A DNA stretch of 64,000 nt from Mycolicibacterium pulveris (GTDB lineage Bacteria > Actinomycetota > Actinomycetes > Mycobacteriales > Mycobacteriaceae): assembly GCF_010725725.1 (NCBI RefSeq), contig NZ_AP022599.1, positions 5,332,001 to 5,396,000 on the forward strand, in the 5' to 3' direction. Made by a program: the position numbers and the translations under genes. Under the pieces are notes generated by a model. It was not told the origin of the DNA, did not search any database, and saw only the letters and a program-made list of their open reading frames with translations. Positions 1-64,000 of the stretch are shown here, in pieces (position 1 is the stretch's first letter; each line of letters starts with the position of its first letter).

Positions 1-2656
1 CCAGCGGGCCCATCGTCTTGCCCGGGACCGGGGTCTGCCCGGTTGTCCGCCAATCATTCTCGGTGCCACCGGGATAGGACATCGCGCCGGGGGTGTCGTG
101 TTGCAGGGCGCTCATCACCACGTCGGTGCGCTTGCCGAGGTGTTTGACCGCCAGCGCGCTGAACGCGCGGGCGATAGCGCCGAACGCCTCGTAGTCGGAC
201 CTGGTCTCCCATGGCGGATCGATCGCCGGGCTGAACGCGTGCACGTAGGGGTGCATGTCGGTGCTCGACAGGTCGTGCTTCTCGTACCAGGTGGCCGCGG
301 GCAGCACGACGTCCGAGAGCAGCGTGGTCGACGTCATCCGGAAGTCGATCGACATCAGCAGGTCGAGTTTGCCCTCTGGAATGTCCTCGGTGCAGGCAAC
401 CGTCTTGGGGCGCAGGTGATCCGGAGCGGGATCGGCTTGCAGATTCGAGTCGGTGCCGAGCAGGTGCCGCAAAAAGTACTCGTTGCCCTTGCTCGAGGAG
501 CCGAGCAGGTTGGAGCGCCACACGCTGAGCACCCGCGGCCAGTTCGCCGGGTTGTCCGGGTCGGTGACGGCCAGCTTGAGCTCGCCCGAGGCCAGCTGCT
601 GCGCGACGTACCCGCCGATATCCTGCCCGGCCTCGCGCGCGTCGTCGGCCACCTGCAGGCTGGACCGGTCGAACTGTGGATAGAACGGACTCCAGCCCAT
701 CGCGGTCGCCGAGGCCAGCACGTCCATCGTGTGCCGGTCGCGGAACCGCCCCCGCGCCGTCGGGCTGGCCAGCGCGTCGGCGCGGTAGCCGTCGTAGCGC
801 CACTGGTCGGTGTGGACGTACCAGAACGACGTGCCCGGCACCTGCCGCGGCGGGCGCGACCAGTCGGTGGCCATCGCCATCGTCGCCCAGCCCGTGACGG
901 GCCGGCACTTCTCCTGTCCGACGTAATGTGCCCAGCCGCCGCCGTTGCGTCCCATCGAGCCGGTCAGCAGCAGCATCGCGAGTACCGCGCGGTAGGTGGC
1001 GTCGCCGTGGAACCACTGACAGATTCCGGCGCCCATGATGATCATCGACCGCCCGCCCGACTCCTCGGCGTTGCGGGCGAACTCCTTGGCCACCCGGATC
1101 GCCTGCGCCGCAGACACTCCGGTGATCGGCTCCTGCCACGCAGGCGTGTAGGGGTGGTCGGCGTCGTCGTAGCCGGCCGGCCACTCCCCCGGCATTCCCG
1201 GGCGCGCCACCCCGTACTGCGCCAGCATCAGGTCGAACACCGTGCACACCAAGTGCTCTCCCACCCGGCGCACCGGCACCCCCCGGGTCAGCGTGCCGCC
1301 CTGCCCGTCGATGCTGTCGAAGCGCGGCAGCACCACCTCGGCGACCTCGCCCTGCTGGCCCGGCGCCGGCGCGACGGTCAGCGCGGGCGCCAACTCCCCG
1401 AGGTCGAGATTCCACTTGCCCACCCCGTCTTCGCCGTACCGGAAGCCGAGCGAGCCGTGCGGAACGGTGACCGTGTCGGTGGCGCCGTCGAGCAGCGCCG
1501 GTTTGAACGCGGCGTTCTCTTGCTCGGCGACGTCTACGCCGAGGTCGGCCGCGGTGAGGTTCTTGCCGGGCACCAGCGCGCCGTCGCGCTGCTCGAGCTT
1601 CACCAGGAACGGCAGGTCGGTGTACTGGCGGGCATAGTCGACGAAGAACGGAACCCGGTTGCGCACATAGCATTCCGTGAGGATCACGTGCCCCATCGCC
1701 ATGGCCAGCGCCCCGTCGGTGCCTGCGGCGCACGGCATCCACTCGTCGGCGAACTTGGTGTTGTCGGCGTAGTCGGGGCTGATCGTCACGACTTTCGTAC
1801 CGCGGTAACGCACTTCGGCCATCCAGTGCGCATCGGGGGTGCGGGTCACCGGCACGTTGGAGCCCCACATCATCAGATACGACGCGTCCCACCAGTCGCC
1901 CGACTCCGGCACGTCGGTCTGGTCACCGAAGACCTGCGGGGAGGCCACCGGGAGATCGGCGTACCAGTCGTAGAACGACGTCATCACGCCGCCGATCAAC
2001 TCGATGAAGCGCGACCCCGCCGCGAACGACACCATTGACATCGCCGGTATCGGCGAGAATCCGGCGACCCGGTCGGGCCCGTAGCGTTTGATGGTGTGCA
2101 CGTGGGCGGCGGCGATCATCTCCGCGGCCTCGGCCCAGCCGATCCGGACCAACCCGCCCATCCCGCGTGCGCGCTGATAACGCCGTCGGCGCTCGGGATC
2201 GGCCTGGATGTCGGCCCACGCCGCCACCGGATCGCGCAGCCGGGCCTTGGCCTCCCGGTACATCTCGACGAGCACGCCGCGGGCGTAGGGATAGCGCACC
2301 CGCGTCGGCGAATACGTGTACCAGGAGAACGCCGCCCCGCGGGGGCATCCCCGCGGTTCGTACTCGGGCCGGTCCGGGCCGACCGAGGGGTAGTCGGTCT
2401 CCTGGGTCTCCCAGGTGATGATCCCGTCTTTGACGTAGACCTTCCACGAGCACGAGCCCGTGCAGTTGACGCCGTGGGTGGACCGCACGATCTTGTCGTG
2501 GCTCCACCGGTCGCGGTAGAAGACGTCACCCTCACGGCCACCGCGCCGGGTGACGGTGCGCCCGTCCGCGGAGAATTCGCCGGGGGTGAAGAAGCGGCCG
2601 CTCCGTTCGAGCAGTTCCTCGATCCGGCCGCCCGTACGCGGCGGTGTGGTCGTCAT
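1..2656 (-). CDS. narG: Respiratory nitrate reductase alpha subunit, 3' end outside the window
   Basis: NarG is the molybdenum bis-MGD catalytic subunit that reduces nitrate to nitrite on the cytoplasmic face of the membrane, with NarH and NarI as partners. The frame is open from an ATG at 2656 to the left edge, giving 885 of roughly 1230 residues usual for the family. The N-terminal FeS0 site is visible as His61, Cys65, Cys69 (in HGVNCTGSCSW) and Cys104. The downstream segment QTDVPESGDW followed by WGSNVPVTRTPDAH matches the molybdenum-site region of NarG. The start overlaps the narK stop by 4 bases (ATGA), so both are probably co-transcribed with narK first. narH, narJ and narI would lie to the left and are not seen. 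Confidence 0.96.
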   Translation of the reverse strand, partial: MTTTPPRTGGRIEELLERSGRFFTPGEFSADGRTVTRRGGREGDVFYRDRWSHDKIVRSTHGVNCTGSCSWKVYVKDGIITWETQETDYPSVGPDRPEYEPRGCPRGAAFSWYTYSPTRVRYPYARGVLVEMYREAKARLRDPVAAWADIQADPERRRRYQRARGMGGLVRIGWAEAAEMIAAAHVHTIKRYGPDRVAGFSPIPAMSMVSFAAGSRFIELIGGVMTSFYDWYADLPVASPQVFGDQTDVPESGDWWDASYLMMWGSNVPVTRTPDAHWMAEVRYRGTKVVTISPDYADNTKFADEWMPCAAGTDGALAMAMGHVILTECYVRNRVPFFVDYARQYTDLPFLVKLEQRDGALVPGKNLTAADLGVDVAEQENAAFKPALLDGATDTVTVPHGSLGFRYGEDGVGKWNLDLGELAPALTVAPAPGQQGEVAEVVLPRFDSIDGQGGTLTRGVPVRRVGEHLVCTVFDLMLAQYGVARPGMPGEWPAGYDDADHPYTPAWQEPITGVSAAQAIRVAKEFARNAEESGGRSMIIMGAGICQWFHGDATYRAVLAMLLLTGSMGRNGGGWAHYVGQEKCRPVTGWATMAMATDWSRPPRQVPGTSFWYVHTDQWRYDGYRADALASPTARGRFRDRHTMDVLASATAMGWSPFYPQFDRSSLQVADDAREAGQDIGGYVAQQLASGELKLAVTDPDNPANWPRVLSVWRSNLLGSSSKGNEYFLRHLLGTDSNLQADPAPDHLRPKTVACTEDIPEGKLDLLMSIDFRMTSTTLLSDVVLPAATWYEKHDLSSTDMHPYVHAFSPAIDPPWETRSDYEAFGAIARAFSALAVKHLGKRTDVVMSALQHDTPGAMSYPGGTENDWRTTGQTPVPGKTMGPL

Positions 2657-3879
2657 GGCGTGGACTCCTTGCGGGCAGCCGTGGATTCGTGTGCGTGTAG
2701 CCGCAGCGCCGTGTACCCGAACGCCACCAGGGCGGTGGCCACGAGCAGCAGCAGGCCTATCGTGTAGTCGTTGTCGACGGGGTCATAGCTGGCGCCCATC
2801 ACCAGCGGCGGGAAGTAGCCGCCCAGTCCGCCGGCGGCGGCGACGATGCCGGTGACCGAGCCCACCGATTGAGCGGGCGACCGGAGTGCGACCCACGCGA
2901 ACACCCCGCCGGTGCCGATGCCGAGGAAGACCGCCAGCGTGATGAACGTCGCCGCCGACCACACGTCCGGCGGCGGTTGGAACACCGCGATGAAGGCCAG
3001 CAGGGCGGTGCCCGCGAACGACACGAGCACCACGTACTTCGGCGCGAACCGGTCCGCGAGCACGCCGCCGACGGGTCGAGCCAGCACCGCGGCGAGCGCG
3101 AAACCGGCCGTGCGAGCGCCCGCGTCGACGGCCGAGAAGTGATAGATGGTCTTGATGTACGTCGGCAGGTAATTGCTGAACGCGACGAAGCCGCCGAAAA
3201 CCACCGCATACAAGAACGACATCTCCCACGTGACGCGTAGCTTGGCGGCGGCCATCAACTTCGGCACGACCCTGTCGGTGTTGGGCACGAACGTCGGTGA
3301 GTCGTGCATGGCCACCAGGCACAGCACCGCGGTCAACGCCAGCGCCACCGCGACGATGACGTGGGTGGGAAACAGCCCGAACCAGCCGACGAAGCGCGGC
3401 GTGAAGAACGCCGACAGCGCGGTGCCGACCATGCCCATCCCGAACACGCCGGTGGCGAAGCCGCGCCGCGACGCCGGATACCAGTTGTTGGCAAAGGGGA
3501 TGCCGACGGCGAAGATCGTTCCGGCGATACCGAGGAAGAAGCCGCACACCAGCAGGCCCGGATACGAACCGGCCACCCCGGCCGCGCCGACCGCGAGCAC
3601 CGGGATGATGGACGCCAGCGAGATCGCGATGAACATCACGCGCCCGCCGAACCGGTCGGTCAGCGAGCCGATGACGATCCGGCCCAACGAGCCGACCAGT
3701 ATCGGTGTCGCCACGAGCATGGACGCCTCGGCGCTGCTCAGCGAGAGGTCACCGGCGTACAGCGTGGACAGCGGGCCGATCATGTTCCAGGCCCAGAAGT
3801 TGATGGCGGAGACCCAGGTGGCCAGCGCCAGGTTGACCGCTCGTCGTGCGCCGGCGTCCGGCGTTGTCGCCGTGTTCAC
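2653..3879 (-). CDS. narK: Nitrate/nitrite transporter of the NarK/NNP family (MFS)
   Basis: A 408-residue major facilitator protein with about twelve hydrophobic segments. The family imports nitrate and/or exports nitrite for nitrate respiration. Family-type glycine-rich stretches are visible, including AGTIFAVGIPFANNWYP near residue 130 and GIVAAAGGLGGYFPP near residue 350, and a canonical MFS loop motif GSLTDRFGGR near residue 71. It starts with GTG at 3879 and its stop overlaps narG by 4 bases, so the transporter is translated first. About 68 bases separate it from the upstream anion-channel gene, enough for its own promoter. Whether it is a symporter or an antiporter cannot be told from sequence. 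Confidence 0.92.
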   Translation of the reverse strand: MNTATTPDAGARRAVNLALATWVSAINFWAWNMIGPLSTLYAGDLSLSSAEASMLVATPILVGSLGRIVIGSLTDRFGGRVMFIAISLASIIPVLAVGAAGVAGSYPGLLVCGFFLGIAGTIFAVGIPFANNWYPASRRGFATGVFGMGMVGTALSAFFTPRFVGWFGLFPTHVIVAVALALTAVLCLVAMHDSPTFVPNTDRVVPKLMAAAKLRVTWEMSFLYAVVFGGFVAFSNYLPTYIKTIYHFSAVDAGARTAGFALAAVLARPVGGVLADRFAPKYVVLVSFAGTALLAFIAVFQPPPDVWSAATFITLAVFLGIGTGGVFAWVALRSPAQSVGSVTGIVAAAGGLGGYFPPLVMGASYDPVDNDYTIGLLLLVATALVAFGYTALRLHAHESTAARKESTP

Positions 3880-3947
3880 GGTTCAAGACAACCATCGAAT
3901 GTCGAACTCAGTACCGTTTTGGTGAAACCCGCTGTGCCGCCAGGGAA

Positions 3948-5018
3948 TCACCGGGCCGTTGCCCGAGGGCGGAGGGTGGTCACCAGGTGGTAGGCCATCG
4001 CGAGGAAGGTGCATCCCCACGCCGCCAGCGCGATCCAGATCTCGACGTCGCCGATCGCCCGCACGATCGGCAGGTGATCGGCCTGCCCGAGGTAGAGCGC
4101 CCCGACACCGTACATGCCCAGCGGGAACACGATGCTCCACAATGTCGGGTCGTAGCGCAACGGGATCTTGTGGACGGCGTGTCGCCAGATGCCGCCCGCG
4201 ATCAGTGGCGGAATCAGCCAGCTGCCGAACGCCCAGAACGTCACCGACGCGCCCGCGATGAGACCGCGGGTGGCGGCAACCATTGGGGCATCGGCCATCT
4301 CGACGATCCTGGCACCGGCCAGCACCGTGATGGCGGTGGCGCCCATGGCGACCCAGTAGGGCGGGGTCAGGTCGTCGGGCTCGAACGGGTACATCAGCAT
4401 CCGCACGATGACCAGCACGGCCACCACCGCGTACAGAAACACCCCCACCGACCAGGAGAAGACCGCGATCAGCGCCAATTCCCGTCGGCCAGAACCGAGT
4501 TGGGGTTGCAGCACGGCAGCCAGCACCGCGACGGACTGGCTGGCGACCACCCAGATGAACCACGCGCCGTTCGCGACGTGCAGGGTGGGGCGGAGCCGGT
4601 GCCCGAGCACCGCCGTCCACGGCACGACGTAGCCGAGGACCACCCAGGCCACCACCGCGACGACCAGCAGGATGAGCGCCGCCCGGTAGTGGGCGTCGAT
4701 GGCCAGCCGGGCACCGAGCACGTTGGTGGCCGCGACGAAGGTGAACATGCCGAATCCCCGGCGCGGGTCGGCCAGGTCGGCGGCGAAGTCCGCGCCGAAG
4801 GCGGCGATCCGCACCGCACTCAACGCGACGAGAACGCCGTAGGCGATACAGGTGAGCCACAACAGCGCCACCGAAACCGTGTCCGCGTGGTGGTACTGCA
4901 TCGCGATCGACACGATGCCGGTGGCCATCACCAGGGCGAAGTACCCGGGATGCAGGGTTCGTACGGCCTTGTGCAGCCCCGATTCCTGGGGTGTCGGCAC
5001 CGCGGTCCGTTTCGACAT
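3948..5018 (-). CDS. TDT family anion channel/transporter (TehA/SLAC1-like)
   Basis: A 356-residue integral membrane protein with about ten hydrophobic helices. The N-terminal HPGYFALVMATGIVSIA is the typical opening of the tellurite-resistance/dicarboxylate transporter (TDT) family, which also includes the plant SLAC1 anion channel that conducts nitrate and chloride. It sits 12 bases after copD in the same direction and 68 bases before narK. That position between a NirK-like enzyme and a nitrate transporter makes passage of nitrate, nitrite or another monovalent anion a reasonable guess, but the substrate is not shown by the sequence. A purine-rich GGCGGGA lies just upstream of the ATG at 5018. 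Confidence 0.82.
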   Translation of the reverse strand: MSKRTAVPTPQESGLHKAVRTLHPGYFALVMATGIVSIAMQYHHADTVSVALLWLTCIAYGVLVALSAVRIAAFGADFAADLADPRRGFGMFTFVAATNVLGARLAIDAHYRAALILLVVAVVAWVVLGYVVPWTAVLGHRLRPTLHVANGAWFIWVVASQSVAVLAAVLQPQLGSGRRELALIAVFSWSVGVFLYAVVAVLVIVRMLMYPFEPDDLTPPYWVAMGATAITVLAGARIVEMADAPMVAATRGLIAGASVTFWAFGSWLIPPLIAGGIWRHAVHKIPLRYDPTLWSIVFPLGMYGVGALYLGQADHLPIVRAIGDVEIWIALAAWGCTFLAMAYHLVTTLRPRATAR

Positions 5019-5030
5019 TTCCCGCCGACT

Positions 5031-5474
5031 CTAGCCACCCTCCACCAGCGCGGTGGCGAGAAGCACCACGCCCAGCGAGCCGATCAGCGAGGCGATCGAC
5101 GCGGTTCTGGCCGCGCTCGGTCGTCGGCGCGCCTGCGCCATACCGTGCAGGGACGCCGCGACCATCACCGCGGCGAACAACAGCACCTTCACGATGAGCA
5201 CCCGGCCGTATCCGGGTTCGGCCAGCGAGGCCCAGGTGACGCCGTGGCGGACGGCCAGCAGGATCCCGGTGGTGATCTGCACCGGCAGGAACATCGCGAA
5301 CGTGATGAGCGCGAACCGCCGTCCGACGTTGCGCAGCACCTGCGCCCGGTCGGGCACGCTGAGCAGCCGGTGGGCGGGCGGCAGCACGATCAGGGTGACC
5401 GTCAGCTGGCCACCCACCCACACGATGGCGCCGACGACATGAAGAAACCGCACCACGGTCCAGATGTCGATCAT
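5031..5474 (-). CDS. CopD-like copper-associated membrane protein, 147 aa
   Basis: A small protein with four predicted membrane helices. The first helix carries FLHVVGAIVWVGG, a His-containing motif typical of CopD-domain proteins, which are linked with copper uptake into the periplasm and membrane. The ATG at 5474 overlaps the stop of the upstream cupredoxin enzyme by 4 bases (ATGA), so translation is probably coupled. A longer open frame extends upstream but lies inside the cupredoxin gene and is not real. Function inferred from context: it may supply copper to, or form a membrane partner of, the NirK-like protein. Confidence 0.8.
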   Translation of the reverse strand: MIDIWTVVRFLHVVGAIVWVGGQLTVTLIVLPPAHRLLSVPDRAQVLRNVGRRFALITFAMFLPVQITTGILLAVRHGVTWASLAEPGYGRVLIVKVLLFAAVMVAASLHGMAQARRRPSAARTASIASLIGSLGVVLLATALVEGG

Positions 5475-6847
5475 GGCCGGTCCGTCACCTCGATGACACC
5501 GTGCGCGCCGCCCTCGGCGTGGCGCATGTCGTGATCGACGAACGGGTAGTGGCCGGCCTCGGGGAAGCTCAGCTCGATGAAGCCGCCTTGGGCGGGCGCC
5601 AGATCCAGCACCTGCGCGCCGCCGGAGCGGGCGTCGGGACGGAGCGCCCAGGCGCCTTCGCGGTAGACGGTGTCGAACTGGCCGCCGACGACGTGGAACG
5701 CGGTGCTGTCGCCCGGCCCGGCATTGACCACCCAGATCCGGACCCGCTCGCCGGTGTGCGCCCGCAGCGGCGCGTGGTCGTACTGAGCCGCCATGCCGTT
5801 GAACATCCAGCCGTCGGGTCGGTCGGCGTTGATCTTGTCGACCTGTTCCTGTCCGCCCGGCTCGCCGAGATAGAGCTGGGCGGACACCAGCGCGTACTCC
5901 CGATCCACCTCGGGCAGCCCGGGCGGGTCGATGATCACCGCGCCGTACATGCCGTTGGCGATGTGCTGCGACATCGGCATCGTGCTGCAGTGATACAGCC
6001 ATGCGCCGGCACGGTGCGCGGTGAACCGGTAGACGAGCCGCTCACCCGGATCGATGGTGCGCATCGGTTCGTCGGGTGCCAGGGCGCCGGCATGAAAGTC
6101 GATGCCGTGGCCCATCTCGGTGTCGTTGATCAACGTGATCTCGAACCGGTCGCCCACCCGGCCGCGAAGCGTGGGCCCGGGCGCAGAGCCGGCGAACGTC
6201 CACCGGTGCTCGCGGCGCCCCGGCGCGACCTCCAGTTCCCTGTCGACGGCGCGCAGTTCGACGCGGTGCACACCGCCCTCCGCGGGTGCCAGCGTCGCGT
6301 CGCGCGCCACCCATCCCGGCGACGGGTCGGCCGCCAGATCCAGCCGGTCGGGCACGCCGACCGCGTCCTGGGCCGTGTCATGGTCCGCGGCGTGGCGGTG
6401 TGCACCCTGGACCCGGATCGACATGGTCATCCCCGCGGCGCGGTGACCCGCCACCGCGCACCACGCCTCGCGATCGGTGTAGACCGGCCCGACGTCCAGG
6501 AGCGCGGTCTGCCCGCGGCGCAGGCGGGGGGTGCGTTCACCGCTGTCGAGCTGCAGGTCGTGCACCATCGCCTCACGGTTGGTCACCCGCAGCACCAACC
6601 GGGTGCCCTCGGGCACCTCGACGACGTCCGGGCGCACCCGCATCTCGTCGAGCTCGACGTCGACGGTGAGCACCTCGCCGGACTCCGGCGCAGGGGCGGT
6701 GGCCTGCTGCCCGGTCTGCTGCCCGGTGCCGGCCGCCACCGCGGCGAGCACGACGGCGACCACACCGATGAGGACACCCAACGCGGTGCCGGGAATTCGC
6801 AACACAAGATCAGATAACGCAGCGGGCGTCATGCCCGGTAGGGACAT
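5471..6847 (-). CDS. Membrane-anchored three-cupredoxin copper nitrite reductase-like protein
   Basis: A 458-residue protein. Residues 20-40 form one membrane helix, followed by a cupredoxin domain (about 58-147) with type 1 copper ligands His96, Cys130, His135 and Met140. Two further cupredoxin domains (about 195-458) match NirK: type 1 ligands His247, Cys287, His295 and Met300; type 2 ligands His252, His286 and His385; catalytic Asp250 (HGIDFH) and His358 (YDHAPL). NirK reduces nitrite to nitric oxide. The extra N-terminal cupredoxin could act as a tethered electron donor, as known for Hyphomicrobium NirK. GGAAGGGGA precedes the ATG at 6847. It overlaps copD by 4 bases. A generic multicopper oxidase is less likely because the ligand set fits NirK. 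Confidence 0.85.
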   Translation of the reverse strand: MSLPGMTPAALSDLVLRIPGTALGVLIGVVAVVLAAVAAGTGQQTGQQATAPAPESGEVLTVDVELDEMRVRPDVVEVPEGTRLVLRVTNREAMVHDLQLDSGERTPRLRRGQTALLDVGPVYTDREAWCAVAGHRAAGMTMSIRVQGAHRHAADHDTAQDAVGVPDRLDLAADPSPGWVARDATLAPAEGGVHRVELRAVDRELEVAPGRREHRWTFAGSAPGPTLRGRVGDRFEITLINDTEMGHGIDFHAGALAPDEPMRTIDPGERLVYRFTAHRAGAWLYHCSTMPMSQHIANGMYGAVIIDPPGLPEVDREYALVSAQLYLGEPGGQEQVDKINADRPDGWMFNGMAAQYDHAPLRAHTGERVRIWVVNAGPGDSTAFHVVGGQFDTVYREGAWALRPDARSGGAQVLDLAPAQGGFIELSFPEAGHYPFVDHDMRHAEGGAHGVIEVTDRP

Positions 6848-6933
6848 TGGTCCCCTTCCGCGACGACTGCAGCCCCTAGCGCGTCACCGCCTGCTGGGCC
6901 ATGCTCGCAGCGAGCAGGAGGAGATGATTTCCC

Positions 6934-8022
6934 GTGCGGTCGCGATTCGCCGTGATGTCGGTTGCCCTGCTGGTCACAGGAATGGTCGCGGCGTGCGCCG
7001 ACGGCACCGGCGACAGCGCCGAGCGCACCGAACCGGGTCCGGTGACCGGCGCCGTGTGGGTCGCCAACGAGGGTGCGGACAGCCTCAGCGTCGTCGATGC
7101 GGCCACCGACGCCGTCGTCAGCACGCTCGAAGGCATCCAGTCGCCGCACAACGTCCAGTTGGGTTCCGATGGCGACATCGCCTACGCGGTGAGCGGCAGC
7201 ACCAACAGGGTCGTCGCCATCGACACCGCCACGTACGCGGTCCACGCGTTCGCCGACACCGGGCCGGGCCCCGCGCATGTGATCGAGGCGCCCAACGGCA
7301 AGGTGTATGTCACCAACGCCGCAGACGGCACGGTATCGGTCTATCAGGCCGCGGCGTTGACGCCGGTCACCACTATTGACCTCGGCGGCATGCCGCACGG
7401 GCTGCGGGCGGCGGCAGACGGTTCGGTGATCGTGGTGGCCAACACCATGGCAGGCAGGCTCGATCTGATCGATCCGGCGACCGACGCGCTGCGGGGGTCC
7501 GTGCCGGTGGGCACCGAACCGCTACAGGTCGCGGTCACCGCCGACGGCAAGTACGCCTACAGCAGTGTCAGCGAGCCCCCGACGGTGGTCAAGGTCGACC
7601 TCGCGACGCAAAAGGTCGTGGGCAGCACCGACGTTCCCAGCCCGCCGGTGCAGCTGTATCTGACGCCGGACGAGGGCTTGGTGGTGAGCGCCAACCAGGG
7701 AACCGCCGAAGCGCCCGGCCGTACCGTGTCGGTGATCGACACCGAGGCGATGACGCCGCGGGGCACGGTCGACGCGGGATCCGGGCCGCACGGCGTGGTG
7801 ATCGACGACTCGGCGACGCGGGCGTGGGTGACCAACACCTTTGATGACACGGTGTCGGCGATCGACCTGGATGAGCTGTCGGTGCCGGCCACCATCGCGG
7901 TCGGCCATGAACCCAACGGGATCAGCTATTCGCCCCGACCGCCCGCCGCGGACGCCCCCGTCACCACGACGTTGAATCTGCCCGCGCCGGAACACCAGTC
8001 AGCACACGGGCACGGCCACTAG
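6934..8022 (+). CDS. YVTN-type beta-propeller lipoprotein with His-rich tail
   Basis: A 362-residue exported protein. The GTG at 6934 follows a strong AGGAGGAG. The signal peptide ends in MVAAC (Cys21), a lipobox. The rest is a series of about seven blades with repeated V-V-(D)-(T/P)-A-T and P-(H/N)-G elements, as in YVTN/NHL propellers. The C-terminus ends HQSAHGHGH, a plausible metal-binding tail. It is divergent from the NirK-like gene, with 86 bases between their starts, and its stop overlaps the stop of the flavoprotein gene on the other strand by 3 bases. A role in copper or heme delivery, or as a periplasmic electron-transfer partner, is possible but unproven. Confidence 0.78.
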   Translation: MRSRFAVMSVALLVTGMVAACADGTGDSAERTEPGPVTGAVWVANEGADSLSVVDAATDAVVSTLEGIQSPHNVQLGSDGDIAYAVSGSTNRVVAIDTATYAVHAFADTGPGPAHVIEAPNGKVYVTNAADGTVSVYQAAALTPVTTIDLGGMPHGLRAAADGSVIVVANTMAGRLDLIDPATDALRGSVPVGTEPLQVAVTADGKYAYSSVSEPPTVVKVDLATQKVVGSTDVPSPPVQLYLTPDEGLVVSANQGTAEAPGRTVSVIDTEAMTPRGTVDAGSGPHGVVIDDSATRAWVTNTFDDTVSAIDLDELSVPATIAVGHEPNGISYSPRPPAADAPVTTTLNLPAPEHQSAHGHGH

Positions 8023-10700
8023 GTCAACGTCAACGCTCGCCGCGCGTATGCGCGCACGTCGGCATCGCTGTCGTCCAACGCCTGGCCGAGCGCGTCGCGC
8101 GCGGCCGGTTCTGAGGCCGCCCAGCGCGTCAAGCTCAGCACGGCGGCCTTGCGCACATCGAGGTGCCGGTCGGCCAGTGCCCGCGACAGCGCGGGCACGG
8201 CGACCGTGGGCGACGCACCCGCAAGCGCCTTGGCCGCGCCCTCCCGCACCTGCCAGGCGGGCTCCTCCAGCGCGAGTCGCACTTCGGGGACATCGCCGTC
8301 GCCGCATCCGATGGCTCCCAACGCCGCCAGCGCAGCCGCCCGGACCAGCGGGTCGGCGTCGGCGAGAAGCGCACGAACGGTGTCGGCGCCGGCGCGCAGG
8401 GTCGCCAGGCCCTTTGCGACCGCAATGCGGACCTCACGGTTGTCATCGAGGGCGGCGGCGCTCACACCGTCCACATCGTCGACGGATACCACAGCGCGTA
8501 CCGCTTCGATGCGGACCCGGTGATCGGTGTCATGAAGCGCCTGCCGGTACTGGCCGGGCTCGCCAGCCCTGCAGGACGCGAGCACATGCACCGCTGCCGC
8601 GCGCACGACAGCATCGGGCGAATGCAGGTGCTTGGCAAGGTTTTCCGGATCAGGAAGGACCTCGACGAGCTCACGCACCCCGGCGGCCGCCTCCCGTCGC
8701 ACCTCGGGGTCGTCGTCGCCGAGCGCGGTCAGCAGAGCCGACCCGTAACCCTCGGGCAGATGCTCGGTCAGGGTGCGCACGGCCGTTCGCCGGACGTCGC
8801 GATCCGGGTCGGTCAAGAAGTCGAGCAGGTCCCTCAGCATCGGAGACTCCAACGCCAGCACCGCGGCGATCCGCGGCGACGGCGGCGGCCCCGACGGTGC
8901 ACGCACCCTGGTGGTGGTCGCGGCGGGCGCGCGCCCCACAGCGGAAAGCGGCTGCTGCACGGCTGCCGCGGCCGCGTCCGACGGAAGGTGCTCGAACTCG
9001 GGCACCGGGACGAAATACGGCGCTACCGGCCGCTTCAGAAACGCCATCGTGCCGTCGGCCGCCTTGTGCAGGTTGAGGTGGTAGCGCCAGTTCTGGTCGT
9101 CGCGCTCGGGAAGATCCGCCCGGTCGTGATAGAGCCCCCACCTCGACTCGGTGCGGGTCAGTGACGAACGGGCGGCCATCTCGGCGCAGTCCCTGATGAA
9201 CGACACCTCGACTGCGCGCATCAGCTCGTGTGGTGTCCGCGCGCCCATCTCCGCGATCTCGGAGCGCATCCTCTCGAACGTCGCGACGGCGATCGACAAC
9301 TTCGACGCCGTCTTCGGCGGTGCCACATAATCGTTGACGAAGCGGCGCAGCTTGTATTCGACCTGGGGCTGCGGCGGGCCGTCGGGATGGCGCAGCGGAC
9401 GGTAGATGAGCTCGTGGGCCTCGTTGAGCTGATCGCGCGGCAGGGTCCGCGGTGCGGTCACACCGGGCAGCGTCGACGCCGCGTGCGCGCCGGCGAGATC
9501 GCCGTAGACGAACGCGCCGATCATGTAGTTGTGCGGCACGCAGGCCAGGTCACCGGCCGCGTAAAGTCCCGGCACGGTGGTGCGGGCGTGTTCGTCGACC
9601 CAAACCCCGGAGGCCGAATGCCCGCTGCACAGCCCGATCTCGGAGATGTGCATCTCCACGTCGTGGGTGCGATAGTCGTGTCCGCGGTTGGCGTGAAACG
9701 TCCCGCGAGTGGGCCGTTCGGTGGTGTGCAGGATGTTCTCCAATGCCGTCACCGTCTCGTCGGGCAGGTGCGAGACCTTCAGATAGATTGGCCCGCGGGC
9801 GGATTCGATCTCCCGCTTCACCTCGGCCATCATCTGGCCCGACCAGTAGTCTGAGTCGACGAACCGCTCCCCCAACGCGTTCACTTGGTAGCCGCCGAAC
9901 GGGTTGGCCACGTACGCGCAAGCAGGCCCGTTGTAGTCCTTGATCAACGGGTTCACCTGGAAGCACTCGATGCCGGACAGTTCGGCGCCGGCGTAATAGG
10001 CCATCGAGTATCCGTCGCCGGCGTTGGTCGGGTTCTCGTACGTGCCGTACAGATAGCCCGAGGCGGGCAGGCCCAGTCGCCCGCACGCTCCGGTGGCCAG
10101 GATCACCGCCTTGGCCGCGACGGCGACGAATTCCCCGGTGCGAGTGTTGAACGCGGCGGCGCCGACGGCCCTCCCGGTGTCGGCGGTGAGCACCCGCACC
10201 GGCATCAACCGGTTCTCGATGCGGATCCTCTCACGCATCGAGCGTTGCCGCAGCACGCGGTAGAGGGCCTTCTTGACGTCCTTGCCCTCCGGCATCGGCA
10301 GCACGTACGAACCCGACCGGTGGACCCGGCGCACGGCGTATTCGCCGTGCTCGTCCTTCTCGAACTTGACCCCGTAGCGTTCCAGCCGCTGCACCATCGC
10401 GAAACCACGCGTCGCGGTCTGATACACGGTGCGCTGATTGACGATTCCGTCGTTGGCGCGGGTGATCTCGGCTACGTAGTCCTCGGGGGTGGCTTTGCCG
10501 GGGATGACGGCGTTGTTCACTCCGTCCATTCCCATCGCCAACGCACCGGAATGCCGCACGTGCGCCTTTTCCAGCAGTAACACCTGCGCGCCGTGCTCGG
10601 CGGCGGTGAGCGCAGCCATGGTGCCCGCGGTGCCGCCGCCGATCACCAGCACGTCGCAGTCGAGCCGGATGGTGTCATCGAGGGAAGGTATCTGCATCAT
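8019..10700 (-). CDS. AprA/FrdA-like FAD oxidoreductase fused to C-terminal HEAT repeats
   Basis: An 893-residue protein. Residues 15-30 hold the FAD dinucleotide fold (VLVIGGGTAGTMAA), and the flavoprotein domain runs to about 560. The FAD C-terminal signature TTVPGLYAAGDLACVPHNYM and the NPLIKDYNGP region look closer to adenylylsulfate reductase alpha than to succinate dehydrogenase. After a Pro/Ala-rich linker (about 595-620) come roughly eight HEAT-like units, each containing DxDxxVRxxA-type turns, up to residue 893. The ATG at 10700 overlaps the ATPase stop by 4 bases. The partner is probably the two-cluster ferredoxin at 13777-14004. Reaction unknown: an organosulfur or related oxyanion redox step is my inference from the AprAB resemblance and the Tau/Ssu-type transporter. 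Confidence 0.85.
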   Translation of the reverse strand: MMQIPSLDDTIRLDCDVLVIGGGTAGTMAALTAAEHGAQVLLLEKAHVRHSGALAMGMDGVNNAVIPGKATPEDYVAEITRANDGIVNQRTVYQTATRGFAMVQRLERYGVKFEKDEHGEYAVRRVHRSGSYVLPMPEGKDVKKALYRVLRQRSMRERIRIENRLMPVRVLTADTGRAVGAAAFNTRTGEFVAVAAKAVILATGACGRLGLPASGYLYGTYENPTNAGDGYSMAYYAGAELSGIECFQVNPLIKDYNGPACAYVANPFGGYQVNALGERFVDSDYWSGQMMAEVKREIESARGPIYLKVSHLPDETVTALENILHTTERPTRGTFHANRGHDYRTHDVEMHISEIGLCSGHSASGVWVDEHARTTVPGLYAAGDLACVPHNYMIGAFVYGDLAGAHAASTLPGVTAPRTLPRDQLNEAHELIYRPLRHPDGPPQPQVEYKLRRFVNDYVAPPKTASKLSIAVATFERMRSEIAEMGARTPHELMRAVEVSFIRDCAEMAARSSLTRTESRWGLYHDRADLPERDDQNWRYHLNLHKAADGTMAFLKRPVAPYFVPVPEFEHLPSDAAAAAVQQPLSAVGRAPAATTTRVRAPSGPPPSPRIAAVLALESPMLRDLLDFLTDPDRDVRRTAVRTLTEHLPEGYGSALLTALGDDDPEVRREAAAGVRELVEVLPDPENLAKHLHSPDAVVRAAAVHVLASCRAGEPGQYRQALHDTDHRVRIEAVRAVVSVDDVDGVSAAALDDNREVRIAVAKGLATLRAGADTVRALLADADPLVRAAALAALGAIGCGDGDVPEVRLALEEPAWQVREGAAKALAGASPTVAVPALSRALADRHLDVRKAAVLSLTRWAASEPAARDALGQALDDSDADVRAYARRALTLT

Positions 10701-11455
10701 GAGTTGTTCAGGGCTGCAATGATTTCTGTGCGTAAAGCACCGCGGTCCACGGTCGTGGAGCGCGGCTCGGCCACCTCGAGCAGAGCGCGCAACGGCTGGC
10801 CGACCCGACCGAGCACCGCCACCCGGTCGCCGAGGATCAACGCCTCGTCGACGTCGTGGGTGACGAACACGATGGTCGTCGGGTGGGCGCACCAGGTGTC
10901 GATCAGCAGGCGCTGCATGGCGGCCCGCGTCTGGGTGTCCAACGCGGCGAACGGTTCGTCCATCATCACCGCGCGCGGCGCGCCGGCAAGCCCCCGCGCC
11001 AGCTGCACCCGTTGGCGCATTCCGCCCGACAGGCTCTTGGGCAGGTAGTCCGCGTATCCACTCAGCCCGACCTCGTCGATCCAGCGTTCGGCGCGCTCAC
11101 GTCGGCCTCCACGGGGTGTCCCGCGCAGTGCGAGCGCCAATTCGATGTTGGATCGCACCGATCGCCACGGCAACAGCGCGCTGTCCTGGAACACCATTCC
11201 GCGGTCGCGCGAGGTGGTGGTGACCTCGGCCCCGTCGGCGAGCACCCGGCCGGCGGCGGGTGCCAGCAGACCGGCCAGGGCACGCAGCACGGTGGACTTG
11301 CCGCACCCGGACGGCCCGGTCAGCACCAGGATTTCGCCCGGCTGGACGGTCAGGCGTAAGCCGTCGACGACCGGCACACCGGTGTAGGACAACCGCACGT
11401 CGTCGAGTTCGAGCCGCATACCTTGCACCGAAGTGGGCGCTGCCGTGGCGGTCAT
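10697..11455 (-). CDS. ABC transporter ATPase, nitrate/sulfonate/taurine (TauB/SsuB) type
   Basis: A 252-residue nucleotide-binding subunit. Walker A is GPSGCGKST, the signature is LSGGMRQRVQLARGL, and Walker B is AVMMDEPFAALD, followed by the switch His in VFVTHDVDEA. The Q-loop reads VFQDSALLPW, typical of the TauB/SsuB/NrtD group. It powers import through the adjacent permease. The ATG at 11455 overlaps the permease stop by 4 bases and its own stop overlaps the flavoprotein start by 4 bases, so the three are translationally coupled. Confidence 0.93.
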   Translation of the reverse strand: MTATAAPTSVQGMRLELDDVRLSYTGVPVVDGLRLTVQPGEILVLTGPSGCGKSTVLRALAGLLAPAAGRVLADGAEVTTTSRDRGMVFQDSALLPWRSVRSNIELALALRGTPRGGRRERAERWIDEVGLSGYADYLPKSLSGGMRQRVQLARGLAGAPRAVMMDEPFAALDTQTRAAMQRLLIDTWCAHPTTIVFVTHDVDEALILGDRVAVLGRVGQPLRALLEVAEPRSTTVDRGALRTEIIAALNNS

Positions 11456-12339
11456 CGCCCGTTCTCCTCGCCGCGCGGCAACCAGCGGGTAGCGCGTCGC
11501 CCGATGAGTTCGACCGCGGCCGCGGTGGCGAAACCGAGCACGCCGATCGTGATGATGCCGACGAACACGTCGGCGTAGTTCAGCACGGTGTACGCCTGCC
11601 AGGTGCGGTACCCGACACCGAGCTGGCCCGAGATCATCTCCGCCGAGATCACACAGATCCAGGCCACTCCCATGCCGACCGAGAGCCCGCCGAAGAGCCC
11701 CGGCAGGATGCCCGGCAACACCACGCGGCCCAACACGTCCCACCGGTTTCCGCCCAGTGTGCGCACCGAGTCCTCCCATATCGTCGGCAACGCGCGAACG
11801 GCGTGGCGGGTGCTGACCATGATCGGGAAATATGCCGCCAGGAACGTGATGAACACGATCCCGGCTTCATCGGTGGGAAACAACAGGATGGCCACCGGAA
11901 CCATCGCGATCGCCGGGATCGGGCGCGCCAGTTCGGTCAACGGGCCGAACACATCGGAGAACACCTTGGAGCGGCCCAGCATGATGCCGGTGACGACACC
12001 GACGGCCGCTGCCAGTCCGAACCCGGTCAGGATGCGGATCAGTGACTGCCCGAGGTCCAGCCAGTACTCCTGGCCGCCGATGCGGTTCACCAACGTCGCG
12101 GCGACTTCGGTGACGGTGGGCAGGGTGTCGAAGCGCAGAAACAACCGAATGTCGTTGGCTGTCAACAGCTGCCATAACCCGACGGCGGCCAGCACCGAGG
12201 TCAGCCGGATCCCCCTGCGGCGCCATTGCGTTGCTCTGCCTTCCCGGCGGACCGTCGGCAGGTCCGATGCCGGCGCCTCGACAACGGTGCCCGGCCGGTC
12301 AGGAACCAGTTGCGCGCTGGTTGCGTCGGCAGTTGTCAC
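11452..12339 (-). CDS. ABC transporter permease, TauC/SsuC type
   Basis: A 295-residue inner-membrane subunit with about six helices after a 45-residue cytoplasmic N-terminus. The EAA loop that contacts the ATPase is visible near residue 195 (DSVRTLGGNRWDVLGRVVLP). This architecture belongs to the BPD_transp_1 group used for nitrate, sulfonate, taurine and related small organic anions. It overlaps the binding-protein stop and the ATPase start by 4 bases each. The substrate cannot be told from the permease. Confidence 0.92.
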   Translation of the reverse strand: MTTADATSAQLVPDRPGTVVEAPASDLPTVRREGRATQWRRRGIRLTSVLAAVGLWQLLTANDIRLFLRFDTLPTVTEVAATLVNRIGGQEYWLDLGQSLIRILTGFGLAAAVGVVTGIMLGRSKVFSDVFGPLTELARPIPAIAMVPVAILLFPTDEAGIVFITFLAAYFPIMVSTRHAVRALPTIWEDSVRTLGGNRWDVLGRVVLPGILPGLFGGLSVGMGVAWICVISAEMISGQLGVGYRTWQAYTVLNYADVFVGIITIGVLGFATAAAVELIGRRATRWLPRGEENGR

Positions 12340-13766
12340 GCCGCGCCCTCCAGTGCCCGCTGGTAGTCGACGGCGGCCGTACCCGGATGGGCGTCGATGA
12401 ACCGCTGGGCGCCCGCCGGGGTGGCGAAGGGCAGGAAGGTCTGGCCGTCACGCACCCAGATGGCCTTGTCCGCGAACCACCGGGTGCCGAACTCGGTGTC
12501 GGCGACGTAGGCCGCGCGCACGGTCGCACCGCGTGCGGTGGCCTCGCGGACCGCCTTCAGAAGGCAGGTCGGGTTGGCGGCCGGCTGGGTGGTGTCGGCA
12601 CCGTCCAGCCACAACTCGCCGGCCTGGGCCGGGTCGGCCACCGGGGCGTCGCAGACCGGGTCGGCGCCGCTGATCACCGACGGGTTCGCGGTCGATGACA
12701 CCGCCAGGTCGTAGTCGCGGCCGCGCTCCTGGAACGCGTTGCGAAGCGGCGCGTCCTCGACGAAGCCTGCGACGTCGAGCTCGGCGAAGTCGCCGATCGA
12801 CTTGAGATAGGGCACATCGCCTTCGAGCGCTTCCACCAGCGACGGCTTGAGCGTGGTGTCGAACGATGTGCCGCCGGGGCCGTTGTAGAGGTACACCACC
12901 TCCTGCGGCAGGCCGCTGGCCTCGGCGACGATGCGCGCGGCCGCCAACGGTTCGGAGTTCAGGTAGTCCGTGGCGTCCAGTTGGGCTTGCAGAAACGCGT
13001 CGAGCACCTCGGGATGCTCGGCGGCGTACGCCCGGCGGACCACCACTCCGTGCAACGTCGGGTAGTTCAGTTCTGCCCCGTCGTACAGCAGCTTCGCCTT
13101 GTCCTGGTACACCAGCAGTCCGGGCCACGCGACGAACTGGGAAAGGGCCTGTACCTGGCCGGATTCCAGCGCGGACGCACCAACCTGGGGCTGCTGATTG
13201 AGCACCTCGACACCGGTGTTCGGGTCGATGCCCGCCTGCGAGAGCGCCCGTACCAGCGTTCCGTGGCCGGCCGAGCCGACGCTGGCTGAGATCTTCTGCC
13301 CGTCGAGGTCGGCCAGCGTCTGCGCCGGCGAACCAGGGGCCACCACAACCATGTTCAACGCACCCTTGGGGTGATACCCGGTGACCGCCACGATCTCGGT
13401 TCGGGCGCGTTCGTTGGACTGGGTCCGAGAGCCGTTGATGAGCATCGGGTAGTCGCCCATCGAACCGATGTCGATCTTCCCGGCCACCATCTGCGCGGTG
13501 ATGGGCGCCCCGGTGTCGTAATCCTGCCATGTCACCTTGTACCGGGTCCCGGTGCGTGAGGTGATATCGGCGAGCCGCCGTTCCAGATAGCCCTGCGCAC
13601 GCAGCAGAGTGCCTGCGGTGACGGTGTTGATGGTCTTGGATTGGTAGCCGATGACGACGTCGACGACGTCGCCTGACGAGCTCGATCCGGCGTCGAGCGA
13701 GCAACTCGATGCAACCAAGGTGAGCCCGGCGGCCAGCGCCGCGAGGCGCAGAGACGGTCTGGTCAT
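12336..13766 (-). CDS. Substrate-binding lipoprotein fused to a C-terminal NosL-like domain
   Basis: A 476-residue exported protein. A signal peptide ends at Cys22 (VASSC) for lipid attachment. Residues about 35-365 are a SsuA/TauA-type periplasmic binding protein (for example IDIGSMGDYPMLINGS and LNMVVVAPGSPAQTL). Residues about 372-470 are additional and resemble NosL, the copper(I)-binding accessory protein of nitrous oxide reductase: Cys372, a PTCLLKAV segment with Cys401, then YVADTEFGTRWFADKAIWV and the PFATPAGAQRFIDAHPG block that matches the conserved NosL C-terminus. A plain binding protein of this class is only about 330-350 residues. It may bind a copper-containing or copper-requiring ligand; that is inference. 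Confidence 0.8.
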   Translation of the reverse strand: MTRPSLRLAALAAGLTLVASSCSLDAGSSSSGDVVDVVIGYQSKTINTVTAGTLLRAQGYLERRLADITSRTGTRYKVTWQDYDTGAPITAQMVAGKIDIGSMGDYPMLINGSRTQSNERARTEIVAVTGYHPKGALNMVVVAPGSPAQTLADLDGQKISASVGSAGHGTLVRALSQAGIDPNTGVEVLNQQPQVGASALESGQVQALSQFVAWPGLLVYQDKAKLLYDGAELNYPTLHGVVVRRAYAAEHPEVLDAFLQAQLDATDYLNSEPLAAARIVAEASGLPQEVVYLYNGPGGTSFDTTLKPSLVEALEGDVPYLKSIGDFAELDVAGFVEDAPLRNAFQERGRDYDLAVSSTANPSVISGADPVCDAPVADPAQAGELWLDGADTTQPAANPTCLLKAVREATARGATVRAAYVADTEFGTRWFADKAIWVRDGQTFLPFATPAGAQRFIDAHPGTAAVDYQRALEGAA

Positions 13767-13776
13767 GTGAATGTCC

Positions 13777-14004
13777 TCAACGAATCAGGTACGGCATGTT
13801 GACGGTGACGGCGCCGGTGGGACAGCGGGCTGCGCACGGCCCGCAGTACCAACACTCGTCGACATGCATGTACGCCTTCCCGTTGTCGGGGTTGATCGCC
13901 AGGGAGTCCAGCGGGCAGATGTCCACGCACAGGGTGCAGCCGGTGATGCACAAAGATTCGTCGATCGTCACCGGCACATCGGCACGTTGGTTGACCAGCG
14001 TCAT
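13777..14004 (-). CDS. Two-[4Fe-4S] ferredoxin, AprB-like
   Basis: A 75-residue protein with eight cluster cysteines: Cys19, 23, 26, 30 and Cys51, 54, 57, 61. The second half contains VDECWYCGPCAARCPTGAV, very like the beta subunit of adenylylsulfate reductase. It should carry electrons to or from the flavoprotein encoded four genes downstream. The ATG at 14004 overlaps the GntR stop by 4 bases, and ten bases separate it from the binding-protein start. It has no signal peptide, so the redox chemistry is cytoplasmic. Confidence 0.9.
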   Translation of the reverse strand: MTLVNQRADVPVTIDESLCITGCTLCVDICPLDSLAINPDNGKAYMHVDECWYCGPCAARCPTGAVTVNMPYLIR

Positions 14005-14744
14005 GGGATGCTCCTGATAAGGCTGCCGCGCATGGTGATTCGGTCACCGCGCATGCGGATGTATTCGAGGTCGACGGGCCGGCCGTCGTCGAGGCTGGTG
14101 AGTCGTTCCAACATGAGCAGTGCCGCACCGGTGGGCACCTGAAGTGTCGCCGCCGAATGCGGATCTGCCGAAACAGCTTCCAGCGCCAGGGTGGCCGAAC
14201 CCAGACGCTGACCGGAGACCTGTTCGATGAGCGAGAACACGTCGTTGTGCTCCAGCGGATGCCGCAACACTTCGGCGCCGATGTCGGGGGCCAGATAGGT
14301 CTGATCCAGCGACAGCGGCAGATCGCTCACGTAGCGCAGTCGTTCGACGAACACGACGCTCTCTCCAGGCTGCAATCGCAGACGGCGGGCCACCGCAGGC
14401 GGTGCGGCCAGGTGTGCGACCGTGCGAACCTGGTTGTGGACTTCGCCGTAATCCTTGAACGTCTCCTGCAGCCCGACGAGCCGGTCGAGTCCGTGGTCAT
14501 ACTTGCGGACCGCGACATGGGTGCCCACTTTGGGTCCACGCTCGATCAGCCCCTCGTTCTTGAGCGTGGCCAGCGCCTCACGAATCGTGTTGCGGGACAC
14601 GAAGAACTCCGCGGCCAGATCTTGTTCGCCGGGCAGTCCTCCTGCGTAACCGCCCGCGTGGATCTGGTGTCGCAGAACGTCGGCGACCTGGCGGGCCCGG
14701 TCCGCGCGAGGCCGCCGGATCGGCGTCGGCTCGGATTGGGGCAT
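14001..14744 (-). CDS. GntR-family regulator, HutC/UTRA subfamily
   Basis: A 247-residue transcription factor. The winged helix (about 15-80) includes LPGEQDLAAEFFVSRNTIRE and a GLIERGPKVGTHV wing. The C-terminal part (about 95-245) is a UTRA ligand-binding domain with typical VVFVERLRYVSDLPLSLDQ. It is the first gene of the ABC/ferredoxin/flavoprotein operon and overlaps the ferredoxin by 4 bases, so it very likely senses the imported compound or its product and controls its own operon. A short palindrome, AGTGCACT at 14757-14764, lies 12 bases before the start and could be part of the operator. Confidence 0.9.
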   Translation of the reverse strand: MPQSEPTPIRRPRADRARQVADVLRHQIHAGGYAGGLPGEQDLAAEFFVSRNTIREALATLKNEGLIERGPKVGTHVAVRKYDHGLDRLVGLQETFKDYGEVHNQVRTVAHLAAPPAVARRLRLQPGESVVFVERLRYVSDLPLSLDQTYLAPDIGAEVLRHPLEHNDVFSLIEQVSGQRLGSATLALEAVSADPHSAATLQVPTGAALLMLERLTSLDDGRPVDLEYIRMRGDRITMRGSLIRSIP

Positions 14745-14851
14745 GCGGACACGGTAAGTGCACTGGTGACCGTCTCGCAGCGCGCGCAGGTGCCGGTCGG
14801 GCTAGGTTAACTCATTGCGCCGCTGCGATTTCGCCGCGACCAGGTCAAAGG

Positions 14852-14887
14852 TGCGGCATCGAGCCGCATTACGCCACCTACGGTGGC
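14852..14887. terminator. Two adjacent small hairpins between nusB and the GntR operon
   Basis: Two perfect 6-bp inverted repeats lie side by side: TGCGGC/GCCGCA with a 5-base loop (14852-14868) and GCCACC/GGTGGC with a 3-base loop (14873-14887). They fall after the nusB stop and before the GntR promoter region. No U-tract follows, which is common for mycobacterial terminators. The remaining bases of this 206-base gap hold nothing else I can name. Confidence 0.4.
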
Positions 14888-14950
14888 CCGAGATTTAACA
14901 ATCGCGGTGAGCGAAATCCCCGCGCGGACCCGTGACGAGCGGGCGGCCCG

Positions 14951-15448
14951 CTACTCCGCGTCGCCGTCCCCGTCGCCGTCGCTGTTGTCGCGCACGGCCT
15001 GCGCGGCGGCGCGGATCTGCGGGGTCACGAGCATCACCTGGCCCAGCACGCCGTTGATGAAACCCGGTGAGTCGTCGGTGGATAGCCGCTTGGCGAGTTC
15101 GACGGCCTCGTCGACGGCCACCGGTTCGGGAACGTCGTCGGCGTGCAGCAGTTCCCACACGGCCACCCGCAGGATCGCGCGGTCCACGGCGGGTAGCCGG
15201 TCCAGCGTCCAGCCCTGTAGATGCGCCGAGATCAAATCGTCGATGTGTGCGGCGTGCTCGGTGACTCCGTACGCCACCTTCACCGTGTACGGGTTGAGTG
15301 GCGCGACATCGGATTGTTTGTCTGCCAGGGCATTTCGCGCATCGGCCGCCTCGGCAGGGGTGATCTTTCTGGCTTCGGCCTCGAACAGCAGGTCTACGGC
15401 GCGTTTGCGGGCCTGATGGCGGCCACGGTCGGGCCGACGATCAGGCAT
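14951..15448 (-). CDS. nusB: Transcription antitermination protein NusB
   Basis: A 165-residue all-helical RNA-binding protein that, with NusE, acts at boxA in rRNA operons. The N-terminal [17 protein letters not shown] and the C-terminal [13 protein letters not shown] motif are diagnostic. It is somewhat longer than the usual 140-160 residues because of an acidic [10 protein letters not shown] tail. The ATG at 15448 lies inside the end of efp (8-base overlap), forming the conserved pepQ-efp-nusB operon. Confidence 0.97.
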
Positions 15449-16004
15449 TCACCCTTCCTAGGTAACTGCCGTCGCGGGTATCGATCTTGAGCTTGTCGCC
15501 GGTGTTGATGAACAACGGCACCTGGATCTCGGCGCCGGTTTCGACGGTGGCCGGCTTGGTGCCCGCGCTGGAGCGATCGCCCTGCAGCCCGGGCTCGGTG
15601 TGGGTGACCTCGAGTTCCACCGTGACCGGCAGCTCGAGGTACAGCGCCGTGCCATCGTGGAAGGCGATCTGCACCGGCATGCTCTCCAGCAGGAACTCGG
15701 CGGCGTCGCCGACCATCGACTCGGGCAGCGGGTGCTGCTCGTAGTCCTCGGCGTCCATGAACACGAAATCGGTGCCGTCGCGGTAGAGGTAGGTCGCATC
15801 GCGCCGGTCCACCGTGGCGGTTTCGACCTTCACCCCCGCGTTGTAGGTCTTGTCGACCGTCTTGCCCGACACCACGTTCTTCAGCTTGGTCCGCACGAAC
15901 GCCGGGCCCTTGCCGGGTTTGACGTGCTGGAACTCGACGATCTGCCACAGTTGGCCGTCGATCACCAGCACGAGGCCGTTCTTGAAGTCTGCAGTCGTTG
16001 CCAC
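15441..16004 (-). CDS. efp: Translation elongation factor P
   Basis: EF-P relieves ribosome stalling at polyproline stretches. The GTG start at 16004 gives 187 residues, the normal length; upstream in-frame codons belong to pepQ and are not used. The KOW-like domain I contains the loop [12 protein letters not shown] with the tip lysine, and the C-terminal OB domain ends in [19 protein letters not shown]. It lies 17 bases after pepQ and overlaps nusB by 8 bases. Confidence 0.97.
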
Positions 16005-16021
16005 GGTCGGTTGTTCTCCTG

Positions 16022-17110
16022 TCAGAGGATCGCCAGTTCCTTGGGGAACCGGGTGAGCAAGTCGGGTGTGCCCGATTCGCCAACGACCAGCGTGTCCTCG
16101 ATGCGGACGCCACCACGGTCGGGCAGATAGACACCGGGCTCCACGGTTACCACAGAGCCAGCAAGCAGTGTACCGGCGGACGCGGCACCGATTCCGGGCG
16201 CTTCGTGGATCTGCAGCCCCACCCCGTGGCCGAGGCCGTGACCGAAGTTGTCCGCATGGCCGGCGTCGGCGATGACCTGCCGTGCCGCGGCGTCGACGTC
16301 GCGCAACGGGGTGCCGGGGACCAGCGCCTCGCGCCCGGCGCGCTGCGCCGCGGCGACCAGCGCGTAGATGTCGCGCTGCCACTGCGCGACCGGCGCCAGC
16401 ACAAAGGTGCGCGTCATGTCGGAGTGGTAGCCGCTGACCAGGGCGCCGAAGTCGATCTTGACGAAGTCGCCGGCGGCCAGCACCGCGTCGGTGGGCCGGT
16501 GATGCGGGATCGCCGAGTTCGGGCCGGCGGCCACGATGGTCTCGAACGACGGGCCGTCGGCGCCGTGATCGAGCATCAGCGCCTCCAGCTCGCGGCGCAC
16601 CTCCTTTTCCGTGCGCCCCGGCCGCAGCCCGCCGCGCTCGACGAGCTCGGCCAGCGCGGCGTCGGCCGCCTCGCAGGCCAGCCGCAGCACCGCGACCTCG
16701 CCGGCGTCCTTGACCTCGCGCAGCGCCTCCACCGTGCCCGCGGCGCGCACCAGCTCGACGTTCTCACCTGCCGCTTTGGCCAGCGCGGTGTGCCCGTCGA
16801 CCGTCACCACGTGGCTTTCGAAACCCAGCCGTCGCACCCCGTCCGCGGCGGCCCGCCCCGCCAGGTGCGGCGCGCAGGCCCGCTCGATGACGATTTCGGC
16901 GTCGGGGACCTGCGCGGCCGCCTGGGTGCGGTAGCGCCCGTCGGTGGCCAGCACCGGTGTGTCGTCGTCGGCCCGGACCAGCAGCGCCGCGTTGGATCCG
17001 GTGAACCCGCTCAGGTAGCGCACGTTGACCAGACTCGAAACCAGCATGGCGTCGAGATCGGCGGCGGCAAGCCGCTCGCGCAACCGCGCCCTGCGCTGTG
17101 AAATAGTCAC
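16022..17110 (-). CDS. pepQ: Xaa-Pro dipeptidase/aminopeptidase, M24 family
   Basis: A 362-residue creatinase-fold metallopeptidase that cleaves peptides with proline in the second position. The five metal ligands are visible: two Asp in [17 protein letters not shown], His in [14 protein letters not shown], Glu in VTVEPGVY and Glu in [11 protein letters not shown]. The N-terminal creatinase domain covers about residues 1-130. It starts with GTG at 17110 and is first in the pepQ-efp-nusB operon. A divergent gene starts 33 bases away. Confidence 0.95.
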
Positions 17111-17129
17111 AGCAGATGAAGCTACTCGC

Positions 17130-17135
17130 TAAGGT
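17130..17135 (+). promoter_or_regulatory. Candidate -10 element TAAGGT, near-leaderless
   Basis: TAAGGT ends 8 bases before the ATG at 17144, so transcription would start within about 2 bases of the start codon, a common arrangement in mycobacteria. Confidence 0.35.
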
Positions 17136-17143
17136 GAGGCCCC

Positions 17144-17698
17144 ATGAGTAAGTGGTTGCTGCGCGGACTGGTGTTCGCGACCCTGATGGTGATCGTGCGA
17201 TTGCTGCAGGGAGCGATGATCAACGCGTGGGAAACCAAGGCGGGTCTGATCAGCGTCGTGCTGGTCGTGGCGTTCGCGATCACCGTGTTCGTCTGGGGTG
17301 TGATCGACGGCCGCGCCGACGCCAGGGCCAACCCCGACCCGGACCGCCGCGGCGACCTGGCGATGACGTGGCTGCTGGCCGGGCTGTTCGCCGGTGTGGT
17401 CAGCGGGCTGGTGGCCTGGTTCATCTCGCTGTTCTACACGACGCTCTATGTCGAGGCGCTGATCAACGAGGTCACCACGTTCGCGGCGTTCACCGCGCTG
17501 CTGGTGTTCCTGATGGCCATCGCCGGTGTTGCGCTGGGCCGCTGGCTCATCGACCGCAAGGCCGACCAGACGCCGCACCTGCACCACGGCGACGACGACC
17601 GCGCGGACACCGACGTGTTCGCCGCCGTCGGCCACCCCGGCGCCCAGGAGACCTCCGAGATCCCGACCACCGAAGAACGTCGCCAGGACCAACCCTGA
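17144..17698 (+). CDS. B-4DMT-type membrane protein, Rv2536-like
   Basis: A 184-residue protein with four hydrophobic segments (about 5-25, 33-52, 75-98 and 108-132) and a charged, His/Asp-rich cytoplasmic tail (LHHGDDDRADTD). Its position beside pepQ and divergent from it matches Rv2536. The function is unknown; the family name reflects a predicted four-helix transporter fold and no substrate is established. The ATG at 17144 may be nearly leaderless. Confidence 0.8.
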   Translation: MSKWLLRGLVFATLMVIVRLLQGAMINAWETKAGLISVVLVVAFAITVFVWGVIDGRADARANPDPDRRGDLAMTWLLAGLFAGVVSGLVAWFISLFYTTLYVEALINEVTTFAAFTALLVFLMAIAGVALGRWLIDRKADQTPHLHHGDDDRADTDVFAAVGHPGAQETSEIPTTEERRQDQP

Positions 17699-18545
17699 TC
17701 GGGGCCTGACCACCAGCAGCTGTGAACCCGGACGAGTTCTGCACGTCCGACCGGTGGAGTGTGCTGTCCTCGGCGGCATCCAACTCCCAGCTCGCCGGTG
17801 TGCTCGGCGGCTTCCTGATCACCGCGATCGCCCTGCTGTTCGACAAGAACAGCCGCGAAGCGGTGCACACGCTGGCGTTGTTCTCCTCCGCGGTCCTGGT
17901 GTTGATGCTCGACAGCTTCCTGTTCAGCCTGATCACCGGAACCCAGGTGCCCGACGGCGAGCGACGGGCCACGTGCGCGATCGCCTGGACCCAGGGTGCG
18001 GTGTCGACGGGGATGCTGGCCGCCGGCGCGACGGCGCTTTTCGGCGGGCTGGGCTGGATGCTGGCCAGCCATGCCGTCAACAAGGTCGCCGACCAGGATT
18101 CCGACGACATCCGCGCGTACTGCTTCATGGCGGGGCTGGGCGGGTGGCTGACGTTCGCGGCCGCGATGACCGCGACGTTGATCGTCTCGGAAACCTCGAT
18201 CGACTATCTGCGGTTCATGTACGGGCACCGGCCCGCGCTGTGGATCGAAGGCATCGTCATCGTCACCTGCGCGGCGTTCATCGTCACCGATTTCCTGCTG
18301 GTTTCCCTGCGCACCCGGGCGTTGCGAAAGTCGTTGTCCAACGTCGCTGAGCCCACGCTGCTGGAGTTGCGGTCGATCAAATTCGCGACGGCGGGAATCG
18401 TTGTGCTGGCGATCGGCGGGTCGTGGCTGGCGGTGAGCCTGGCGCGCGTCCCCGACGTCTGGCTCACGGCGCCGAACCTGGTGATCGTCGGGTTCGTGCT
18501 GGTGCTCACGTTTATTCTGCCGACGATCATCTCGACCGCGATCTG

Positions 18546-20737
<2,192 letters not shown>

Positions 20738-20741
<4 letters not shown>

Positions 20742-21949
20742 CCCGACGCCTGCACCGACTGCGCCGACGGTTCGCGCTCGCGCACCGTGCGCAGATAGTT
20801 GTCGATATTGGCCCGCGTCTCGGACAGCGAGTCGCCGCCGAACTTCTGCAGCGCGGCCCGCGCCAGCACCAGCGCCACCATGGTCTCGACCACCACGCCT
20901 GCGGCGGGCACCGCACACACGTCCGAGCGCTGGTGGATCGCGGCGGCCTCCTCACCGGTGGCCATGTCGACCGTCGCCAGCGCGCGCGGCACGGTGGAGA
21001 TCGGCTTCATCGCCGCCCGCACCCGCAGCGGCTGGCCGTTGGTCATGCCGCCCTCCAGGCCGCCGGCCCGGTTCGTGGAGCGCACGACACCGTCGGCGCC
21101 GGGATAGATCTCGTCGTGGGCGACGCTGCCGCGGCGGCGCGCGGTCTCGAAGCCGTCGCCGATCTCGACCCCCTTGATCGCCTGGATGCCCATCACCGCG
21201 CCGGCCAGCTGGCTGTCGAGCCGGTTGTCGCCGCTGGTGAACGAGCCCAGCCCGACCGGCAGGTTGTGCGCCACCACCTCGACGACGCCGCCGAGCGTGT
21301 CGCCATCCTTCTTGGCGGCCTCGATCTCGGCGATCATGGACTTTTCCGCCTCCTCGGCATACGCGCGCACCGGGCTGGCGTCGATGGCGGCCAGGTCCGA
21401 CATCTGCGGCGGCGGTCCCTCATATGGCGCCGACGCGCCGATGGAGATGATGTGGGACAGCACGTCGATGCCGAGCGCCTGCTTGAGGAACTGCTTGGCG
21501 ACGGTGCCCGCGACGACGCGGGCCGCCGTCTCGCGGGCGCTGGCGCGTTCCAGCACGGGGCGGGCGTCGTCGAAGCCGTACTTGAGCATGCCCGCGTAGT
21601 CGGCGTGCCCGGGCCGGGGCCGGGTCAGCGGCGCGTTGCGCGCGGAGTCTTGCAGCGCGGCGGGGTCGACGGGGTCCGGCGCCATCACGGTCTCCCACTT
21701 CGGCCACTCGGTGTTGCCGATCTGGATCGCGATGGGGCCGCCGAGCGTGACGCCGTGGCGCACCCCGGCCAGCATCGTGACCTCGTCCTGTTCGAACTTC
21801 ATCCGGGCGCCGCGGCCGTAGCCGAGCCGGCGCCGGGCAAGCTGAGCTGCGATGTCATCGGTGGTGAGCTGCACGCCGGCAACCATGCCCTCGAGCACGG
21901 CCACCAGGGCGCGGCCGTGGGATTCACCAGCTGTGGTCCATCGCAACAC
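20738..21949 (-). CDS. aroC: Chorismate synthase
   Basis: A 403-residue FMN-dependent enzyme that converts EPSP to chorismate (named aroF in M. tuberculosis). It opens with [20 protein letters not shown] and contains [14 protein letters not shown] and [17 protein letters not shown], all diagnostic. It is first of the aroC-aroK-aroB-aroQ run, each overlapping the next. About 118 bases separate its start from the divergent nitrile hydratase operon. Confidence 0.97.
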
Positions 21950-21966
21950 GCCGCCATTCTCTCATG

Positions 21967-22019
21967 GCGATTTGGGCGCGTTTACGGTCGCTGAGCGGGC
22001 GTTGGCGCGCCGAAATCGC
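21967..22019. repeat. 53-bp palindromic intergenic element, copy 1
   Basis: A 53-base element bounded by GCGATTT and AAATCGC, with a conserved GCGTTTA and a central CGCTGAGCG. The copy at 27318-27370 in the opposite orientation has exactly the same length, ends and internal boxes. It lies between the divergent aroC and DUF1097 genes. Confidence 0.6.
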
Positions 22020-22067
22020 AACGCGGGTGTCACGTGAGCGAAACAGGGCCGCGTCACAGTTTTGCCC

Positions 22068-22577
22068 ATGGAATCCCGAACCGCATTGACGTTGAGTATC
22101 GGCGTCCTCGGTGGGCTGGCGGTGGTGGTCACCGCGGAGGTCATCACGGTGCCGATCTGGGTGGTGTTTCTGTCGTGGGCGTCGTTCTTCTTCGTCGGTG
22201 GCGCGGCCGCCGGCTGGGTGCGCTCACTGTCGTGCAATCTCGCCGGGGTGCTGATCGCCTCGGCCAGCCTGTACGCGGCCGAGCTGATGGGCGGGGGCCT
22301 GTGGGTGACCGCGCTGGCCGTCGGAGTCGGCAGCGCGGTGATGGTGGCGGCGTCCTGGGTGCCGTTGTTGTCGGCGACGCCGGCGGTGGTGGTCGGTTTC
22401 GCCAGCACGGTGTCGACGGTGGCGGGCACCGGCAACGCGATCACGGTGACCTCGGTGTCGCATCCGGGGCTCGTGGCCGCAATGGCGTGCGTGCTCGGCG
22501 CGTCGTTCGGGCTGCTGTCCGAATGGGTGGCCAGCGTGCTGACCCGCGAGCGCGCGACGGAAGGCAGCCCGGCGTGA
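22068..22577 (+). CDS. DUF1097-like membrane protein of the nitrile hydratase operon
   Basis: A 169-residue protein, taken from the ATG at 22068 (a TTG two codons upstream is also open). It has five hydrophobic segments rich in Gly, Ala and Val and includes the LSWASFFFVGGAAAG stretch seen in DUF1097 proteins. The family function is unknown. Its stop overlaps the GTG of the beta-subunit gene by 4 bases, so it belongs to the operon and could move the nitrile, the amide or a cofactor metal. That role is inferred from position only. Confidence 0.72.
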   Translation: MESRTALTLSIGVLGGLAVVVTAEVITVPIWVVFLSWASFFFVGGAAAGWVRSLSCNLAGVLIASASLYAAELMGGGLWVTALAVGVGSAVMVAASWVPLLSATPAVVVGFASTVSTVAGTGNAITVTSVSHPGLVAAMACVLGASFGLLSEWVASVLTRERATEGSPA

Positions 22578-23311
22578 AACTGCAGCATTACCTCGGGGGC
22601 CTGGAGGGTCTGCCGGAGCCGTTGCACTTCGAGAAGCGGGTGTTCGTCGAGGAGTGGGAGAAGCGGATCTTCGGCATCCACGTCGCGATGATGGGGTTGT
22701 CCAACCATCTCGGCTCGGCGCTGCCGCAGTATCCGATCGACGAGGTGCCGACCACGTTCAAGGACGAGTGGACCTGGGCCAGCCTGCGCACGGGCGCTGA
22801 GGCGATGAACCCGTTCGACTACTTCAAGTTCCGCTACTACGAGAAGTGGCTGGGCGGCATCACCCAGTTCTTCATCGACCAGGGCTACGTCACCGAGGAC
22901 GAATTGCGTTCGCGTCAAGAGGAGCTGGCCGCTGCCGTGGCGCCGTCGCCGCCGGAATCCGCGCCCGCCATCGACGACCAGGTGATCGACTACCTGCGCA
23001 AGGGGGACAGTCCGCGCCGCGACGTCGCCCATCCGAAGTTCAGCGTCGGCGATCGGGTTCGGATCACCAACGTGCCCGCGGCCGCACACACCCGGCTGCC
23101 CGGGTATCTGCGCAGCCGCGAAGGCACGGTCGAGCGCGTCTTCGAAGGCGATTACGCGTATTTCGTGCACACCGGCGACGGGATCGGTGATCCGATGCCG
23201 ATCTACATTGTCGCGTTTCCGCCCGAGGAGCTGTTCGGTGCACGCGCCGAAGACGGCCCGCTGACGATCTACGCCGAGCTGTTCGAGGCATACCTGGAAG
23301 GAGTTCAATGA
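22574..23311 (+). CDS. nthB: Nitrile hydratase beta subunit
   Basis: A 245-residue subunit of nitrile hydratase, which hydrates nitriles to amides. It begins with GTG at 22574. Family features are the N-terminal HYLGGLEGLPEPLHFEKRVF, the MNPFDYFKFRYYEKWLGG segment, and the C-terminal SH3-like barrel beginning PKFSVGDRVRI with RLPGYLRSREGTVERV. The beta-then-alpha order is typical of cobalt-type enzymes. It overlaps the alpha subunit by 4 bases. Confidence 0.95.
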   Translation: MKLQHYLGGLEGLPEPLHFEKRVFVEEWEKRIFGIHVAMMGLSNHLGSALPQYPIDEVPTTFKDEWTWASLRTGAEAMNPFDYFKFRYYEKWLGGITQFFIDQGYVTEDELRSRQEELAAAVAPSPPESAPAIDDQVIDYLRKGDSPRRDVAHPKFSVGDRVRITNVPAAAHTRLPGYLRSREGTVERVFEGDYAYFVHTGDGIGDPMPIYIVAFPPEELFGARAEDGPLTIYAELFEAYLEGVQ

Positions 23312-23928
23312 CCGGCCAGTTCCACTATCCCGACGACCGGGAATCCGCCAGCGCCGCCAAAGTCGCTGCGCTGGAGTCACTTCTGGTCGAGAAGGGGGTG
23401 ATCACCAGCCAGACCGTCGACAAGGTGCTGTCCTATTTCGAGTCGGAGATGACGCCGCTGAACGGGCGCAAGATCGTGGTCAAGGCGTGGACGGACCCCG
23501 ACTTCGCCGCACGTGTGGTGGTCGACACGCCCGCGGCGATCGCCGAACTCGACCTGCCCGAGGGCATGGCGGGCGCCGAAGGTGAGCACCTGCAGGCCGT
23601 CGCCAACGCCCCCGGCGTGCACAACCTGGTCATCTGCACGCTGTGTTCGTGTTTTCCGTGGCCGGTGCTGGGCCTGCCGCCGTACTGGTACAAGGATCCG
23701 GTCTTCCGGTCGCGCGCGGCCCGTGAGCCGCGCAAGGTGCTCAGCGAGATCGGCCTGGATCTGCCCGCCGACACCGAGATCAAGGTGTGGGACAGCAGCG
23801 GACATTCCCGCTGGTTCGTCATTCCCGAGCGCCCCGCGGGCACCGAAGGTTTCACCGATGCGGAGTTGATGGAGCTGGTGACCACGGAGTCCATGATGGG
23901 TGTCGCGTTGGCGGGTAAGTCGTCATGA
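23308..23928 (+). CDS. nthA: Nitrile hydratase alpha subunit, cobalt type
   Basis: A 206-residue metal-binding subunit. The metal site is VICTLCSCFPWP, with Cys110, Cys113, Ser114 and Cys115; the Thr between the first two Cys is the usual mark of the cobalt form, where iron enzymes have Ser. In the family the second and third Cys are oxidised to sulfinic and sulfenic acids. PPYWYKDPVFRSRAAREPRK is also conserved. The ATG at 23308 overlaps the beta-subunit stop by 4 bases. A cobalt-transport-like gene in the same operon supports cobalt. Confidence 0.96.
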   Translation: MTGQFHYPDDRESASAAKVAALESLLVEKGVITSQTVDKVLSYFESEMTPLNGRKIVVKAWTDPDFAARVVVDTPAAIAELDLPEGMAGAEGEHLQAVANAPGVHNLVICTLCSCFPWPVLGLPPYWYKDPVFRSRAAREPRKVLSEIGLDLPADTEIKVWDSSGHSRWFVIPERPAGTEGFTDAELMELVTTESMMGVALAGKSS

Positions 23929-24215
23929 TGCTGCACGAGACGTGCACCACCGACCGGGCCGCGCCGCAGTTCGATCACGAGTGGCAGCGCCGGGCGTTCG
24001 GGTTGGCGTTGGCGCTCTCGGAGTTTCGCCACTTCGACTGGAGCGACTTTCAGCAGAGCCTGATCGAGACGATCGGCCGATGGGAGAACACGCCGGAGGA
24101 TCAGCGCGGCGACTGGCAGTACTACGACCACTGGGTCGCCGCGCTGGAGAAGGTGATCGACGACCACCAGCTGCTCACCGCGCCCGCCCGAGCCAACGGG
24201 GACGGTCATGGCTGA
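23925..24215 (+). CDS. Nitrile hydratase accessory/activator protein, P14K-like
   Basis: A 96-residue protein resembling the beta subunit N-terminus and the small activators that insert cobalt by subunit swapping. Features are FDHEWQRRAFGLALALSE and FDWSDFQQSLIETIGRWE, then a WQYYDHWVAALEKV stretch. The ATG at 23925 overlaps the alpha stop by 4 bases, and the next gene begins 8 bases before its end. Confidence 0.85.
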   Translation: MMLHETCTTDRAAPQFDHEWQRRAFGLALALSEFRHFDWSDFQQSLIETIGRWENTPEDQRGDWQYYDHWVAALEKVIDDHQLLTAPARANGDGHG

Positions 24216-24405
24216 GGCGCGGGTGGCCACCGGTGTCGCCGGTCTGGTTGCGGCCCTGTGGCTGGCCGGGACGGCCTTCATGGCGCTGACGGTGCTCTAC
24301 TTCGTCGGGCTCGATCAGGGCGCGACGTCGGTCTTCGGCACCAGCACCGTGGTCCACGAATTCGTCCACGACGCACGGCATCTGCTCGGCTTTCCCTGTC
24401 ACTAG
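24208..24405 (+). CDS. CbtB-like cobalt transporter small subunit
   Basis: A 65-residue protein with one membrane helix (about 12-37) and a C-terminal metal-binding signature, HEFVHDARHLLGFPCH, characteristic of CbtB. CbtB normally works with the larger CbtA membrane protein, but the following gene is a TetR on the other strand, so no CbtA is encoded here. It is the last gene of the nitrile hydratase operon and its stop overlaps the TetR stop by 4 bases. It probably binds or takes in cobalt for the hydratase. Confidence 0.82.
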   Translation: MAEARVATGVAGLVAALWLAGTAFMALTVLYFVGLDQGATSVFGTSTVVHEFVHDARHLLGFPCH

Positions 24406-25004
24406 CCGATCGCCAGGGCATCCAACACGCGGCCGAGCTCGGCGAGGGCCTGACGGTGGGCGGCCCTCTGGTCGTCGGCGCGGGCGACGATCATCGCGGT
24501 CTCGCACAGCGCCCCGTAGAGGAAGTGGGCCAGCGGCGCGGGCGGGCGCCGCTCGATCCGCCCGGCATCGATCGCTTCGGCGATGCCGCGTGCCATCATC
24601 TGCAGCAACGGCGCTTCCAGCCGGCGAACCTGCTCCCAGCCGATGGCCGCGGGCGCGTCGAGCAGCATGATCCGCTGCAGCTCGGGATCGAGGCATTCGT
24701 CCAGAAAGGCGCGGCACGCCGCGGCGAAGGCGTCCCAGGGATCCTTCCTGCGGCCGTAGGCGGCGCCCAGCGGCGTCATCAATCGTTCGACCTCACGGGC
24801 GAACACCGCCTCGAACAGCTGCCGTTTGCCCCGGAAGTGGTGATACACCGCGCCTTTGGTCACCTCGGCGCGTGCGGCGACCGCGTCGAGCGATGTGGCG
24901 TCGTACCCGTCGCGGGCGAACAGCGCACGCGCCGCGTCGAGCAGCGCCGCCGTGGTCGCCTCGGTGCGCTGCGCCTGGGTGCGTCGTGCCACGTGGGTCG
25001 CCAC
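24402..25004 (-). CDS. TetR-family transcriptional regulator
   Basis: A 200-residue regulator starting with GTG at 25004. The HTH (about 15-60) reads AARALFARDGYDATSLDAVA then GAVYHHFRGKRQLFEAV. The C-terminal half is a divergent ligand-binding domain. It is the last gene of a three-gene minus-strand unit with a DUF3237 gene and a SnoaL-like gene, and likely represses that unit through the palindromes at 25926-25972. It converges on the nitrile hydratase operon, so control of that operon is also possible but less direct. Confidence 0.9.
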   Translation of the reverse strand: MATHVARRTQAQRTEATTAALLDAARALFARDGYDATSLDAVAARAEVTKGAVYHHFRGKRQLFEAVFAREVERLMTPLGAAYGRRKDPWDAFAAACRAFLDECLDPELQRIMLLDAPAAIGWEQVRRLEAPLLQMMARGIAEAIDAGRIERRPPAPLAHFLYGALCETAMIVARADDQRAAHRQALAELGRVLDALAIG

Positions 25005-25027
25005 AGTCTGACCATAGCCGGTTGGTG

Positions 25028-25519
25028 TCACAGCACCTGGTAGACGCGGTAGTCGATGTGGTTGGACGACAGGATGTTGTAGCCGACGGCCACGATTTCG
25101 TTCAGCCACGCGTAGCGTTCGTCGGCGGTCTGGAAACTCGGGGTGGTGCGCGCGTAGGTCTCGTCGAAGGCGAGCACCTCGCCGGCGGCCAGCCGGTCCA
25201 TGCCGTCGGCCGGGATCTTGATGACACCGCGGGCCTCGTAGTGGATCAGCGCGCCGTCGTGGCTGCGCAGCGTCGCGCGCACGTCCACCTGCCCGACGCC
25301 GTCGCTGCCCACCACCAGCCAGTCGCCTCCGCCGGGCAGGATCTCTCCGCGCAGCCTCGGTCCTTCGATGACGCCGCCGGTGGTGACGAAGGTCAGCCGG
25401 GTGCCGAACGGTGTCGGGATCGGCTGTGCTGGAAGCAGATCGACCGCCATGTCGAAGAGGTGTGTCACCGGTAACGCGTCGAGCATCGGCACCTGCTCGA
25501 CGCATGTGGTTGCGGTCAT
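25028..25519 (-). CDS. DUF3237-family protein
   Basis: A 163-residue protein of the DUF3237 beta-barrel family. Features are GTRLTFVTTGGVIEGPRLRG near residue 40, HYEARGVIKI and the tail SSNHIDYRVYQVL. The family has no firm biochemical role. It starts with ATG at 25519, overlapping the SnoaL-like stop by 4 bases. Presumably it acts on the same small molecule as its neighbours. Confidence 0.82.
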   Translation of the reverse strand: MTATTCVEQVPMLDALPVTHLFDMAVDLLPAQPIPTPFGTRLTFVTTGGVIEGPRLRGEILPGGGDWLVVGSDGVGQVDVRATLRSHDGALIHYEARGVIKIPADGMDRLAAGEVLAFDETYARTTPSFQTADERYAWLNEIVAVGYNILSSNHIDYRVYQVL

Positions 25520-25911
25520 GCCTTCGCCCCGCTCAGCGCGGCCTGCAACTGCACCGAGTCGATGAACGTGTCCTTGCGGGCGACCAGCCCGTCGGGCGAC
25601 ACGTTGACCACGTCGAGGCAGTCGAATCGGATGTCGCCGGAGATCAGTGCCCAGTCCAGCACCCAGTGGTCTTCGCCGTAGAGGACGCGGTAGACCTCGA
25701 ACGAGAACTGCGGAAACTGCGCGAAGAGTTCGCCGAACGTCGCCCGCACGTTGTCGCGTCCGACCACGGGTTCGCCGCCGGTGTGTGTCCAAAACCGGGT
25801 GTCGACGGAGTGCAGCGCGGCGATGGCGTCGGGATCACGTGCCGCCCACGCGGCGAAATAGCGCTCGGAGACGGCTTTGAGGTCCAGTTGTGCGCCGGCG
25901 GTTCGGGTCAC
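25516..25911 (-). CDS. SnoaL/NTF2-like domain protein
   Basis: A 131-residue alpha+beta cone protein with the usual SERYFAAWAARDPDAIAAL opening, VGRDNVRATFGELF and a hydrophobic pocket. Members include small isomerases and cyclases, and no active-site set is recognisable here. The GTG at 25911 is the first start of the three-gene unit and lies 14 bases from the first arm of the palindromic operator region. Confidence 0.82.
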   Translation of the reverse strand: MTRTAGAQLDLKAVSERYFAAWAARDPDAIAALHSVDTRFWTHTGGEPVVGRDNVRATFGELFAQFPQFSFEVYRVLYGEDHWVLDWALISGDIRFDCLDVVNVSPDGLVARKDTFIDSVQLQAALSGAKA

Positions 25912-25925
25912 GGTGGCTCCGTTCG

Positions 25926-25972
25926 TAGGTTACATACTTCGGGTATGCATTAACCTACCACGAGTATGTATC
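25926..25972. promoter_or_regulatory. Palindromic operator region upstream of the SnoaL/DUF3237/TetR unit
   Basis: TAGGTTA (25926-25932) and TAACCTA (25951-25957) form an outer inverted repeat; within it CATAC (25933-25937) and GTATG (25943-25947) form an inner one with a 5-base spacer. A related ACGAGTATGTA follows at 25960-25970. This is an expected layout for a TetR operator. Confidence 0.6.
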
Positions 25973-25988
25973 GGGGTGCCAGTCCGAA

Positions 25989-26417
25989 CTAGATCACCGC
26001 CAGCGACACCGCGGCCGCGGTGGCAAGACACATCGAGGGTCCGTGCGGCACAGCCGATTCCCCGCGCCGAGCGACCTCGACGATCGACCAGCTCGCGGTC
26101 AGGATCGGCGCCGCCAGCGCCGCCAACACCCACACGTCGACACCGAACGCCCCCGTCAGCGCTCCGACGCCGGCCGCGAGCTTCACGTCCCCTGCGCCCA
26201 TCGCCGTCGGGCACAGCAGGTGCACGGTCAGATACAGCGCGAACAAGGCCGCGGCACCCGCCGTCGCCGGGGCGCCCTGTCCCGCCAGCGTCGCGCCCGC
26301 GAGGATCGCCACCGCGCCGGGCACGGTCAACCAGTTCGGTAGCCGGCGTTCGGTGACGTCGAACACGCACAGCGCCGCCAGCCACGCCAGCGTCACCGCG
26401 CACGCCGCTGCCCCCAC
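25989..26417 (-). CDS. A24-family prepilin peptidase-like membrane protein, Rv2551c-like
   Basis: A 142-residue integral membrane protein with about five helices. It has both aspartates of the A24 aspartic protease family: Asp20 in FDVTERRLPN and the Asp of GAGDVKL. The family cleaves leader peptides of type IV pilin-like proteins, as in Flp/Tad systems. It is short because the N-terminal methyltransferase domain of classical PilD is absent, as usual in actinobacteria. No Tad genes are nearby. The location between aroC and aroE matches M. tuberculosis. Confidence 0.88.
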   Translation of the reverse strand: MGAAACAVTLAWLAALCVFDVTERRLPNWLTVPGAVAILAGATLAGQGAPATAGAAALFALYLTVHLLCPTAMGAGDVKLAAGVGALTGAFGVDVWVLAALAAPILTASWSIVEVARRGESAVPHGPSMCLATAAAVSLAVI

Positions 26418-26458
26418 GTCCGAAGGCTAACGGCTGTGCGGGGCCTCGCCCGTCACCG

Positions 26459-26511
26459 ATTTCTGCGTCAGGGCTGCGGAACCGCACGCACAACAGCCTT
26501 GCGGCAGAAAT
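26459..26511. terminator. Hairpin with 18-bp arms downstream of aroE
   Basis: Left arm 26459-26476, right arm 26494-26511, 17-base loop, about 15 of 18 positions paired. It follows the aroE stop and precedes the prepilin peptidase gene. No U-tract is present. Confidence 0.45.
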
Positions 26512-26524
26512 GGGCGCAAGTCGG

Positions 26525-27365
26525 CTAGGGCTCGTCGAGCGCGGCCCTCATCGCTTCCCTGGGGGCTGGCAGTCCGGTGAACTGCTCGACCTGCGCGAAC
26601 GCCTGATGCAGCAGCATCTCCAGGCCGCTGATCACGCGACCGCCCCGTGCGGTCACCGCGGCGGCCAGCGGCGTGGGCCACGGGTCGTAGATCGCGTCGA
26701 GCAGCACGGGAACGTCCGCGACCGAATCCGCATACCGCGCCGCGACGTCGGCGGGGATCGTGTTGACCACCACGTCGACGTCGACCAGCGGCGTGCCCAG
26801 CGCGACCCACCGCACCTCGACACCCAGCCGGGCGCCCAACTCGAGCAGCGGGGCGGCCTTGTTCGGGTTGCGCGCCACGATCGTGATGTCGGCCACGCCG
26901 AGTTGGCTGAGCCCGGCGACGACGGCGGGTGCGGTGCCCCCCGAGCCGAGTGCCCCCCGAGCCGAGTACGGCCGCACTGCCGGACGCCTCGCCCAGCGCG
27001 CCGGCCACGCCGTCGACGTCGGTGTTGTCGGCGCGCCACCCCGTCGCTGTCCGCACCAGCGTGTTGGCCGAGCCGACCAGTTCGGCGCGCGGGGTGCGTT
27101 CGTCGGCGAAGCGCAGCGCCGCGAACTTGCCCGGCATCGTCACCGACACCCCGACCCATTCGGGACCGAAACCGCCGACCAGCGCGGGTAATTGCTCCGC
27201 TGTGCACTCGATGCGCTCGTAGGTCCAGCCGTGCAAACCCAGCGCGCGGTAGGCGGCCAGGTGCAGCTGCGGTGAGCGCGAATGCGCGATCGGCGAACCC
27301 AGCACCCCGGCTTTCCGGCGATTTGTGTGCGGTTTGTTGCGCTCAGCGCGCCTAAACGCACCCAA
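26525..27365 (-). pseudogene. aroE: Shikimate dehydrogenase, frameshifted by a 16-bp tandem duplication
   Basis: AroE reduces 3-dehydroshikimate with NADPH. The N-terminal part GVLGSPIAHSRSPQLHLAAY through ADNTDVDGV is in one frame, the C-terminal part (VAGLSQLGVADITIVARN to GLEMLLHQAFAQVEQF) in another. The shift falls in the NADP-binding loop GSGGT, where 16 bases are exactly duplicated (26934-26965). Removing one copy restores an uninterrupted reading VLGSGGTAPAVVAG. The 5' end is also unclear: only a TTG at 27365 inside a repeat element, or a GTG at 27305 inside the conserved core, could start it. Either a true pseudogene, a slippage-reversible allele, or a sequence error. Confidence 0.85.
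26934..26965. repeat. Exact 16-bp tandem duplication within aroE
   Basis: GTGCCCCCCGAGCCGA occurs at 26934-26949 and again at 26950-26965. Each copy holds a run of six C. Sixteen is not a multiple of three, so one extra copy shifts the aroE frame. Confidence 0.97.
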
Positions 27366-27370
27366 ATCGC
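27318..27370. repeat. 53-bp palindromic intergenic element, copy 2 (inverted)
   Basis: Same 53-base length and end boxes (GCGATTT, AAATCGC) as the element at 21967-22019, in reverse orientation, with GCGTTTA and CGCTGAGCG conserved. It directly abuts the mltG stop and covers the expected 5' end of aroE. Confidence 0.6.
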
Positions 27371-28615
27371 TTACCTCGCGGAGTCGAGGACGCCATTGCC
27401 CATGGCCAGTTGGATGTTCGCCAGGTGCTGGTCGTAATCGCGGGTGAACAACGTGGTGCCCTGCATGTCGATGGTGACGAAGTACAACCAGTCCCCCGGC
27501 GCGGGCTTCTCGGCGGCGGTCAGCGCGGGCTGGCCCGGTGAGCAGATCGGGGTGGCCGGAAGGCCGGGCCGCACATAGGTGTTCCAGTCGGTGAGCTGGG
27601 CTCGGTCGGCGTCCGTGGTGGCCACCTCGATGCGGTCCAGCGGATAGTTCACCGTGGAGTCGAACTCCAGCGTCCGGTTCTCGGCGAGCCGGTTGTAGAT
27701 GACGCGGGCCACCTTCGCGAAATCCTCCGGGGTGGCCTCCCGCTGCACCAACGACCCGACGGTCAACACCTGATACGGCGAGAGGTTCATCGCCAGCGCG
27801 GTGTCCAACAATCCACCCTTGGCGTATTGGGTCGCGCTCGCCGAAATCAGCGTCGAGAGAATCTGTTCCGGGGACGCCGACGGGTCGATGTTCCACATGC
27901 CGGGCGCGATCAGCCCCTCCAGCCGACGGTGGTCCTGGCCCAGCGCCGTGACCGCGTCTCGAGCCCAGTCCGGCACAGCCAGCGCCGCTGGAGTGGCGGT
28001 GCTCGCGGTGTCCTTCAGATGCTCCGCGGACACACAGTGCTGTTCACCGTCGAGGTCCACGCACGTGGCGCGCGAGATCAGCGAGAGTATGCCGTCGGTG
28101 ACGGCGTTGGTCTTGACGTCGCGCACGTCGTCGAGCTGACGTCCCTCGGGGATCACCAGCTTGCCCACCCGGTTCTGCGGATCAGTAAGCCGCTCAACGG
28201 CATTGGATGCCGGTATCTCGGTACGCACCTTGTAGAACCCGGGCTGGATCGACGAGATCGCGGGGTTGCCTTCGGCAGCGCTGACGAACGCCCCGACCGT
28301 CGCGACGACGCGATGCTCATGCAGCGTCTGACCGATCGCGGTGGTGGAGTCACCGTCGTGTACCTGGATGACCACGTCGTTGACGCCTTCGCCGGCGTAG
28401 TCGTTGGCGGTGCCGAACATGGTGTGCCACAGCTTCGATCCCAGAAACACCGCCGCCACGGCGATCACGATCAGCGTGGCCAGCGTCAAGACGCCGACGA
28501 TCCGACGCCGACGGCGGTTGCGCGCCTCTCGGATTCGCTGGGCGCGGGTCATCGTGCGCCTGGGCGGGCCGACAGCGACGGGCTCTGCGCGTTCGCGACC
28601 CCATTGGTTAGGCAT
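27371..28615 (-). CDS. mltG: Endolytic murein transglycosylase, YceG/MltG family
   Basis: A 414-residue membrane-anchored enzyme thought to cut nascent glycan strands and set their length. A basic cytoplasmic N-terminus ([10 protein letters not shown]) precedes one helix (about 39-60), then the YceG domain. [14 protein letters not shown] and [18 protein letters not shown] belong to the family core, the latter around the catalytic Glu region, followed by [18 protein letters not shown]. The ATG at 28615 overlaps ruvX by 8 bases. It sits in the alaS-ruvX-mltG-aroE operon conserved in mycobacteria. Confidence 0.95.
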
Positions 28616-29123
28616 CCCCGACCTCTCCGTGCGCGGCCATCGCAGTGCGGCGCTGATCCAACCAGTTCTGCAGAATCCCCACCGCGGCCGCCTGATCGAT
28701 CACCGAGCGCTGCCCTTTGGCGCGGACCCCGGCTTCGCGCAGCGACCGCTGCGCCACGACCGTGGTGAGCCGTTCGTCGGCCAACCGCACCGGTGTCGGC
28801 GCGATCCGGCGGGCCAACGCGTCGGCCACCGCGATCGCATCCTGCGCCGAGGCACCCGACCGGTCGGCGAGGGTGCGGGGCAGACCCACCACCACTTCGA
28901 CCACGGAATGCTCGTCGACCAGCGCCGCCAGCCGTCGGATGTGGCGGTCGGCGCGGTCGCGCCGGACGGTCTCGAGCGGGGTCGCGAGGATGGCGTCGGG
29001 ATCGCTGACCGCGACGCCGATCCGCACGGTGCCCACGTCCACGCCGAGCCGTCGCCCCCGGCCCGGATCCGGAGGGTCGAGCGAACGTCCGGGTCGATCG
29101 GGCAGGCGGTCGGTATGGGCCAC
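28608..29123 (-). CDS. ruvX: Holliday junction resolvase-like/pre-16S rRNA nuclease YqgF
   Basis: A 171-residue RNase H-fold protein. The first acidic motif is [16 protein letters not shown], the central [14 protein letters not shown] and the last [13 protein letters not shown] and [13 protein letters not shown] are all in place. The GTG at 29123, just after the alaS stop, gives the M. tuberculosis-like length; longer upstream frames lie in alaS. Confidence 0.95.
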
Positions 29124-29127
29124 GAGG

Positions 29128-31851
29128 TCAGCTCCGGTCGATCTCTGCGCGCAGCGCGGCCAACGCCGCGTCGATACCCGCCGCCCCCTTGCCGGCGCCC
29201 TGCGCCAGATCGGCCTTGCCGCCCCCACGGCCTTCGACCGGCGCAGCCAGCGTTTTCACCAGGTCGTTGGCCCGGAGGCCGAGGTCCTGCGCCGCCTGGT
29301 TGACCGCCACCACGAACGGGACGGTGTCGTTGTCGCCTCCGCTTTTCCCGTCGCTACGCTCGCCCGGGGCGGCGATCAACGCGACGACGGCGGGGTCGCT
29401 GCCGAGCTTGCCGCGGATGTCACCGGCCAGTGTGCGCAAGTCAGCGGCCGACATCCCCGCGGCCATCCGTTGCGCCACGACTCGGACCTTACCGATAAGC
29501 TCCGCGCCCGCGGCGGCATTGGCGGCCGCGGCCTTGGCGTTGGCCAGCCGCATCCGATCGAGTTCCTTCTCGGCCGCGCGCAGCCGCTCCACCAGGTTGG
29601 CCACCCGCGCGGGCACCTCTTCGGACGGCACCTTCAGCGTCGAGGCCAGGCCGGCCATCAACGCCCGCTCCTTGGCCAGGTGGCGGTAGGAGTCCAAACC
29701 GACGTAGGCCTCGACCCGGCGCACGCCCGAGCCCACCGACGCCTCGCCCAGAATCGTCACCGGGCCGATCTGCGCGGAGCTGCGCACGTGGGTGCCGCCG
29801 CACAGCTCCAGCGAGAAGGGCCCGCCGATCTCGACCACGCGGACCTCATCGGGGTAGGACTCGCCGAACAGCGCCATCGCACCCATCGCCTTGGCCGTCT
29901 CCAACTCGGTGGTGAACGAGCGCACCTCGTAGTCGGCCTCGACGGCCTGGTTGGTCACTTCCTCGATCTGGCTGCGCTGCTCCTCGGTCAGCGCCCCCTG
30001 CCAGTTGAAGTCGAAACGAAGATAGCCGGGCCGGTTCAGCGAGCCGGCCTGAACCGCGTTGGGGCCCAGCACTTGCCGCAGCGCCGCGTGCACCATGTGG
30101 GTGCCCGAGTGACCCTGGGTGGCGCCGTGCCGCCACCGCGGGTCGACGGCGGCAACGACGGTGTCGCCCTCGACGAACTCACCCGATTCGACCTTGACGC
30201 GATGCGTCCACAGCGTCTTGGCGATCTTCTGCACGTCGGTGACGGCGGCTTTCGCGGAGACGGATGCGCCGGTGCCGGTGATGCTGCCCTCGTCGGCGAT
30301 CTGGCCGCCCGACTCGGCGTAAAACGGGGTGCGGTCGAGGATCAGCTCGACGTTGTCGGATTCGGCTGAGGTTTCGTGGCTGACGACCGGGACGCGGCGA
30401 CCGTCGACGAAGATTCCGAGAATCCTTGCCTCCGAGACCAACTCGTCGAATCCGGTGAACTCGGTTGGCCCGGTGTCGACCAGTTCCCGGTACGCCGAGA
30501 GGTCCATGTGGGCCTGTTTGCGCGCGGCCGCGTCGGCCTTGGCCCGCGCTCGCTGCTCGGCCATCAGGCTGCGGAAGCCCTCCTCGTCGACGGACAGCCC
30601 CGCTTCGGCGGCCATCTCGAGGGTCAGCTCCAGCGGGAAGCCGTAGGTGTCGTGCAACGTGAACGCGTCCGCGCCGGACAACACCGTCGCACCCGAGGCC
30701 TTCGTCGCGGTGGCCGCCTCCTCGAACAACCGCGATCCCGAGGCGAGCGTGCGGTTGAACGCGGTTTCCTCGGCCACCGCGATGCGCTGGATCCGGTCGA
30801 AGTCGTTGACCAATTCCGGGTACGACGGGCCCATCGTGTCGCGCACCGTGGCCATCAGTTCGCCGACGATCGGGTCGTCGACGCCCAGCAGCTTCGCCGA
30901 CCGGATGATGCGCCGCAACAACCGCCGCAACACATAGCCGCGGCCGTCGTTGCCGGGGCTCACGCCGTCGCCGATGATGATCGCGGCGGTGCGGCTGTGG
31001 TCGGCGATGATGCGGTAGCGCACGTCGTCATCGTGGTGGCCCTGCCCGTAGCCGCGCGGCGCGCGGGCCGCCACCGCGTCGATCACGGGCCGCAGCAAAT
31101 CGGTCTCGTAGACGTTGTCGACCCCCTGCAGCAGACACGCCACCCGTTCCACGCCCATGCCGGTGTCGATGTTCTTGCGTGGCAGCGGTCCGAGGATCTC
31201 GAAATCGTCCTTCGAGGTGCCCTCGCCGCGCTCGTTCTGCATGAACACGAGATTCCAGATCTCGATGTAACGGTCCTCGTTGGCCACAGGACCGCCCTCG
31301 ACGCCGTATTCCGGGCCCCGGTCGTAGTAGATCTCCGAGGACGGTCCGCACGGTCCGGGAATGCCCATCGACCAGTAGTTGTCGGCCATCCCGCGACGCT
31401 GGATCCGCTCGGCGGGCAGCCCGGCGATCTCCTGCCACAGCCCGAAGGCCTCGTCGTCGTCGAGGTAGACGGTGGCCCACAGCCGTTCGGGGTCGAACCC
31501 GTAGCCGCCCTGGTCGACCGGGTTGGTCAGCAGCGTCCAGGCGTACTCGATCGCGCCTTCCTTGAAGTAGTCGCCGAACGAGAAGTTGCCCGCCATCTGA
31601 AAGAAGGTGTTGTGGCGGGTGGTGATGCCGACCTCGTCGATATCGGGCGTGCGGATGCACTTCTGCACGCTGACGGCGCGCTTCCACGGCGGCGTGCGCT
31701 GGCCCAGGAAATACGGCACGAACTGCACCATTCCGGCGTTGACGAACAGCAGGTTGGGGTCGTCGAGGATCACCGAGGCGCTGGGCACCTCGACATGGCC
31801 CGCCTTCACGAAATGATCGAGGAAACGCTTCCTGATCTCGTGTGTCTGCAC
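29128..31851 (-). CDS. alaS: Alanyl-tRNA synthetase
   Basis: A 907-residue class II enzyme with the aminoacylation core (1-440), editing domain with zinc ligands ([11 protein letters not shown], then CGGTHVRSS near residue 680) and a C-terminal C-Ala domain. The start [19 protein letters not shown] and [15 protein letters not shown] are diagnostic. Initiation is at GTG 31851. No T-box leader was seen in the 126 bases upstream. Four bases separate it from ruvX. Confidence 0.98.
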
Positions 31852-31977
31852 GTTGCTACTGTCCTCGCCGTCGTGTGTGGTTCCGCAGGGACCTGCGACT
31901 ATTCGACCGCACTACAGTACCGGTCGCGGGTTGCGGTCTTGAAAGGTCAACGCACCGGCGCGGCCGCGAGTGCCGCC

Positions 31978-32379
31978 TTAGGACGTGATGAAGCTCAACC
32001 GCACCGATCGCCGCGGGTTGTCCCGGTTCAGGTCCACCAGCACGACGCTCTGCCACGTGCCCAGCAACGGGGTGCCGCCCTGCACCGGCAGCGTCACCGA
32101 CGGCGAGATGAGTGCGGGCAGCACGTGGTCGGCGCCGTGGCCTGGTGAGCCGTGGGCGTGGCGGTAGCGGTCGTCGCGCGGCAACAGCCGTTCCAGGGCG
32201 TCGACGAGGTCGTCGTCGGAGCCCGATCCCGTTTCGATGATCGCCAGCCCGGCGGTGGCGTGCGGAACGAACACGTTGCACAGGCCGTCGCCGCGGCCGG
32301 CGCAGAAGTCGCGCACCGCAGCGGTCAGGTCGACGGTGCGGTCGTGGGTGGTGTCGATGGTCAGCACGTCGGAGTCCAC
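31978..32379 (-). CDS. YjbQ-family protein, Rv2556c-like
   Basis: A UPF0047/YjbQ protein, about 133 residues from the GTG at 32379 (the frame stays open upstream to 32418, so the start is uncertain). Conserved motifs are GLCNVFVPHATAGLAIIE, HGADHVLPALISPSVTLPV and LGTWQSVVLVDLN, whose His and Glu residues form a putative metal site. The family has weak thiamin-phosphate-synthase-like activity reported; the true role is unclear. Placement beside alaS matches Rv2556c. Confidence 0.88.
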   Translation of the reverse strand: MDSDVLTIDTTHDRTVDLTAAVRDFCAGRGDGLCNVFVPHATAGLAIIETGSGSDDDLVDALERLLPRDDRYRHAHGSPGHGADHVLPALISPSVTLPVQGGTPLLGTWQSVVLVDLNRDNPRRSVRLSFITS

Positions 32380-32411
32380 GACGCCGAGCCTACGAGCCCC
32401 GGTTCTTTTTT

Positions 32412-32473
32412 CGCCCAAAGGGACAAACGGGCGGGAAAGTGCGAGTGGATCGCGCCAAAACGTCCATCTCGGC
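32412..32473 (+). repeat. 62-bp dispersed repeat, copy B
   Basis: Matches the copy at 33831-33892 on the opposite strand at about 50 of 62 positions, with shared blocks AAAGGGAC, AACGGGCGG, GCGAGTG and ATCTCGGC. The two copies bracket three genes (32545-33775). Confidence 0.7.
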
Positions 32474-32499
32474 GACGAGCGTGAGCGGTTGACGCGGGC

Positions 32500-32524
32500 G
32501 TTTATTCGCCCGTGGCGTGGGTAT
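32500..32524 (+). promoter_or_regulatory. Predicted SigF-type promoter
   Basis: GTTT at 32500-32503 and GGGTAT at 32519-32524 are spaced by 15 bases, matching the mycobacterial SigF consensus (GTTT, 15-17 bases, GGGTA). Transcription would start about 14 bases before the ATG at 32545, just upstream of the ribosome binding site TTGGAGG. Confidence 0.7.
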
Positions 32525-32544
32525 CGCTAGAGCTTGGAGGCAAA

Positions 32545-32850
32545 ATGACCATCACTGGCGTTATCACAGCAATTCTCATCGGCACCGTGGTCGGCGTGCT
32601 CGGTCGCCTGGTGTTGCCCGGTCGTCAGCCGATCGGGTTCCTGGTGACCATCCTGGTCGGCATCGTGGCGGCCTTGCTCGGCACCGCGCTCGCCAGGGCG
32701 CTCGGCATCCCGACCGCAACGGCCGGCATCGACTGGCTGGAACTGCTCGTCCAGGTGATCGTCGCGGCAATCGGTGTGGCGTTGGCGGCCGCGCTGATGG
32801 GGCGCAGACGCACCGGGGTGATGGGCACTCGCCGCGGCCTGCTGCGGTAA
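32545..32850 (+). CDS. GlsB/YeaQ/YmgE-family stress-response membrane protein
   Basis: A 101-residue protein with three hydrophobic helices and the family pattern GTVVGVLGRLVLPGRQP then LVTILVGIVAALLG. These small membrane proteins are induced by envelope and general stress; no activity is proven. The ATG at 32545 is preceded by TTGGAGG, and an excellent SigF-type promoter lies just upstream, which fits stress induction. Confidence 0.85.
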   Translation: MTITGVITAILIGTVVGVLGRLVLPGRQPIGFLVTILVGIVAALLGTALARALGIPTATAGIDWLELLVQVIVAAIGVALAAALMGRRRTGVMGTRRGLLR

Positions 32851-32957
32851 CCGCGGGGTCGGGAACCCGACGTTGCCGTCGGGGTCGGCCTACCGGTGGA
32901 GCGCTTCCCCCCTGCGCCCGCCGGTCACCCGCCGCCCCGGCGGCAACCCCATGTCCG

Positions 32958-33431
32958 CTACAGATTCTTCAACAGATCATCGAGTTTTTCGTAGCCCTCG
33001 GTCATGCCGCCTTCCATTCCCGAGGACAGCAGGGCGTCGCGGGCCTCGACGTTCGGGCAGATCGAGCGGCCACGCAATCGGCTGCGGCCGTCACCGAGGT
33101 CCTCGAACCACAGGTACTCGAGGTTGACCATGTCGGGGGCGCCGTCGAATTCGAAAGTCTGCAGGATGAACTCGTTTTCGCGGACCGTGTGAAACGTCCC
33201 GTTGAACTCGTAGTGCCCGTGCTCGTCGCTGTGCCGGTAGCGGTAACCGCCGTGGCTCTTGAAGTTCCATTCGGTGATGTCCATCGTCAGCCCGCGCGGA
33301 CCGAGCCATTGCTTGACCCGTTCGGGTTCGGCGTGCGCGCGGTACAGCGCCGCGACCGGGGCGTCGAAGTCTCTGGTGTACTCCATCGCCAACGTGTCGA
33401 CGGGAGCGTTGAGGTTCAGTGCGTTGGTCAT
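32958..33431 (-). CDS. SRPBCC/AHSA1-family protein paired with ArsR
   Basis: A 157-residue helix-grip protein of the activator-of-Hsp90-like (AHSA1) group: YTRDFDAPVAALYRAHAEPE, WLGPRGLTMDITEWNF and ENEFILQTFEF are typical. Such proteins bind hydrophobic ligands in a deep cavity. The ATG at 33431 overlaps the ArsR stop by 4 bases, a very common actinobacterial pair in which the ArsR regulates the SRPBCC gene. A longer frame upstream overlaps the ArsR gene and is not used. Confidence 0.88.
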   Translation of the reverse strand: MTNALNLNAPVDTLAMEYTRDFDAPVAALYRAHAEPERVKQWLGPRGLTMDITEWNFKSHGGYRYRHSDEHGHYEFNGTFHTVRENEFILQTFEFDGAPDMVNLEYLWFEDLGDGRSRLRGRSICPNVEARDALLSSGMEGGMTEGYEKLDDLLKNL

Positions 33432-33775
33432 TTCGGTTGCCCTTCCGTGTCGGGTATCGATGCCAGCAGGCTGTCCAGCCGGCGGTAGCTGCGTTCGGCG
33501 TCGAGCCGGTAGCGGTCGATCCATGCGGTCAGCCGTTCCAGCGCGGCGGCATCCAGGTGCACGGGTCGTCGCTGCGCCTCGCGGGTCCGGGTGACCAGTC
33601 CCGCCTGCTCGAGGACCTGAATGTGTTTGGACACCGCCTGTTTCGTGATGTCGAACGGCGCGGCCAACTCGTTGACCGTGGCCGGTCCCCGTGACAGCCG
33701 CGCCACGATGGCGCGCCGAACCGGGTCGGCCAGCGCGAGGAACGCGCGGTCCAACTCGTTGTCGTCATCGCTCAT
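33428..33775 (-). CDS. ArsR-family transcriptional regulator
   Basis: About 115 residues from the ATG at 33775 (a GTG at 33778 is also possible). The winged helix contains ALADPVRRAIVARLSRGPATVNELAAPF and ITKQAVSKHIQVLEQAGLV. No metal-binding Cys are present, so it is a non-metal ArsR of the kind paired with SRPBCC proteins. An 8-bp perfect inverted repeat starts 4 bases upstream of the ATG and probably forms its autoregulatory operator. Confidence 0.92.
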   Translation of the reverse strand: MSDDDNELDRAFLALADPVRRAIVARLSRGPATVNELAAPFDITKQAVSKHIQVLEQAGLVTRTREAQRRPVHLDAAALERLTAWIDRYRLDAERSYRRLDSLLASIPDTEGQPK

Positions 33776-33778
33776 CAC

Positions 33779-33816
33779 TAGTCAACCATATCATTGATCA
33801 ACTGATTTGTTGACTA
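33779..33816. promoter_or_regulatory. ArsR operator candidate
   Basis: TAGTCAAC (33779-33786) and GTTGACTA (33809-33816) are a perfect inverted repeat. Between them lies the palindrome TTGATCAA (33794-33801). The site touches the arsR start, so a bound repressor would block its transcription. Confidence 0.65.
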
Positions 33817-33830
33817 CAAATCCACGCCGG

Positions 33831-33892
33831 GCCGAGATCGACGTCTTGGTGGATTTCACTCGCGCTCTTCCGCCCGTTCGTCCCTTTCGGCG
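33831..33892 (-). repeat. 62-bp dispersed repeat, copy A
   Basis: The inverted partner of 32412-32473. It lies between the rarA stop and the ArsR operator. About 12 mismatches over 62 bases. Confidence 0.7.
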
Positions 33893-33916
33893 GGGATATA
33901 GCGGCGCACAGGCGGG

Positions 33917-35245
33917 TCAGCGCTTACGGCGGATGATCGCGCGCAGCTTGCCGAGCCGGGTGGCGATCTCGCGCTCGGCGCCGCGGTTCGTCGGCTGGTA
34001 GTAGTCGACACCGACCAGCTCGTCAGGCGGATATTGTTGGGCCACAACACCATCCGGATTGTCGTGGCTGTACTTGTAGCCGATCGCGTTGCCCAGCTTC
34101 TCGGCGCCCGAGTAGTGCCCGTCCCGCAGATGAGCGGGCACCAGCCCGGCCTTGCCCGCGCGAATGTCGCTCATCGCCGCACCCAGCGCGGTGGTGACGG
34201 CGTTGGATTTCGGCGCCGTCGCCAGATGGACGGTGGCGTGGGCCAGCGTCAGCTGCGCCTCCGGCATCCCGATCAGCTGCACGGTCTGGGCCGCGGCGAC
34301 GGCGATCTGCAGCGCGGTGGGATCGGCCATGCCGATGTCCTCGCTGGCCAAAATCATCAGTCGCCGGGCGACAAACCGCGGGTCCTCGCCGGCCACCAGC
34401 ATCCGGGCCAGGTAGTGCAACGCCGCGTCGACGTCTGACCCGCGCACCGACTTGATGAACGCGCTGACCACGTCATAGTGCTGGTCGCCGCCGCGGTCGT
34501 AGCGCACCGCGGCCTGATCCAGCGACTGTTCGATGGCCTCGACCGTCACCTCCTCCCCCGCTTCCGCGGCGACCTCGAGCGCGGTCAACGCGCGTCGCGC
34601 ATCACCGGCCGACAACTGCACCAGCAGCTCGACGGCCTCGTCGGTGACCGTGACCTTGCCGCCGAGGCCGCGCGGATCGGTGATCGCGCGGCGCACCACC
34701 GTGCGCACCGCCTCGGCGTCCAGCGGCTGCAGCTGCAGGATCAGTGACCGCGACAGCAGCGGCGCGACCACCGAGAACGACGGGTTCTCCGTGGTGGCGG
34801 CCACCAGCAGCACGACGCGGTTCTCGACGGCCGCCAGCAGCGCGTCCTGCTGCGTCTTGGAGAACCGGTGCACCTCGTCGATGAACAGCACGGTCTGTTC
34901 GCCGTGGGCGGCCGCGCGTCGCGCGACGTCGATCACCGCGCGGACCTCTTTGACCCCGGATGACAGCGCCGACAGCGCCTCGAACCGGCGACCCGTGGCC
35001 CCGGAGATCAACGCGGCCAACGTCGTCTTCCCGGTGCCCGGCGGGCCGTACAGGATGACCGAGGCGGCGCCGGAGCCTTCGGCGAGCCGGCGCAGCGGCG
35101 AACCCGGTTGCAGCAGGTGATCCTGGCCGACCACCTCGTCGAGCGTCGCGGGGCGCATGCGCACCGCCAATGGCGTCGACGCCCCGACCGGCCCGCCCGC
35201 GGTTACGCTCGGCTCACCGGGGACGTCGAACAGACCCTCGGACAC
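33917..35245 (-). CDS. rarA: Replication-associated recombination protein A (MgsA/RarA AAA+ ATPase)
   Basis: A 442-residue clamp-loader-like ATPase acting at stalled replication forks. [17 protein letters not shown] leads to Walker [12 protein letters not shown], Walker [10 protein letters not shown] with sensor region [10 protein letters not shown], and a C-terminal tetramerisation domain with [16 protein letters not shown] and [20 protein letters not shown]. It begins with GTG at 35245. It corresponds to Rv2559c. Confidence 0.95.
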
Positions 35246-35265
35246 GCTTTCTGCTTACCACGCCG

Positions 35266-36105
35266 CTATGACTGCGGGGCCGCCGTCACGAAGTCGATCA
35301 GCTCTTCGACGCGCCCGATGAGCGCCGGTTCCAGGTCGTTCCAGTCGCGCACCCGGCCCCGAATACGTTGCCAGGCCCTGGCGATGTCGGCCTGCTCGGT
35401 GTGCGGCCATCCCAGCGCACGGCATACGCCCCGCTTCCAGTCGACTCCCTTCGGGATCAGCGGCCACGCCGAGATGCCCAGGCGCACCGGTTTGACGGCC
35501 TGCCAGATGTCGATGAAGGGATGCCCGACCACCAGCGTGTGCTGCCCGCCGGGGCCACGCCGGACGGCCTCGGCGATGCGGGCCTCCTTGGAGCCGGCGA
35601 CCAGGTGGTCGACGAGCACACCGAGCCGACGCTGCGGCGCGGGCCCGAACTCTTCGACGATGGCCGCGAGATCGTCGACACCGCCGAGATGTTCGACGAC
35701 GACGCCCTCGATGCGCAGGTCGTCACCCCACACCTGTTCGACGAGTTCGGCGTCGTGGCGGCCTTCGACGTAGATGCGGCTGGCGCGTGCGACCTTGGCC
35801 CGGGCGCCGGGCACGGCCACCGAACCCGACGCCGTGCGTGTGGTTTTCGGCGCGGACCGTTTGGGCGCGGTGAGGATGACGGGCCGACCGTCGATGAGGT
35901 AGCCGGGCCCGACCGGAAACGGCTTGCGGCGCCCGTGCCGATCTTCGAGTTCCATTCGGCCGTACTCGATTCGGACGACCGCGCCGACGTATCCGGTCTG
36001 GGCGTCCTCGACCACCAGGCCGAGCTCGACCGGATGCTCGGTGGACCGGACTTTGCGGTCATGCGGGTTGTTGGCAAGGACGTCGAAGCCATAGCGATCA
36101 GCCAC
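35266..36105 (-). CDS. DUF3097 family protein
   Basis: A 279-residue actinobacterial protein. After an N-terminal beta-rich region (YGFDVLANNPHDRKVRSTEH) there is a Toprim-like core: RIYVEGRHDAELVEQVWGDD, then GVLVDHLVAGSKE and VVGHPFIDIWQAVKP, with acidic residues placed as in Toprim nucleases and primases. No function is established. It starts with GTG at 36105 and lies 20 bases before rarA on the same strand, so the two may share a transcript. Confidence 0.85.
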   Translation of the reverse strand: MADRYGFDVLANNPHDRKVRSTEHPVELGLVVEDAQTGYVGAVVRIEYGRMELEDRHGRRKPFPVGPGYLIDGRPVILTAPKRSAPKTTRTASGSVAVPGARAKVARASRIYVEGRHDAELVEQVWGDDLRIEGVVVEHLGGVDDLAAIVEEFGPAPQRRLGVLVDHLVAGSKEARIAEAVRRGPGGQHTLVVGHPFIDIWQAVKPVRLGISAWPLIPKGVDWKRGVCRALGWPHTEQADIARAWQRIRGRVRDWNDLEPALIGRVEELIDFVTAAPQS

Positions 36106-36115
36106 CGGGTGATCG

Positions 36116-36121
36116 TAGGGT
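36116..36121 (+). promoter_or_regulatory. Candidate -10 element TAGGGT, leaderless
   Basis: Ends 8 bases before the GTG at 36129, placing the transcript start at or next to the start codon. Confidence 0.4.
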
Positions 36122-36128
36122 CACCTGC

Positions 36129-36707
36129 GTGCTGCTCACCCGCGACACGGCCGAGGCAATCGCTAACGGGACCATCACAGTGGTGCTGCGCCGCTGGGAT
36201 GCGCCGCGGGTGAAGCCGGGCCGCACACAACGCACGCTGGCCGGCACCATCCGCGTCGACGACGTCATCGAATACCCGGGCGACTATCGCGTCACCGCGG
36301 CGCAGGCACGCGCGGCGGGCTATCCGGACGCCGAGGCCGCGCAGAAGGACCTAGACCGCCGGTCGGCGAAGCACACCTACGTGATCGCGGTGTCTTATCT
36401 GGGCCCCGACGAGCGGCCCGACCTCGCCGCCGACGACCAATTGTCGGATGCCGATGTCGCCGCGATCACCGCGCGTCTCGACCGCTGGGACGCCGCAACG
36501 CACCCGTGGACCCGGCAGTACCTGAAGATGATCGCGGCCAACGAGGCCGTGCGCGCACCGGATCTGGCCGCGCGGGTCGGTCTGGACGTGCCACGGTTCA
36601 AGCGCCGGGTGCGCCAGCTCAAGGGGCTGGGGTTGACGATCAGCCTCGACGTCGGTTACCGACTGTCGCCGCGCGGCCACGCCTATCTGCGCCTGGTCCG
36701 GCGATGA
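36129..36707 (+). CDS. ASCH-like domain protein with a C-terminal winged-helix-like region
   Basis: A 192-residue protein. The N-terminal half (about 1-95) looks like an ASCH domain, a PUA-related fold expected to bind RNA or modified bases: LTRDTAEAIANGTITVVLRRW, GRTQRTLAGTIRVDDVIEY. The C-terminal part (about 125-190) resembles a small winged helix (APDLAARVGLDVPRFKRRVR, then GYRLSPRGHAYL). It starts with GTG at 36129, probably leaderless, divergent from the DUF3097 gene. A nucleic-acid role is inferred from fold only. Confidence 0.65.
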   Translation: MLLTRDTAEAIANGTITVVLRRWDAPRVKPGRTQRTLAGTIRVDDVIEYPGDYRVTAAQARAAGYPDAEAAQKDLDRRSAKHTYVIAVSYLGPDERPDLAADDQLSDADVAAITARLDRWDAATHPWTRQYLKMIAANEAVRAPDLAARVGLDVPRFKRRVRQLKGLGLTISLDVGYRLSPRGHAYLRLVRR

Positions 36708-36714
36708 TGGACGG

Positions 36715-37506
36715 ATGACGGATCTGTATTCGTACGGCCCCTGGGCGGTGATCGCGGGCGGCTCCGAGGGGGTCGGCGCGGAGTTCGCGCGGCTGCTCGC
36801 CGAAGCGGGGCTCAACCTGGTGCTCATCGCGAGGAAACCCGCGCCGCTCGAGCAGACGGCCGAGGCGTGCCGTTCCGTGGGTGTCGAGGTACACACGCTG
36901 GCAGTCGATTTGGTGGCCGCTGATGCCGTCGGCCGGATCGTCGATGCGACCGCCGACCACGAGGTGGGCCTGCTCGTCTACAACGCGGGCGCCAACACCT
37001 GCAGTGAGCATTTCCTCGACGGCGCGCTGGCCGATTTCCAGAAGGTGATCGACCTGAACATCACCACCATGCTCGCGTTGGCGCAGCACTTCGGCCGACC
37101 GATGCGCGAGCGCCGCCGCGGCGGAATCCTCATGGTCGGATCCATGGCCGGCTATCTGGGCTCGGTTCGGCACACCGTCTACGGCGGGGTGAAGGCGTTC
37201 GGCCGGATCTTCGCCGAGAGCCTGTGGCTGGAGCTGCGCGAGCACAACGTCCACGTGCTGGAGCTGGTGCTCGGCGTGACGCGCACCCCGGCGATGGAGC
37301 GGGTCGGCCTGAACTTCGACGTGCCGGGGCTGCGGGTCGCCGAGCCCGCCGAGGTCGCCCGCGAAGGGCTCGAGCAGCTGCCGCACGGACCCGTCTTCGT
37401 GGCGGGCGGCAACACCGAGGACGTCGCGCGACGCAACGATCCCGACCGCGCCAAAGTGGTGCTGGGCACGCATCGCTTCATGCAGAAGCTGATGAACGAC
37501 GGCTAG
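36715..37506 (+). CDS. Short-chain dehydrogenase/reductase
   Basis: A 263-residue classical-like SDR. The cofactor loop reads AVIAGGSEGVGAEFARLLAE (TGxxxGxG variant with Gly for Thr) and the helix motif is VYNAG. The catalytic Ser lies in MVGSMAGY and Tyr-Lys in VYGGVKAF. The Arg in LIARKPAP favours NADP. The substrate is unknown. It begins 7 bases after the ASCH-like gene and is followed by an F420-type oxidoreductase. Confidence 0.88.
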   Translation: MTDLYSYGPWAVIAGGSEGVGAEFARLLAEAGLNLVLIARKPAPLEQTAEACRSVGVEVHTLAVDLVAADAVGRIVDATADHEVGLLVYNAGANTCSEHFLDGALADFQKVIDLNITTMLALAQHFGRPMRERRRGGILMVGSMAGYLGSVRHTVYGGVKAFGRIFAESLWLELREHNVHVLELVLGVTRTPAMERVGLNFDVPGLRVAEPAEVAREGLEQLPHGPVFVAGGNTEDVARRNDPDRAKVVLGTHRFMQKLMNDG

Positions 37507-37530
37507 TTTCGCGCCCCGGCACCCACCGGG

Positions 37531-37536
37531 TAGAAA
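37531..37536 (+). promoter_or_regulatory. Candidate -10 element TAGAAA, leaderless
   Basis: Ends 8 bases before the GTG at 37544, so the transcript would begin at or next to the start codon. Confidence 0.35.
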
Positions 37537-37543
37537 CGTCATC

Positions 37544-38398
37544 GTGCGGATGGGCTTGTCGACACCGGTGGTGGTGCAGGTGCCCGGTGCCGCCTCGGCA
37601 TGGGAACGCGACGCCACCGTCGAGGACATCGTGCGCATCGCCGCGGTTGCCGACGAACTGGGCTTCGACCACCTCACCTGCTCCGAGCACGTCGCCGTGC
37701 CGGCCGACGAGGCCGACGCCCGCGGCGCGACGTACTGGGATCCGTTGGCCACCTTGGCTTTTCTGGCCGCCCACACGACCCGTATCCGCCTGGTGACATC
37801 GGTGGTGGTGCTCGGCTACCACCACCCGCTGGCAATCGCGAAGCGCTACGGCACCCTGGACATGCTCAGCGGCGGCCGGCTGGTGCTCGGCGTCGGTGTC
37901 GGCTCGCTGGCCGCGGAGTTCGACCTGTTGGGCGCCCCCTGGGCCGACCGGGGCGCCCGCGCCGACGACGCGATCCGCGCGCTGCGGGCCTCACTGTCGC
38001 AACGCCAACCCCGCTATGACGGTGAGTACTTCCAGTTCGACTCGATGATCGTCGATCCCTGCGCCGTCCAGCCCCGCGTCCCGATCTGGGTGGGCGGGCG
38101 AACCCGCCGGTCACTGCGGCGCGCGGTCGAGTTGGCCGACGGCTGGATGCCGTTCGGGCTGCGCCGCGACGATCTCTCCCGACTGCTCGCCGAGATGGAG
38201 CTTCCCCATGGTTTCGACGTGGTGCTGGCGACCCGGCCGTTGGACCCGCTGGAGAACCCGGACCTGGCCGCCGACCAGCTGCGCAAGCTCGCCCGGCTCG
38301 GCGCCACCGCCGTCTCCTGCTCGGTGTCGGCGACCTCGGCCGATCACTACTGCGAACAATTGGCGGCACTGCATGAAATCGGAAGGGACATCGGATGA
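37544..38398 (+). CDS. F420-type luciferase-like monooxygenase (LLM, TIGR03619-like)
   Basis: A 284-residue TIM-barrel protein of the bacterial luciferase superfamily, group using F420 in mycobacteria. Motifs are LGFDHLTCSEHVAVP near residue 45, LVTSVVVLGYHHPLAIAK, and LSGGRLVLGVGVGSLAAEFDL. The C-terminal PRVPIWVGGRTRRSLRRAVE is the usual cofactor-phosphate region. It starts with GTG at 37544 and its end overlaps the next gene by 4 bases. The substrate is unknown. Confidence 0.9.
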   Translation: MRMGLSTPVVVQVPGAASAWERDATVEDIVRIAAVADELGFDHLTCSEHVAVPADEADARGATYWDPLATLAFLAAHTTRIRLVTSVVVLGYHHPLAIAKRYGTLDMLSGGRLVLGVGVGSLAAEFDLLGAPWADRGARADDAIRALRASLSQRQPRYDGEYFQFDSMIVDPCAVQPRVPIWVGGRTRRSLRRAVELADGWMPFGLRRDDLSRLLAEMELPHGFDVVLATRPLDPLENPDLAADQLRKLARLGATAVSCSVSATSADHYCEQLAALHEIGRDIG

Positions 38399-38886
38399 CT
38401 GACGACCGGCTCGCCGAACTGGAACGCCGCCTGCGTCGCATCGAGGACGAGCGCGCGATCGAGCGCGCGATCGCGTCCTACGGCCCGCTGGTGGACGCCG
38501 GCGATGCCGACGCCGTCGCCGAGTTGTGGGCCGCCGACGGCGGTTACGACGTCGAGGGCTGGCAGATGCACAGCCGCGCCGACGTGGCGGCGATGGTGCG
38601 CTCAGACGCCCACCAGGGGCTGATCGGCCGCGGCTGCTGTCACTTCCTGGGTCCGGCGGTGGCCACCGTCGACGGCGACGACGCGGTGGCGGTGTGCCAG
38701 TCGATCCTGGTCACCCGCCGCGACGACGGGTTCGCGGTGTGGCGGGCCGGCGCCAACCACTTCCGGCTGCGGCGTATCGACGGTCGGTGGCAGGTCGTCC
38801 AACGCAGCACCCGCGCGCTCGACGGCAACCCGGAGGCACGCAACCTGCTGGCCGCCGGGATTGCGGGGCTGCCGCCGCGAACCTGA
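38395..38886 (+). CDS. SnoaL/NTF2-like protein
   Basis: A 163-residue protein opening with a charged helix (DRLAELERRLRRIEDERAIE) and the typical ASYGPLVDAGDADAVAELWA. The rest is a cone-shaped SnoaL_4 fold ending in WQVVQRSTRALDGNP. Members act as small dehydratases or isomerases or as binding proteins. The ATG overlaps the LLM stop by 4 bases, suggesting that both act on the same compound. Confidence 0.85.
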   Translation: MTDDRLAELERRLRRIEDERAIERAIASYGPLVDAGDADAVAELWAADGGYDVEGWQMHSRADVAAMVRSDAHQGLIGRGCCHFLGPAVATVDGDDAVAVCQSILVTRRDDGFAVWRAGANHFRLRRIDGRWQVVQRSTRALDGNPEARNLLAAGIAGLPPRT

Positions 38887-38890
38887 GCTC

Positions 38891-38921
38891 GTGCGCGAGA
38901 AGTCGCCGAGATCTCGCACAC
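38891..38921. terminator. Hairpin between convergent genes (NTF2-like and HxlR)
   Basis: GTGCGCGAGA (38891-38900) pairs with TCTCGCACAC (38912-38921) across an 11-base loop with one mismatch. It fills nearly all of the 39-base gap between two converging stop codons and could end both transcripts. Confidence 0.55.
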
Positions 38922-38925
38922 AACT

Positions 38926-39414
38926 TCAGGTTCGACGCTTGCTGACCCGGACGGAGAGTTCTTCCGGCGGCACCCGGTGGCCGTTGGCGCAGCGGATCTC
39001 GACCGTCGCATCCGCGCCGCAGCCCTTGTGTGCCAGGCGCAGCGGGGTGCGGTTGGGCAGATGCCGTCGTCCCCACTCGAACATCGCCCACACCACCGGC
39101 ATGAACTCGCGGCCCGCGTCGGTCAGCACGTACTCGTCACGGCTGCGCTGGCCGGGTTCCTGATAGGGCCGCCGGAGCAGCAGCCCCGCCTCGACGAGGT
39201 CGTTGAGCCGCGCGGCGGCGGCGGCCTTGGTGATCCCGACCCGCCGCCAGAAGTCGTCGAAACGGGTGGTGCCGTAGTACGCCTCGCGCATGATGAGCAT
39301 CGCCGACTTGGTGCCGAGCACCGCCATCGTCTTCTCGATCGGGCACTCGCCCACGGCCGACCAGGCGTCGCGGTCGGCCAGTCGCCCCTCCAGCACTGTC
39401 ATGGAAATCACCAT
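38926..39414 (-). CDS. HxlR-family transcriptional regulator
   Basis: A 162-residue regulator, taken from the ATG at 39414 (ATG 39402 is possible). The HxlR core is CPIEKTMAVLGTKSAMLIMREA, then FWRRVGITKAAAAARLNDLVEAG and a wing ending DEYVLTDAGREFMP. A Cys/His-containing tail (HKGCGADATVEIRCANGH) could bind zinc. It is divergent from a thiolase with a clear operator between them, so it likely represses itself and the thiolase. Confidence 0.9.
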   Translation of the reverse strand: MVISMTVLEGRLADRDAWSAVGECPIEKTMAVLGTKSAMLIMREAYYGTTRFDDFWRRVGITKAAAAARLNDLVEAGLLLRRPYQEPGQRSRDEYVLTDAGREFMPVVWAMFEWGRRHLPNRTPLRLAHKGCGADATVEIRCANGHRVPPEELSVRVSKRRT

Positions 39415-39432
39415 ACCCCTGAGTTGTCCTCT

Positions 39433-39461
39433 CTATACCTAGCTGGTATAGCTGGGTATAG
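39433..39461. promoter_or_regulatory. HxlR operator candidate between hxlR-like and thiolase genes
   Basis: CTATACC (39433-39439) and GGTATAG (39445-39451) are a perfect inverted repeat with 5-base spacer TAGCT. A second GGTATAG follows at 39455-39461, one helical turn from the first. Confidence 0.7.
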
Positions 39462-39491
39462 ATAGCCTTACTCAGCATGGAGGAGAAAGCC

Positions 39492-40673
39492 ATGGCGGGA
39501 GTTCCAGACCGCGACGCGGTCATCGTGGGCGCGGTGCGCACGCCGATCGGAAAGGGCAAGGCCGGCGGGGCGCTGCATGAGGTGCTACCCGTCGACCTCC
39601 TCGCCCACAGCCTCAAGGAACTGGTGGCCCGCACCGGTGTCGACCCGGCGCGGATCGACGACGTCATCGCCGGCGCCGTCACCCAGGTCGGCGACCAGGC
39701 GGTCAACATCGCCCGCAACGCGGTGCTGGCCGCGGCCTTTCCGGAGACGGTGCCCGGCACCACGATCGACAGGCAGTGCGGCAGCAGCCAGCAGGCCATC
39801 CACTTCGCCGCGCAGGGGGTGATCTCGGGCGCCTACGACATCGTGGTGGCCGCGGGTGTCGAGTCGATGTCGCGGGCACCGATGGGCTCCAGCGTGCTGC
39901 CGGGCAGCGACCCGTTCGGGGCGATGGCGCAGCGCTACCCCGAAGGGCTTGTGCCCCAAGGCATCAGCGCAGAGCTGATCGCCGCAAAGTGGGGGCTGTC
40001 CCGCCGGCAGCTCGACGAGTTCTCCGCGAGCAGTCACGAAAAAGCCGCCGCCGCGACGAAAGAGGGCCGGTTCGACAACGAGCTGGCACCGATCGCCGCG
40101 CTGGCCAGCGACGAGATCATTCGTCCGGACACCACGGTGGACACCCTGGCCGCGCTCAAGCCCGCGTTCTACAACCCGGCCTACGAGCAGCGGTTCCCGC
40201 AGATCGGGTGGCAGATCACGCCCGGTAACTCGTCGCCGCTGTCGGACGGCAGCGCCGCGGTGCTGATCACCACCAGCGAGGTGGCCAAGCGACTGGGGTT
40301 GCGCCCGCTCGTCCGGATCCACTCGATGACCGTCGTGGGATCCGATCCGCTGTACATGCTGACCGGCGTCATCCCCGCGACCGAAAAGGTGTTGCAGCGC
40401 GCCGGTTTGGCGTTGGGCGACATCGACCTGTTCGAGGTGAACGAAGCCTTCGCCCCGGTGGTGCTGGCGTGGGCCCACGACGTCGGCGCCGATCTGGCCA
40501 AGACCAACGTCAACGGCGGCGCGATCGCGATCGGACATCCGCTGGGCGCGTCCGGCGCGCGCATCATGACCACGCTGGTCAACGCGCTGGAGCAGCGCGG
40601 CGGGCGCTACGGGCTGCAGACGATGTGTGAGGGCGGCGGCATGGCGAACGCCACGATCATCGAGCGCCTCTGA
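39492..40673 (+). CDS. Thiolase (acetyl-CoA acyltransferase)
   Basis: A 393-residue degradative-type thiolase that cleaves 3-ketoacyl-CoA or condenses acetyl-CoA. The nucleophile is in DRQCGSSQQA, and the active-site His and second Cys are in GHPLGASGARI and QTMCEGGGMA. NEAFAPVV is also conserved. I use the ATG at 39492 because GGAGGAG lies 7 bases upstream; an ATG at 39477 overlaps that site. The gene is controlled from an operator region shared with the divergent HxlR regulator. Chain-length preference is not visible. Confidence 0.94.
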   Translation: MAGVPDRDAVIVGAVRTPIGKGKAGGALHEVLPVDLLAHSLKELVARTGVDPARIDDVIAGAVTQVGDQAVNIARNAVLAAAFPETVPGTTIDRQCGSSQQAIHFAAQGVISGAYDIVVAAGVESMSRAPMGSSVLPGSDPFGAMAQRYPEGLVPQGISAELIAAKWGLSRRQLDEFSASSHEKAAAATKEGRFDNELAPIAALASDEIIRPDTTVDTLAALKPAFYNPAYEQRFPQIGWQITPGNSSPLSDGSAAVLITTSEVAKRLGLRPLVRIHSMTVVGSDPLYMLTGVIPATEKVLQRAGLALGDIDLFEVNEAFAPVVLAWAHDVGADLAKTNVNGGAIAIGHPLGASGARIMTTLVNALEQRGGRYGLQTMCEGGGMANATIIERL

Positions 40674-40683
40674 ACGTCGCGCA

Positions 40684-40742
40684 GCGACTGTGCGGTTTCA
40701 TACGCGACGCGCCGGTCACAGCGTATGAGACCGCACAATCGC
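40684..40742. terminator. Long hairpin between convergent thiolase and DDN-like genes
   Basis: Arms 40684-40705 and 40721-40742 pair at 20 of 22 positions around a 15-base loop. The hairpin fills the gap between two stop codons and is likely a bidirectional terminator. Confidence 0.7.
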
Positions 40743-40748
40743 CGCGAA

Positions 40749-41171
40749 TCAAGCCTTCTGAAGCTCGAACAGCGGGATGACGCGGCTGGTCTTGGCCTGG
40801 TACTCGGCGAACACCGGTGAGATCTCAGCCACCTTCGGGTAGAGCTCGTCGCGCTCGGCGGACGGCAGTTCGCGGGCGATCACGTCGTAGGCCGTCGTGC
40901 CCACCTCGACATGCGCCCTCGGCTCGGCCCGCAGGTTGTGCACCCACGCGGGGTGCACGTCGCCTCCGGCGTTGGAACCGGCGATGAGGATCCTGCCGTC
41001 GATGGAGAAGTACGCCAGCGGCGAGATGCGCTGCCGGCCCGATTTGGCCCCGGTCGTGGTCAGCAACAGCAGCGTCGCATTCTCGAACGGGCCGCCGACC
41101 TTGCCGCTGTTCGCGCGGAACTCGTCGACGATGTTTGCGTTGAAAGCCTTGCGCTCAGACAGGTCGGTCAT
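40749..41171 (-). CDS. Deazaflavin (F420)-dependent nitroreductase-family protein, DDN-like
   Basis: A 140-residue split-barrel protein related to Ddn of M. tuberculosis. The family motif LLLTTTGAKSGRQRISPL contacts F420 phosphates, and SNAGGDVHPAWVHNLRAEP is also typical. The group includes quinone and nitro-compound reductases. It stands alone, divergent from an SDR gene with 56 bases between the starts. Confidence 0.92.
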   Translation of the reverse strand: MTDLSERKAFNANIVDEFRANSGKVGGPFENATLLLLTTTGAKSGRQRISPLAYFSIDGRILIAGSNAGGDVHPAWVHNLRAEPRAHVEVGTTAYDVIARELPSAERDELYPKVAEISPVFAEYQAKTSRVIPLFELQKA

Positions 41172-41215
41172 GTGCAGTTGAGCGCCCGAAGCCGCGCCGC
41201 TATTCCCGGGGCCCG

Positions 41216-41221
41216 CATAAT
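41216..41221 (+). promoter_or_regulatory. -10 element CATAAT, leaderless start
   Basis: CATAAT ends 7 bases before the ATG at 41228, which places +1 on the A of the ATG. Confidence 0.5.
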
Positions 41222-41227
41222 CGGCCC

Positions 41228-42022
41228 ATGCGGGTAATCGTGACGGGCGCCAACAGCGGGGTCGGCAAGGCGACGGCCGCCGCGCTGGCCGCCGAGGGGC
41301 ACAGCGTGGTCATCGCCTGCCGGACCCTCGCCAAAGGCGAGCAGGCCGCCGCCGAAATGGCTGGCGACGTCGAGGTCCGTCACCTCGACCTGGCCGACCT
41401 GGCCAGCGTCAAGGCGTTCGCCGACACGGTGGACAGCGTTGACGTGCTGGTGAACAACGCCGGCGTGATGGGGGTGCCGTTGACCCGGACCGCCGACGGG
41501 TTCGAAGCCCACATCGGCACCAACCATCTCGGGCACTTCGCGCTGACGTGTCTGCTCGGCGACAGGATCACCGATCGGGTGATCTCGGTGGCCAGCGCGA
41601 TGTACCTGTTCGGCCGCATCGACCTCGCCGACCTCAACTGGCACACCCGCAAGTACTCGAAGTGGGGTGCCTACGGGCAGTCCAAGCTCGCCAACCTGTT
41701 GTTCGTCGCGGAGTTGGCCGCCCGCGGGGTGCGCGCCTACGCCACCGACCCCGGTGCCACCGACACCGACATCACCCGGTCGTTGGGCATGGCCGAGCAC
41801 CGGCGTATTCGACGCCTGTTGCACACCCCCGCCCAGGGCGCGCGCGCCACCGTCCAGGCGGTCACCACCGACCTGCCCAGCGGCACCTATCTGGCGCCAC
41901 GCTTCAACCAGTTGGGCCCGCCCAAGGTCACCAAACCGCTGGCCAAGGCACGCGATCGCGACATGGCACGCAAGCTGTGGGAGCTGTCCACGGAGTTGAC
42001 CGGCTGCCACTGGCCGCGCTAG
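41228..42022 (+). CDS. Short-chain dehydrogenase, retinol dehydrogenase-like
   Basis: A 264-residue SDR with VTGANSGVGKATAAALA at the N-terminus, VNNAGVMG, a VISVASAMYLFG serine segment and YGQSKLANLL carrying the catalytic Tyr-Lys. The Arg in ACRTLAK suggests NADP. It resembles the WW-oxidoreductase/retinol dehydrogenase cluster common in mycobacteria. The -10 box CATAAT implies a leaderless mRNA. Confidence 0.9.
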   Translation: MRVIVTGANSGVGKATAAALAAEGHSVVIACRTLAKGEQAAAEMAGDVEVRHLDLADLASVKAFADTVDSVDVLVNNAGVMGVPLTRTADGFEAHIGTNHLGHFALTCLLGDRITDRVISVASAMYLFGRIDLADLNWHTRKYSKWGAYGQSKLANLLFVAELAARGVRAYATDPGATDTDITRSLGMAEHRRIRRLLHTPAQGARATVQAVTTDLPSGTYLAPRFNQLGPPKVTKPLAKARDRDMARKLWELSTELTGCHWPR

Positions 42023-42041
42023 CCGCCCTCGGGTCGGGTGG

Positions 42042-43331
42042 CTAGCGCGCCGCCGGCGGGGCGCCGTGCACCGCGGTCATCCGCATGTAGCGAAACACCG
42101 CTTCGGCCCGGTTCGACGCCTTGAGCTTGCGCAGAATGTGTTTGACATGGGTCTTGACCGTGCCCTCGGAGATCACGAGATGGGTGGCGATGGCGCGGTT
42201 GCTCTTACCCTCGGCCATCAGCGACACCACCTCGATCTCGCGGTGCGACAGTCGCGATTTGACACTGGTCTCGGCCGCCAGGGAGACGGCCACCGGCGAC
42301 GACGCGCACCCGGCGTCCCGATGTGGCTGGGGCCGTCCAAGAGCCGTCCTGGCGGTGCACACATCGTCGGCGGCGGTCGCGATATCGCGTGCCATGCGCT
42401 GGATTTCGTTGCGCGCAGAACGCAGCCGCTCGCTCAGCGCGGTGCGCTGGTATGCGTAACCGAATCCTTCGGCGAACATCCACAGTGCCGCAAGGTCATC
42501 CGCGTCAACGTGGCGGCGGCTGTTGTAGCAGTCGGCGTGCAGCAGACCGACGATGCGGCCGTTCGGCATGATCGGGGCCGCCACATAGGACCGGGACAAC
42601 GACGCCTGCCCGATGGCTGCGTTGGTGCGGGGCTCGTGTTGCGCGTCGCGAACGAGTACCGGGGTGCGGCGACGCATGATCTCGCTCTCGATGAGGGTGT
42701 GGTCGATCTGCGTCGGATGTTCGCGCCCGACCCGAGCGATTTCATCGGCCCATTCGGGGTCGCCCTTCACGTGCACGCTTTCCACCCGCCACGTCGATTC
42801 CTCGATCGCGGAGACGATGACGCGGTCAAACCCACAGCGGCACAGTTCCTCAGGCGCCTTCACCAGCATCTGCTCGATCGAATCGATACCGTGCAGCCGG
42901 GACAGCGCGTTGCGGATGGCGGCGTAACGGTCGTTGCGTTGCCTTGTCTGCGCCTGCGTGACCTGAACCTGCAGTCTCCCGACCTCGGTGAGCAGTTCGA
43001 CCAGCTGGGCCGCGGCCGGGGCCAGCACCGTGATCCTGGTCTCCGAGGCCATCGACGCCAGCCGTTCATGCGCCGAACCGAGGGCGGTCAGCACGCGGGC
43101 GAAGTCGCGGCCGTCTCCGATTGGCTCGACGTCCTCGCAGCCCGGCAGCGCCGCGACGTCGTCGAGCACGGCGGCCACCCGCTCACGCAACCCGGGGTCG
43201 CGCAGCGGCTCGCCGACCACCGACCATTCCTCACCGTTGCACCCACGGCCCGGATGAACGGGCCGGAGGGTGGCGGCGCGGGCGGCCCAGCGCTCGGCGG
43301 TGAGTTCGCTGGTGGCAGTAGTCATAGCCAT
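42042..43331 (-). CDS. GAF-domain LuxR-type transcriptional regulator
   Basis: About 429 residues from the ATG at 43331 (ATG 43325 is also possible). A coiled N-terminal part (about 80-150) leads to a GAF-like sensor domain (about 150-300; FDRVIVSAIEESTWRVESV, SYVAAPIMPNGRIVGLLHAD). The C-terminal LuxR HTH covers about 360-420: LSHREIEVVSLMAEGKSN and ISEGTVKTHVKHILRKLKA. It resembles regulators of catabolic P450/ADH clusters in actinobacteria, and a PucR-type regulator and such a cluster follow directly. Confidence 0.88.
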   Translation of the reverse strand: MAMTTATSELTAERWAARAATLRPVHPGRGCNGEEWSVVGEPLRDPGLRERVAAVLDDVAALPGCEDVEPIGDGRDFARVLTALGSAHERLASMASETRITVLAPAAAQLVELLTEVGRLQVQVTQAQTRQRNDRYAAIRNALSRLHGIDSIEQMLVKAPEELCRCGFDRVIVSAIEESTWRVESVHVKGDPEWADEIARVGREHPTQIDHTLIESEIMRRRTPVLVRDAQHEPRTNAAIGQASLSRSYVAAPIMPNGRIVGLLHADCYNSRRHVDADDLAALWMFAEGFGYAYQRTALSERLRSARNEIQRMARDIATAADDVCTARTALGRPQPHRDAGCASSPVAVSLAAETSVKSRLSHREIEVVSLMAEGKSNRAIATHLVISEGTVKTHVKHILRKLKASNRAEAVFRYMRMTAVHGAPPAAR

Positions 43332-43404
43332 CAACGGTAGAAAGTCGACACCTGCTTGGACATGGAAGCGGCTTCCAAATCTTTTGCCGGGGGCTGGAAC
43401 CTCG

Positions 43405-44682
43405 TCACAGATCGCCCAGCAGCTCCGGTGTGTCGGGCTGGCCGGCGCTGGCCAACCCGCCGGGGCTGAGGTTCGCGCCTGCAGCGGCCAGTCGCAGCGC
43501 CACCTCCAGCTGGAGACGATTTTCGGTGAACGACGATCCGAGCAGGTCTTTGGCCTGTTGAACGCGATACATCACGGTGTTCTGATGCACCCCGAGCCGC
43601 TCTGCGGTCCTCACCCAGCTCATGTTCTCCTCGAAGAACACGGCGAGCGTCGCGCGCAGCCTGCGGTTGCGTTCGGTGTCTGAACTGAGTTCGCCGAGCA
43701 CATTTTTCACGAACTGTCCGGCTGCCAACAGGTCGTGAGTCAGCAGTGCATCCAGCGCCACGTCGCGGTGATGAATCATCGTGCCCGCGGGATGGGAGAA
43801 CACACCGCTGAGGCGGCGACCATCACGCGCCTGCCGATGGGATTGAACGAAACCGTCCAACCCGTGGCCCACGCCTCCGACCGCCGCATAAAGCGGGGCG
43901 TCCACGGACAGCCTTCTGGGTGGATAGTCGACGACATCAGGCCCACTTGTCCACGCCCACACCATCATCGCGCCGGCGGGCACGACAAGCAGCTCGGTGC
44001 CTTTGAGGTGATGGGCGATTTCGGCGGCGGTGCGCTTCAGGGCCTGAAGCGGTGGTTTGTCCTGGCTGCGTGGGTCGCTCCAGACGATCATCGCGACGTG
44101 AGGCCGGTCGAGGTTGTAGCCCAGCGCCGCGCTGGTGGCGCGAAGGTCCACGGGGCGTCCCGCCACGATGGCCAGTACCAGTTCGGCACGCACGGAGTCC
44201 GCGCCGCGCACCCACAGTTCACGTTCCCGCTGATAATGATCGACGAGGTCGCCGGTGACCTTTTCGCAGTACCCGAACAGGTACTGCGAAGCGGCGTTGG
44301 CTATCTGCCATTTCACCTTTTCGGGAACCTGCAGCTCCTGAACCGCTTCGCGCAGCGCGGCGTCGCACATCGCCAACCCGATCACGTAGCAGCGCGGAAT
44401 CACGGCGACGGTGATGCCTCGCTGCGCCAGGGTGGACACCCAGTTCAGGGTCGCCTCGGGGGCCTGGGCCGACGACGCTATCTCCGCGGCCGCGAACCCG
44501 CGCAGGACCGCCTGCACGTTGCTGTAAGCGGCCTCGACCGTCAACTGCTCGAGGTCTTTGTCTTCGAGGTTGTGCAGTTCGGTGATGACGGCGAACGCGC
44601 GCAACCCGATGCGCTCACCCAGCGCCGCTCCGTCGACTGAGGCCGCTGCTTCCGAAGCCATGCGCATATGGTCTTGAGCCAA
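43405..44682 (-). CDS. PucR/CdaR-type regulator with C-terminal HTH_30 domain
   Basis: A 425-residue regulator. The N-terminal region (about 25-160) is a helical RsbT-coantagonist-like domain, the centre (about 165-300) a GGDEF-derived domain as in CdaR, and the C-terminus carries the HTH: RLRATLAVFFEENMSWVRTA then LGVHQNTVMYRVQQAKDLLG. Such regulators usually activate neighbouring catabolic genes. It is 82 bases from the alcohol dehydrogenase on the same strand, and a role in the ADH/SCP2/P450 and aldehyde dehydrogenase set is likely. Confidence 0.9.
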   Translation of the reverse strand: MAQDHMRMASEAAASVDGAALGERIGLRAFAVITELHNLEDKDLEQLTVEAAYSNVQAVLRGFAAAEIASSAQAPEATLNWVSTLAQRGITVAVIPRCYVIGLAMCDAALREAVQELQVPEKVKWQIANAASQYLFGYCEKVTGDLVDHYQRERELWVRGADSVRAELVLAIVAGRPVDLRATSAALGYNLDRPHVAMIVWSDPRSQDKPPLQALKRTAAEIAHHLKGTELLVVPAGAMMVWAWTSGPDVVDYPPRRLSVDAPLYAAVGGVGHGLDGFVQSHRQARDGRRLSGVFSHPAGTMIHHRDVALDALLTHDLLAAGQFVKNVLGELSSDTERNRRLRATLAVFFEENMSWVRTAERLGVHQNTVMYRVQQAKDLLGSSFTENRLQLEVALRLAAAGANLSPGGLASAGQPDTPELLGDL

Positions 44683-44764
44683 TTACGCCCCCAAACCGCG
44701 CACCCGACAGAGTGACGGTAGCACTTGGGCGTCGCTGCGCGGCGGAATTACCGCGCTGGCTCGA

Positions 44765-45928
44765 TCATTCGAAAACGACCACCGGCTTGATGACGTCGCC
44801 GCGTTTGGAGGCCGCGATCGCCTCGTTGATCTGATTGAACGGAAAGGTTGCGATCAGCCGGTCGAAGGGAAACTTGCCGTCCCGGTAGAGCTGGATCAGC
44901 ACCGGGATGAAGGTCCGTGGGTCGGCGTCGCCCTCGATCACCCCGGATAGCCGCCGCCCCAGGAGCAGATGGCCCTGGTCGATCGTGATGTCGTGTTCCA
45001 TCCCCTCGAAGCCGAGCGTGACGCAATGCCCCGGCGACCCCAGAATCTCCAGTGCCTGCCGGATGACGGCGTTGGACCCCACCGCATCGAGCGAGTGGTC
45101 GATGCCCTTCGGCGCCATCTGCATCACCTCCCAGACGACATCGTCTGTCTGCGTTGGGTTGACGCAGTGGGTGGCGCCGAGTGCGCGGGCGGTCTCCAGG
45201 CGCGCCTCGTTGATATCGATCGCGATGATCGGAGCACATCCGAGGGCCTTGCCTGCCATGACAGCGGCCAGCCCGACCGCACCCATCCCGAACACCGCCA
45301 GGCTGTCGCCGGTGCTGGGGCGCATCACGTTCATCACGGCGCCCGCGCCGGTCTGCAATCCGCACCCGAACGGACCCAACAGCTGCAGCGGCAGGTCCTT
45401 GGGCACTCGGATCGCGTTGCGGCTGTTGGCGATCGCCATGCTGGCGAAGGAGGACTGGCCAAACCAGTTGCCGTGGATCTCCTCGCCGCCGAAGCGCAGG
45501 GTGACGCTGCCGTCGAGCCGCTCGCCGAAGTAGTTCAGCGGTCCGAACAGATCGCAGTACGCGGGCGTCTTGTCGGTGCACGTGTCACACTCGCCGCAGA
45601 AGCCGAAAGTCAACACCACATGATCTCCGGGAACGAGGTTGCTCACCGCCGTTCCCACCGCCTCCACGACACCGGCTCCCTCATGCCCCAACACCGCGGG
45701 CAGTGGCAGCGGCACCAGGCCCTCGGCCGCGGAGATGTCGGTATGGCAGACCCCGACACCGGCGATGCGCACCAGCACCTCGTCGTCGGCCAACTCGGCC
45801 AGCACGACCTCCTCCAGTGACAGTGGCCCGCCTTCGGTGCGCAGCACCGCCGCCCGTGCGATGCGCGGTGTCACGTTGGCGACGTCCAGCGTCGGAACGC
45901 TGGACGCGGCGCCCTTTTCGTTGTTCAT
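44765..45928 (-). CDS. Zinc-dependent alcohol dehydrogenase, aryl/benzyl-alcohol (XylB-like) type
   Basis: A 387-residue medium-chain dehydrogenase that oxidises a primary alcohol with NAD. Catalytic zinc ligands are in GVCHTDIS, LGHEGAG and FGCGLQTGAGAV. The structural zinc loop is CGECDTCTDKTPAYC. The Rossmann motif FGMGAVGLAAVMAGK precedes IIAIDINEARLE, whose Asp favours NAD over NADP. It is the third gene after P450 and SCP2, 18 bases from SCP2, so it likely oxidises the alcohol made by the P450. Confidence 0.93.
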   Translation of the reverse strand: MNNEKGAASSVPTLDVANVTPRIARAAVLRTEGGPLSLEEVVLAELADDEVLVRIAGVGVCHTDISAAEGLVPLPLPAVLGHEGAGVVEAVGTAVSNLVPGDHVVLTFGFCGECDTCTDKTPAYCDLFGPLNYFGERLDGSVTLRFGGEEIHGNWFGQSSFASMAIANSRNAIRVPKDLPLQLLGPFGCGLQTGAGAVMNVMRPSTGDSLAVFGMGAVGLAAVMAGKALGCAPIIAIDINEARLETARALGATHCVNPTQTDDVVWEVMQMAPKGIDHSLDAVGSNAVIRQALEILGSPGHCVTLGFEGMEHDITIDQGHLLLGRRLSGVIEGDADPRTFIPVLIQLYRDGKFPFDRLIATFPFNQINEAIAASKRGDVIKPVVVFE

Positions 45929-45946
45929 ACCCTGATCCGCGCCGTC

Positions 45947-46345
45947 TCAGACGGCGGCGTCCTTGTCTGCCACGAGTTCTCGGTACACCGGAAACAGCGG
46001 TTTGGTCAGCGGCACCAGCTTGAGGATCTTGTTGACCGGTCCTTTGGCTTTGACCTGCCCCTTCGCCAGGCCGACGCCGAGGTTGTATTCCCCGCGCCAG
46101 AACTTGTCGCCGATATCGGCGGGCATGAAGAGCTTCACATCGGCGTCGCCGTCGTCGCCGCCGTCGACGACCTCGATGTTCGGTTCGCGCAGCCGGATTG
46201 TGATCGTCGCATCCGGGTCGGTGTAGTAGACCTGCAGATCGATGTCGGCGGCCTTGAGTTTCGGACCCACCTCGGTGTCGTTGGCGGCGCGGAAGACCCC
46301 GCCGAGGTACTTGTAGATCTCTTCAGCGTTGTTGTAATAGGCCAT
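45947..46345 (-). CDS. SCP2 sterol-carrier domain protein
   Basis: A 132-residue protein made of a single SCP2 domain, which binds lipids or hydrophobic CoA esters in a tunnel. Features are KYLGGVFRAANDTEVGPKL, VKLFMPADIGDKFWRGEYNL and LAKGQVKAKGPVNKILKLV. The ATG at 46345 has GAGAGGGAA upstream; the longer open frame is not needed. It sits between the P450 (38 bases) and the ADH (18 bases), which suggests that it carries a poorly soluble substrate between them. Confidence 0.92.
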   Translation of the reverse strand: MAYYNNAEEIYKYLGGVFRAANDTEVGPKLKAADIDLQVYYTDPDATITIRLREPNIEVVDGGDDGDADVKLFMPADIGDKFWRGEYNLGVGLAKGQVKAKGPVNKILKLVPLTKPLFPVYRELVADKDAAV

Positions 46346-46383
46346 GATTCCCTCTCGAGTGGTGTAGCCGGCGCATCGGGTGG

Positions 46384-47682
46384 TCAGCTGCTTGTCTTGG
46401 CGGGTGGGGTCCAACGCACGGGTAGGGCGTGCACCCCGCGGATGAAGTTGTTGATTTGGAAGTCAGGCTCACCGGTCAACTCGATGTCGGGGATGCGGGT
46501 ATAGATTTCGGTCAGCGCCGAGCGCAGCATCTGTCGGCCCAGGGCGCTGCCGAGGCAGAAGTGCGGGCCCCCGGCACCGAAACCGAGATGTCTGTTGGGG
46601 CTGCGCAGGATGTCGAACTTGCCCGGGTCAGCGAACTCCTCCGGGTCGCGATTGGCCGAGCAGTACCACATCACGACGTGCTCGCCTTCCTTGATCTCCG
46701 CGTCGCCGATGACCACATCGCGAGTTGCCGTGCGCCGGAAGTGCATCACCGGGCTGGCATGCCTGACGATCTCCTCGACAGCCGACCCGACCCGGCCTGG
46801 CAGGTCTTCGAGCAGCAGGTCACGCTGGTCGGGGTGCTTGGAGAACAGGTGCACGGCGTGGGCGATCGAGTGGCGCGTCGTGTCGTTGGCGGCCGAGGCC
46901 AGCATCGAGAAGAACGCGGCGATCTCCCATTCGTCGAGCTTCTTGCCCTCGAACTCCGCGTTGACCACCCAGCTCAGGAGGTCGTCTTTGGGTTCCTTGC
47001 GGCGTTGCTCGGCCATCAGCAGCGCGATCTCCTGAATGCGTTCGGCCTCCTCGGCGTGGGTGGTCAACGCGTCGCGCCCGAGCGCCATCCGGGGATCGTC
47101 CCACGCCAGCATCCGCTCGGCGGCCTCCATCACGATGTGCTGTTCTTCGCTGTCCTCGGTGAGCCCGAAGAAGTGCGCGAAGATGCGACCAGGAACGTAT
47201 TTCGCGTAGTCCTCGCAGAAATCGCCTTCGCCGCGGTCGATGATCTCGTCGAGCCGTTTGCGGGCGTGCTCCGCCACCCATTCGGAGATGTTGCGGGTGT
47301 TCCGGGGTGTGAAGGCCTGCTCGACGACACCGCGCATCTGGCGGTGCTGCTCGCCGTCCATCACCAAGAACCCGGCGGTCGCGGTGATGACGATCTCGGG
47401 CATGTCCTCCATCAACACGCCCTTGCTGGAGCAGAACAGTTCGGGGTTGCGTGATACGTAACGGCAGTCGTTGTATCGGGTCACCGACCAGAACCCGGGG
47501 GTGTTCTCGTCGGGAGGCAGCAGCGTGGACTCGTAGGGGCGGTGATAGGAGACGGGGCACTCGTTGCGCAGGCGGGCGAATGCCTTTTCGCGTTCCTCAA
47601 AGTCCTGCGCCCAGAACGACCTTGCCGACAGGTCCAGGTCGGGGTCGGTGATCATCAGGGGATGCTCGGCGATAGAGGTCAT
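46384..47682 (-). CDS. Cytochrome P450
   Basis: A 432-residue bacterial class I P450. The heme-Cys loop is FGAGGPHFCLGSALGRQ. The I-helix oxygen-activation segment is ASAANDTTRHSIAHAV, and the K-helix ExxR is in VEEIVRHASP. The sequence resembles the mycobacterial CYP groups that hydroxylate terpenoid or steroid side chains, but I cannot place the family. It begins at ATG 47682 and leads an operon with SCP2 and an alcohol dehydrogenase. No ferredoxin gene is adjacent, so the electron donor is elsewhere. Confidence 0.95.
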   Translation of the reverse strand: MTSIAEHPLMITDPDLDLSARSFWAQDFEEREKAFARLRNECPVSYHRPYESTLLPPDENTPGFWSVTRYNDCRYVSRNPELFCSSKGVLMEDMPEIVITATAGFLVMDGEQHRQMRGVVEQAFTPRNTRNISEWVAEHARKRLDEIIDRGEGDFCEDYAKYVPGRIFAHFFGLTEDSEEQHIVMEAAERMLAWDDPRMALGRDALTTHAEEAERIQEIALLMAEQRRKEPKDDLLSWVVNAEFEGKKLDEWEIAAFFSMLASAANDTTRHSIAHAVHLFSKHPDQRDLLLEDLPGRVGSAVEEIVRHASPVMHFRRTATRDVVIGDAEIKEGEHVVMWYCSANRDPEEFADPGKFDILRSPNRHLGFGAGGPHFCLGSALGRQMLRSALTEIYTRIPDIELTGEPDFQINNFIRGVHALPVRWTPPAKTSS

Positions 47683-47818
47683 GCCCAGGAGATTGCCACC
47701 GGCAAGGGTTTCTGAGGATCCAGCACACGGGGCAAGTGCATCTCCCGACAGGGGTGCCGGCCTTCGATCTCTCACGAGAGGGCGACGTCAACCCGTCCTT
47801 CGAGCGATGGCACGGCGC

Positions 47819-47828
47819 GACACGTGTC
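47819..47828. promoter_or_regulatory. Perfect 10-bp palindrome GACACGTGTC in the P450/ALDH divergent region
   Basis: GACACGTGTC lies 38 bases before the aldehyde dehydrogenase ATG, within the 183-base gap between the divergent P450 and ALDH genes. It is the best operator candidate there. The rest of the gap shows only a small CTCTC/GAGAG hairpin near 47770-47780. Confidence 0.4.
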
Positions 47829-47865
47829 CGGTTGACTACGTGACGACCGAGTCGAAGGAGTCACC

Positions 47866-49383
47866 ATGGCTGTGGGCGTCAGACACTACGAGATGTTCAT
47901 CAACGGCAAGCACGTCGACTCCGTGGAGACCGACGAGATCCGCGACCCGGCCAACGAGAAGGTTTTCGCCACCATCGCCCGCGGGAATGTCGAACACGCC
48001 GACGCGGCCGTGTCGGCCGCCCGCGATGCGTTCGAGTCGGGTTCATGGTCGCGGCTGGCTCCCGCCGATCGGTCGAAGGTGATGGTCGCGATCGCCGATC
48101 GGATCGGTGAGGAACTCGACGAGCTCGTCGATCTGGAGTTGCACGCCAACGGCGCCACGGTGCGGCAGGCAATGGGCTTTCATATCGGTTACGCCGCGCC
48201 GCATTTCCTGCACTTCGCCGAGCTCGCGGCCTCCTATAACTGGGAGCGGCAGGTGTCGACCCAGGCGTACCCCACATTGTCGACGAACGTGATTCGTCGT
48301 GAGCCCCTTGGTGTTTGCGCGGCGATCGTGCCGTGGAACTTTCCGCTGCTGCTGGGCATCTGGAAGATCGGGCCGGCGCTCGCGGCCGGTAACTCGGTTG
48401 TCGTCAAGCCCGACGAAAAGGCGCCGTTGACGCTGCTGCGCCTGTGCGAGATCGCCCAGGAGTGCGGCGTGCCCGACGGTGTCATCAACCTTGTCACCGG
48501 TCCGGGGCCGACAGTCGGGGCGCGGCTGGCCGAACATCCCGACGTCGACAAGGTGGCCTTCACCGGATCGACCGCGGTCGGCCGCGAGATCATGCGGCTG
48601 GCAGCCGGCACGGTCAAGCGGATCTCCCTCGAGCTCGGCGGCAAGGGCGCTCAGATCCTGCTCGACGACGCCGACCTCGACATCGCCGTCGACGGGGCGC
48701 TGTTCGGCTGCATGCTGTACTCGGGGCAGATCTGCGAGTCCGGTACACGGCTGTTGGTGCCCGACGACATGTATGACCTCGTGGTCGATCGGCTTGTCGA
48801 CCGCGCCTCCGCGTTGACGTTGGGAGACACGACCGACTTCGACACCGATGTGGGACCGCTGATCTCGGCCCAGCAACGCGACCGTGTACTGGGCTTCGTC
48901 GACAACGCCAGGCAAAGCGGCGCGAAGGTCGTGCTAGGCGGCGGGGCTCCGCGCGGTCGCCGCTTCGCCAAGGGCTATTGGGTCGAGCCGACGATCGTCA
49001 CCGAGGTCACCAACGACATGGAGATCGCGCGCGAGGAGATCTTCGGGCCGGTGTTGTGCGTGCTGCGCTACGCCGACGAGACCGACGCCGTGCGCCAGGC
49101 CAATGACACGCAGTACGGGCTGAGCGCGGGGGTGTGGAGCACAGACTACGAGCGCGCGCTCGGGGTCGCGGCACAACTGCGTGCGGGCACGGTGTGGATC
49201 AACAACTGGCACCAGATCGACTCCGCGCTGCCGTTCGGTGGTTACAAGCAGAGCGGCTTGGGCCGCGAGCTGGGCGAAGACGCGCTCGACGAGTACACCG
49301 AGACCAAACATGTGCACATCGATCTGACCCAGAGCATCGATCGCCACATCTTCGACGCGCTCCTGTCCAAACCGCGCGCCTAG
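47866..49383 (+). CDS. NAD-dependent aldehyde dehydrogenase
   Basis: A 505-residue ALDH-superfamily enzyme. The catalytic Cys is in YSGQICESGTRLLVP, the general-base Glu in RISLELGGKGAQILLDD, and the oxyanion Asn in AIVPWNFPLLLG. FTGSTAVGREIM is the NAD fold. GAAGGAG precedes the ATG at 47866. Transcribed divergently from the P450 operon, it would finish the series alkyl or benzyl group to alcohol to aldehyde to acid. Confidence 0.95.
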   Translation: MAVGVRHYEMFINGKHVDSVETDEIRDPANEKVFATIARGNVEHADAAVSAARDAFESGSWSRLAPADRSKVMVAIADRIGEELDELVDLELHANGATVRQAMGFHIGYAAPHFLHFAELAASYNWERQVSTQAYPTLSTNVIRREPLGVCAAIVPWNFPLLLGIWKIGPALAAGNSVVVKPDEKAPLTLLRLCEIAQECGVPDGVINLVTGPGPTVGARLAEHPDVDKVAFTGSTAVGREIMRLAAGTVKRISLELGGKGAQILLDDADLDIAVDGALFGCMLYSGQICESGTRLLVPDDMYDLVVDRLVDRASALTLGDTTDFDTDVGPLISAQQRDRVLGFVDNARQSGAKVVLGGGAPRGRRFAKGYWVEPTIVTEVTNDMEIAREEIFGPVLCVLRYADETDAVRQANDTQYGLSAGVWSTDYERALGVAAQLRAGTVWINNWHQIDSALPFGGYKQSGLGRELGEDALDEYTETKHVHIDLTQSIDRHIFDALLSKPRA

Positions 49384-49387
49384 CGGC

Positions 49388-51160
49388 TCAGTCGCCGTCG
49401 ACCTTCGGCTTGGCGTCGATCCCGGATTCCTTGCGCTGCTGGGGCGTAATGGGCGCGGGCGCGCCGGTCAACGGGTCGATCCCGCCACCGGACTTGGGGA
49501 ACGCGATCACGTCCCGGATCGAGTTGGAGCCCACCAGCAACGCCGTGATGCGGTCCCAACCGAACGCGATGCCGCCGTGCGGAGGGGGACCAAACGTGAA
49601 CGCCTCCAACAGAAATCCGAACTTCTCCTGGGCTTCCTCCGGGCTGATGCCCATCACCTTGAACGCGCGCTCCTGGACGTCGCGACGGTGGATACGAATC
49701 GAGCCGCCGCCGATCTCATTGCCGTTGCAGACCAGGTCGTAAGCCTCGGACAGGACGCTGCCGGGATCGGTGTCGAGGCAGTCCTCGAACTCGGGCTTGG
49801 GCGCGGTGAACGCGTGGTGGACCGCCGTCCACGCGCCGGATCCGACGGCGACGTCGCCGTGCGCGGCCGCTTCGTCGGCCGGCTCGAACATCGGAAAGTC
49901 GACCACCCAGACAAAGGACCACGCGTCGTCGTCGATCATGTCCAGCCGCTTGGCGATCTCGACGCGGGCCGCCCCCAGCAACGCCCGCGACGTCTTGGCC
50001 GGACCGGCCGAGAAGAACACGCAGTCCCCCGGTGACGCGCCGACGGCGGCGGTCAGGCCCTCACGTTCGGCGTCGGAGAGGTTCTTGGCGACCGGCCCGC
50101 CCAGGGTGCCGTCCTCGTTCACCAGGACATAGGCCAGCCCGCGGTGGCCGCGTTGCTTGGCCCATTCCTGCCAGGCGTCCAGCGTGCGTCGCGGCTGCGA
50201 GGCACCCCCGGGCATCACCACCGCGCCGACGTAGGGCGCCTGGAACACCCGAAACGGCGTGTCCTTGAAGAAGTCGGTCAACTCGACGAGCTCCAGCCCG
50301 AACCGCAGATCGGGCTTGTCGGTGCCGAACCGGCGCATCGCCTCGGCGTAGGTCATCCGCGGCAGTGGCGTGGGCACCTGGTCGCCGATCAGCGCCCACA
50401 GTGCAGTGATGATCTCCTCGGAGATCGCGATGACGTCCTCGGTCTCGACGAAGCTCATCTCCATGTCGAGCTGGGTGAACTCCGGTTGCCGGTCGGCGCG
50501 GAAATCCTCGTCGCGGTAGCACCGCGCGATCTGGTAGTAGCGCTCCATACCGGCCACCATGAGCAGCTGCTTGAACAGCTGCGGGCTCTGCGGCAGCGCG
50601 TAGAACGTCCCGGGTTGAAGGCGCGCGGGAACCAGGAAGTCACGCGCCCCCTCCGGCGTCGAGCGCGTCATCGTCGGCGTCTCGATCTCGATGAAGTCAT
50701 GGCGCGCGAGCACCTCACGCGCCGCCGCATTCACCTTGGAACGCAACCGGATTGCGTTGCCCGGACCCTCGCGGCGCAGATCGAGATAGCGGTACTTGAG
50801 ACGGGTCTCCTCGCCGGGCTGCTCGTCGAGCTGAAACGGCAGCGGCGCGCTCTCCCCGAGCACCCTCAACGCCGTCGCGTTGACCTCGATCTCCCCGGTG
50901 GGGATCTCGGGGTTCGTGTTGCCCTCGGGCCGGATCTCGACCACCCCGTCGACGGCGACGCAGAACTCCGCGCGCAGCCGGTGGGCGGCCTCCAGCACGT
51001 CAGCCTCGCGGAAGACCACCTGCGACACTCCGGATGCGTCGCGCAGGTCGATGAAGATGACCCCTCCGTGATCGCGACGACGTGCCACCCAGCCTGCCAA
51101 AGTCACCTTCTGACCGGCGTCGACGGGCCGCAACGACCCGGCGGCGTGAGTGCGCAGCAC
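49388..51160 (-). CDS. aspS: Aspartyl-tRNA(Asn/Asp) synthetase
   Basis: A 590-residue bacterial-type class IIb enzyme with an OB-fold anticodon domain (1-110: [21 protein letters not shown]), class II motifs ([28 protein letters not shown] is motif 2 around residues 195-225), a GAD insertion, and motif 3 [14 protein letters not shown]. Mycobacterial AspRS is non-discriminating and also charges tRNA-Asn for later amidation. The GTG at 51160 has CAGGGAG upstream. It converges on the ALDH gene with 4 bases between the stops. Confidence 0.97.
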
Positions 51161-51224
51161 TGAAACTCCCTGGAAATCGGCTGATGGGACAACTGACCCA
51201 GTGTAAGGGTGCCGTTTGCGCCGG

Positions 51225-51230
51225 TAGCGT
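51225..51230 (+). promoter_or_regulatory. Candidate -10 element TAGCGT, leaderless
   Basis: Ends 8 bases before the GTG at 51238; +1 would fall at or next to the start codon. Confidence 0.4.
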
Positions 51231-51237
51231 GGCCGTC

Positions 51238-52125
51238 GTGCGCACTCCGATCGCCGTCGTCGGCCCCGGGGCCATCGGCTCCACCGTGGCTGCGTTGGTG
51301 CACACCGCAGGCCACAAGGTGCTCCTGTGCGGGCGCAGTGCCCGCGACTCCATCGAGGTGCGGCCCGGGGACGGGGCGCCGATCGTGGTGCCGGGCCCGG
51401 TGCTGACCGACCCCGCGGAGATCGAGGGCCCCCTCGACGCGGTGCTGCTGGCGGTGAAGGACACCCAGAACGCGGGTGCCGCCGCCTGGTTACAGCGGCT
51501 GTGCGACGAGGGAACAGTGGTGTGCGCCCTGCAGAACGGCGTCGAGCAGGTGGCGCGCGTCGGCCCGCACTGCCCGACGGCGACGGTGGTGCCCGCGGTG
51601 TTGTGGTTCTCGGCCGAACCGCACCCCGAAGGCGGGATCTGGTTGCGCACCCCGGTGCGGATTGTGTTGCCCGCCAACGACGCGGCCTCGCGGGTGGCCG
51701 AGGTGATGCGTGGTTCGTCGGCGACGGTCGAACTGGATCCGGACTTCGTGACCGAGGCCTGGCGCAAGCTGTTGGTCAACGCGCTCGCGGGGTTGATGGT
51801 GCTGAGCGGGCGCCGCTCGGGGATGTTCCGCCGTGACGACGTGGCGGCGTTGAGCCGTCGCTACCTGGCCGAATGCCTCGCCGTCGCGCAAGCCGAGGGC
51901 GCTGAGCTCGGTGACGAAGTAATCGAGGAGACGGTGAAGTTGTTCGCGCGGGTGCCCGAGGACCTCACGACGTCGATGCTCACCGACCGCGAGGCCGACC
52001 GGCCGCTGGAGTGGGACATCCGCAACGGGGTGATCACGCGCAAGGCGGCCGAACACGGGATCGCCACCCCGATCAGCGACGTGGTGGTGCCGCTGCTGGC
52101 CGCCGCAAGCGACGGCCCCGGCTAG
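51238..52125 (+). CDS. Ketopantoate reductase-like protein (ApbA/PanE family), Rv2573-like
   Basis: A 295-residue NADP-binding protein: [20 protein letters not shown] at the N-terminus, [22 protein letters not shown], and the C-terminal helical domain with [19 protein letters not shown] and [16 protein letters not shown]. The family reduces 2-dehydropantoate to pantoate for CoA synthesis, though many paralogues act on other 2-oxo acids. The GTG at 51238 is chosen because upstream codons lie in the aspS promoter region. The gene order after aspS matches M. tuberculosis. Confidence 0.88.
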
Positions 52126-52145
52126 AGCTGGACCCCGAGGGCGCG

Positions 52146-52204
52146 CCGACACCGACGCAGTGGTCGATTCGGCGGCCGGAAACCAGCCAAAGCGTCGGTC
52201 TCGG
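52146..52204. terminator. Inverted repeat downstream of the PanE-like gene
   Basis: Arms 52146-52158 and 52192-52204 match at 12 of 13 positions around a 33-base spacer that itself contains a weaker repeat. Possible terminator, or a relative of the other intergenic palindromes. Confidence 0.4.
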
Positions 52205-52245
52205 CGCACACCTCGACTAGGCGGCGTCCTTTAGGGTCTATGGCC

Positions 52246-52743
52246 ATGCACGCATGCGAGCGCGTCGGCCTCGACTTCATCCAGAGCGCACCGTATCGGT
52301 TCGTCAGCACGGTCGACCTCAAGATCACGCCCGAGCAGTTGTTCGAGGTGCTCGCCGACGCCGAATCCTGGCCGCGGTGGGCCACGGTGATCACCAAGGT
52401 CACCTGGACCAGCCCGGAACCACGCGGCGTCGGCACCACCCGCACCGTGCACATGCGCGGCGGGATCGTCGGCGACGAGGAGTTCCTCGCGTGGCAGCCC
52501 TACAGCCACATGGCGTTTCGGTTCAACGAGGCATCGACCGACAGTATCGCCGCGTTCGCTGAGGATTACCGCGTGGTGCAGACGCCGGGAGGCTGTCATC
52601 TCACCTGGGTGATGGCGATGAAACCCAACGGCGTCGCGGCCCGCCTCGGCATGGCGCTGGGGCGTCCGGTGATGGGCTGGATGTTCCAGAAGTTCCTCTA
52701 CAACCTGCGCGACTACACCGACAAGCGCTACCGGGTGTCCTGA
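52246..52743 (+). CDS. SRPBCC-family protein, Rv2574-like
   Basis: A 165-residue polyketide-cyclase/START-like protein: FVSTVDLKITPEQLFEVLAD, WPRWATVITKVTWTSPEP and the hydrophobic C-terminal helix WMFQKFLYNLRDYTD. The family binds hydrophobic ligands. I prefer the ATG at 52246 to the one at 52240 because a -10 box TAGGGT (52232-52237) predicts +1 near 52244. It is one of the conserved genes between aspS and the metallopeptidase. Confidence 0.82.
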   Translation: MHACERVGLDFIQSAPYRFVSTVDLKITPEQLFEVLADAESWPRWATVITKVTWTSPEPRGVGTTRTVHMRGGIVGDEEFLAWQPYSHMAFRFNEASTDSIAAFAEDYRVVQTPGGCHLTWVMAMKPNGVAARLGMALGRPVMGWMFQKFLYNLRDYTDKRYRVS

Positions 52744-52804
52744 ACCGAAGACCGGATTCTGTACCGGAACCTCATTTCGCGGTGAATGTGCAAAGCTGGT
52801 CGAC

Positions 52805-53695
52805 ATGACCTTCAACGAGGGCATGCGGATCGACACGAGCACCACCTCGACCAGCGGCGGAGGCCGCGGACCCGGCCGGGGAATCGCGATCGGCGGCGGT
52901 GTCGGCGGGCTTCTGGTCCTGGTGGTGGCGCTGTTTCTCGGCGTGGATCCCAGCACCGTCGTGCCCCAGCAGCAGATCGGCACCGACGCTGTCGACGCGC
53001 CGGGCTTCGATCTGAGCCAGTGCCAGACCGGCGCCGACGCCAACGCGCTAGCCGAGTGCCGTGTGGTCGCCACCGGAAACTCACTCGACGGGGTGTGGTC
53101 CCAGTTGATGCCGGGCTACACCCGGCCGCAGGTTCACCTGTTCACCCGCGGCGTCGACACCCGTTGCGGCGCAGCGACGAGTGAGGTCGGACCGTTCTAC
53201 TGCCCAGCCGATCAGACGGCCTATTTCGACGTCGACTTCTTCAACGTGCTCAAAGATCAATTCGGTTCCAGCGGCGGCCCCCTGGCGCAGGAATACGTTG
53301 TCGCCCACGAGTTCGGGCACCACATCCAGAACCTCACCGGTGCGCTGGGGCATTCGCAGGGCCCGGGTGCGGCGGGTGCGACGGGCGGCGGTGTGCGCAC
53401 CGAACTGCAGGCCGACTGCTACGCGGGCGTGTGGGCGCACCATGCCACCATCACCAAACAGGAGGGCACCGGCGTGCCGTTCCTGGAGCCGTTGAGCGAC
53501 AAGGATATTGCTGATGCGCTGTCGGCCGCGGCGGCGGTGGGCGACGATCGCATCCAGCAGAAGACCACCGGTCAGGTCAACCCCGAGGCGTGGACGCACG
53601 GTTCGGCAGCCCAGCGCCAGAAGTGGTTCACCGAGGGCTACCGCACCGGCGACCCGAACGCGTGCGACACCTTCGCGACAAACGATCTTGGCTAG
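52805..53695 (+). CDS. Neutral zinc metallopeptidase (YpfJ family), Rv2575-like
   Basis: A 296-residue membrane-anchored protease. A Gly/Ser/Thr-rich cytoplasmic N-terminus leads to one membrane helix (about 28-50). The extracellular catalytic domain has VVAHEFGHHIQN, the HExxH zinc site, and a third ligand region in RTELQADCYAGVWAHH. Four Cys in the exported part could form disulfides. Physiological substrates are unknown. The stop overlaps the TTG start of the next gene by 8 bases. Confidence 0.93.
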   Translation: MTFNEGMRIDTSTTSTSGGGRGPGRGIAIGGGVGGLLVLVVALFLGVDPSTVVPQQQIGTDAVDAPGFDLSQCQTGADANALAECRVVATGNSLDGVWSQLMPGYTRPQVHLFTRGVDTRCGAATSEVGPFYCPADQTAYFDVDFFNVLKDQFGSSGGPLAQEYVVAHEFGHHIQNLTGALGHSQGPGAAGATGGGVRTELQADCYAGVWAHHATITKQEGTGVPFLEPLSDKDIADALSAAAAVGDDRIQQKTTGQVNPEAWTHGSAAQRQKWFTEGYRTGDPNACDTFATNDLG

Positions 53696-55334
53696 GGCGT
53701 CGTCGGCGGTCGACGCTGTCGCCGAGCGCTACCTGGAAGTGTTCGCCGCCCTGGACCCCTGCGCGGCAACGAACATGGGTGTCACCGGACACGATGACGA
53801 CATCACCGACTACTCCCGCGCCGGCGTCGCCGCGCGCGCCGATGCGGCCCGAGAAGCGTTGCGCGCCCTCGACGGCACGCAACCAGTCGACGACGTCGAC
53901 CACGTCACGATCGCCGCGATGCGCGAACGGCTCGGAATCGCGCTCGAAATCCACGACGCCGGTCTCGACGTCGGCACGCTGAACGTGATCGCCTCGCCGT
54001 TGCAGTCGATGCGCGACGTCTTCGACCTGATGCCCACCGAGACCGAGGACGACTGGGCGCTGATCGCCGTGCGGCTGTCCCGGCTGCCGGACCGGGTCTT
54101 CGGTTACGCCGACGCACTGCGGGCGGCGGTGGCCGACGGACGCGCGCCGGCCGTGCGCCAGGTAGTCCGCGGAATCGAGCAGGCCACCGGTATCCAGCAG
54201 TTCTTCGTCGATCTGGTCGCCGACGCGGTGCCGGACAACGCGGCGCTGCAGGAGGATCTGCGCCAGCACGCCGCCAACGCCGCCAATGCCTACCGGGAGC
54301 TGGCCCGGGTCCTCGGTGACGAAATCGCCCCGCACGCACGTCCGCACGACCGCGTCGGCCGCGACGAGTACCGGCTGTGGTCCCGATCGTTTCTGGGTAC
54401 GAGCGTCGATCTCAACGAAACCTACGAGTGGGGTCTCGCGCAGCTGCAAAGCATTGTCGCCGAACAGGAATCGATCGCCCGTCAGCTCTATCCGGACGCG
54501 ACGGTGGCTGAGGCCCTGCTGCGCCTCGACGAGGATGAGCGCTACGTTCTGCACGGCGTCGACGCGCTGCAGGCGTGGATGCAGGAGCTGTCCGATCGTG
54601 CCGTCGAGTCGCTCACCGACACGCATTTCGACATCGCCGCGCCGCTGCGCCGGCTGGAGTGCCGGATCGCGCCGACCCACACCGGCGGCATCTACTACAC
54701 CGGGCCGTCGGAGGACCTGACGCGGCCCGGACGGATGTGGTGGTCGGTGCCGCACGGCGTCGACACCTTTCACACCTGGCGCGAGACCACCACCGTCTAC
54801 CACGAGGGTGTGCCCGGCCACCACCTGCAGATCGGGCGCGCGGTGGTGTTGGCCGACCGGCTGAACCGATGGCGTCGGCTGGGCTGCTGGGTGTCCGGGC
54901 ACGGAGAGGGCTGGGCGCTCTACGCCGAGCGGCTCATGGCGGAGTTGGGCTGGCTCGACGACCCCGGCGATCGGATGGGAATGCTTGATGCACAACGCTT
55001 CCGGGCCGCCCGGGTATGCATCGACATCGGGGTGCACTGCGGCCTGACGGCGCCCGACGGCGGGGTGTGGGACGCCGACCGGGCGTGGGCATTCCTGCAG
55101 TCCCACAGCGCGATGAACGACGAGCACCTGCAGTTCGAACTGGACCGCTACCTGGGGTGGCCGGGTCAGGCGCCGTCGTATGCGATCGGGCAACGTGTCT
55201 GGCAGAACCTACGTGAGGAATCGGCCGGCCGCGGCGTGGGGCTGAAGGAATTTCACAGCCGGGCACTGGATCTGGGCGGTCTGCCGCTGGACGTGCTCAG
55301 GTCGGCGCTGATGACCGATTTCGCCACGGGCTGA
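53688..55334 (+). CDS. DUF885 family metallopeptidase-like protein
   Basis: A 548-residue helical protein. The zinc-binding motif VYHEGVPGHHLQ and GHGEGWALYAERLM are typical of DUF885, a family related to M32/M3-type peptidases. PSEDLTRPGRMWWSVP is also conserved. The only in-frame start near the domain is the TTG at 53688, overlapping the metallopeptidase gene by 8 bases; longer frames lie inside that gene. No signal peptide, so probably cytoplasmic. It is likely a peptidase, with the substrate unknown. Confidence 0.87.
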   Translation: MARASSAVDAVAERYLEVFAALDPCAATNMGVTGHDDDITDYSRAGVAARADAAREALRALDGTQPVDDVDHVTIAAMRERLGIALEIHDAGLDVGTLNVIASPLQSMRDVFDLMPTETEDDWALIAVRLSRLPDRVFGYADALRAAVADGRAPAVRQVVRGIEQATGIQQFFVDLVADAVPDNAALQEDLRQHAANAANAYRELARVLGDEIAPHARPHDRVGRDEYRLWSRSFLGTSVDLNETYEWGLAQLQSIVAEQESIARQLYPDATVAEALLRLDEDERYVLHGVDALQAWMQELSDRAVESLTDTHFDIAAPLRRLECRIAPTHTGGIYYTGPSEDLTRPGRMWWSVPHGVDTFHTWRETTTVYHEGVPGHHLQIGRAVVLADRLNRWRRLGCWVSGHGEGWALYAERLMAELGWLDDPGDRMGMLDAQRFRAARVCIDIGVHCGLTAPDGGVWDADRAWAFLQSHSAMNDEHLQFELDRYLGWPGQAPSYAIGQRVWQNLREESAGRGVGLKEFHSRALDLGGLPLDVLRSALMTDFATG

Positions 55335-55362
55335 TTCTCTGGCGATCGGCGCCGGCCCGCCC

Positions 55363-55368
55363 TAGCGT
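55363..55368 (+). promoter_or_regulatory. -10 element TAGCGT, leaderless start
   Basis: TAGCGT ends 7 bases before the ATG at 55375, which puts +1 on the A of the ATG. Confidence 0.45.
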
Positions 55369-55374
55369 CCTGGC

Positions 55375-56046
55375 ATGGACACCTTCACCGTCACGCCCCA
55401 CCTCACGATGCTGCGCGTGCACGGCTGGCAGGTCTATGTCTGGGACGACGCGGGCACGGTCACGCTGATCGACACCGGCGCGCCCGGCTCCGGCGCGCAG
55501 ATCGCCGCCGCGGTCGCCGGGATCGACAGGATCGTGTTGACCCACGGCCACGTCGACCACGCCGGATCCGCCGCCGAACTGCGCAGCCTGACCGGTGCCG
55601 CCGTGTGCGCGGGCGCAGGTGATGCGGCCGCGATCCGGGCGGGCACCGCCCTGCCGCCGCCGGTGTTCGAGGACTGGGAAATTCCGATTCACCAACGGGT
55701 TTCGGCGGACCTGCCCGACGCGGCACCGCCCGTCGCCGTCGTGCAGGTGTTGGCCGACGGCGACGTGCTCGACTTCGGTGGCGGCGCCGAGGTCATTGCG
55801 GTGCCCGGTCACACCGAGGGCAGCATCGCCATCCACCTGCCCCGACATGGGGTGCTGTTCACCGGGGACACGGTCGCCAACGTCGGCCGAGTCACGCTCG
55901 GCACGTTCAACCAGGATCGCGACCGAACCGTCGCCTCGTTCCGCCGGCTTGCCGAACTCGATTTCGAAACCGCCTGTTTCGGCCACGGCGACCCGATAGC
56001 GTCAGCTGCCGGTGTGCGGCTCCGTGCGGCCGCGGCCGCATTGTGA
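55375..56046 (+). CDS. Metallo-beta-lactamase-fold hydrolase
   Basis: A 223-residue MBL-fold protein. Metal ligands are in LTHGHVDHAGS (HxHxDH), VPGHTEGS, FTGDTVAN and FGHGDP. This is the glyoxalase II-like/lactonase layout. It shares the direction of the following two oxidoreductase genes, with 18 bases to the next. The substrate is unknown. Confidence 0.92.
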   Translation: MDTFTVTPHLTMLRVHGWQVYVWDDAGTVTLIDTGAPGSGAQIAAAVAGIDRIVLTHGHVDHAGSAAELRSLTGAAVCAGAGDAAAIRAGTALPPPVFEDWEIPIHQRVSADLPDAAPPVAVVQVLADGDVLDFGGGAEVIAVPGHTEGSIAIHLPRHGVLFTGDTVANVGRVTLGTFNQDRDRTVASFRRLAELDFETACFGHGDPIASAAGVRLRAAAAAL

Positions 56047-56064
56047 ACCCAAGGAGGTCAGATC

Positions 56065-56811
56065 ATGCGCATCGCGGTGGCCGGAGCGACCGGCAACATC
56101 GGGGCCCGTGCGGTCAGATTCCTCGAGCGTGACGGCCACGACGTGGTCCGCATCAGCCGATCGCTCGGCGTGGACCTGATGACCGGCGAGGGCCTGGACG
56201 CCGCGCTCGAAGGGGTCGACGCGGTTCTCGACGCCATCAGCGCACCGCCCACCGACCGTGAGCAGACCGAGGCCTACTTCGGCACCACCACCGCCAATCT
56301 GCTTTCCGCCGAACAACGTGCCGGCGTGCGCCACCACGTGCTGTTGTCGATCGTGGGTATCCACGGCATCGAGGGCAACCCGCACTACGCCGGAAAGCGC
56401 GAGCAGGAGCGGCTGATCACCGAGGGCCCCGTGCCGTGGACGATCGTGCCCGCCACGCAGTTTCACGATTTCGCGGCCATGGTCGCCGGGTGGACCGAGC
56501 AGGACGGTGTGGCCACCATCGCCCCGCTGCTCGTCCAGCCGATCGCGCCCGACGACATCGCCAGGGTGCTCGCCGAAGTCGTGACGGGTGAGCCGCGGGG
56601 CCGCTACGTCGACGTGGCCGGGCCCGAAACCCAGGACCTCGTCGACATGGCGCGTCGCACGCTGGAGGTCAGGGGGCACCGGGTCAAACTGGTGCCGACC
56701 TGGTCAGGCGTGTTCGGGGTGTCGATGGCGGGAAATGTGTTGCTGCCGGGGCAAGATGCCCGCATCGAGCCCACCACGTTCGACGAATGGCTGGCCGCAG
56801 GCGCCAACTAG
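56065..56811 (+). CDS. NAD(P)-binding atypical SDR (NmrA/NAD(P)H-binding) protein
   Basis: A 248-residue protein starting IAVAGATGNIGARAVRFLE, the GxxGxxG fold of atypical SDRs, and followed by VLLSIVGIHGIEGNPHY. The usual YxxxK is reduced to YAGKREQE, as in NAD(P)H-binding redox-sensor or uncharacterised oxidoreductases. AAGGAGG lies at 56050-56056 before the ATG. It may be translated with the MBL protein and the next SDR. Confidence 0.85.
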   Translation: MRIAVAGATGNIGARAVRFLERDGHDVVRISRSLGVDLMTGEGLDAALEGVDAVLDAISAPPTDREQTEAYFGTTTANLLSAEQRAGVRHHVLLSIVGIHGIEGNPHYAGKREQERLITEGPVPWTIVPATQFHDFAAMVAGWTEQDGVATIAPLLVQPIAPDDIARVLAEVVTGEPRGRYVDVAGPETQDLVDMARRTLEVRGHRVKLVPTWSGVFGVSMAGNVLLPGQDARIEPTTFDEWLAAGAN

Positions 56812-56826
56812 ACAGGAGGTTGCGGC

Positions 56827-57654
56827 ATGACCGAACTCGACGCCCCGTTGGCGGGCCGGGTCGCTTTCGTGACGGGCGCGGCCCGCGGGCAGGGACGCTC
56901 GCACTGCGTTCGGCTGGCGCGGGCCGGGGCCGACATCGTCGCGATCGACGCGTGTGGGCCGGTCGCCGAGCACAACGGCTATCCACCCGCCCTACCCGAG
57001 GACCTCGCCGAGACCGTGAGCCTGGTCGAAGGCGAGGGCCGCAAGATCCTCGCCGATCACGTCGACGTGCGGGACGCCGCCGGGCAACAGCGCGTGGTCT
57101 CCAGTGCCGTCGAACAGTTCGGCCGCCTCGACATCGTCGTCGCCAACGCCGGTGTGATGAATTGGGGTCGGCTGTGGGAGATTTCGGCCAAGCAGTGGCA
57201 GGACGTGCTCGACGTCAACCTGACCGGGGTGTGGAACACAATCAAGGCGGTGGTGCCGCCGATGATCGAGGCGGGCAACGGTGGATCGATCATCACGATC
57301 AGCTCAGCCGCGGGGATCAAGGCCGTTCCGGGCTGCGGGCACTACTGCGCCAGCAAGTTCGGCCTCGTCGGCTTGACCAACTCGCTGGCAGTCGAGTTGG
57401 GCGAGTTCGGTATTCGGGTCAACTCGGTGCATCCGTACGGCACCGACACCCCGATGGGTAACGACACCTCGATGTGGCAGATCTTCGCCGATCACCCCAA
57501 CTACATCCACAGCTTCTCCCCCGGCGCGCTGTCGACGGAGTCGCTGGCCGACCCCGACCTGATCTCCGACATCGTGGTGTGGCTCGCCAGCGACGCGTCG
57601 TCCTTGGTGACCGCCGCCCAGATACCCGCCGACAAGGGCTATCTGAAGATCTGA
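56827..57654 (+). CDS. Mycofactocin-coupled SDR family oxidoreductase
   Basis: A 275-residue SDR with [31 protein letters not shown], SerIle-SerSer (TISSAAG) and Tyr-Lys in HYCASKFGL. The insertion after the second strand (ACGPVAEHNGYPPALPED) is the mark of the TIGR03971 group, which holds NAD tightly and passes electrons to mycofactocin. It thus probably oxidises a secondary alcohol. GACAGGAGG precedes the ATG at 56827. No mycofactocin biosynthesis gene is in this window. Confidence 0.92.
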   Translation: MTELDAPLAGRVAFVTGAARGQGRSHCVRLARAGADIVAIDACGPVAEHNGYPPALPEDLAETVSLVEGEGRKILADHVDVRDAAGQQRVVSSAVEQFGRLDIVVANAGVMNWGRLWEISAKQWQDVLDVNLTGVWNTIKAVVPPMIEAGNGGSIITISSAAGIKAVPGCGHYCASKFGLVGLTNSLAVELGEFGIRVNSVHPYGTDTPMGNDTSMWQIFADHPNYIHSFSPGALSTESLADPDLISDIVVWLASDASSLVTAAQIPADKGYLKI

Positions 57655-57670
57655 GCGGTCACCTTCTTCC

Positions 57671-57732
57671 CGCGAGCAGACGCGTACACCCCCAATTCCC
57701 CGCCGAATCGGGGGTGTACACGTCTGCTCGCG
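57671..57732. terminator. Strong hairpin with 23-bp arms between convergent genes
   Basis: Arms 57671-57693 and 57710-57732 pair at 22 of 23 positions around a 16-base loop. It lies between the stop codons of the SDR and thioesterase genes and is probably a bidirectional terminator. Confidence 0.75.
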
Positions 57733-57756
57733 CCTAGAAAGCTCGCGCTGAAAGAG

Positions 57757-58641
57757 TTAGAGCCGAGACTGTTCCTTGATCGCGGTGTCGGTGGTGCGCA
57801 ACGGCCGGATCAACGCGTCCTGGGCGAAGGAGGCGATCAACTCACCCGCCTCGGTGTGCACCGTGCCCCGCACATACGACATTCCCGCTCCCACCTGTGT
57901 GCTCTCGTGGCTGTACAGAATCCAGCCGTCCCACGCGAACGGCTCGTGAAAGCTCACCGACACCGTCATCGGCGCGGTCGAGACGGTCAGGTGCGCCTGT
58001 GCCGTCCCGATCCCCGCGTGCGCCCGCATCGTCGTCGAAATACCAAGGTGCCCGGTGAAATATGCGATCAGCGCCTTGGCCAGGTCATCACGGCTCGGGA
58101 TGGGGTCGTAGTGCAGCCAGGCGTACAACTCCGGCGGGCCGACCTCGTCGGGGCTGTTGACGTCGACCACGTCGACCAGCCGCAGCTGGCGGCCGACCAT
58201 CGGCATCTCCGAGGCGTTGGCGTCGGCGGGTCCGGCCACGTCGGGGCGCGGCAGGTGGTGGCGGATGACGTCGGCGGTGGGCACGTCGGCCAGCACCGTC
58301 ACCGTGATGCACCGCTTGCCGTTCTGCTTGGCCGCAATGACAGCCGTTGCGGTGGAACGCCCTTCGGCGACGACGTCGACTTCCAGCTCGACCGGGCCGG
58401 CGCCGACCATCACCGCCCGTGCGAACACCGCGTGCGCCGAGCGCACCGACTTGTCCGGAAACCGTTTGGCCGCAGCGACAATCGCCTGTGCGAGCACCTG
58501 CGCGCCCTCGACCACCTGGCGTTCGTCTTCGCCGGCGGGACCGGTAGGGGCGGTGAAACGGTCTTGCCCGTCGGGGCTCACGTCGAACAGGTCGAGCAGC
58601 CCCGGCACGGTCCATGGTGTCTGCGCTGATTCTGTCGTCAT
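57757..58641 (-). CDS. Acyl-CoA thioesterase, TesB-like double hotdog
   Basis: A 294-residue two-hotdog protein: VEGAQVLAQAIVAAAKRFPDK and SAHAVFARAVMVGAGPVELE in the first domain; ELYAWLHYDPIPSRDDLAKAL, then GWILYSHESTQVGAGMSYVRG with the conserved Asp/Thr/Gln-type catalytic neighbourhood in the second. It hydrolyses acyl-CoA to acid and CoA. It is divergent from the TetR gene, with the palindrome GGTAACGTCATTACC between the two starts. Confidence 0.9.
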   Translation of the reverse strand: MTTESAQTPWTVPGLLDLFDVSPDGQDRFTAPTGPAGEDERQVVEGAQVLAQAIVAAAKRFPDKSVRSAHAVFARAVMVGAGPVELEVDVVAEGRSTATAVIAAKQNGKRCITVTVLADVPTADVIRHHLPRPDVAGPADANASEMPMVGRQLRLVDVVDVNSPDEVGPPELYAWLHYDPIPSRDDLAKALIAYFTGHLGISTTMRAHAGIGTAQAHLTVSTAPMTVSVSFHEPFAWDGWILYSHESTQVGAGMSYVRGTVHTEAGELIASFAQDALIRPLRTTDTAIKEQSRL

Positions 58642-58673
58642 GGACCGAACACTAACCGAGCTTCGGCAAAAGC

Positions 58674-58688
58674 GGTAACGTCATTACC
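58674..58688. promoter_or_regulatory. TetR operator, site 1 (GGTAACGTCATTACC)
   Basis: A 15-bp palindrome with GGTAA/TTACC arms in the 82 bases between the divergent thioesterase and TetR genes. It differs from the site at 59449-59463 at one base. Confidence 0.8.
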
Positions 58689-58723
58689 AGCAGTCACCGC
58701 GAGCACCCGGAGGGTTGTCCACC

Positions 58724-59386
58724 ATGGCGAAGAGCACCGGCCGCTCGGCCGGCGCCGCTCGGCCGGCATCAACCGCGGACGCCGCCGTCGACCCCGAGTC
58801 ACGCTCCAAGCGCTTCATGAAGTCCGCGCTGGCGATCCTGGGAGAGACGGGGCGCACCGACTTCACCGTGCTCGAGGTGGTCGAGCGCTCCAAGACCTCG
58901 CTGCGGTCCTTTTACCAGCACTTCTCCACGAAGGACGAGCTGCTGTTGGCGCTGATCGACAAGATCATGTCGGAGTCCACCCGCAGGTGGCGCGACGAGA
59001 CCGCCGGACTGCCGAGCACCACGGCGCTGCGGGTGCTCATCGACCGCATCTGCACCCCGGCCGAATCGACCACCCAGGACAAGGTCAACCGCGGCCTGAC
59101 TTACTACAACGACCACCTCGCCGAGACGTTGCCGCGGGAGTATGCGCGTGTGTTGTCCCCGCTGCACGAGCTGATCAAGGACATCATCGAGCGCGGCATC
59201 GCCGAGGGCGCATTCCGAGCCGACCTCGATGTCGACGCCAAGGCCGCGCTGATCATGCAGTCCGCCCTGGGCGCGATGCGGCTGCAGGTGCTCGGCGCCG
59301 AACTCAACGGGGTGCCGATCGACGCCGACCACATCTACGAATTCTGCGTCGGCGGCCTGCGCGCCGGACCCGACGACCGCACCTGA
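58724..59386 (+). CDS. TetR-family regulator of the amidohydrolase/FadE regulon
   Basis: A 220-residue repressor from the ATG at 58724, with CGGAGGG 10 bases upstream. A disordered Ala/Ser-rich lead (1-25) precedes the HTH: MKSALAILGETGRTDFTVLE and TSLRSFYQHFSTKDELLLAL. The C-terminal domain carries the ligand pocket. Two nearly identical palindromes, one before this gene and one before the downstream amidohydrolase, indicate that it controls itself, the divergent thioesterase and the catabolic genes to its right. The inducer is probably an acyl-CoA. Confidence 0.92.
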   Translation: MAKSTGRSAGAARPASTADAAVDPESRSKRFMKSALAILGETGRTDFTVLEVVERSKTSLRSFYQHFSTKDELLLALIDKIMSESTRRWRDETAGLPSTTALRVLIDRICTPAESTTQDKVNRGLTYYNDHLAETLPREYARVLSPLHELIKDIIERGIAEGAFRADLDVDAKAALIMQSALGAMRLQVLGAELNGVPIDADHIYEFCVGGLRAGPDDRT

Positions 59387-59448
59387 CCTGCGCGATAACC
59401 GCGAACGCCCAGGCTCACCAGGGGTGGTGTTTTCGCTGGTACAGACGT

Positions 59449-59463
59449 GGTAATGTCATTACC
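59449..59463. promoter_or_regulatory. TetR operator, site 2 (GGTAATGTCATTACC)
   Basis: A 15-bp palindrome 33 bases before the amidohydrolase ATG. The shared extension AGCA follows both sites. An extra half-site GCTGGTA lies at 59436-59442. Confidence 0.8.
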
Positions 59464-59496
59464 AGCACTGCAGAACGCGACTTCCAGGAGGCGGAA

Positions 59497-60720
59497 ATGG
59501 CCCGCAAGCTCCCCTATCCGGTGTTCGACGCCGACAACCACTTCTATGAGCCCAAAGAGGCGCTGACCAAGTTCCTGCCCGACCACCGCAAGAACGTCAT
59601 CGACTACATCGAGGTCCGCGGCCGGACCAAGATCATGGTGCGCAACCAGGTCAGTGACTACATCCCCAACCCGACGTTCGAGATCGTGGCCCGGCCCGGC
59701 GCGCAGGAGGAGTACTTCCGGCACGGCAGCGGCGGCAAGAGCTTCCGCGAGGTGATGGGCAAGCCGATGAAGGCGATCCCGGCGTTCCGCGACCCCGCGG
59801 CGCGCCTCGAGGTGATGGACGGTCTCGGCCTGGACTACTCGCTGATGTTCCCGACCCTGGCCAGCCTGGTCGAGGAACGCATGAAGGACGACCCCGTGCT
59901 GATCGCCGACGTCATCCACGCGCTCAACGAGTGGATGTATGAGACGTGGCAGTTCAATTACGAGGACCGGATCTTCTCCACCCCGGTGATCAACCTCGGC
60001 ATCATCGACCGCGCGCTCGAGGAGCTCGAGTGGTGTCTGGAACGTGGCGCGAAGACCGTGCTCGTCCGCCCGGCGCCGGTACCGGGCGTAGGTGGCACCC
60101 GCTCGTTCGGCCTGCCCGAGTTCGACCCGTTCTGGCAGGCGTGCGTGAAGGCCGGAATCCCGGTCTCGATGCACGCGTCGGACTCCGGGTACGCCGAGTA
60201 CCTCAACGACTGGGAACCCGCCGCCGAGTACCTGCCGTTCAAGCCGACCGCATTCCGGATGGTCTCGATGGGCAAGCGTGCGATTGAGGACTCGATGGCC
60301 GCGCTGGTGTGCCACGGTGCGGTGACCCGCAACCCCGATCTGCGGATCCTGTCCATCGAAAACGGCGCCGACTGGGTGCCATATCTGTTCAAGCAGTTCG
60401 ACAGCGTCTACAAGAAGATGCCGCAGGAGTTCCCGGAGAACCCGATCGACGCCTTCAAGCGCGCGGTCTACGTGGCGCCGTTCTGGGAGGACGACTTCAC
60501 GCAGATGGCCGACCTCATCGGGATCGACCGGGTGATTTTCGGTTCGGACTGGCCGCATCCGGAGGGGCTGGCCGAACCGACCCACCTGATCGACGACCTG
60601 CAGGGCCTCGACGAGGAGGGCCAGCGAAAGGTCATGGGTGGCAACATGATCGACCTGTTCAAGGTTCCCAACGAGATCGTCCACAACCCGGACGTGCCGC
60701 CTCTCGTCATTCCCGCCTGA
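59497..60720 (+). CDS. Amidohydrolase-2 family metal-dependent hydrolase
   Basis: A 407-residue TIM-barrel protein of the Amidohydro_2 family (ACMSD/LigW/LigJ-like). Metal-site elements are FDADNHFYEP at the N-terminus, a mid-barrel VSMHASDSG His, and the C-terminal IFGSDWPHPEG Asp. The family does hydrolysis, hydration or decarboxylation of carboxylic acids. CAGGAGGCGGAA precedes the ATG at 59497; longer frames run into the TetR gene and are rejected. It is the first gene after TetR operator 2, followed by two FadE genes. Confidence 0.9.
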   Translation: MARKLPYPVFDADNHFYEPKEALTKFLPDHRKNVIDYIEVRGRTKIMVRNQVSDYIPNPTFEIVARPGAQEEYFRHGSGGKSFREVMGKPMKAIPAFRDPAARLEVMDGLGLDYSLMFPTLASLVEERMKDDPVLIADVIHALNEWMYETWQFNYEDRIFSTPVINLGIIDRALEELEWCLERGAKTVLVRPAPVPGVGGTRSFGLPEFDPFWQACVKAGIPVSMHASDSGYAEYLNDWEPAAEYLPFKPTAFRMVSMGKRAIEDSMAALVCHGAVTRNPDLRILSIENGADWVPYLFKQFDSVYKKMPQEFPENPIDAFKRAVYVAPFWEDDFTQMADLIGIDRVIFGSDWPHPEGLAEPTHLIDDLQGLDEEGQRKVMGGNMIDLFKVPNEIVHNPDVPPLVIPA

Positions 60721-60805
60721 ACCGGTTCGGCCGCGGCAAGCGCGTCGGCTTCGGCGCGCTTCCCGCGGCGCGAGCACTGACCCTCGAAGAGGCTGAACTG
60801 ATCTC

Positions 60806-61951
60806 ATGACCGACGCCGCAAATCCCGAGGTGCTGCTGTTCGCCTCGACGACGCAGTCGTTCCTCGAAAAAGAAGCGTCGCTGACCCGGCTGCGCGAGCT
60901 GCACGACGCCGGCACCTCGTTCGACGGCGAGTGGTGGCGTCGCGCCGCCGAACTCGGCTGGACCAGCCTGCTCGTGCCCGAGGACATCGGCGGCGGAAGT
61001 GTCTCCGGTGACGGGGTGAAAGACTTGGCGCTCGTCGCCGAACTCTGCGGCAAGGTCGTCGCACCCGGGCCGCTGCATCCGGTCAGCACGGTGCTGGCGG
61101 CACTGGCGGAAGCTCCTGAAAACCACGGCGACACCATCGAATCACTGGTGTCCGGCCAAGCCGTCGCGTCGTGGGCGGTCTACGAACCCGGCAAGCAGTG
61201 GTCGCCGACGCAGTCGTCGGTCACCGCGACCGCGACCGGCGGCGGTTATCGCATCGACGGGGTCAAGGACCGCGTCGAAGCCGGCGCCGACAGCGCGGTC
61301 CTGCTGGTGGTCGCCCAGTGCGACGGCGTCGTGCGCCAGTTCCTGGTGCCGACCGATGCCCCGGGCGTGCGCGTGGAACGGCAGCGCTCGATCGACATGG
61401 TGAAGACCTATGCCCGTGTGCATTTCGACGGCGTCGAGGTCGACGGCTCGGCGCTCGTCGGGTCGGCCGAGCAGACACCGGCGATCATCGCGAGGCAGAA
61501 CCAGATCGCGGTGATGCTTCAGTGCGCCGAGATCGTCGGCGTCCTGGACACCGTGTTGGACTTCACGATTCAGTGGGGCTTCGACCGGCATTCGTTCGGC
61601 CGGCCGATCGGCTCGTATCAGGCGCTCAAGCACAAGTACGCCGACCTGAAGATCTGGTTCGAGGCGTGCCGCGCGACGACGAACGCGGCCGTGGCGGAGG
61701 TGGCTGCGCGTTCGCCGGGCGGGGAGATGGCGGTCAGCATCGCGAAATCCTATTGCGCAGAACATGCCCCGGGGATGCTGCAGGACTGCATTCAGTTGCA
61801 CGGCGGCATCGGCGTGACATGGGAGCACGACCTGCATCTGTTCCTGCGGCGCGTCACGTTGTACCGCTCGCTGTTCGGCACACCCGAAGAACACAACCTG
61901 CGCGTGTACGCGCTCACCAAGGCAGGCGGGGAATTGGAGCAGGCCTCATGA
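60806..61951 (+). CDS. Acyl-CoA dehydrogenase, smaller partner subunit (FadE)
   Basis: A 381-residue ACAD-fold flavoprotein. Typical parts are GWTSLLVPEDIGGGSVSGDG, a middle beta domain, WGFDRHSFGRPIGSYQALKH and QLHGGIGVTWEHDLHLFLRR. The weak central domain and the size fit the subunit class that pairs with a second FadE to form mycobacterial alpha2beta2 dehydrogenases for ring or side-chain CoA esters. The start is 85 bases after the amidohydrolase and its stop overlaps the next fadE by 4 bases. Confidence 0.92.
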   Translation: MTDAANPEVLLFASTTQSFLEKEASLTRLRELHDAGTSFDGEWWRRAAELGWTSLLVPEDIGGGSVSGDGVKDLALVAELCGKVVAPGPLHPVSTVLAALAEAPENHGDTIESLVSGQAVASWAVYEPGKQWSPTQSSVTATATGGGYRIDGVKDRVEAGADSAVLLVVAQCDGVVRQFLVPTDAPGVRVERQRSIDMVKTYARVHFDGVEVDGSALVGSAEQTPAIIARQNQIAVMLQCAEIVGVLDTVLDFTIQWGFDRHSFGRPIGSYQALKHKYADLKIWFEACRATTNAAVAEVAARSPGGEMAVSIAKSYCAEHAPGMLQDCIQLHGGIGVTWEHDLHLFLRRVTLYRSLFGTPEEHNLRVYALTKAGGELEQAS

Positions 61952-63204
61952 CCGAAACCGCATCGGCGCCAACCGAGACGACGGAGTCCGTCGAGGAATT
62001 CGCCGCCCGTGCGCAGGCGTGGCTGGCCGAGAACATGCCCCCGATCGACCCGAACAACCCGCCCGAACACGACCGTGGTGAAGAGGAACCGTGGCTGCGC
62101 GCCCGGGAACTGCAGAAGCGGTTGTGGGAAGGCGGATTCGCCGGCATCTGCTTTCCCAAGGAGTACGGCGGTCTCGGTCTTCCGATCGCCTATCAGAAGG
62201 CGTTCGACGAGGTTTCGCGCTGCTACGAGCTTCCCATCATCCTCAACACCCCGACCTTCACGATCTGCGCGGCCACGATCCTCGACACCGGCAGCGAAGA
62301 GCAGAAGCAGAAGCACATTCCGGCGGTGCTGCGCGGCGACGAGGTTCTGGTGCAGCTGCTCTCGGAGCCCAGCGGCGGGTCCGACCTGGCCGGCGTCATC
62401 ACCCGCGCCGACCGCAAGGACGACAAGTGGGTGATCAACGGCGCCAAGACCTGGAGCACCAGCGCGTTCGCCGCCGACTACGGATTGATGCTGGCGCGCA
62501 CCGACTGGGATGTGCCCAAGCACGAGGGCCTGACGATGTTTCTGGTGCCGATCAACAGCCCGGGCATCACGCTGCGGCGCATCAAACAGGTGAACGGCTC
62601 GGTCGAGTTCTGCGAGGAGTTCTTCGACAACCTCGAACTCGGCGACGATGCCGTCGTCGGCGAAGTCAACGGCGGCTGGCAGGTGGCATCGCGCCAGCTC
62701 TACCACGAGCGGCGGGCGGTGGGCGGCGGCTCGGAGTTCGCCAGCGGGATCGGCGCCGAGGGCAAGTCCGATGTGCCGATCGACTACGTCGCGCTGTTGG
62801 AGGCGACCGGTCAGGCCGACAGCGAGCGCGCCCAGGAGATGGCCGGCCGCGCGCTGGTGCACCGCGCCGTGCGCGAGCAGCTCATCGAGCACGTGTACCA
62901 CGGGGTGCTCGACGGGTCGCTTCCCCCGGCGGCCGGCTCGATCATCCGCGTCACCCACGCCGACATCCACCATCTGGAGTTCGACACCGCGCTGGCGCTC
63001 ACGGCCAGCGCCGGGGTGGTGGACCTCGGAGATCAGCTGATCCGGCACGGCGAGCGCTACCTGTCGCGGCAGGCCGCCGCGCTCGGCGGAGGCACCACCG
63101 AGATCGCGCGCAACATCATCGGTGAGCGGGTGTTGGGTTTCCCCCGCGAGCACGCCGCCGACCGCGGGGTGCCGTTCAAAGAGGTCAAGCGCAACAAGGG
63201 CTAG
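61948..63204 (+). CDS. Acyl-CoA dehydrogenase, larger partner subunit (FadE)
   Basis: A 418-residue ACAD. FAGICFPKEYGGLGLPIAYQ opens the fold; LLSEPSGGSDLAGVITRAD, INGAKTWSTSAFAADYGLML and GGGTTEIARNIIGERVLGFP are the usual FAD and substrate elements. The ATG at 61948 overlaps the preceding fadE by 4 bases, so the two are made in equal amounts. Together they probably introduce a double bond into the CoA ester handled by this regulon. Confidence 0.94.
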   Translation: MTETASAPTETTESVEEFAARAQAWLAENMPPIDPNNPPEHDRGEEEPWLRARELQKRLWEGGFAGICFPKEYGGLGLPIAYQKAFDEVSRCYELPIILNTPTFTICAATILDTGSEEQKQKHIPAVLRGDEVLVQLLSEPSGGSDLAGVITRADRKDDKWVINGAKTWSTSAFAADYGLMLARTDWDVPKHEGLTMFLVPINSPGITLRRIKQVNGSVEFCEEFFDNLELGDDAVVGEVNGGWQVASRQLYHERRAVGGGSEFASGIGAEGKSDVPIDYVALLEATGQADSERAQEMAGRALVHRAVREQLIEHVYHGVLDGSLPPAAGSIIRVTHADIHHLEFDTALALTASAGVVDLGDQLIRHGERYLSRQAAALGGGTTEIARNIIGERVLGFPREHAADRGVPFKEVKRNKG

Positions 63205-64000
63205 CTAGAACAGCGTGGGCTGGAGCGCTTCGGCGGGTGGGGCGGCCGGCGTGGACACCGTACGAAACGAACGACGGTCCGGGGCCAGCCCGTGCTTGGC
63301 GATCAGCGGCGTCACCCGCTCGTCCAACGCCTGGCGGTAGTCCTGCGGCAGATACGCTCCGCGCCGGTACAGATCACGGTAGGGCGCAACCAGTTCGGGG
63401 TGTGAGCGCGCCAACCAGTTCATGAACCACCCGCGGGTGGAACCGCGCAGGTGCAGCCCGAACGCCGTCACACCGGTGGCTCCGGCAGCGGCGATCTGGC
63501 CCAGCAGGGTATCGAGGTGCTCGGCCGAGTCGGTCAGGTACGGCAGCACCGGCGCCACCATGACGTGGCAGTCCAGACCGGTCTCGCGGATCGCGGTGAT
63601 CAGCCCGAGGCGCGCCTGCGGCGTCGGCGTACCGGGTTCGACGTCGTTGTGGATCTGCGGGTCGGCCACCGCCAGGGACACCGCGACGCTGACGTCGACC
63701 CGGCGGGCGGCCTCGGTGATCAGCGGCAGGTCCCGGCGCAGCAACGTGCCCTTGGTGAGGATCGAAAACGGTGTACCCGAATCAGCAAGTGCGGCAATGA
63801 TTCCGGGCATCAGTGCGTAGCGCCCTTCGGCGCGCTGATACGGGTCGGTGTTGGTGCCCAGCGCGACGGTCTCGCGCGACCACGACGGGCGCGACAACTC
63901 CCGGCGCAGCACGTCTACCACGTTGGTCTTGACGACGACCTGGCTGTCGAAGTCGGCGCCGCAGCCCAGGTCGAGGTACTCGTGGGTGGGTCGCGCGAAG
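63205..64000 (-). CDS. Radical SAM protein, Rv2578c-like, N-terminus outside the window
   Basis: The frame is open to the right edge, giving the C-terminal 264 residues. HEYLDLGCGADFDSQVVVKT is followed by VALGTNTDPYQRAEGRY, SILTKGTLLRRDLPLI and HVMVAPVLPYLTD, as in SPL-like radical SAM proteins annotated after Rv2578c. The CxxxCxxC cluster motif should lie just beyond the edge. The role is unknown. Its stop directly abuts the stop of the fadE gene (0 bases). Confidence 0.88.
   Translation of the reverse strand, partial: FARPTHEYLDLGCGADFDSQVVVKTNVVDVLRRELSRPSWSRETVALGTNTDPYQRAEGRYALMPGIIAALADSGTPFSILTKGTLLRRDLPLITEAARRVDVSVAVSLAVADPQIHNDVEPGTPTPQARLGLITAIRETGLDCHVMVAPVLPYLTDSAEHLDTLLGQIAAAGATGVTAFGLHLRGSTRGWFMNWLARSHPELVAPYRDLYRRGAYLPQDYRQALDERVTPLIAKHGLAPDRRSFRTVSTPAAPPAEALQPTLF

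Follow-up and report, generated by a model that had tools for sequence, protein, structure and literature searches.

Why should one operon join an importer of the Tau/Ssu type to a cytoplasmic redox enzyme that resembles AprAB, and fuse HEAT repeats and a NosL-like domain to two of its products? This question is raised by six genes of Mycolicibacterium pulveris that lie within the 64,000-nucleotide stretch of DNA analysed here (the window), and for which a preliminary description, made from the sequence alone, had proposed uptake and redox conversion of a small anion. We find that the module is real, patchily distributed, widely spread and misnamed. It occurs in Actinomycetota, Cyanobacteriota, Alpha-, Beta- and Gammaproteobacteria and Acidithiobacillia, and most likely serves the uptake of an organosulfur compound and the release of sulfite by an AprAB-like enzyme.

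Organization of the operon

The six reading frames were found at exactly the positions first described, all on the minus strand, and searches with Pfam and NCBIfam bear out their domains. The first gene (14001-14744) encodes a HutC/PhnF-like GntR/UTRA regulator (PF00392, 1.2e-15; PF07702, 4.9e-31), whose best NCBIfam match is PhnF (TIGR02325, 106.5 bits versus a cut-off of 156.8). It is followed by the gene for an AprB-core-like 2x[4Fe-4S] ferredoxin of 75 amino acids (13777-14004), with Trp52 located within the second cluster motif DECWYC, and by that of a binding lipoprotein (SBP) of 476 amino acids (12336-13766), in which a SsuA/TauA-like core (residues ~34-345) precedes a degenerate NosL-like tail (~372-476). 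Next come the importer permease of the TauC/SsuC/NtrB type (11452-12339; PF00528, 6e-19; TIGR01183, 122 bits, below cut-off) and the TauB-type importer ATPase (10697-11455; PF00005, 7e-32; PRK11248, 198 bits, below cut-off). The last gene (8019-10700) encodes a protein of 893 amino acids that combines an AprA/PAPSR-like FAD protein (residues 1 to ~570) with C-terminal HEAT repeats (~615-893), the fusion that had been claimed. The genes are linked as first reported, by 4-bp overlaps at the GntR/ferredoxin, SBP/permease, permease/ATPase and ATPase/flavoprotein junctions and by a gap of 10 bases between ferredoxin and SBP. The host genome, a single contig of 5.48 Mb, contains no second close copy of the flavoprotein (self match 1998 bits, next match 69).

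Beside the operon, at 5034-8022 of the window, lie genes for a CopD-like protein (below the gathering score), a multicopper oxidase and a YNCE-type beta-propeller, the last of which is convergent with the flavoprotein gene, their 3' ends sharing 4 nt. A further gene on the minus strand (3948-5018) encodes an anion transporter of the SLAC1/TDT family (PF03595, 5e-44), a family that includes fungal sulfite pumps; it has no match among the 108 other loci fetched.

Conservation and distribution

A genome scan for relatives of the flavoprotein returned at least 598 stretches, at least 581 of which encode a relative at E <= 1e-3. Among the best 80 of these 581 or more relatives, 74 loci have the full set of six genes with order and strand kept. 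The search for the same genes elsewhere, as first suggested, has thus found their order to persist, and the gene set is far from chance. Five of the six incomplete sets (L012, L024, L029, L044, L087) are cut off by contig ends. The sixth, L043, is a contig of 4.3 kb with only the ferredoxin gene directly 5' of the flavoprotein gene and no transporter genes between them, which is either a rearrangement or an assembly fault. Two of the 74 complete operons carry insertions, recognised by eye: a TnpB-like gene in L058, and in L056 (2134-6917) a second Tau-type importer together with asparaginase-like and M20 peptidase-like genes. Amidase and GNAT genes are annotated in two of the plasmid loci described below too (L100 and L105), and with the L056 insert they hint at amide-bearing substrates.

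The module is patchy, since it was found in only 12 of the 396 Actinomycetota genomes drawn, M. pulveris included (3 of 236 genera), and in 3 of 11 genomes made up of near relatives and M. pulveris itself. Gene order is identical in all eight regions fetched out of those 12 genomes. A search of plasmids gave 188 records with a flavoprotein match, 13 of them at 60-80% identity; the weaker matches may be other flavoproteins. We examined 20 plasmid loci, one from Tsukamurella (L097) and 19 non-actinobacterial ones (L098-L116), the latter picked by hand, mostly for being annotated, from 50 entries listed among the 188 records and including two near-duplicates (L099 and L111). The hosts of the 19 are Cyanobacteria, Alpha-, Beta- and Gammaproteobacteria and Acidithiobacillia; L102 comes from a plasmid of Acinetobacter baumannii. 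Over the N-terminal 570 residues the flavoprotein of the window is 56-62% identical with its non-actinobacterial counterparts.

By annotation, all 19 loci have a ferredoxin gene and a separate HEAT-repeat gene near the flavoprotein gene. The actinobacterial fusion of what elsewhere are separate genes is a Rosetta-stone case, and the HEAT protein is therefore probably a partner of the flavoprotein. An SBP/permease/ATPase triplet is found nearby in 16 of the 19 loci (not in L100, L103 and L104), its homology having been tested in L098-L111 (14 loci, 11 with the triplet) and its presence in L112-L116 being taken from annotation only. In addition, 11 of the 19 contain a gene for a small GBBH-like_N (DUF971) protein (for example L107, 8673-8960, and L102, 15060-15341) and four contain one for an Mrp ATPase, both of which would perhaps help in Fe-S maturation. 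Regulators vary between loci, being of the GntR, the Crp/Fnr or, in cyanobacteria, the LysR type. The cyanobacterial LysR proteins (L098, 6307-8343; L099, 6673-8673; L111, 6658-8673) end in an SsuA-like domain that shares homology with the SBP, identified by Pfam in L098, and look as if they sensed the cargo by means of a captured binding protein. A literature search, with most subscription papers and preprints outside its reach, found no paper on the module; among the papers within reach, PRK13800, a family to which the flavoprotein belongs, is named in a single one, which deals with mycorrhizal fungi.

The flavoprotein and its ferredoxin partner

With 1723.5 bits against NF010374 (PRK13800; cut-off 1196) and 881 bits against NF006131 (PRK08275; cut-off 587), the flavoprotein is by score a member of both of these families of fumarate reductase/succinate dehydrogenase flavoprotein subunits. 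Its family is thus already named, yet the name is a generic fumarate-reductase one. Moreover, the reaction to which this name points finds no support in the active-site residues, so that the databases name the enzyme after a reaction at odds with its residues. The position of E. coli SdhA His242 is held by an invariant Asn250 and that of Arg286 by N, S or G; the two residues are those which we take to be catalytic in succinate dehydrogenase/fumarate reductase, and fumarate/succinate chemistry was rejected because their equivalents are not kept.

The FAD subunit, of the fumarate-reductase superfamily, is instead encoded together with a dicluster ferredoxin, as in AprAB and PAPS reductase. A profile of 25 flavoprotein sequences (A1) matches the PAPS reductase chain 8a8o_A in the PDB with 282 bits, AprA with 197 and SDH/SdhA with 133, although the flavoprotein itself scores 135 bits against TIGR02061 (aprA), below the cut-off of 641.75. 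Likewise, the ferredoxin matches AprB and the PAPSR beta subunit (3gyx_B, 8a8o_C, 1jnr_B) with 33-41 bits, polyferredoxins ranking higher in the PDB. The redox pair is therefore AprAB-like in both subunits, in agreement with the claim made at the outset. All eight cysteines of the ferredoxin and its Trp52 are invariant in the 25 sequences aligned. PMC10322725 describes Trp42 of the MtPAPSR ferredoxin subunit as an electron-transfer tryptophan; the equivalence of the two tryptophans was not seen in any alignment.

The alignment of 25 flavoprotein sequences indicates which parts of the active site are retained. Invariant Asn62 aligns with Asn74 of AprA, and invariant His361 with the histidine of the GGH motif of PAPSR (8a8o), the AprA stretch with His398 falling outside the alignment; Asn74 and His398 are presumably active-site residues. 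Arg265 of AprA (A. fulgidus numbering), which we take to be a substrate residue, corresponds to Leu252 and Gln145 to Val133, and neither Leu252 nor Val133 varies in any of the 25 sequences. The position of Glu141, likewise assumed by us to have a role in the active site, is variable, and that of Trp234 is occupied by Tyr221. According to PMC10322725, Gln145 is a substrate (APS) contact residue of APS reductase, and attack of FAD N5 on sulfur to form FAD-sulfite is proposed for the APS/PAPS reductases. Since Arg265 and Gln145 are replaced by Leu252 and Val133, the pocket is unlike that of these reductases, and it is not certain that the chemistry is unchanged. Judged from the aligned residues, the proteins are a pair of the AprAB type whose pocket has been rebuilt, and are neither a succinate dehydrogenase nor a demonstrated APS/PAPS reductase. 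A literature search on the AprA active-site residues found no paper, and the flavoprotein structure predicted by AlphaFold was too poor for use (pLDDT 62.5).

The importer and its NosL-like tail

The importer is of the Tau/Ssu type, as first described: the SBP has the SsuA/TauA fold, and permease and ATPase belong to matching types. SsuA is the best match of the SBP by profile and by structure, the NosL-like tail being barely covered in the structure comparison. Neither curated cut-off is reached, the SBP scoring 135.1 bits against SsuA_fam (TIGR01728, cut-off 163.5) and 78.2 bits against TauA (TIGR01729, cut-off 304.25). Two observations argue against a sulfonate as the cargo, namely that the TauA structure matched by the SBP carried 2-aminoethylphosphonate and that PhnF, the nearest NCBIfam family of the GntR protein, is of the phosphonate type.

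The proposed NosL-like nature of the tail holds at the level of the family, as NosL (PF05573) matches 8 of 21 SBP homologues at E <= 0.01 (best E 1.3e-6), and less well for the protein of the window, where the match (E 0.0064, 17.3 bits) is below the gathering score of 24. Cysteine, methionine and histidine are the Cu(I) ligands of NosL. Across the 21 tails, which come from several phyla, none of these residues is invariant or nearly so; only within a set of 40 actinobacterial sequences is one histidine, H460, close to invariant.

Sulfur genes around the module

The gene neighbourhoods make an organosulfur anion the best-supported cargo. A sulfur gene is annotated in 11 of the 19 non-actinobacterial plasmid loci, a count for which the categories were fixed after the loci had been seen and in which TauE, DmoA and LLM are broad families. 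The control, one 50-kb stretch from each of four of these plasmids (200 kb, 170 annotated features), contained none. In five loci (L098, L099, L108, L111, L114) TauE/SafE genes are no more than a few kb away from the module, and one more, L102, has a TSUP transporter. Genes of the YeiH or sulfate-exporter type are found in three (L098, L099, L111); in Salmonella, sulfite resistance depends mainly on YeiH according to PMC12880088. L101 has a DmoA-family gene and an NrtA/SsuA-type binding protein, L109 sulfate and sulfonate transporters and TauD, L115 MsnO8 and LLM, and L116 a 3-mercaptopropionate dioxygenase and a rhodanese, whereas L100 was counted solely for its annotated sulfonate-binding proteins and metX. 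No counted sulfur gene is present in the other eight loci (L103-L107, L110, L112, L113).

Most actinobacterial loci are without such a gene, and to the eye the neighbours of the mycobacterial operons are of the housekeeping type. When 89 actinobacterial loci were searched by tblastn with the sulfur genes of the other loci and six were followed up, leaving aside weak matches in L047, L058, L064-L066, L070 and L120, sulfur genes were confirmed in only these 6 of 89. Some 6-9 kb downstream of its flavoprotein gene, L068 contains SfnG (630 bits, cut-off 383), the sole copy over the cut-off in that genome, and SfnB (465 bits, cut-off 431). DmoA-family genes exceed the cut-off in L033, L059 and L067, L059 also having MsnO8, but matches to this family are common (2-15 per genome in seven genomes). 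YeiH-like genes in L061 and L083 are below the cut-off, and a match of this kind occurs in six of seven genomes, in none of them over the cut-off.

The upstream control region

Upstream of gntR, on the minus strand, a putative control element (14814-14875) consists of two GGCGYAAT sequences, whose starts are separated by 54 nt, and an intervening C(A/T)GGT box. Among 47 upstream regions, that of the window and those of 46 loci out of the 74 with gntR, the motif GGCG[CT]A[AG][TC] is found at least once in 38, twice in 23 and not at all in nine, as compared to at least once in 210 and twice in 3 of 4211 background windows. The starts are usually 53 or 54 nt apart, but 63 or 64 nt in L082 and L086, that is one helical turn more, and 94 nt in L066. 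The paired element was absent from 100 shuffles. With a gap of 44-47 it occurs once in the M. pulveris genome and once each in 12 further genomes out of 19 (the remaining seven have none; reversed control 0), and by coordinates all 13 occurrences are upstream of a module operon. A regulon common with other sulfur genes was rejected, as the element is absent from the other genes of the genome.

The sequence TACCGT (14751-14756), located 7 nt 5' of the gntR start, is a putative -10 box of the form TANNNT. When 27 of the 47 upstream regions, chosen mostly for holding GGCGYAAT sites, were aligned, the T, the A and the last T of this box showed hardly any variation. Its position suggests a leaderless or nearly leaderless transcript, and the paired element, lying 5' of this likely -10 box, is therefore interpreted as a DNA site and not as an RNA leader. 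No Rfam family was found at the gathering threshold between 7000 and 16500, and simple scanning for palindromes, in search of a GntR operator, yielded GC-rich noise only. Most likely, the paired element would be the operon's own operator array.

A possible function of the module and its alternatives

We tentatively favour the view that the operon is a sulfur-scavenging module, with cargo, reaction and direction as well as the roles of HEAT repeats and NosL-like tail being deduced from the likenesses described above. SBP, permease and ATPase would import a small sulfonate-like anion, as their likeness to SsuA/TauA suggests. In the cytoplasm it would meet an enzyme which, by homology, has the build of the APS/PAPS reductases, an FAD protein with a 2x[4Fe-4S] protein. 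Electrons would pass from the ferredoxin to FAD, which would attack the sulfonyl sulfur and release sulfite, and sulfite in turn would be assimilated by sulfite reductase or removed by exporters. The HEAT repeats may act as a scaffold or maturation factor, and the GntR/UTRA protein probably controls the operon via the paired upstream element. The host has genes of the NIR_SIR family (siroheme reductase type), although its best match to the TIGR02042 sulfite reductase, 120 bits, is far under the cut-off of 731.5, which speaks against the model. An electron supply from NADPH via ferredoxin to FAD is suited by the neighbours in L112 (Methylobacterium radiotolerans JCM 2831), where fdxA and ferredoxin-NADP reductase (FNR) genes lie 3' of the ATPase gene, and in L103, where fdxA lies 3' of the HEAT gene; either direction of electron flow fits.

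But could the enzyme not work in the oxidative direction? It would then dehydrogenate the carbon chain of the imported sulfonate or similar anion, pass electrons out via the ferredoxin and leave cleavage of the C-S bond to take place elsewhere. The FNR and FdxA of L112 could accept electrons as well, and the flavoprotein does belong to the succinate dehydrogenase/fumarate reductase superfamily. However, its catalytic His242 and Arg286 have become Asn250 and a variable position, and the five plasmid loci with TauE/SafE genes a few kb or less from the module also speak against a reaction of this kind, which we consider unlikely. We are slightly more sceptical still of a cargo free of sulfur, be it a phosphonate, a nitrate-like or another small anion, next to which the sulfur genes would be incidental. 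The 2-aminoethylphosphonate in the matched TauA structure and the PhnF-like regulator would suit such a cargo, but SsuA as best match of the SBP, the contrast between 11 of 19 plasmid loci and an empty 200-kb control, and SfnG and SfnB in L068 are at odds with it. Improbable, too, is an alternative assimilatory sulfate route in which an importer would accompany an APS or PAPS reductase: APS and PAPS reductases are the nearest solved relatives, yet Gln145 and Arg265 are replaced by Val133 and Leu252 in all 25 sequences, the annotation of the 19 plasmid stretches lists neither an ATP sulfurylase nor an APS kinase, and the importer is SsuA-like. Finally, of the organosulfur or copper-linked anion proposed at first only the organosulfur half is supported by the gene neighbourhoods, and a tail that handles extracellular copper while the redox pair serves a copper-linked conversion is hardly credible and was rejected, for despite the NosL homology, the near-invariant H460 of actinobacterial tails and the adjoining CopD-like, multicopper oxidase and YNCE genes, across phyla no Cys, His or Met of the tail is conserved, and the multicopper oxidase recurs in none and the propeller gene in one (L013, 34% identity) of the 108 other loci fetched.

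Relation to known systems

With the sulfur-scavenging module, bacteria may obtain sulfur in a manner that no one has described so far. Were the release of sulfite reductive, an oxygen-independent route of desulfonation would be added to aerobic sulfur scavenging, and the APS-reductase scaffold would have been recruited for a new substrate. It is conceivable, if rather doubtful, that this is a third general route by which aerobic bacteria free sulfur from organosulfonates or S-/N-sulfonates. Where other routes employ a C-S lyase or an oxygenase such as SsuD or TauD, an AprAB-derived flavin/FeS enzyme with a rebuilt pocket, driven by ferredoxin, would release sulfite reductively and independently of oxygen, and a dedicated importer carrying a NosL-like accessory domain would supply it.

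Of the systems known, SsuABC and TauABC provide the likeness for the importer. The module differs from them in the additional NosL-like tail of its SBP, in the lack of an SsuD/TauD oxygenase from the operon and in that the curated Ssu/Tau cut-offs are not reached. AprAB (2fja, 1jnr, 3gyx) has the two-subunit layout in common with the module, with significant matches for both subunits. Different from AprAB however, the module is paired with an ABC importer, lacks equivalents of Arg265, Gln145 and Glu141, and has a ferredoxin of 75 amino acids as compared to 150-166 in AprB. The closest solved relative of the FAD subunit is the alpha subunit of the PAPS reductase of Methanothermococcus thermolithotrophicus (MtPAPSR, 8a8o). 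Both combine an FAD subunit with a 2x[4Fe-4S] ferredoxin-like subunit, and the Asn and the GGH-type His are common to both. Then again, MtPAPSR has an arginine in its ALRVKD motif where the module has Leu252, its PAPS-binding loop is not kept in the module, and the module, unlike MtPAPSR, comes with a fused or adjacent HEAT protein and an ABC importer.

Follow-up and report, generated by a model that had tools for sequence, protein, structure and literature searches.

What does a bacterium do with an operon that joins an importer of the sulfonate and taurine type to a redox pair resembling AprAB? Such an operon is present in the window, by which we mean the whole 64,000-nucleotide stretch of Mycolicibacterium pulveris DNA that was analysed.

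Organization, conservation and upstream region of the operon

Six genes lie on the minus strand from 14744 to 8019 in the order GntR, ferredoxin, binding lipoprotein, permease, ATPase, and flavoprotein. Four of the junctions are 4-bp overlaps, and a 10-base gap separates the ferredoxin from the binding protein; the layout and coordinates given in a preliminary description of the locus were thus confirmed. The Pfam families of the six genes were GntR and UTRA, 4Fe-4S dicluster, NMT1, BPD_transp_1, ABC_tran, and FAD_binding_2 with Succ_DH_flav_C and HEAT, respectively. The features are as follows.

14868..14878, minus strand: box 1 of the upstream cis-element, GGTGGCGTAAT
14838..14844, minus strand: middle box of the cis-element, CCTGGTC
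14814..14821, minus strand: box 3 of the cis-element, GGCGCAAT, 54 bp after box 1
14751..14756, minus strand: -10-like hexamer TANNNT (TACCGT), 12 nt upstream of the GntR ATG
14001..14744, minus strand: first operon gene, GntR/UTRA transcription factor of 247 aa (UTRA E 4.9e-31, GntR E 1.2e-15)
13777..14004, minus strand: AprB-like 2x[4Fe-4S] ferredoxin, 75 aa, with a Cys-Trp beside the second cluster (invariant in 24/24 aligned)
12336..13766, minus strand: binding lipoprotein, 476 aa, SsuA/TauA-like domain plus NosL-like tail
13667-12738, minus strand: SsuA/TauA-like domain, about residues 34-343 of the binding protein
12339..12632, minus strand: NosL-like C-terminal domain without CxM, residues about 379-476 of the binding protein
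11452..12339, minus strand: ABC permease of the TauC/SsuC/NtrB type, GTG start (Pfam, NCBIfam)
10697..11455, minus strand: ABC ATPase of the TauB/SsuB type (Pfam, NCBIfam)
8019..10700, minus strand: AprA-like FAD flavoprotein fused to HEAT repeats, 893 aa (NCBIfam NF010374)
10700-8991, minus strand: AprA-like FAD part, residues 1-570 of the flavoprotein
8022..8858, minus strand: HEAT-repeat solenoid, residues about 615-893 of the flavoprotein (Pfam; predicted structure)

The best 80 of 581 relatives were compared, all of them actinobacterial loci; 73 had the same six genes, in the same order on one strand. This excludes non-conservation of the gene set and, since the order is shared by so many related loci, makes the operon more than a chance assembly. 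Six of the 80 loci lacked some of the genes, with contig ends nearby (L012, L024, L029, L043, L044, and L087); in L043, the position of the ferredoxin directly before the flavoprotein is a real rearrangement. L060 was left out of the count only because of an over-long start call, and L056 and L058 were counted in order despite insertions inside the cluster. No additional conserved member of the operon was seen in Actinobacteria among the 45 largest flank clusters of ORFs lying no more than 6 kb away, as called by a simple script; the largest shared flank family, in 27 loci, lay downstream on the opposite strand.

Within the genus, the flavoprotein was found at E<=1e-100 in 53 of 118 genomes, a few of these being cut or split genes. 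The PRK08275 cut-off was passed by 8 of the 296 genomes in a phylum-wide draw, including M. pulveris (5.48 Mb, single contig). The operon is thus accessory, with a patchy distribution, yet well kept where it is present. In the genus genomes G322 and G367, the flavoprotein gene appears to be split in two, in one case with an internal stop codon.

The three boxes upstream of the GntR gene (window 14878-14814, minus strand) have the consensus GGTGGCGYAAT / CWGGTC / GGCGCAAT, with the outer boxes 53/54 bp apart. Two GGCG[CTG]A boxes at a distance of 53 or 54 bp were found upstream of GntR in 60 of 75 actinobacterial regions, compared to a mean of 0.065 and a maximum of 1/75 in 200 shuffles with two-base blocks, a control that overstates independence since the 75 regions are related by descent. 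The spacers of the element have diverged while the boxes were kept, and C[AT]GG[TC] stood at offset 31 in 59 of the 60 paired-box loci (offset 32 in the window). Moreover, -10-like hexamers at -12 to -14 were counted 40 times in the 75 regions, for which the start codons were chosen by script, and the hexamer 12 nt before the ATG suggests leaderless transcription.

Among the 118 genus genomes, the exact three-box pattern gave 42 matches in 41 genomes, against 9 for a backward control pattern. Thirty-six of the 42 lay on the strand of the flavoprotein gene, 3961-4163 bp ahead of it; five others were located elsewhere in operon-bearing genomes and one in an operon-free genome, and these were taken as chance. 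The exact element was therefore present at the operon in 36 of the 53 operon-bearing genomes, and 17, including M. pulveris, were without the exact pattern there. In the M. pulveris element, the middle box is preceded by one additional base, and the one exact match of this genome is among the five located elsewhere. In the genus sample, the element is private to the operon.

Two other readings of the boxes were rejected. Against a wider regulon stand the operon-private genus matches and the paired boxes GGCGYAAT-N30-60-GGCGYAAT, which occur once in the M. pulveris genome. For a riboswitch, no Rfam match was obtained at E<=1, and RNAalifold with 13 sequences returned four pairs, none changed on both sides. 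Since the boxes are arranged as direct repeats, a DNA site was preferred over RNA. The natural candidate for binding the element is the GntR/UTRA protein, which would be the likely sensor of the operon, with the three boxes as the likely control site.

The flavoprotein, the ferredoxin and the HEAT repeats

The flavoprotein scored 1723.5 bits against NCBIfam NF010374 / PRK13800 (cut-off 1196) and stayed below the cut-offs of the APS/PAPS reductase families (TIGR02061, 135 vs 641.75 bits; NF005331, 269 vs 557 bits). By sequence, its nearest solved relatives are the alpha subunits of PAPS and APS reductases, in agreement with the AprAB-like pair named in the preliminary description, which had also noted the HEAT repeats that Pfam finds in this protein. 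The best PDB matches of the ferredoxin were polyferredoxins, with the beta subunits of APS and PAPS reductase 9th and 10th. Its eight Cys and Trp52 are conserved without exception in the 24 aligned sequences, so that the AprAB feature of a ferredoxin subunit with eight Cys and a Trp is present in the operon. We take this Trp to correspond to the relay Trp42 of APS/PAPS reductase.

The AprA active-site columns were read from one phmmer alignment (A. fulgidus numbering for Arg265). In 45 of 45 flavoproteins, Arg265 is replaced by Leu, Gln145 by Val, and Trp234 by Tyr; the Asn74 column stays Asn in all of them. A longer loop, HRSGSYVLPMPEGKD, lies near the substrate site. Asn74, Arg265, and Trp234 have functional roles in APS reductase, that of Arg265 being catalytic. 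Since the Arg265 column is Leu in all 45 members, the flavoprotein is no ordinary APS/PAPS reductase. Passages of PMC10322725 name Gln145 as well as Trp42, the latter as the electron relay, and describe the flavin-N5 mechanism.

AprAB and the PAPS reductase of Methanothermococcus thermolithotrophicus (8a8o) share with the operon an FAD subunit of the fumarate reductase family, an 8Fe ferredoxin subunit, and a ferredoxin Trp proposed to relay electrons, whereas the altered substrate pocket, the longer loop, the HEAT domain, and a dedicated importer are found only in the operon. As far as the aligned residues tell, the flavin and the electron path look like those of AprAB and the substrate site does not. 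The loss of the arginine argues against the APS mechanism being simply copied here, and the changed site would fit a different sulfo compound. That the pair serves as an alternative APS or PAPS reductase in sulfate assimilation is what its closest solved relatives might suggest; however, we consider it extremely improbable in view of the three replaced columns and the longer loop, and an importer for APS or PAPS would be senseless.

In the predicted structure, the blocks of the HEAT solenoid were mostly at a pLDDT of about 95, and the FAD part was poor (pLDDT <50, e.g. residues 203-366). The relation of the two parts can be followed outside Actinobacteria. The plasmid search returned 51 records, of which 16, chosen for spread, were examined; 15 of these were non-actinobacterial, 14 of them annotated. 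Two actinobacterial plasmid records matched over most of the length, and the others over the flavoprotein part only. In the proteobacterial and cyanobacterial loci examined, HEAT is a separate neighbouring gene, and a HEAT protein was present in the cluster in 15 of 15 (in L097 by alignment), as was a ferredoxin of 75-81 residues. Twelve of the 15 (all but L090, L094, and L096) also encode the long, tailed form of the binding protein, and a DUF971/GBBH-like or Mrp/NBP35 gene accompanied 10 of the 14 annotated non-actinobacterial copies (three examples checked). Furthermore, a tree of 45 flavoproteins split 21 fused actinobacterial sequences from 24 unfused ones with a branch support of 1.0. 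Since HEAT is a separate gene in some phyla and is fused in Actinobacteria, we argue that HEAT and the flavoprotein act in one complex.

Sulfur genes neighbour several of the non-actinobacterial copies. One copy adjoins a ferredoxin-NADP reductase and FdxA, which suggests that electrons flow into the pair. Other arrangements were observed as well. Two cyanobacterial copies have a LysR protein beside them (L104:7307-9343 and L089:9673-11673), both resembling the operon's binding protein at 26-31% identity; in L104, an NMT1/SsuA-like domain is joined to it, which may make a sulfonate sensor in one piece. On a Nostoc plasmid (L090:11992-24617), HAD hydrolases, a methyltransferase, a GNAT protein, and a FosA-like VOC gene stand between the flavoprotein and the ferredoxin, and metX and a sulfhydrylase are nearby, making a richer organosulfur island. 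An actinobacterial locus (L113:1519-3442) encodes a distant AprA-like flavoprotein of 31% identity, below the family cut-off, with a ferredoxin directly behind; it is a possible outgroup.

The importer and its C-terminal tail

The importer had been described as Tau/Ssu-type, and the Pfam and NCBIfam types as well as the fold of the binding protein agree with this. Against the SsuA family TIGR01728, the binding protein scored 135.1 bits, below the cut-off of 163.5. Sulfonate and taurine binders lead its sequence matches, although one of the four leading matches is titled nitrate transport protein, with SsuA in other entries. SsuA also leads in the fold comparison, in which CmpC, NrtA, CmpA, Thi5, and PqqT are close. 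Compared with SsuABC and TauABC, the binding-protein fold, the permease type, and the ATPase type are the same; however, the binding protein of the operon has a NosL-like second domain, and the operon is without SsuD/TauD.

So broad a fold family would also accommodate an imported anion other than a sulfonate, e.g. a nitrate-like compound, a phosphonate, an N-heterocycle, or a pyrimidine, with the redox pair acting on another compound. The nearest curated families of the GntR protein, those of phosphonate and histidine regulators (below cut-off), are in line with this. Nevertheless, we regard such a substrate as rather unlikely, given that sulfonate and taurine binders come first by sequence and SsuA first by fold, and given the AprAB kinship and the sulfur-gene neighbours.

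With the whole binding protein as query, NosL was unseen in Pfam at E<=0.01. The window's tail scored 17.3 bits against Pfam NosL (PF05573; E 0.0064, gathering cut-off 24), and a longer piece 16.4 bits. At a reporting limit of E<=5, Pfam NosL was among the matches of 15 of 17 tails, with a best E of 3.3e-8, and the Pseudanabaena tail reached 29.4 bits, above the cut-off. A profile of the tails had four matches in the PDB at E<=10, all of them NosL (best 7og7, 4.9e-6; the other three about 0.06). An NCBIfam search of the tail gave no NosL match, and the VIA-align rows of the binding protein were without NosL in a comparison that barely covered the tail. The NosL-like tail of the preliminary description can accordingly be kept: by profile comparison it is solid at the family level and weak in the window's own tail. 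It shares its fold family with the NosL copper chaperone, but it is fused to a binding protein and CxM, which we take to be the copper motif of NosL, is absent from all 20 tails examined.

The proposed copper link, on the other hand, was not supported. A copper- or N2O-related system could be read from the real NosL-like tail and from the NirK-like multicopper, CopD-like, and YVTN propeller genes downstream. However, besides the absence of CxM, these downstream genes are not conserved alongside the operon: within 12 kb, a multicopper gene was found in 0 of 80 loci and a propeller gene in 1 of 80 (32% identity), several loci ending sooner. We therefore judge this reading to have next to no probability.

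These neighbours have features of their own. The YVTN beta-propeller protein (window 6934-8022, plus strand) has an HGHGH tail, and its stop overlaps the end of the flavoprotein; it weakly resembles the lactonase-type N2O reductase (93 bits, cut-off 700). The multicopper protein (window 6847-5471, minus strand), with an additional N-terminal cupredoxin part, is followed by CopD-like and SLAC1-type genes; it scored 155 bits against copper nitrite reductase, below the cut-off of 296.

A probable role in sulfonate assimilation and possible ways of cutting the C-S bond

Passages of PMC4267179 describe sulfonates as a major form of soil sulfur and report that asfA transposon mutants could not use aromatic sulfonates and still used aliphatic ones, which makes asfRABC a genetic precedent for this substrate class; there, asf complements ssu, and the pair is assigned to electron transfer while the C-S bond is oxygenated. 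According to an excerpt of PMC10441942, asfRABC is required in addition to ssu. In excerpts of PMC2864759, AsfA/AsfB of Cupriavidus metallidurans are Rmet_4334/5, and an electron chain is proposed for them; primer names in a passage of PMC9694294 suggest that asfA adjoins asfB.

As described in such excerpts, asfRABC of Pseudomonas putida S-313 has a binding protein, an ABC transporter, a reductase with a ferredoxin, and one dedicated regulator, and the operon likewise unites a reductase, a ferredoxin, a binding protein, and an ABC transporter in one cluster. Members of the operon's flavoprotein family were found in Cupriavidus, Paraburkholderia, Variovorax, Pseudomonas, and Rhodococcus, which these partial texts name for asfA. 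In contrast, the regulator of asfRABC is of the LysR type and that of the operon is GntR/UTRA; asfA seems to lie beside asfB; and the excerpts describe no HEAT part. None of the relatives listed for the flavoprotein was named AsfA. We file the operon as Asf-type by composition and context, with its flavoprotein as a putative homologue of AsfA.

Taken together, the operon probably represents an Asf-type system for sulfonate assimilation in a HEAT-fused form particular to Actinobacteria. This accords with the preliminary description, in which a small organic anion is taken up and converted by a redox enzyme, and organosulfur compounds are the likely class in view of the SsuA-closest binding protein, the AprAB kinship, and the sulfur-gene neighbours. 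The lipoprotein would capture a sulfonate, probably an aromatic one or another that plain SsuABC/TauABC do not handle, and the permease and ATPase would carry it inward. In the cytoplasm, the 8Fe ferredoxin would dock on the AprA-like flavoprotein as AprB does on AprA and reduce it, and the reduced flavoprotein would drive sulfur release in the form of sulfite, to be assimilated. As a fixed partner of this protein, the HEAT solenoid probably acts as a scaffold or docking arm.

No publication on a HEAT-fused or NosL-tailed form, or on the control site, was found in the literature searched, mostly open-access main text. Partial texts of the Rhodococcus IGTS8 and Gordonia desulfurisation papers do not mention the operon, and those of PMC3506598, PMC4070957, PMC10914941, PMC8305402, and PMC10433963 hold nothing on it. 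An Asf-like sulfonate operon is of a known kind; the HEAT fusion, the NosL-like domain without CxM, and the three-box promoter element are new.

How the C-S bond would be cut is a separate matter. The literature on asfRABC regards the flavoprotein/ferredoxin pair as an electron supply for an SsuD-type monooxygenase, and the passages cited above on oxygenation (PMC4267179), on asfRABC beside ssu (PMC10441942), and on the electron chain (PMC2864759) favour this, as do the oxygenase-like genes near 4 of the 14 annotated non-actinobacterial copies (LLM/NtaA-type at three, one of them 10 kb off, and a Rieske protein at one). A close SsuD-family match (TIGR03565, E<1e-60) was present in 44 of 53 operon-bearing genomes and 37 of 65 operon-free ones of the 118 genus genomes (Fisher p 0.0028, a test that ignores kinship), with <=16 candidates scored per genome. 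However, 9 of the 53 had no close match among those candidates, M. pulveris being one of them (best SsuD-family match E 1.3e-22, 16 of 50 candidates scored). Nor is an oxygenase a constant neighbour: 10 of the 14 annotated copies elsewhere have none, and none was recognized among the 45 largest actinobacterial flank clusters, judged from first residues. Moreover, an AprA-like flavoprotein with a bound-type ferredoxin would be an odd donor for free FMNH2. We thus hold electron supply to be a genuine possibility, to be entertained with reserve.

Alternatively, the AsfA-like flavoprotein may itself be an oxygen-independent sulfo-lyase, in which FAD, reduced by the ferredoxin, would attack the sulfonate sulfur, which would leave as a flavin-sulfite adduct. 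This idea, modelled on the mechanism proposed for APS reductase and moved here to carbon-bound SO3, is speculative and in our estimate doubtful.

The family has at least 6375 and at least 6469 proteins at E<=1e-30 (overlapping sets, possibly including other flavoproteins); it spans Actinobacteria, Proteobacteria, and Cyanobacteria under a misleading name. The ferredoxin and HEAT are constant companions of the flavoprotein, mostly with the NosL-tailed binding protein and DUF971/Mrp. Because of these constant parts, the changed AprA site, the genomes without a close SsuD match, and the private promoter element, the question of whether the flavoprotein itself cuts the bond is directly testable. 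If the sulfo-lyase reading is true, a family named "fumarate reductase/succinate dehydrogenase" would include an enzyme that cleaves C-S bonds reductively, independent of both SsuD and O2.
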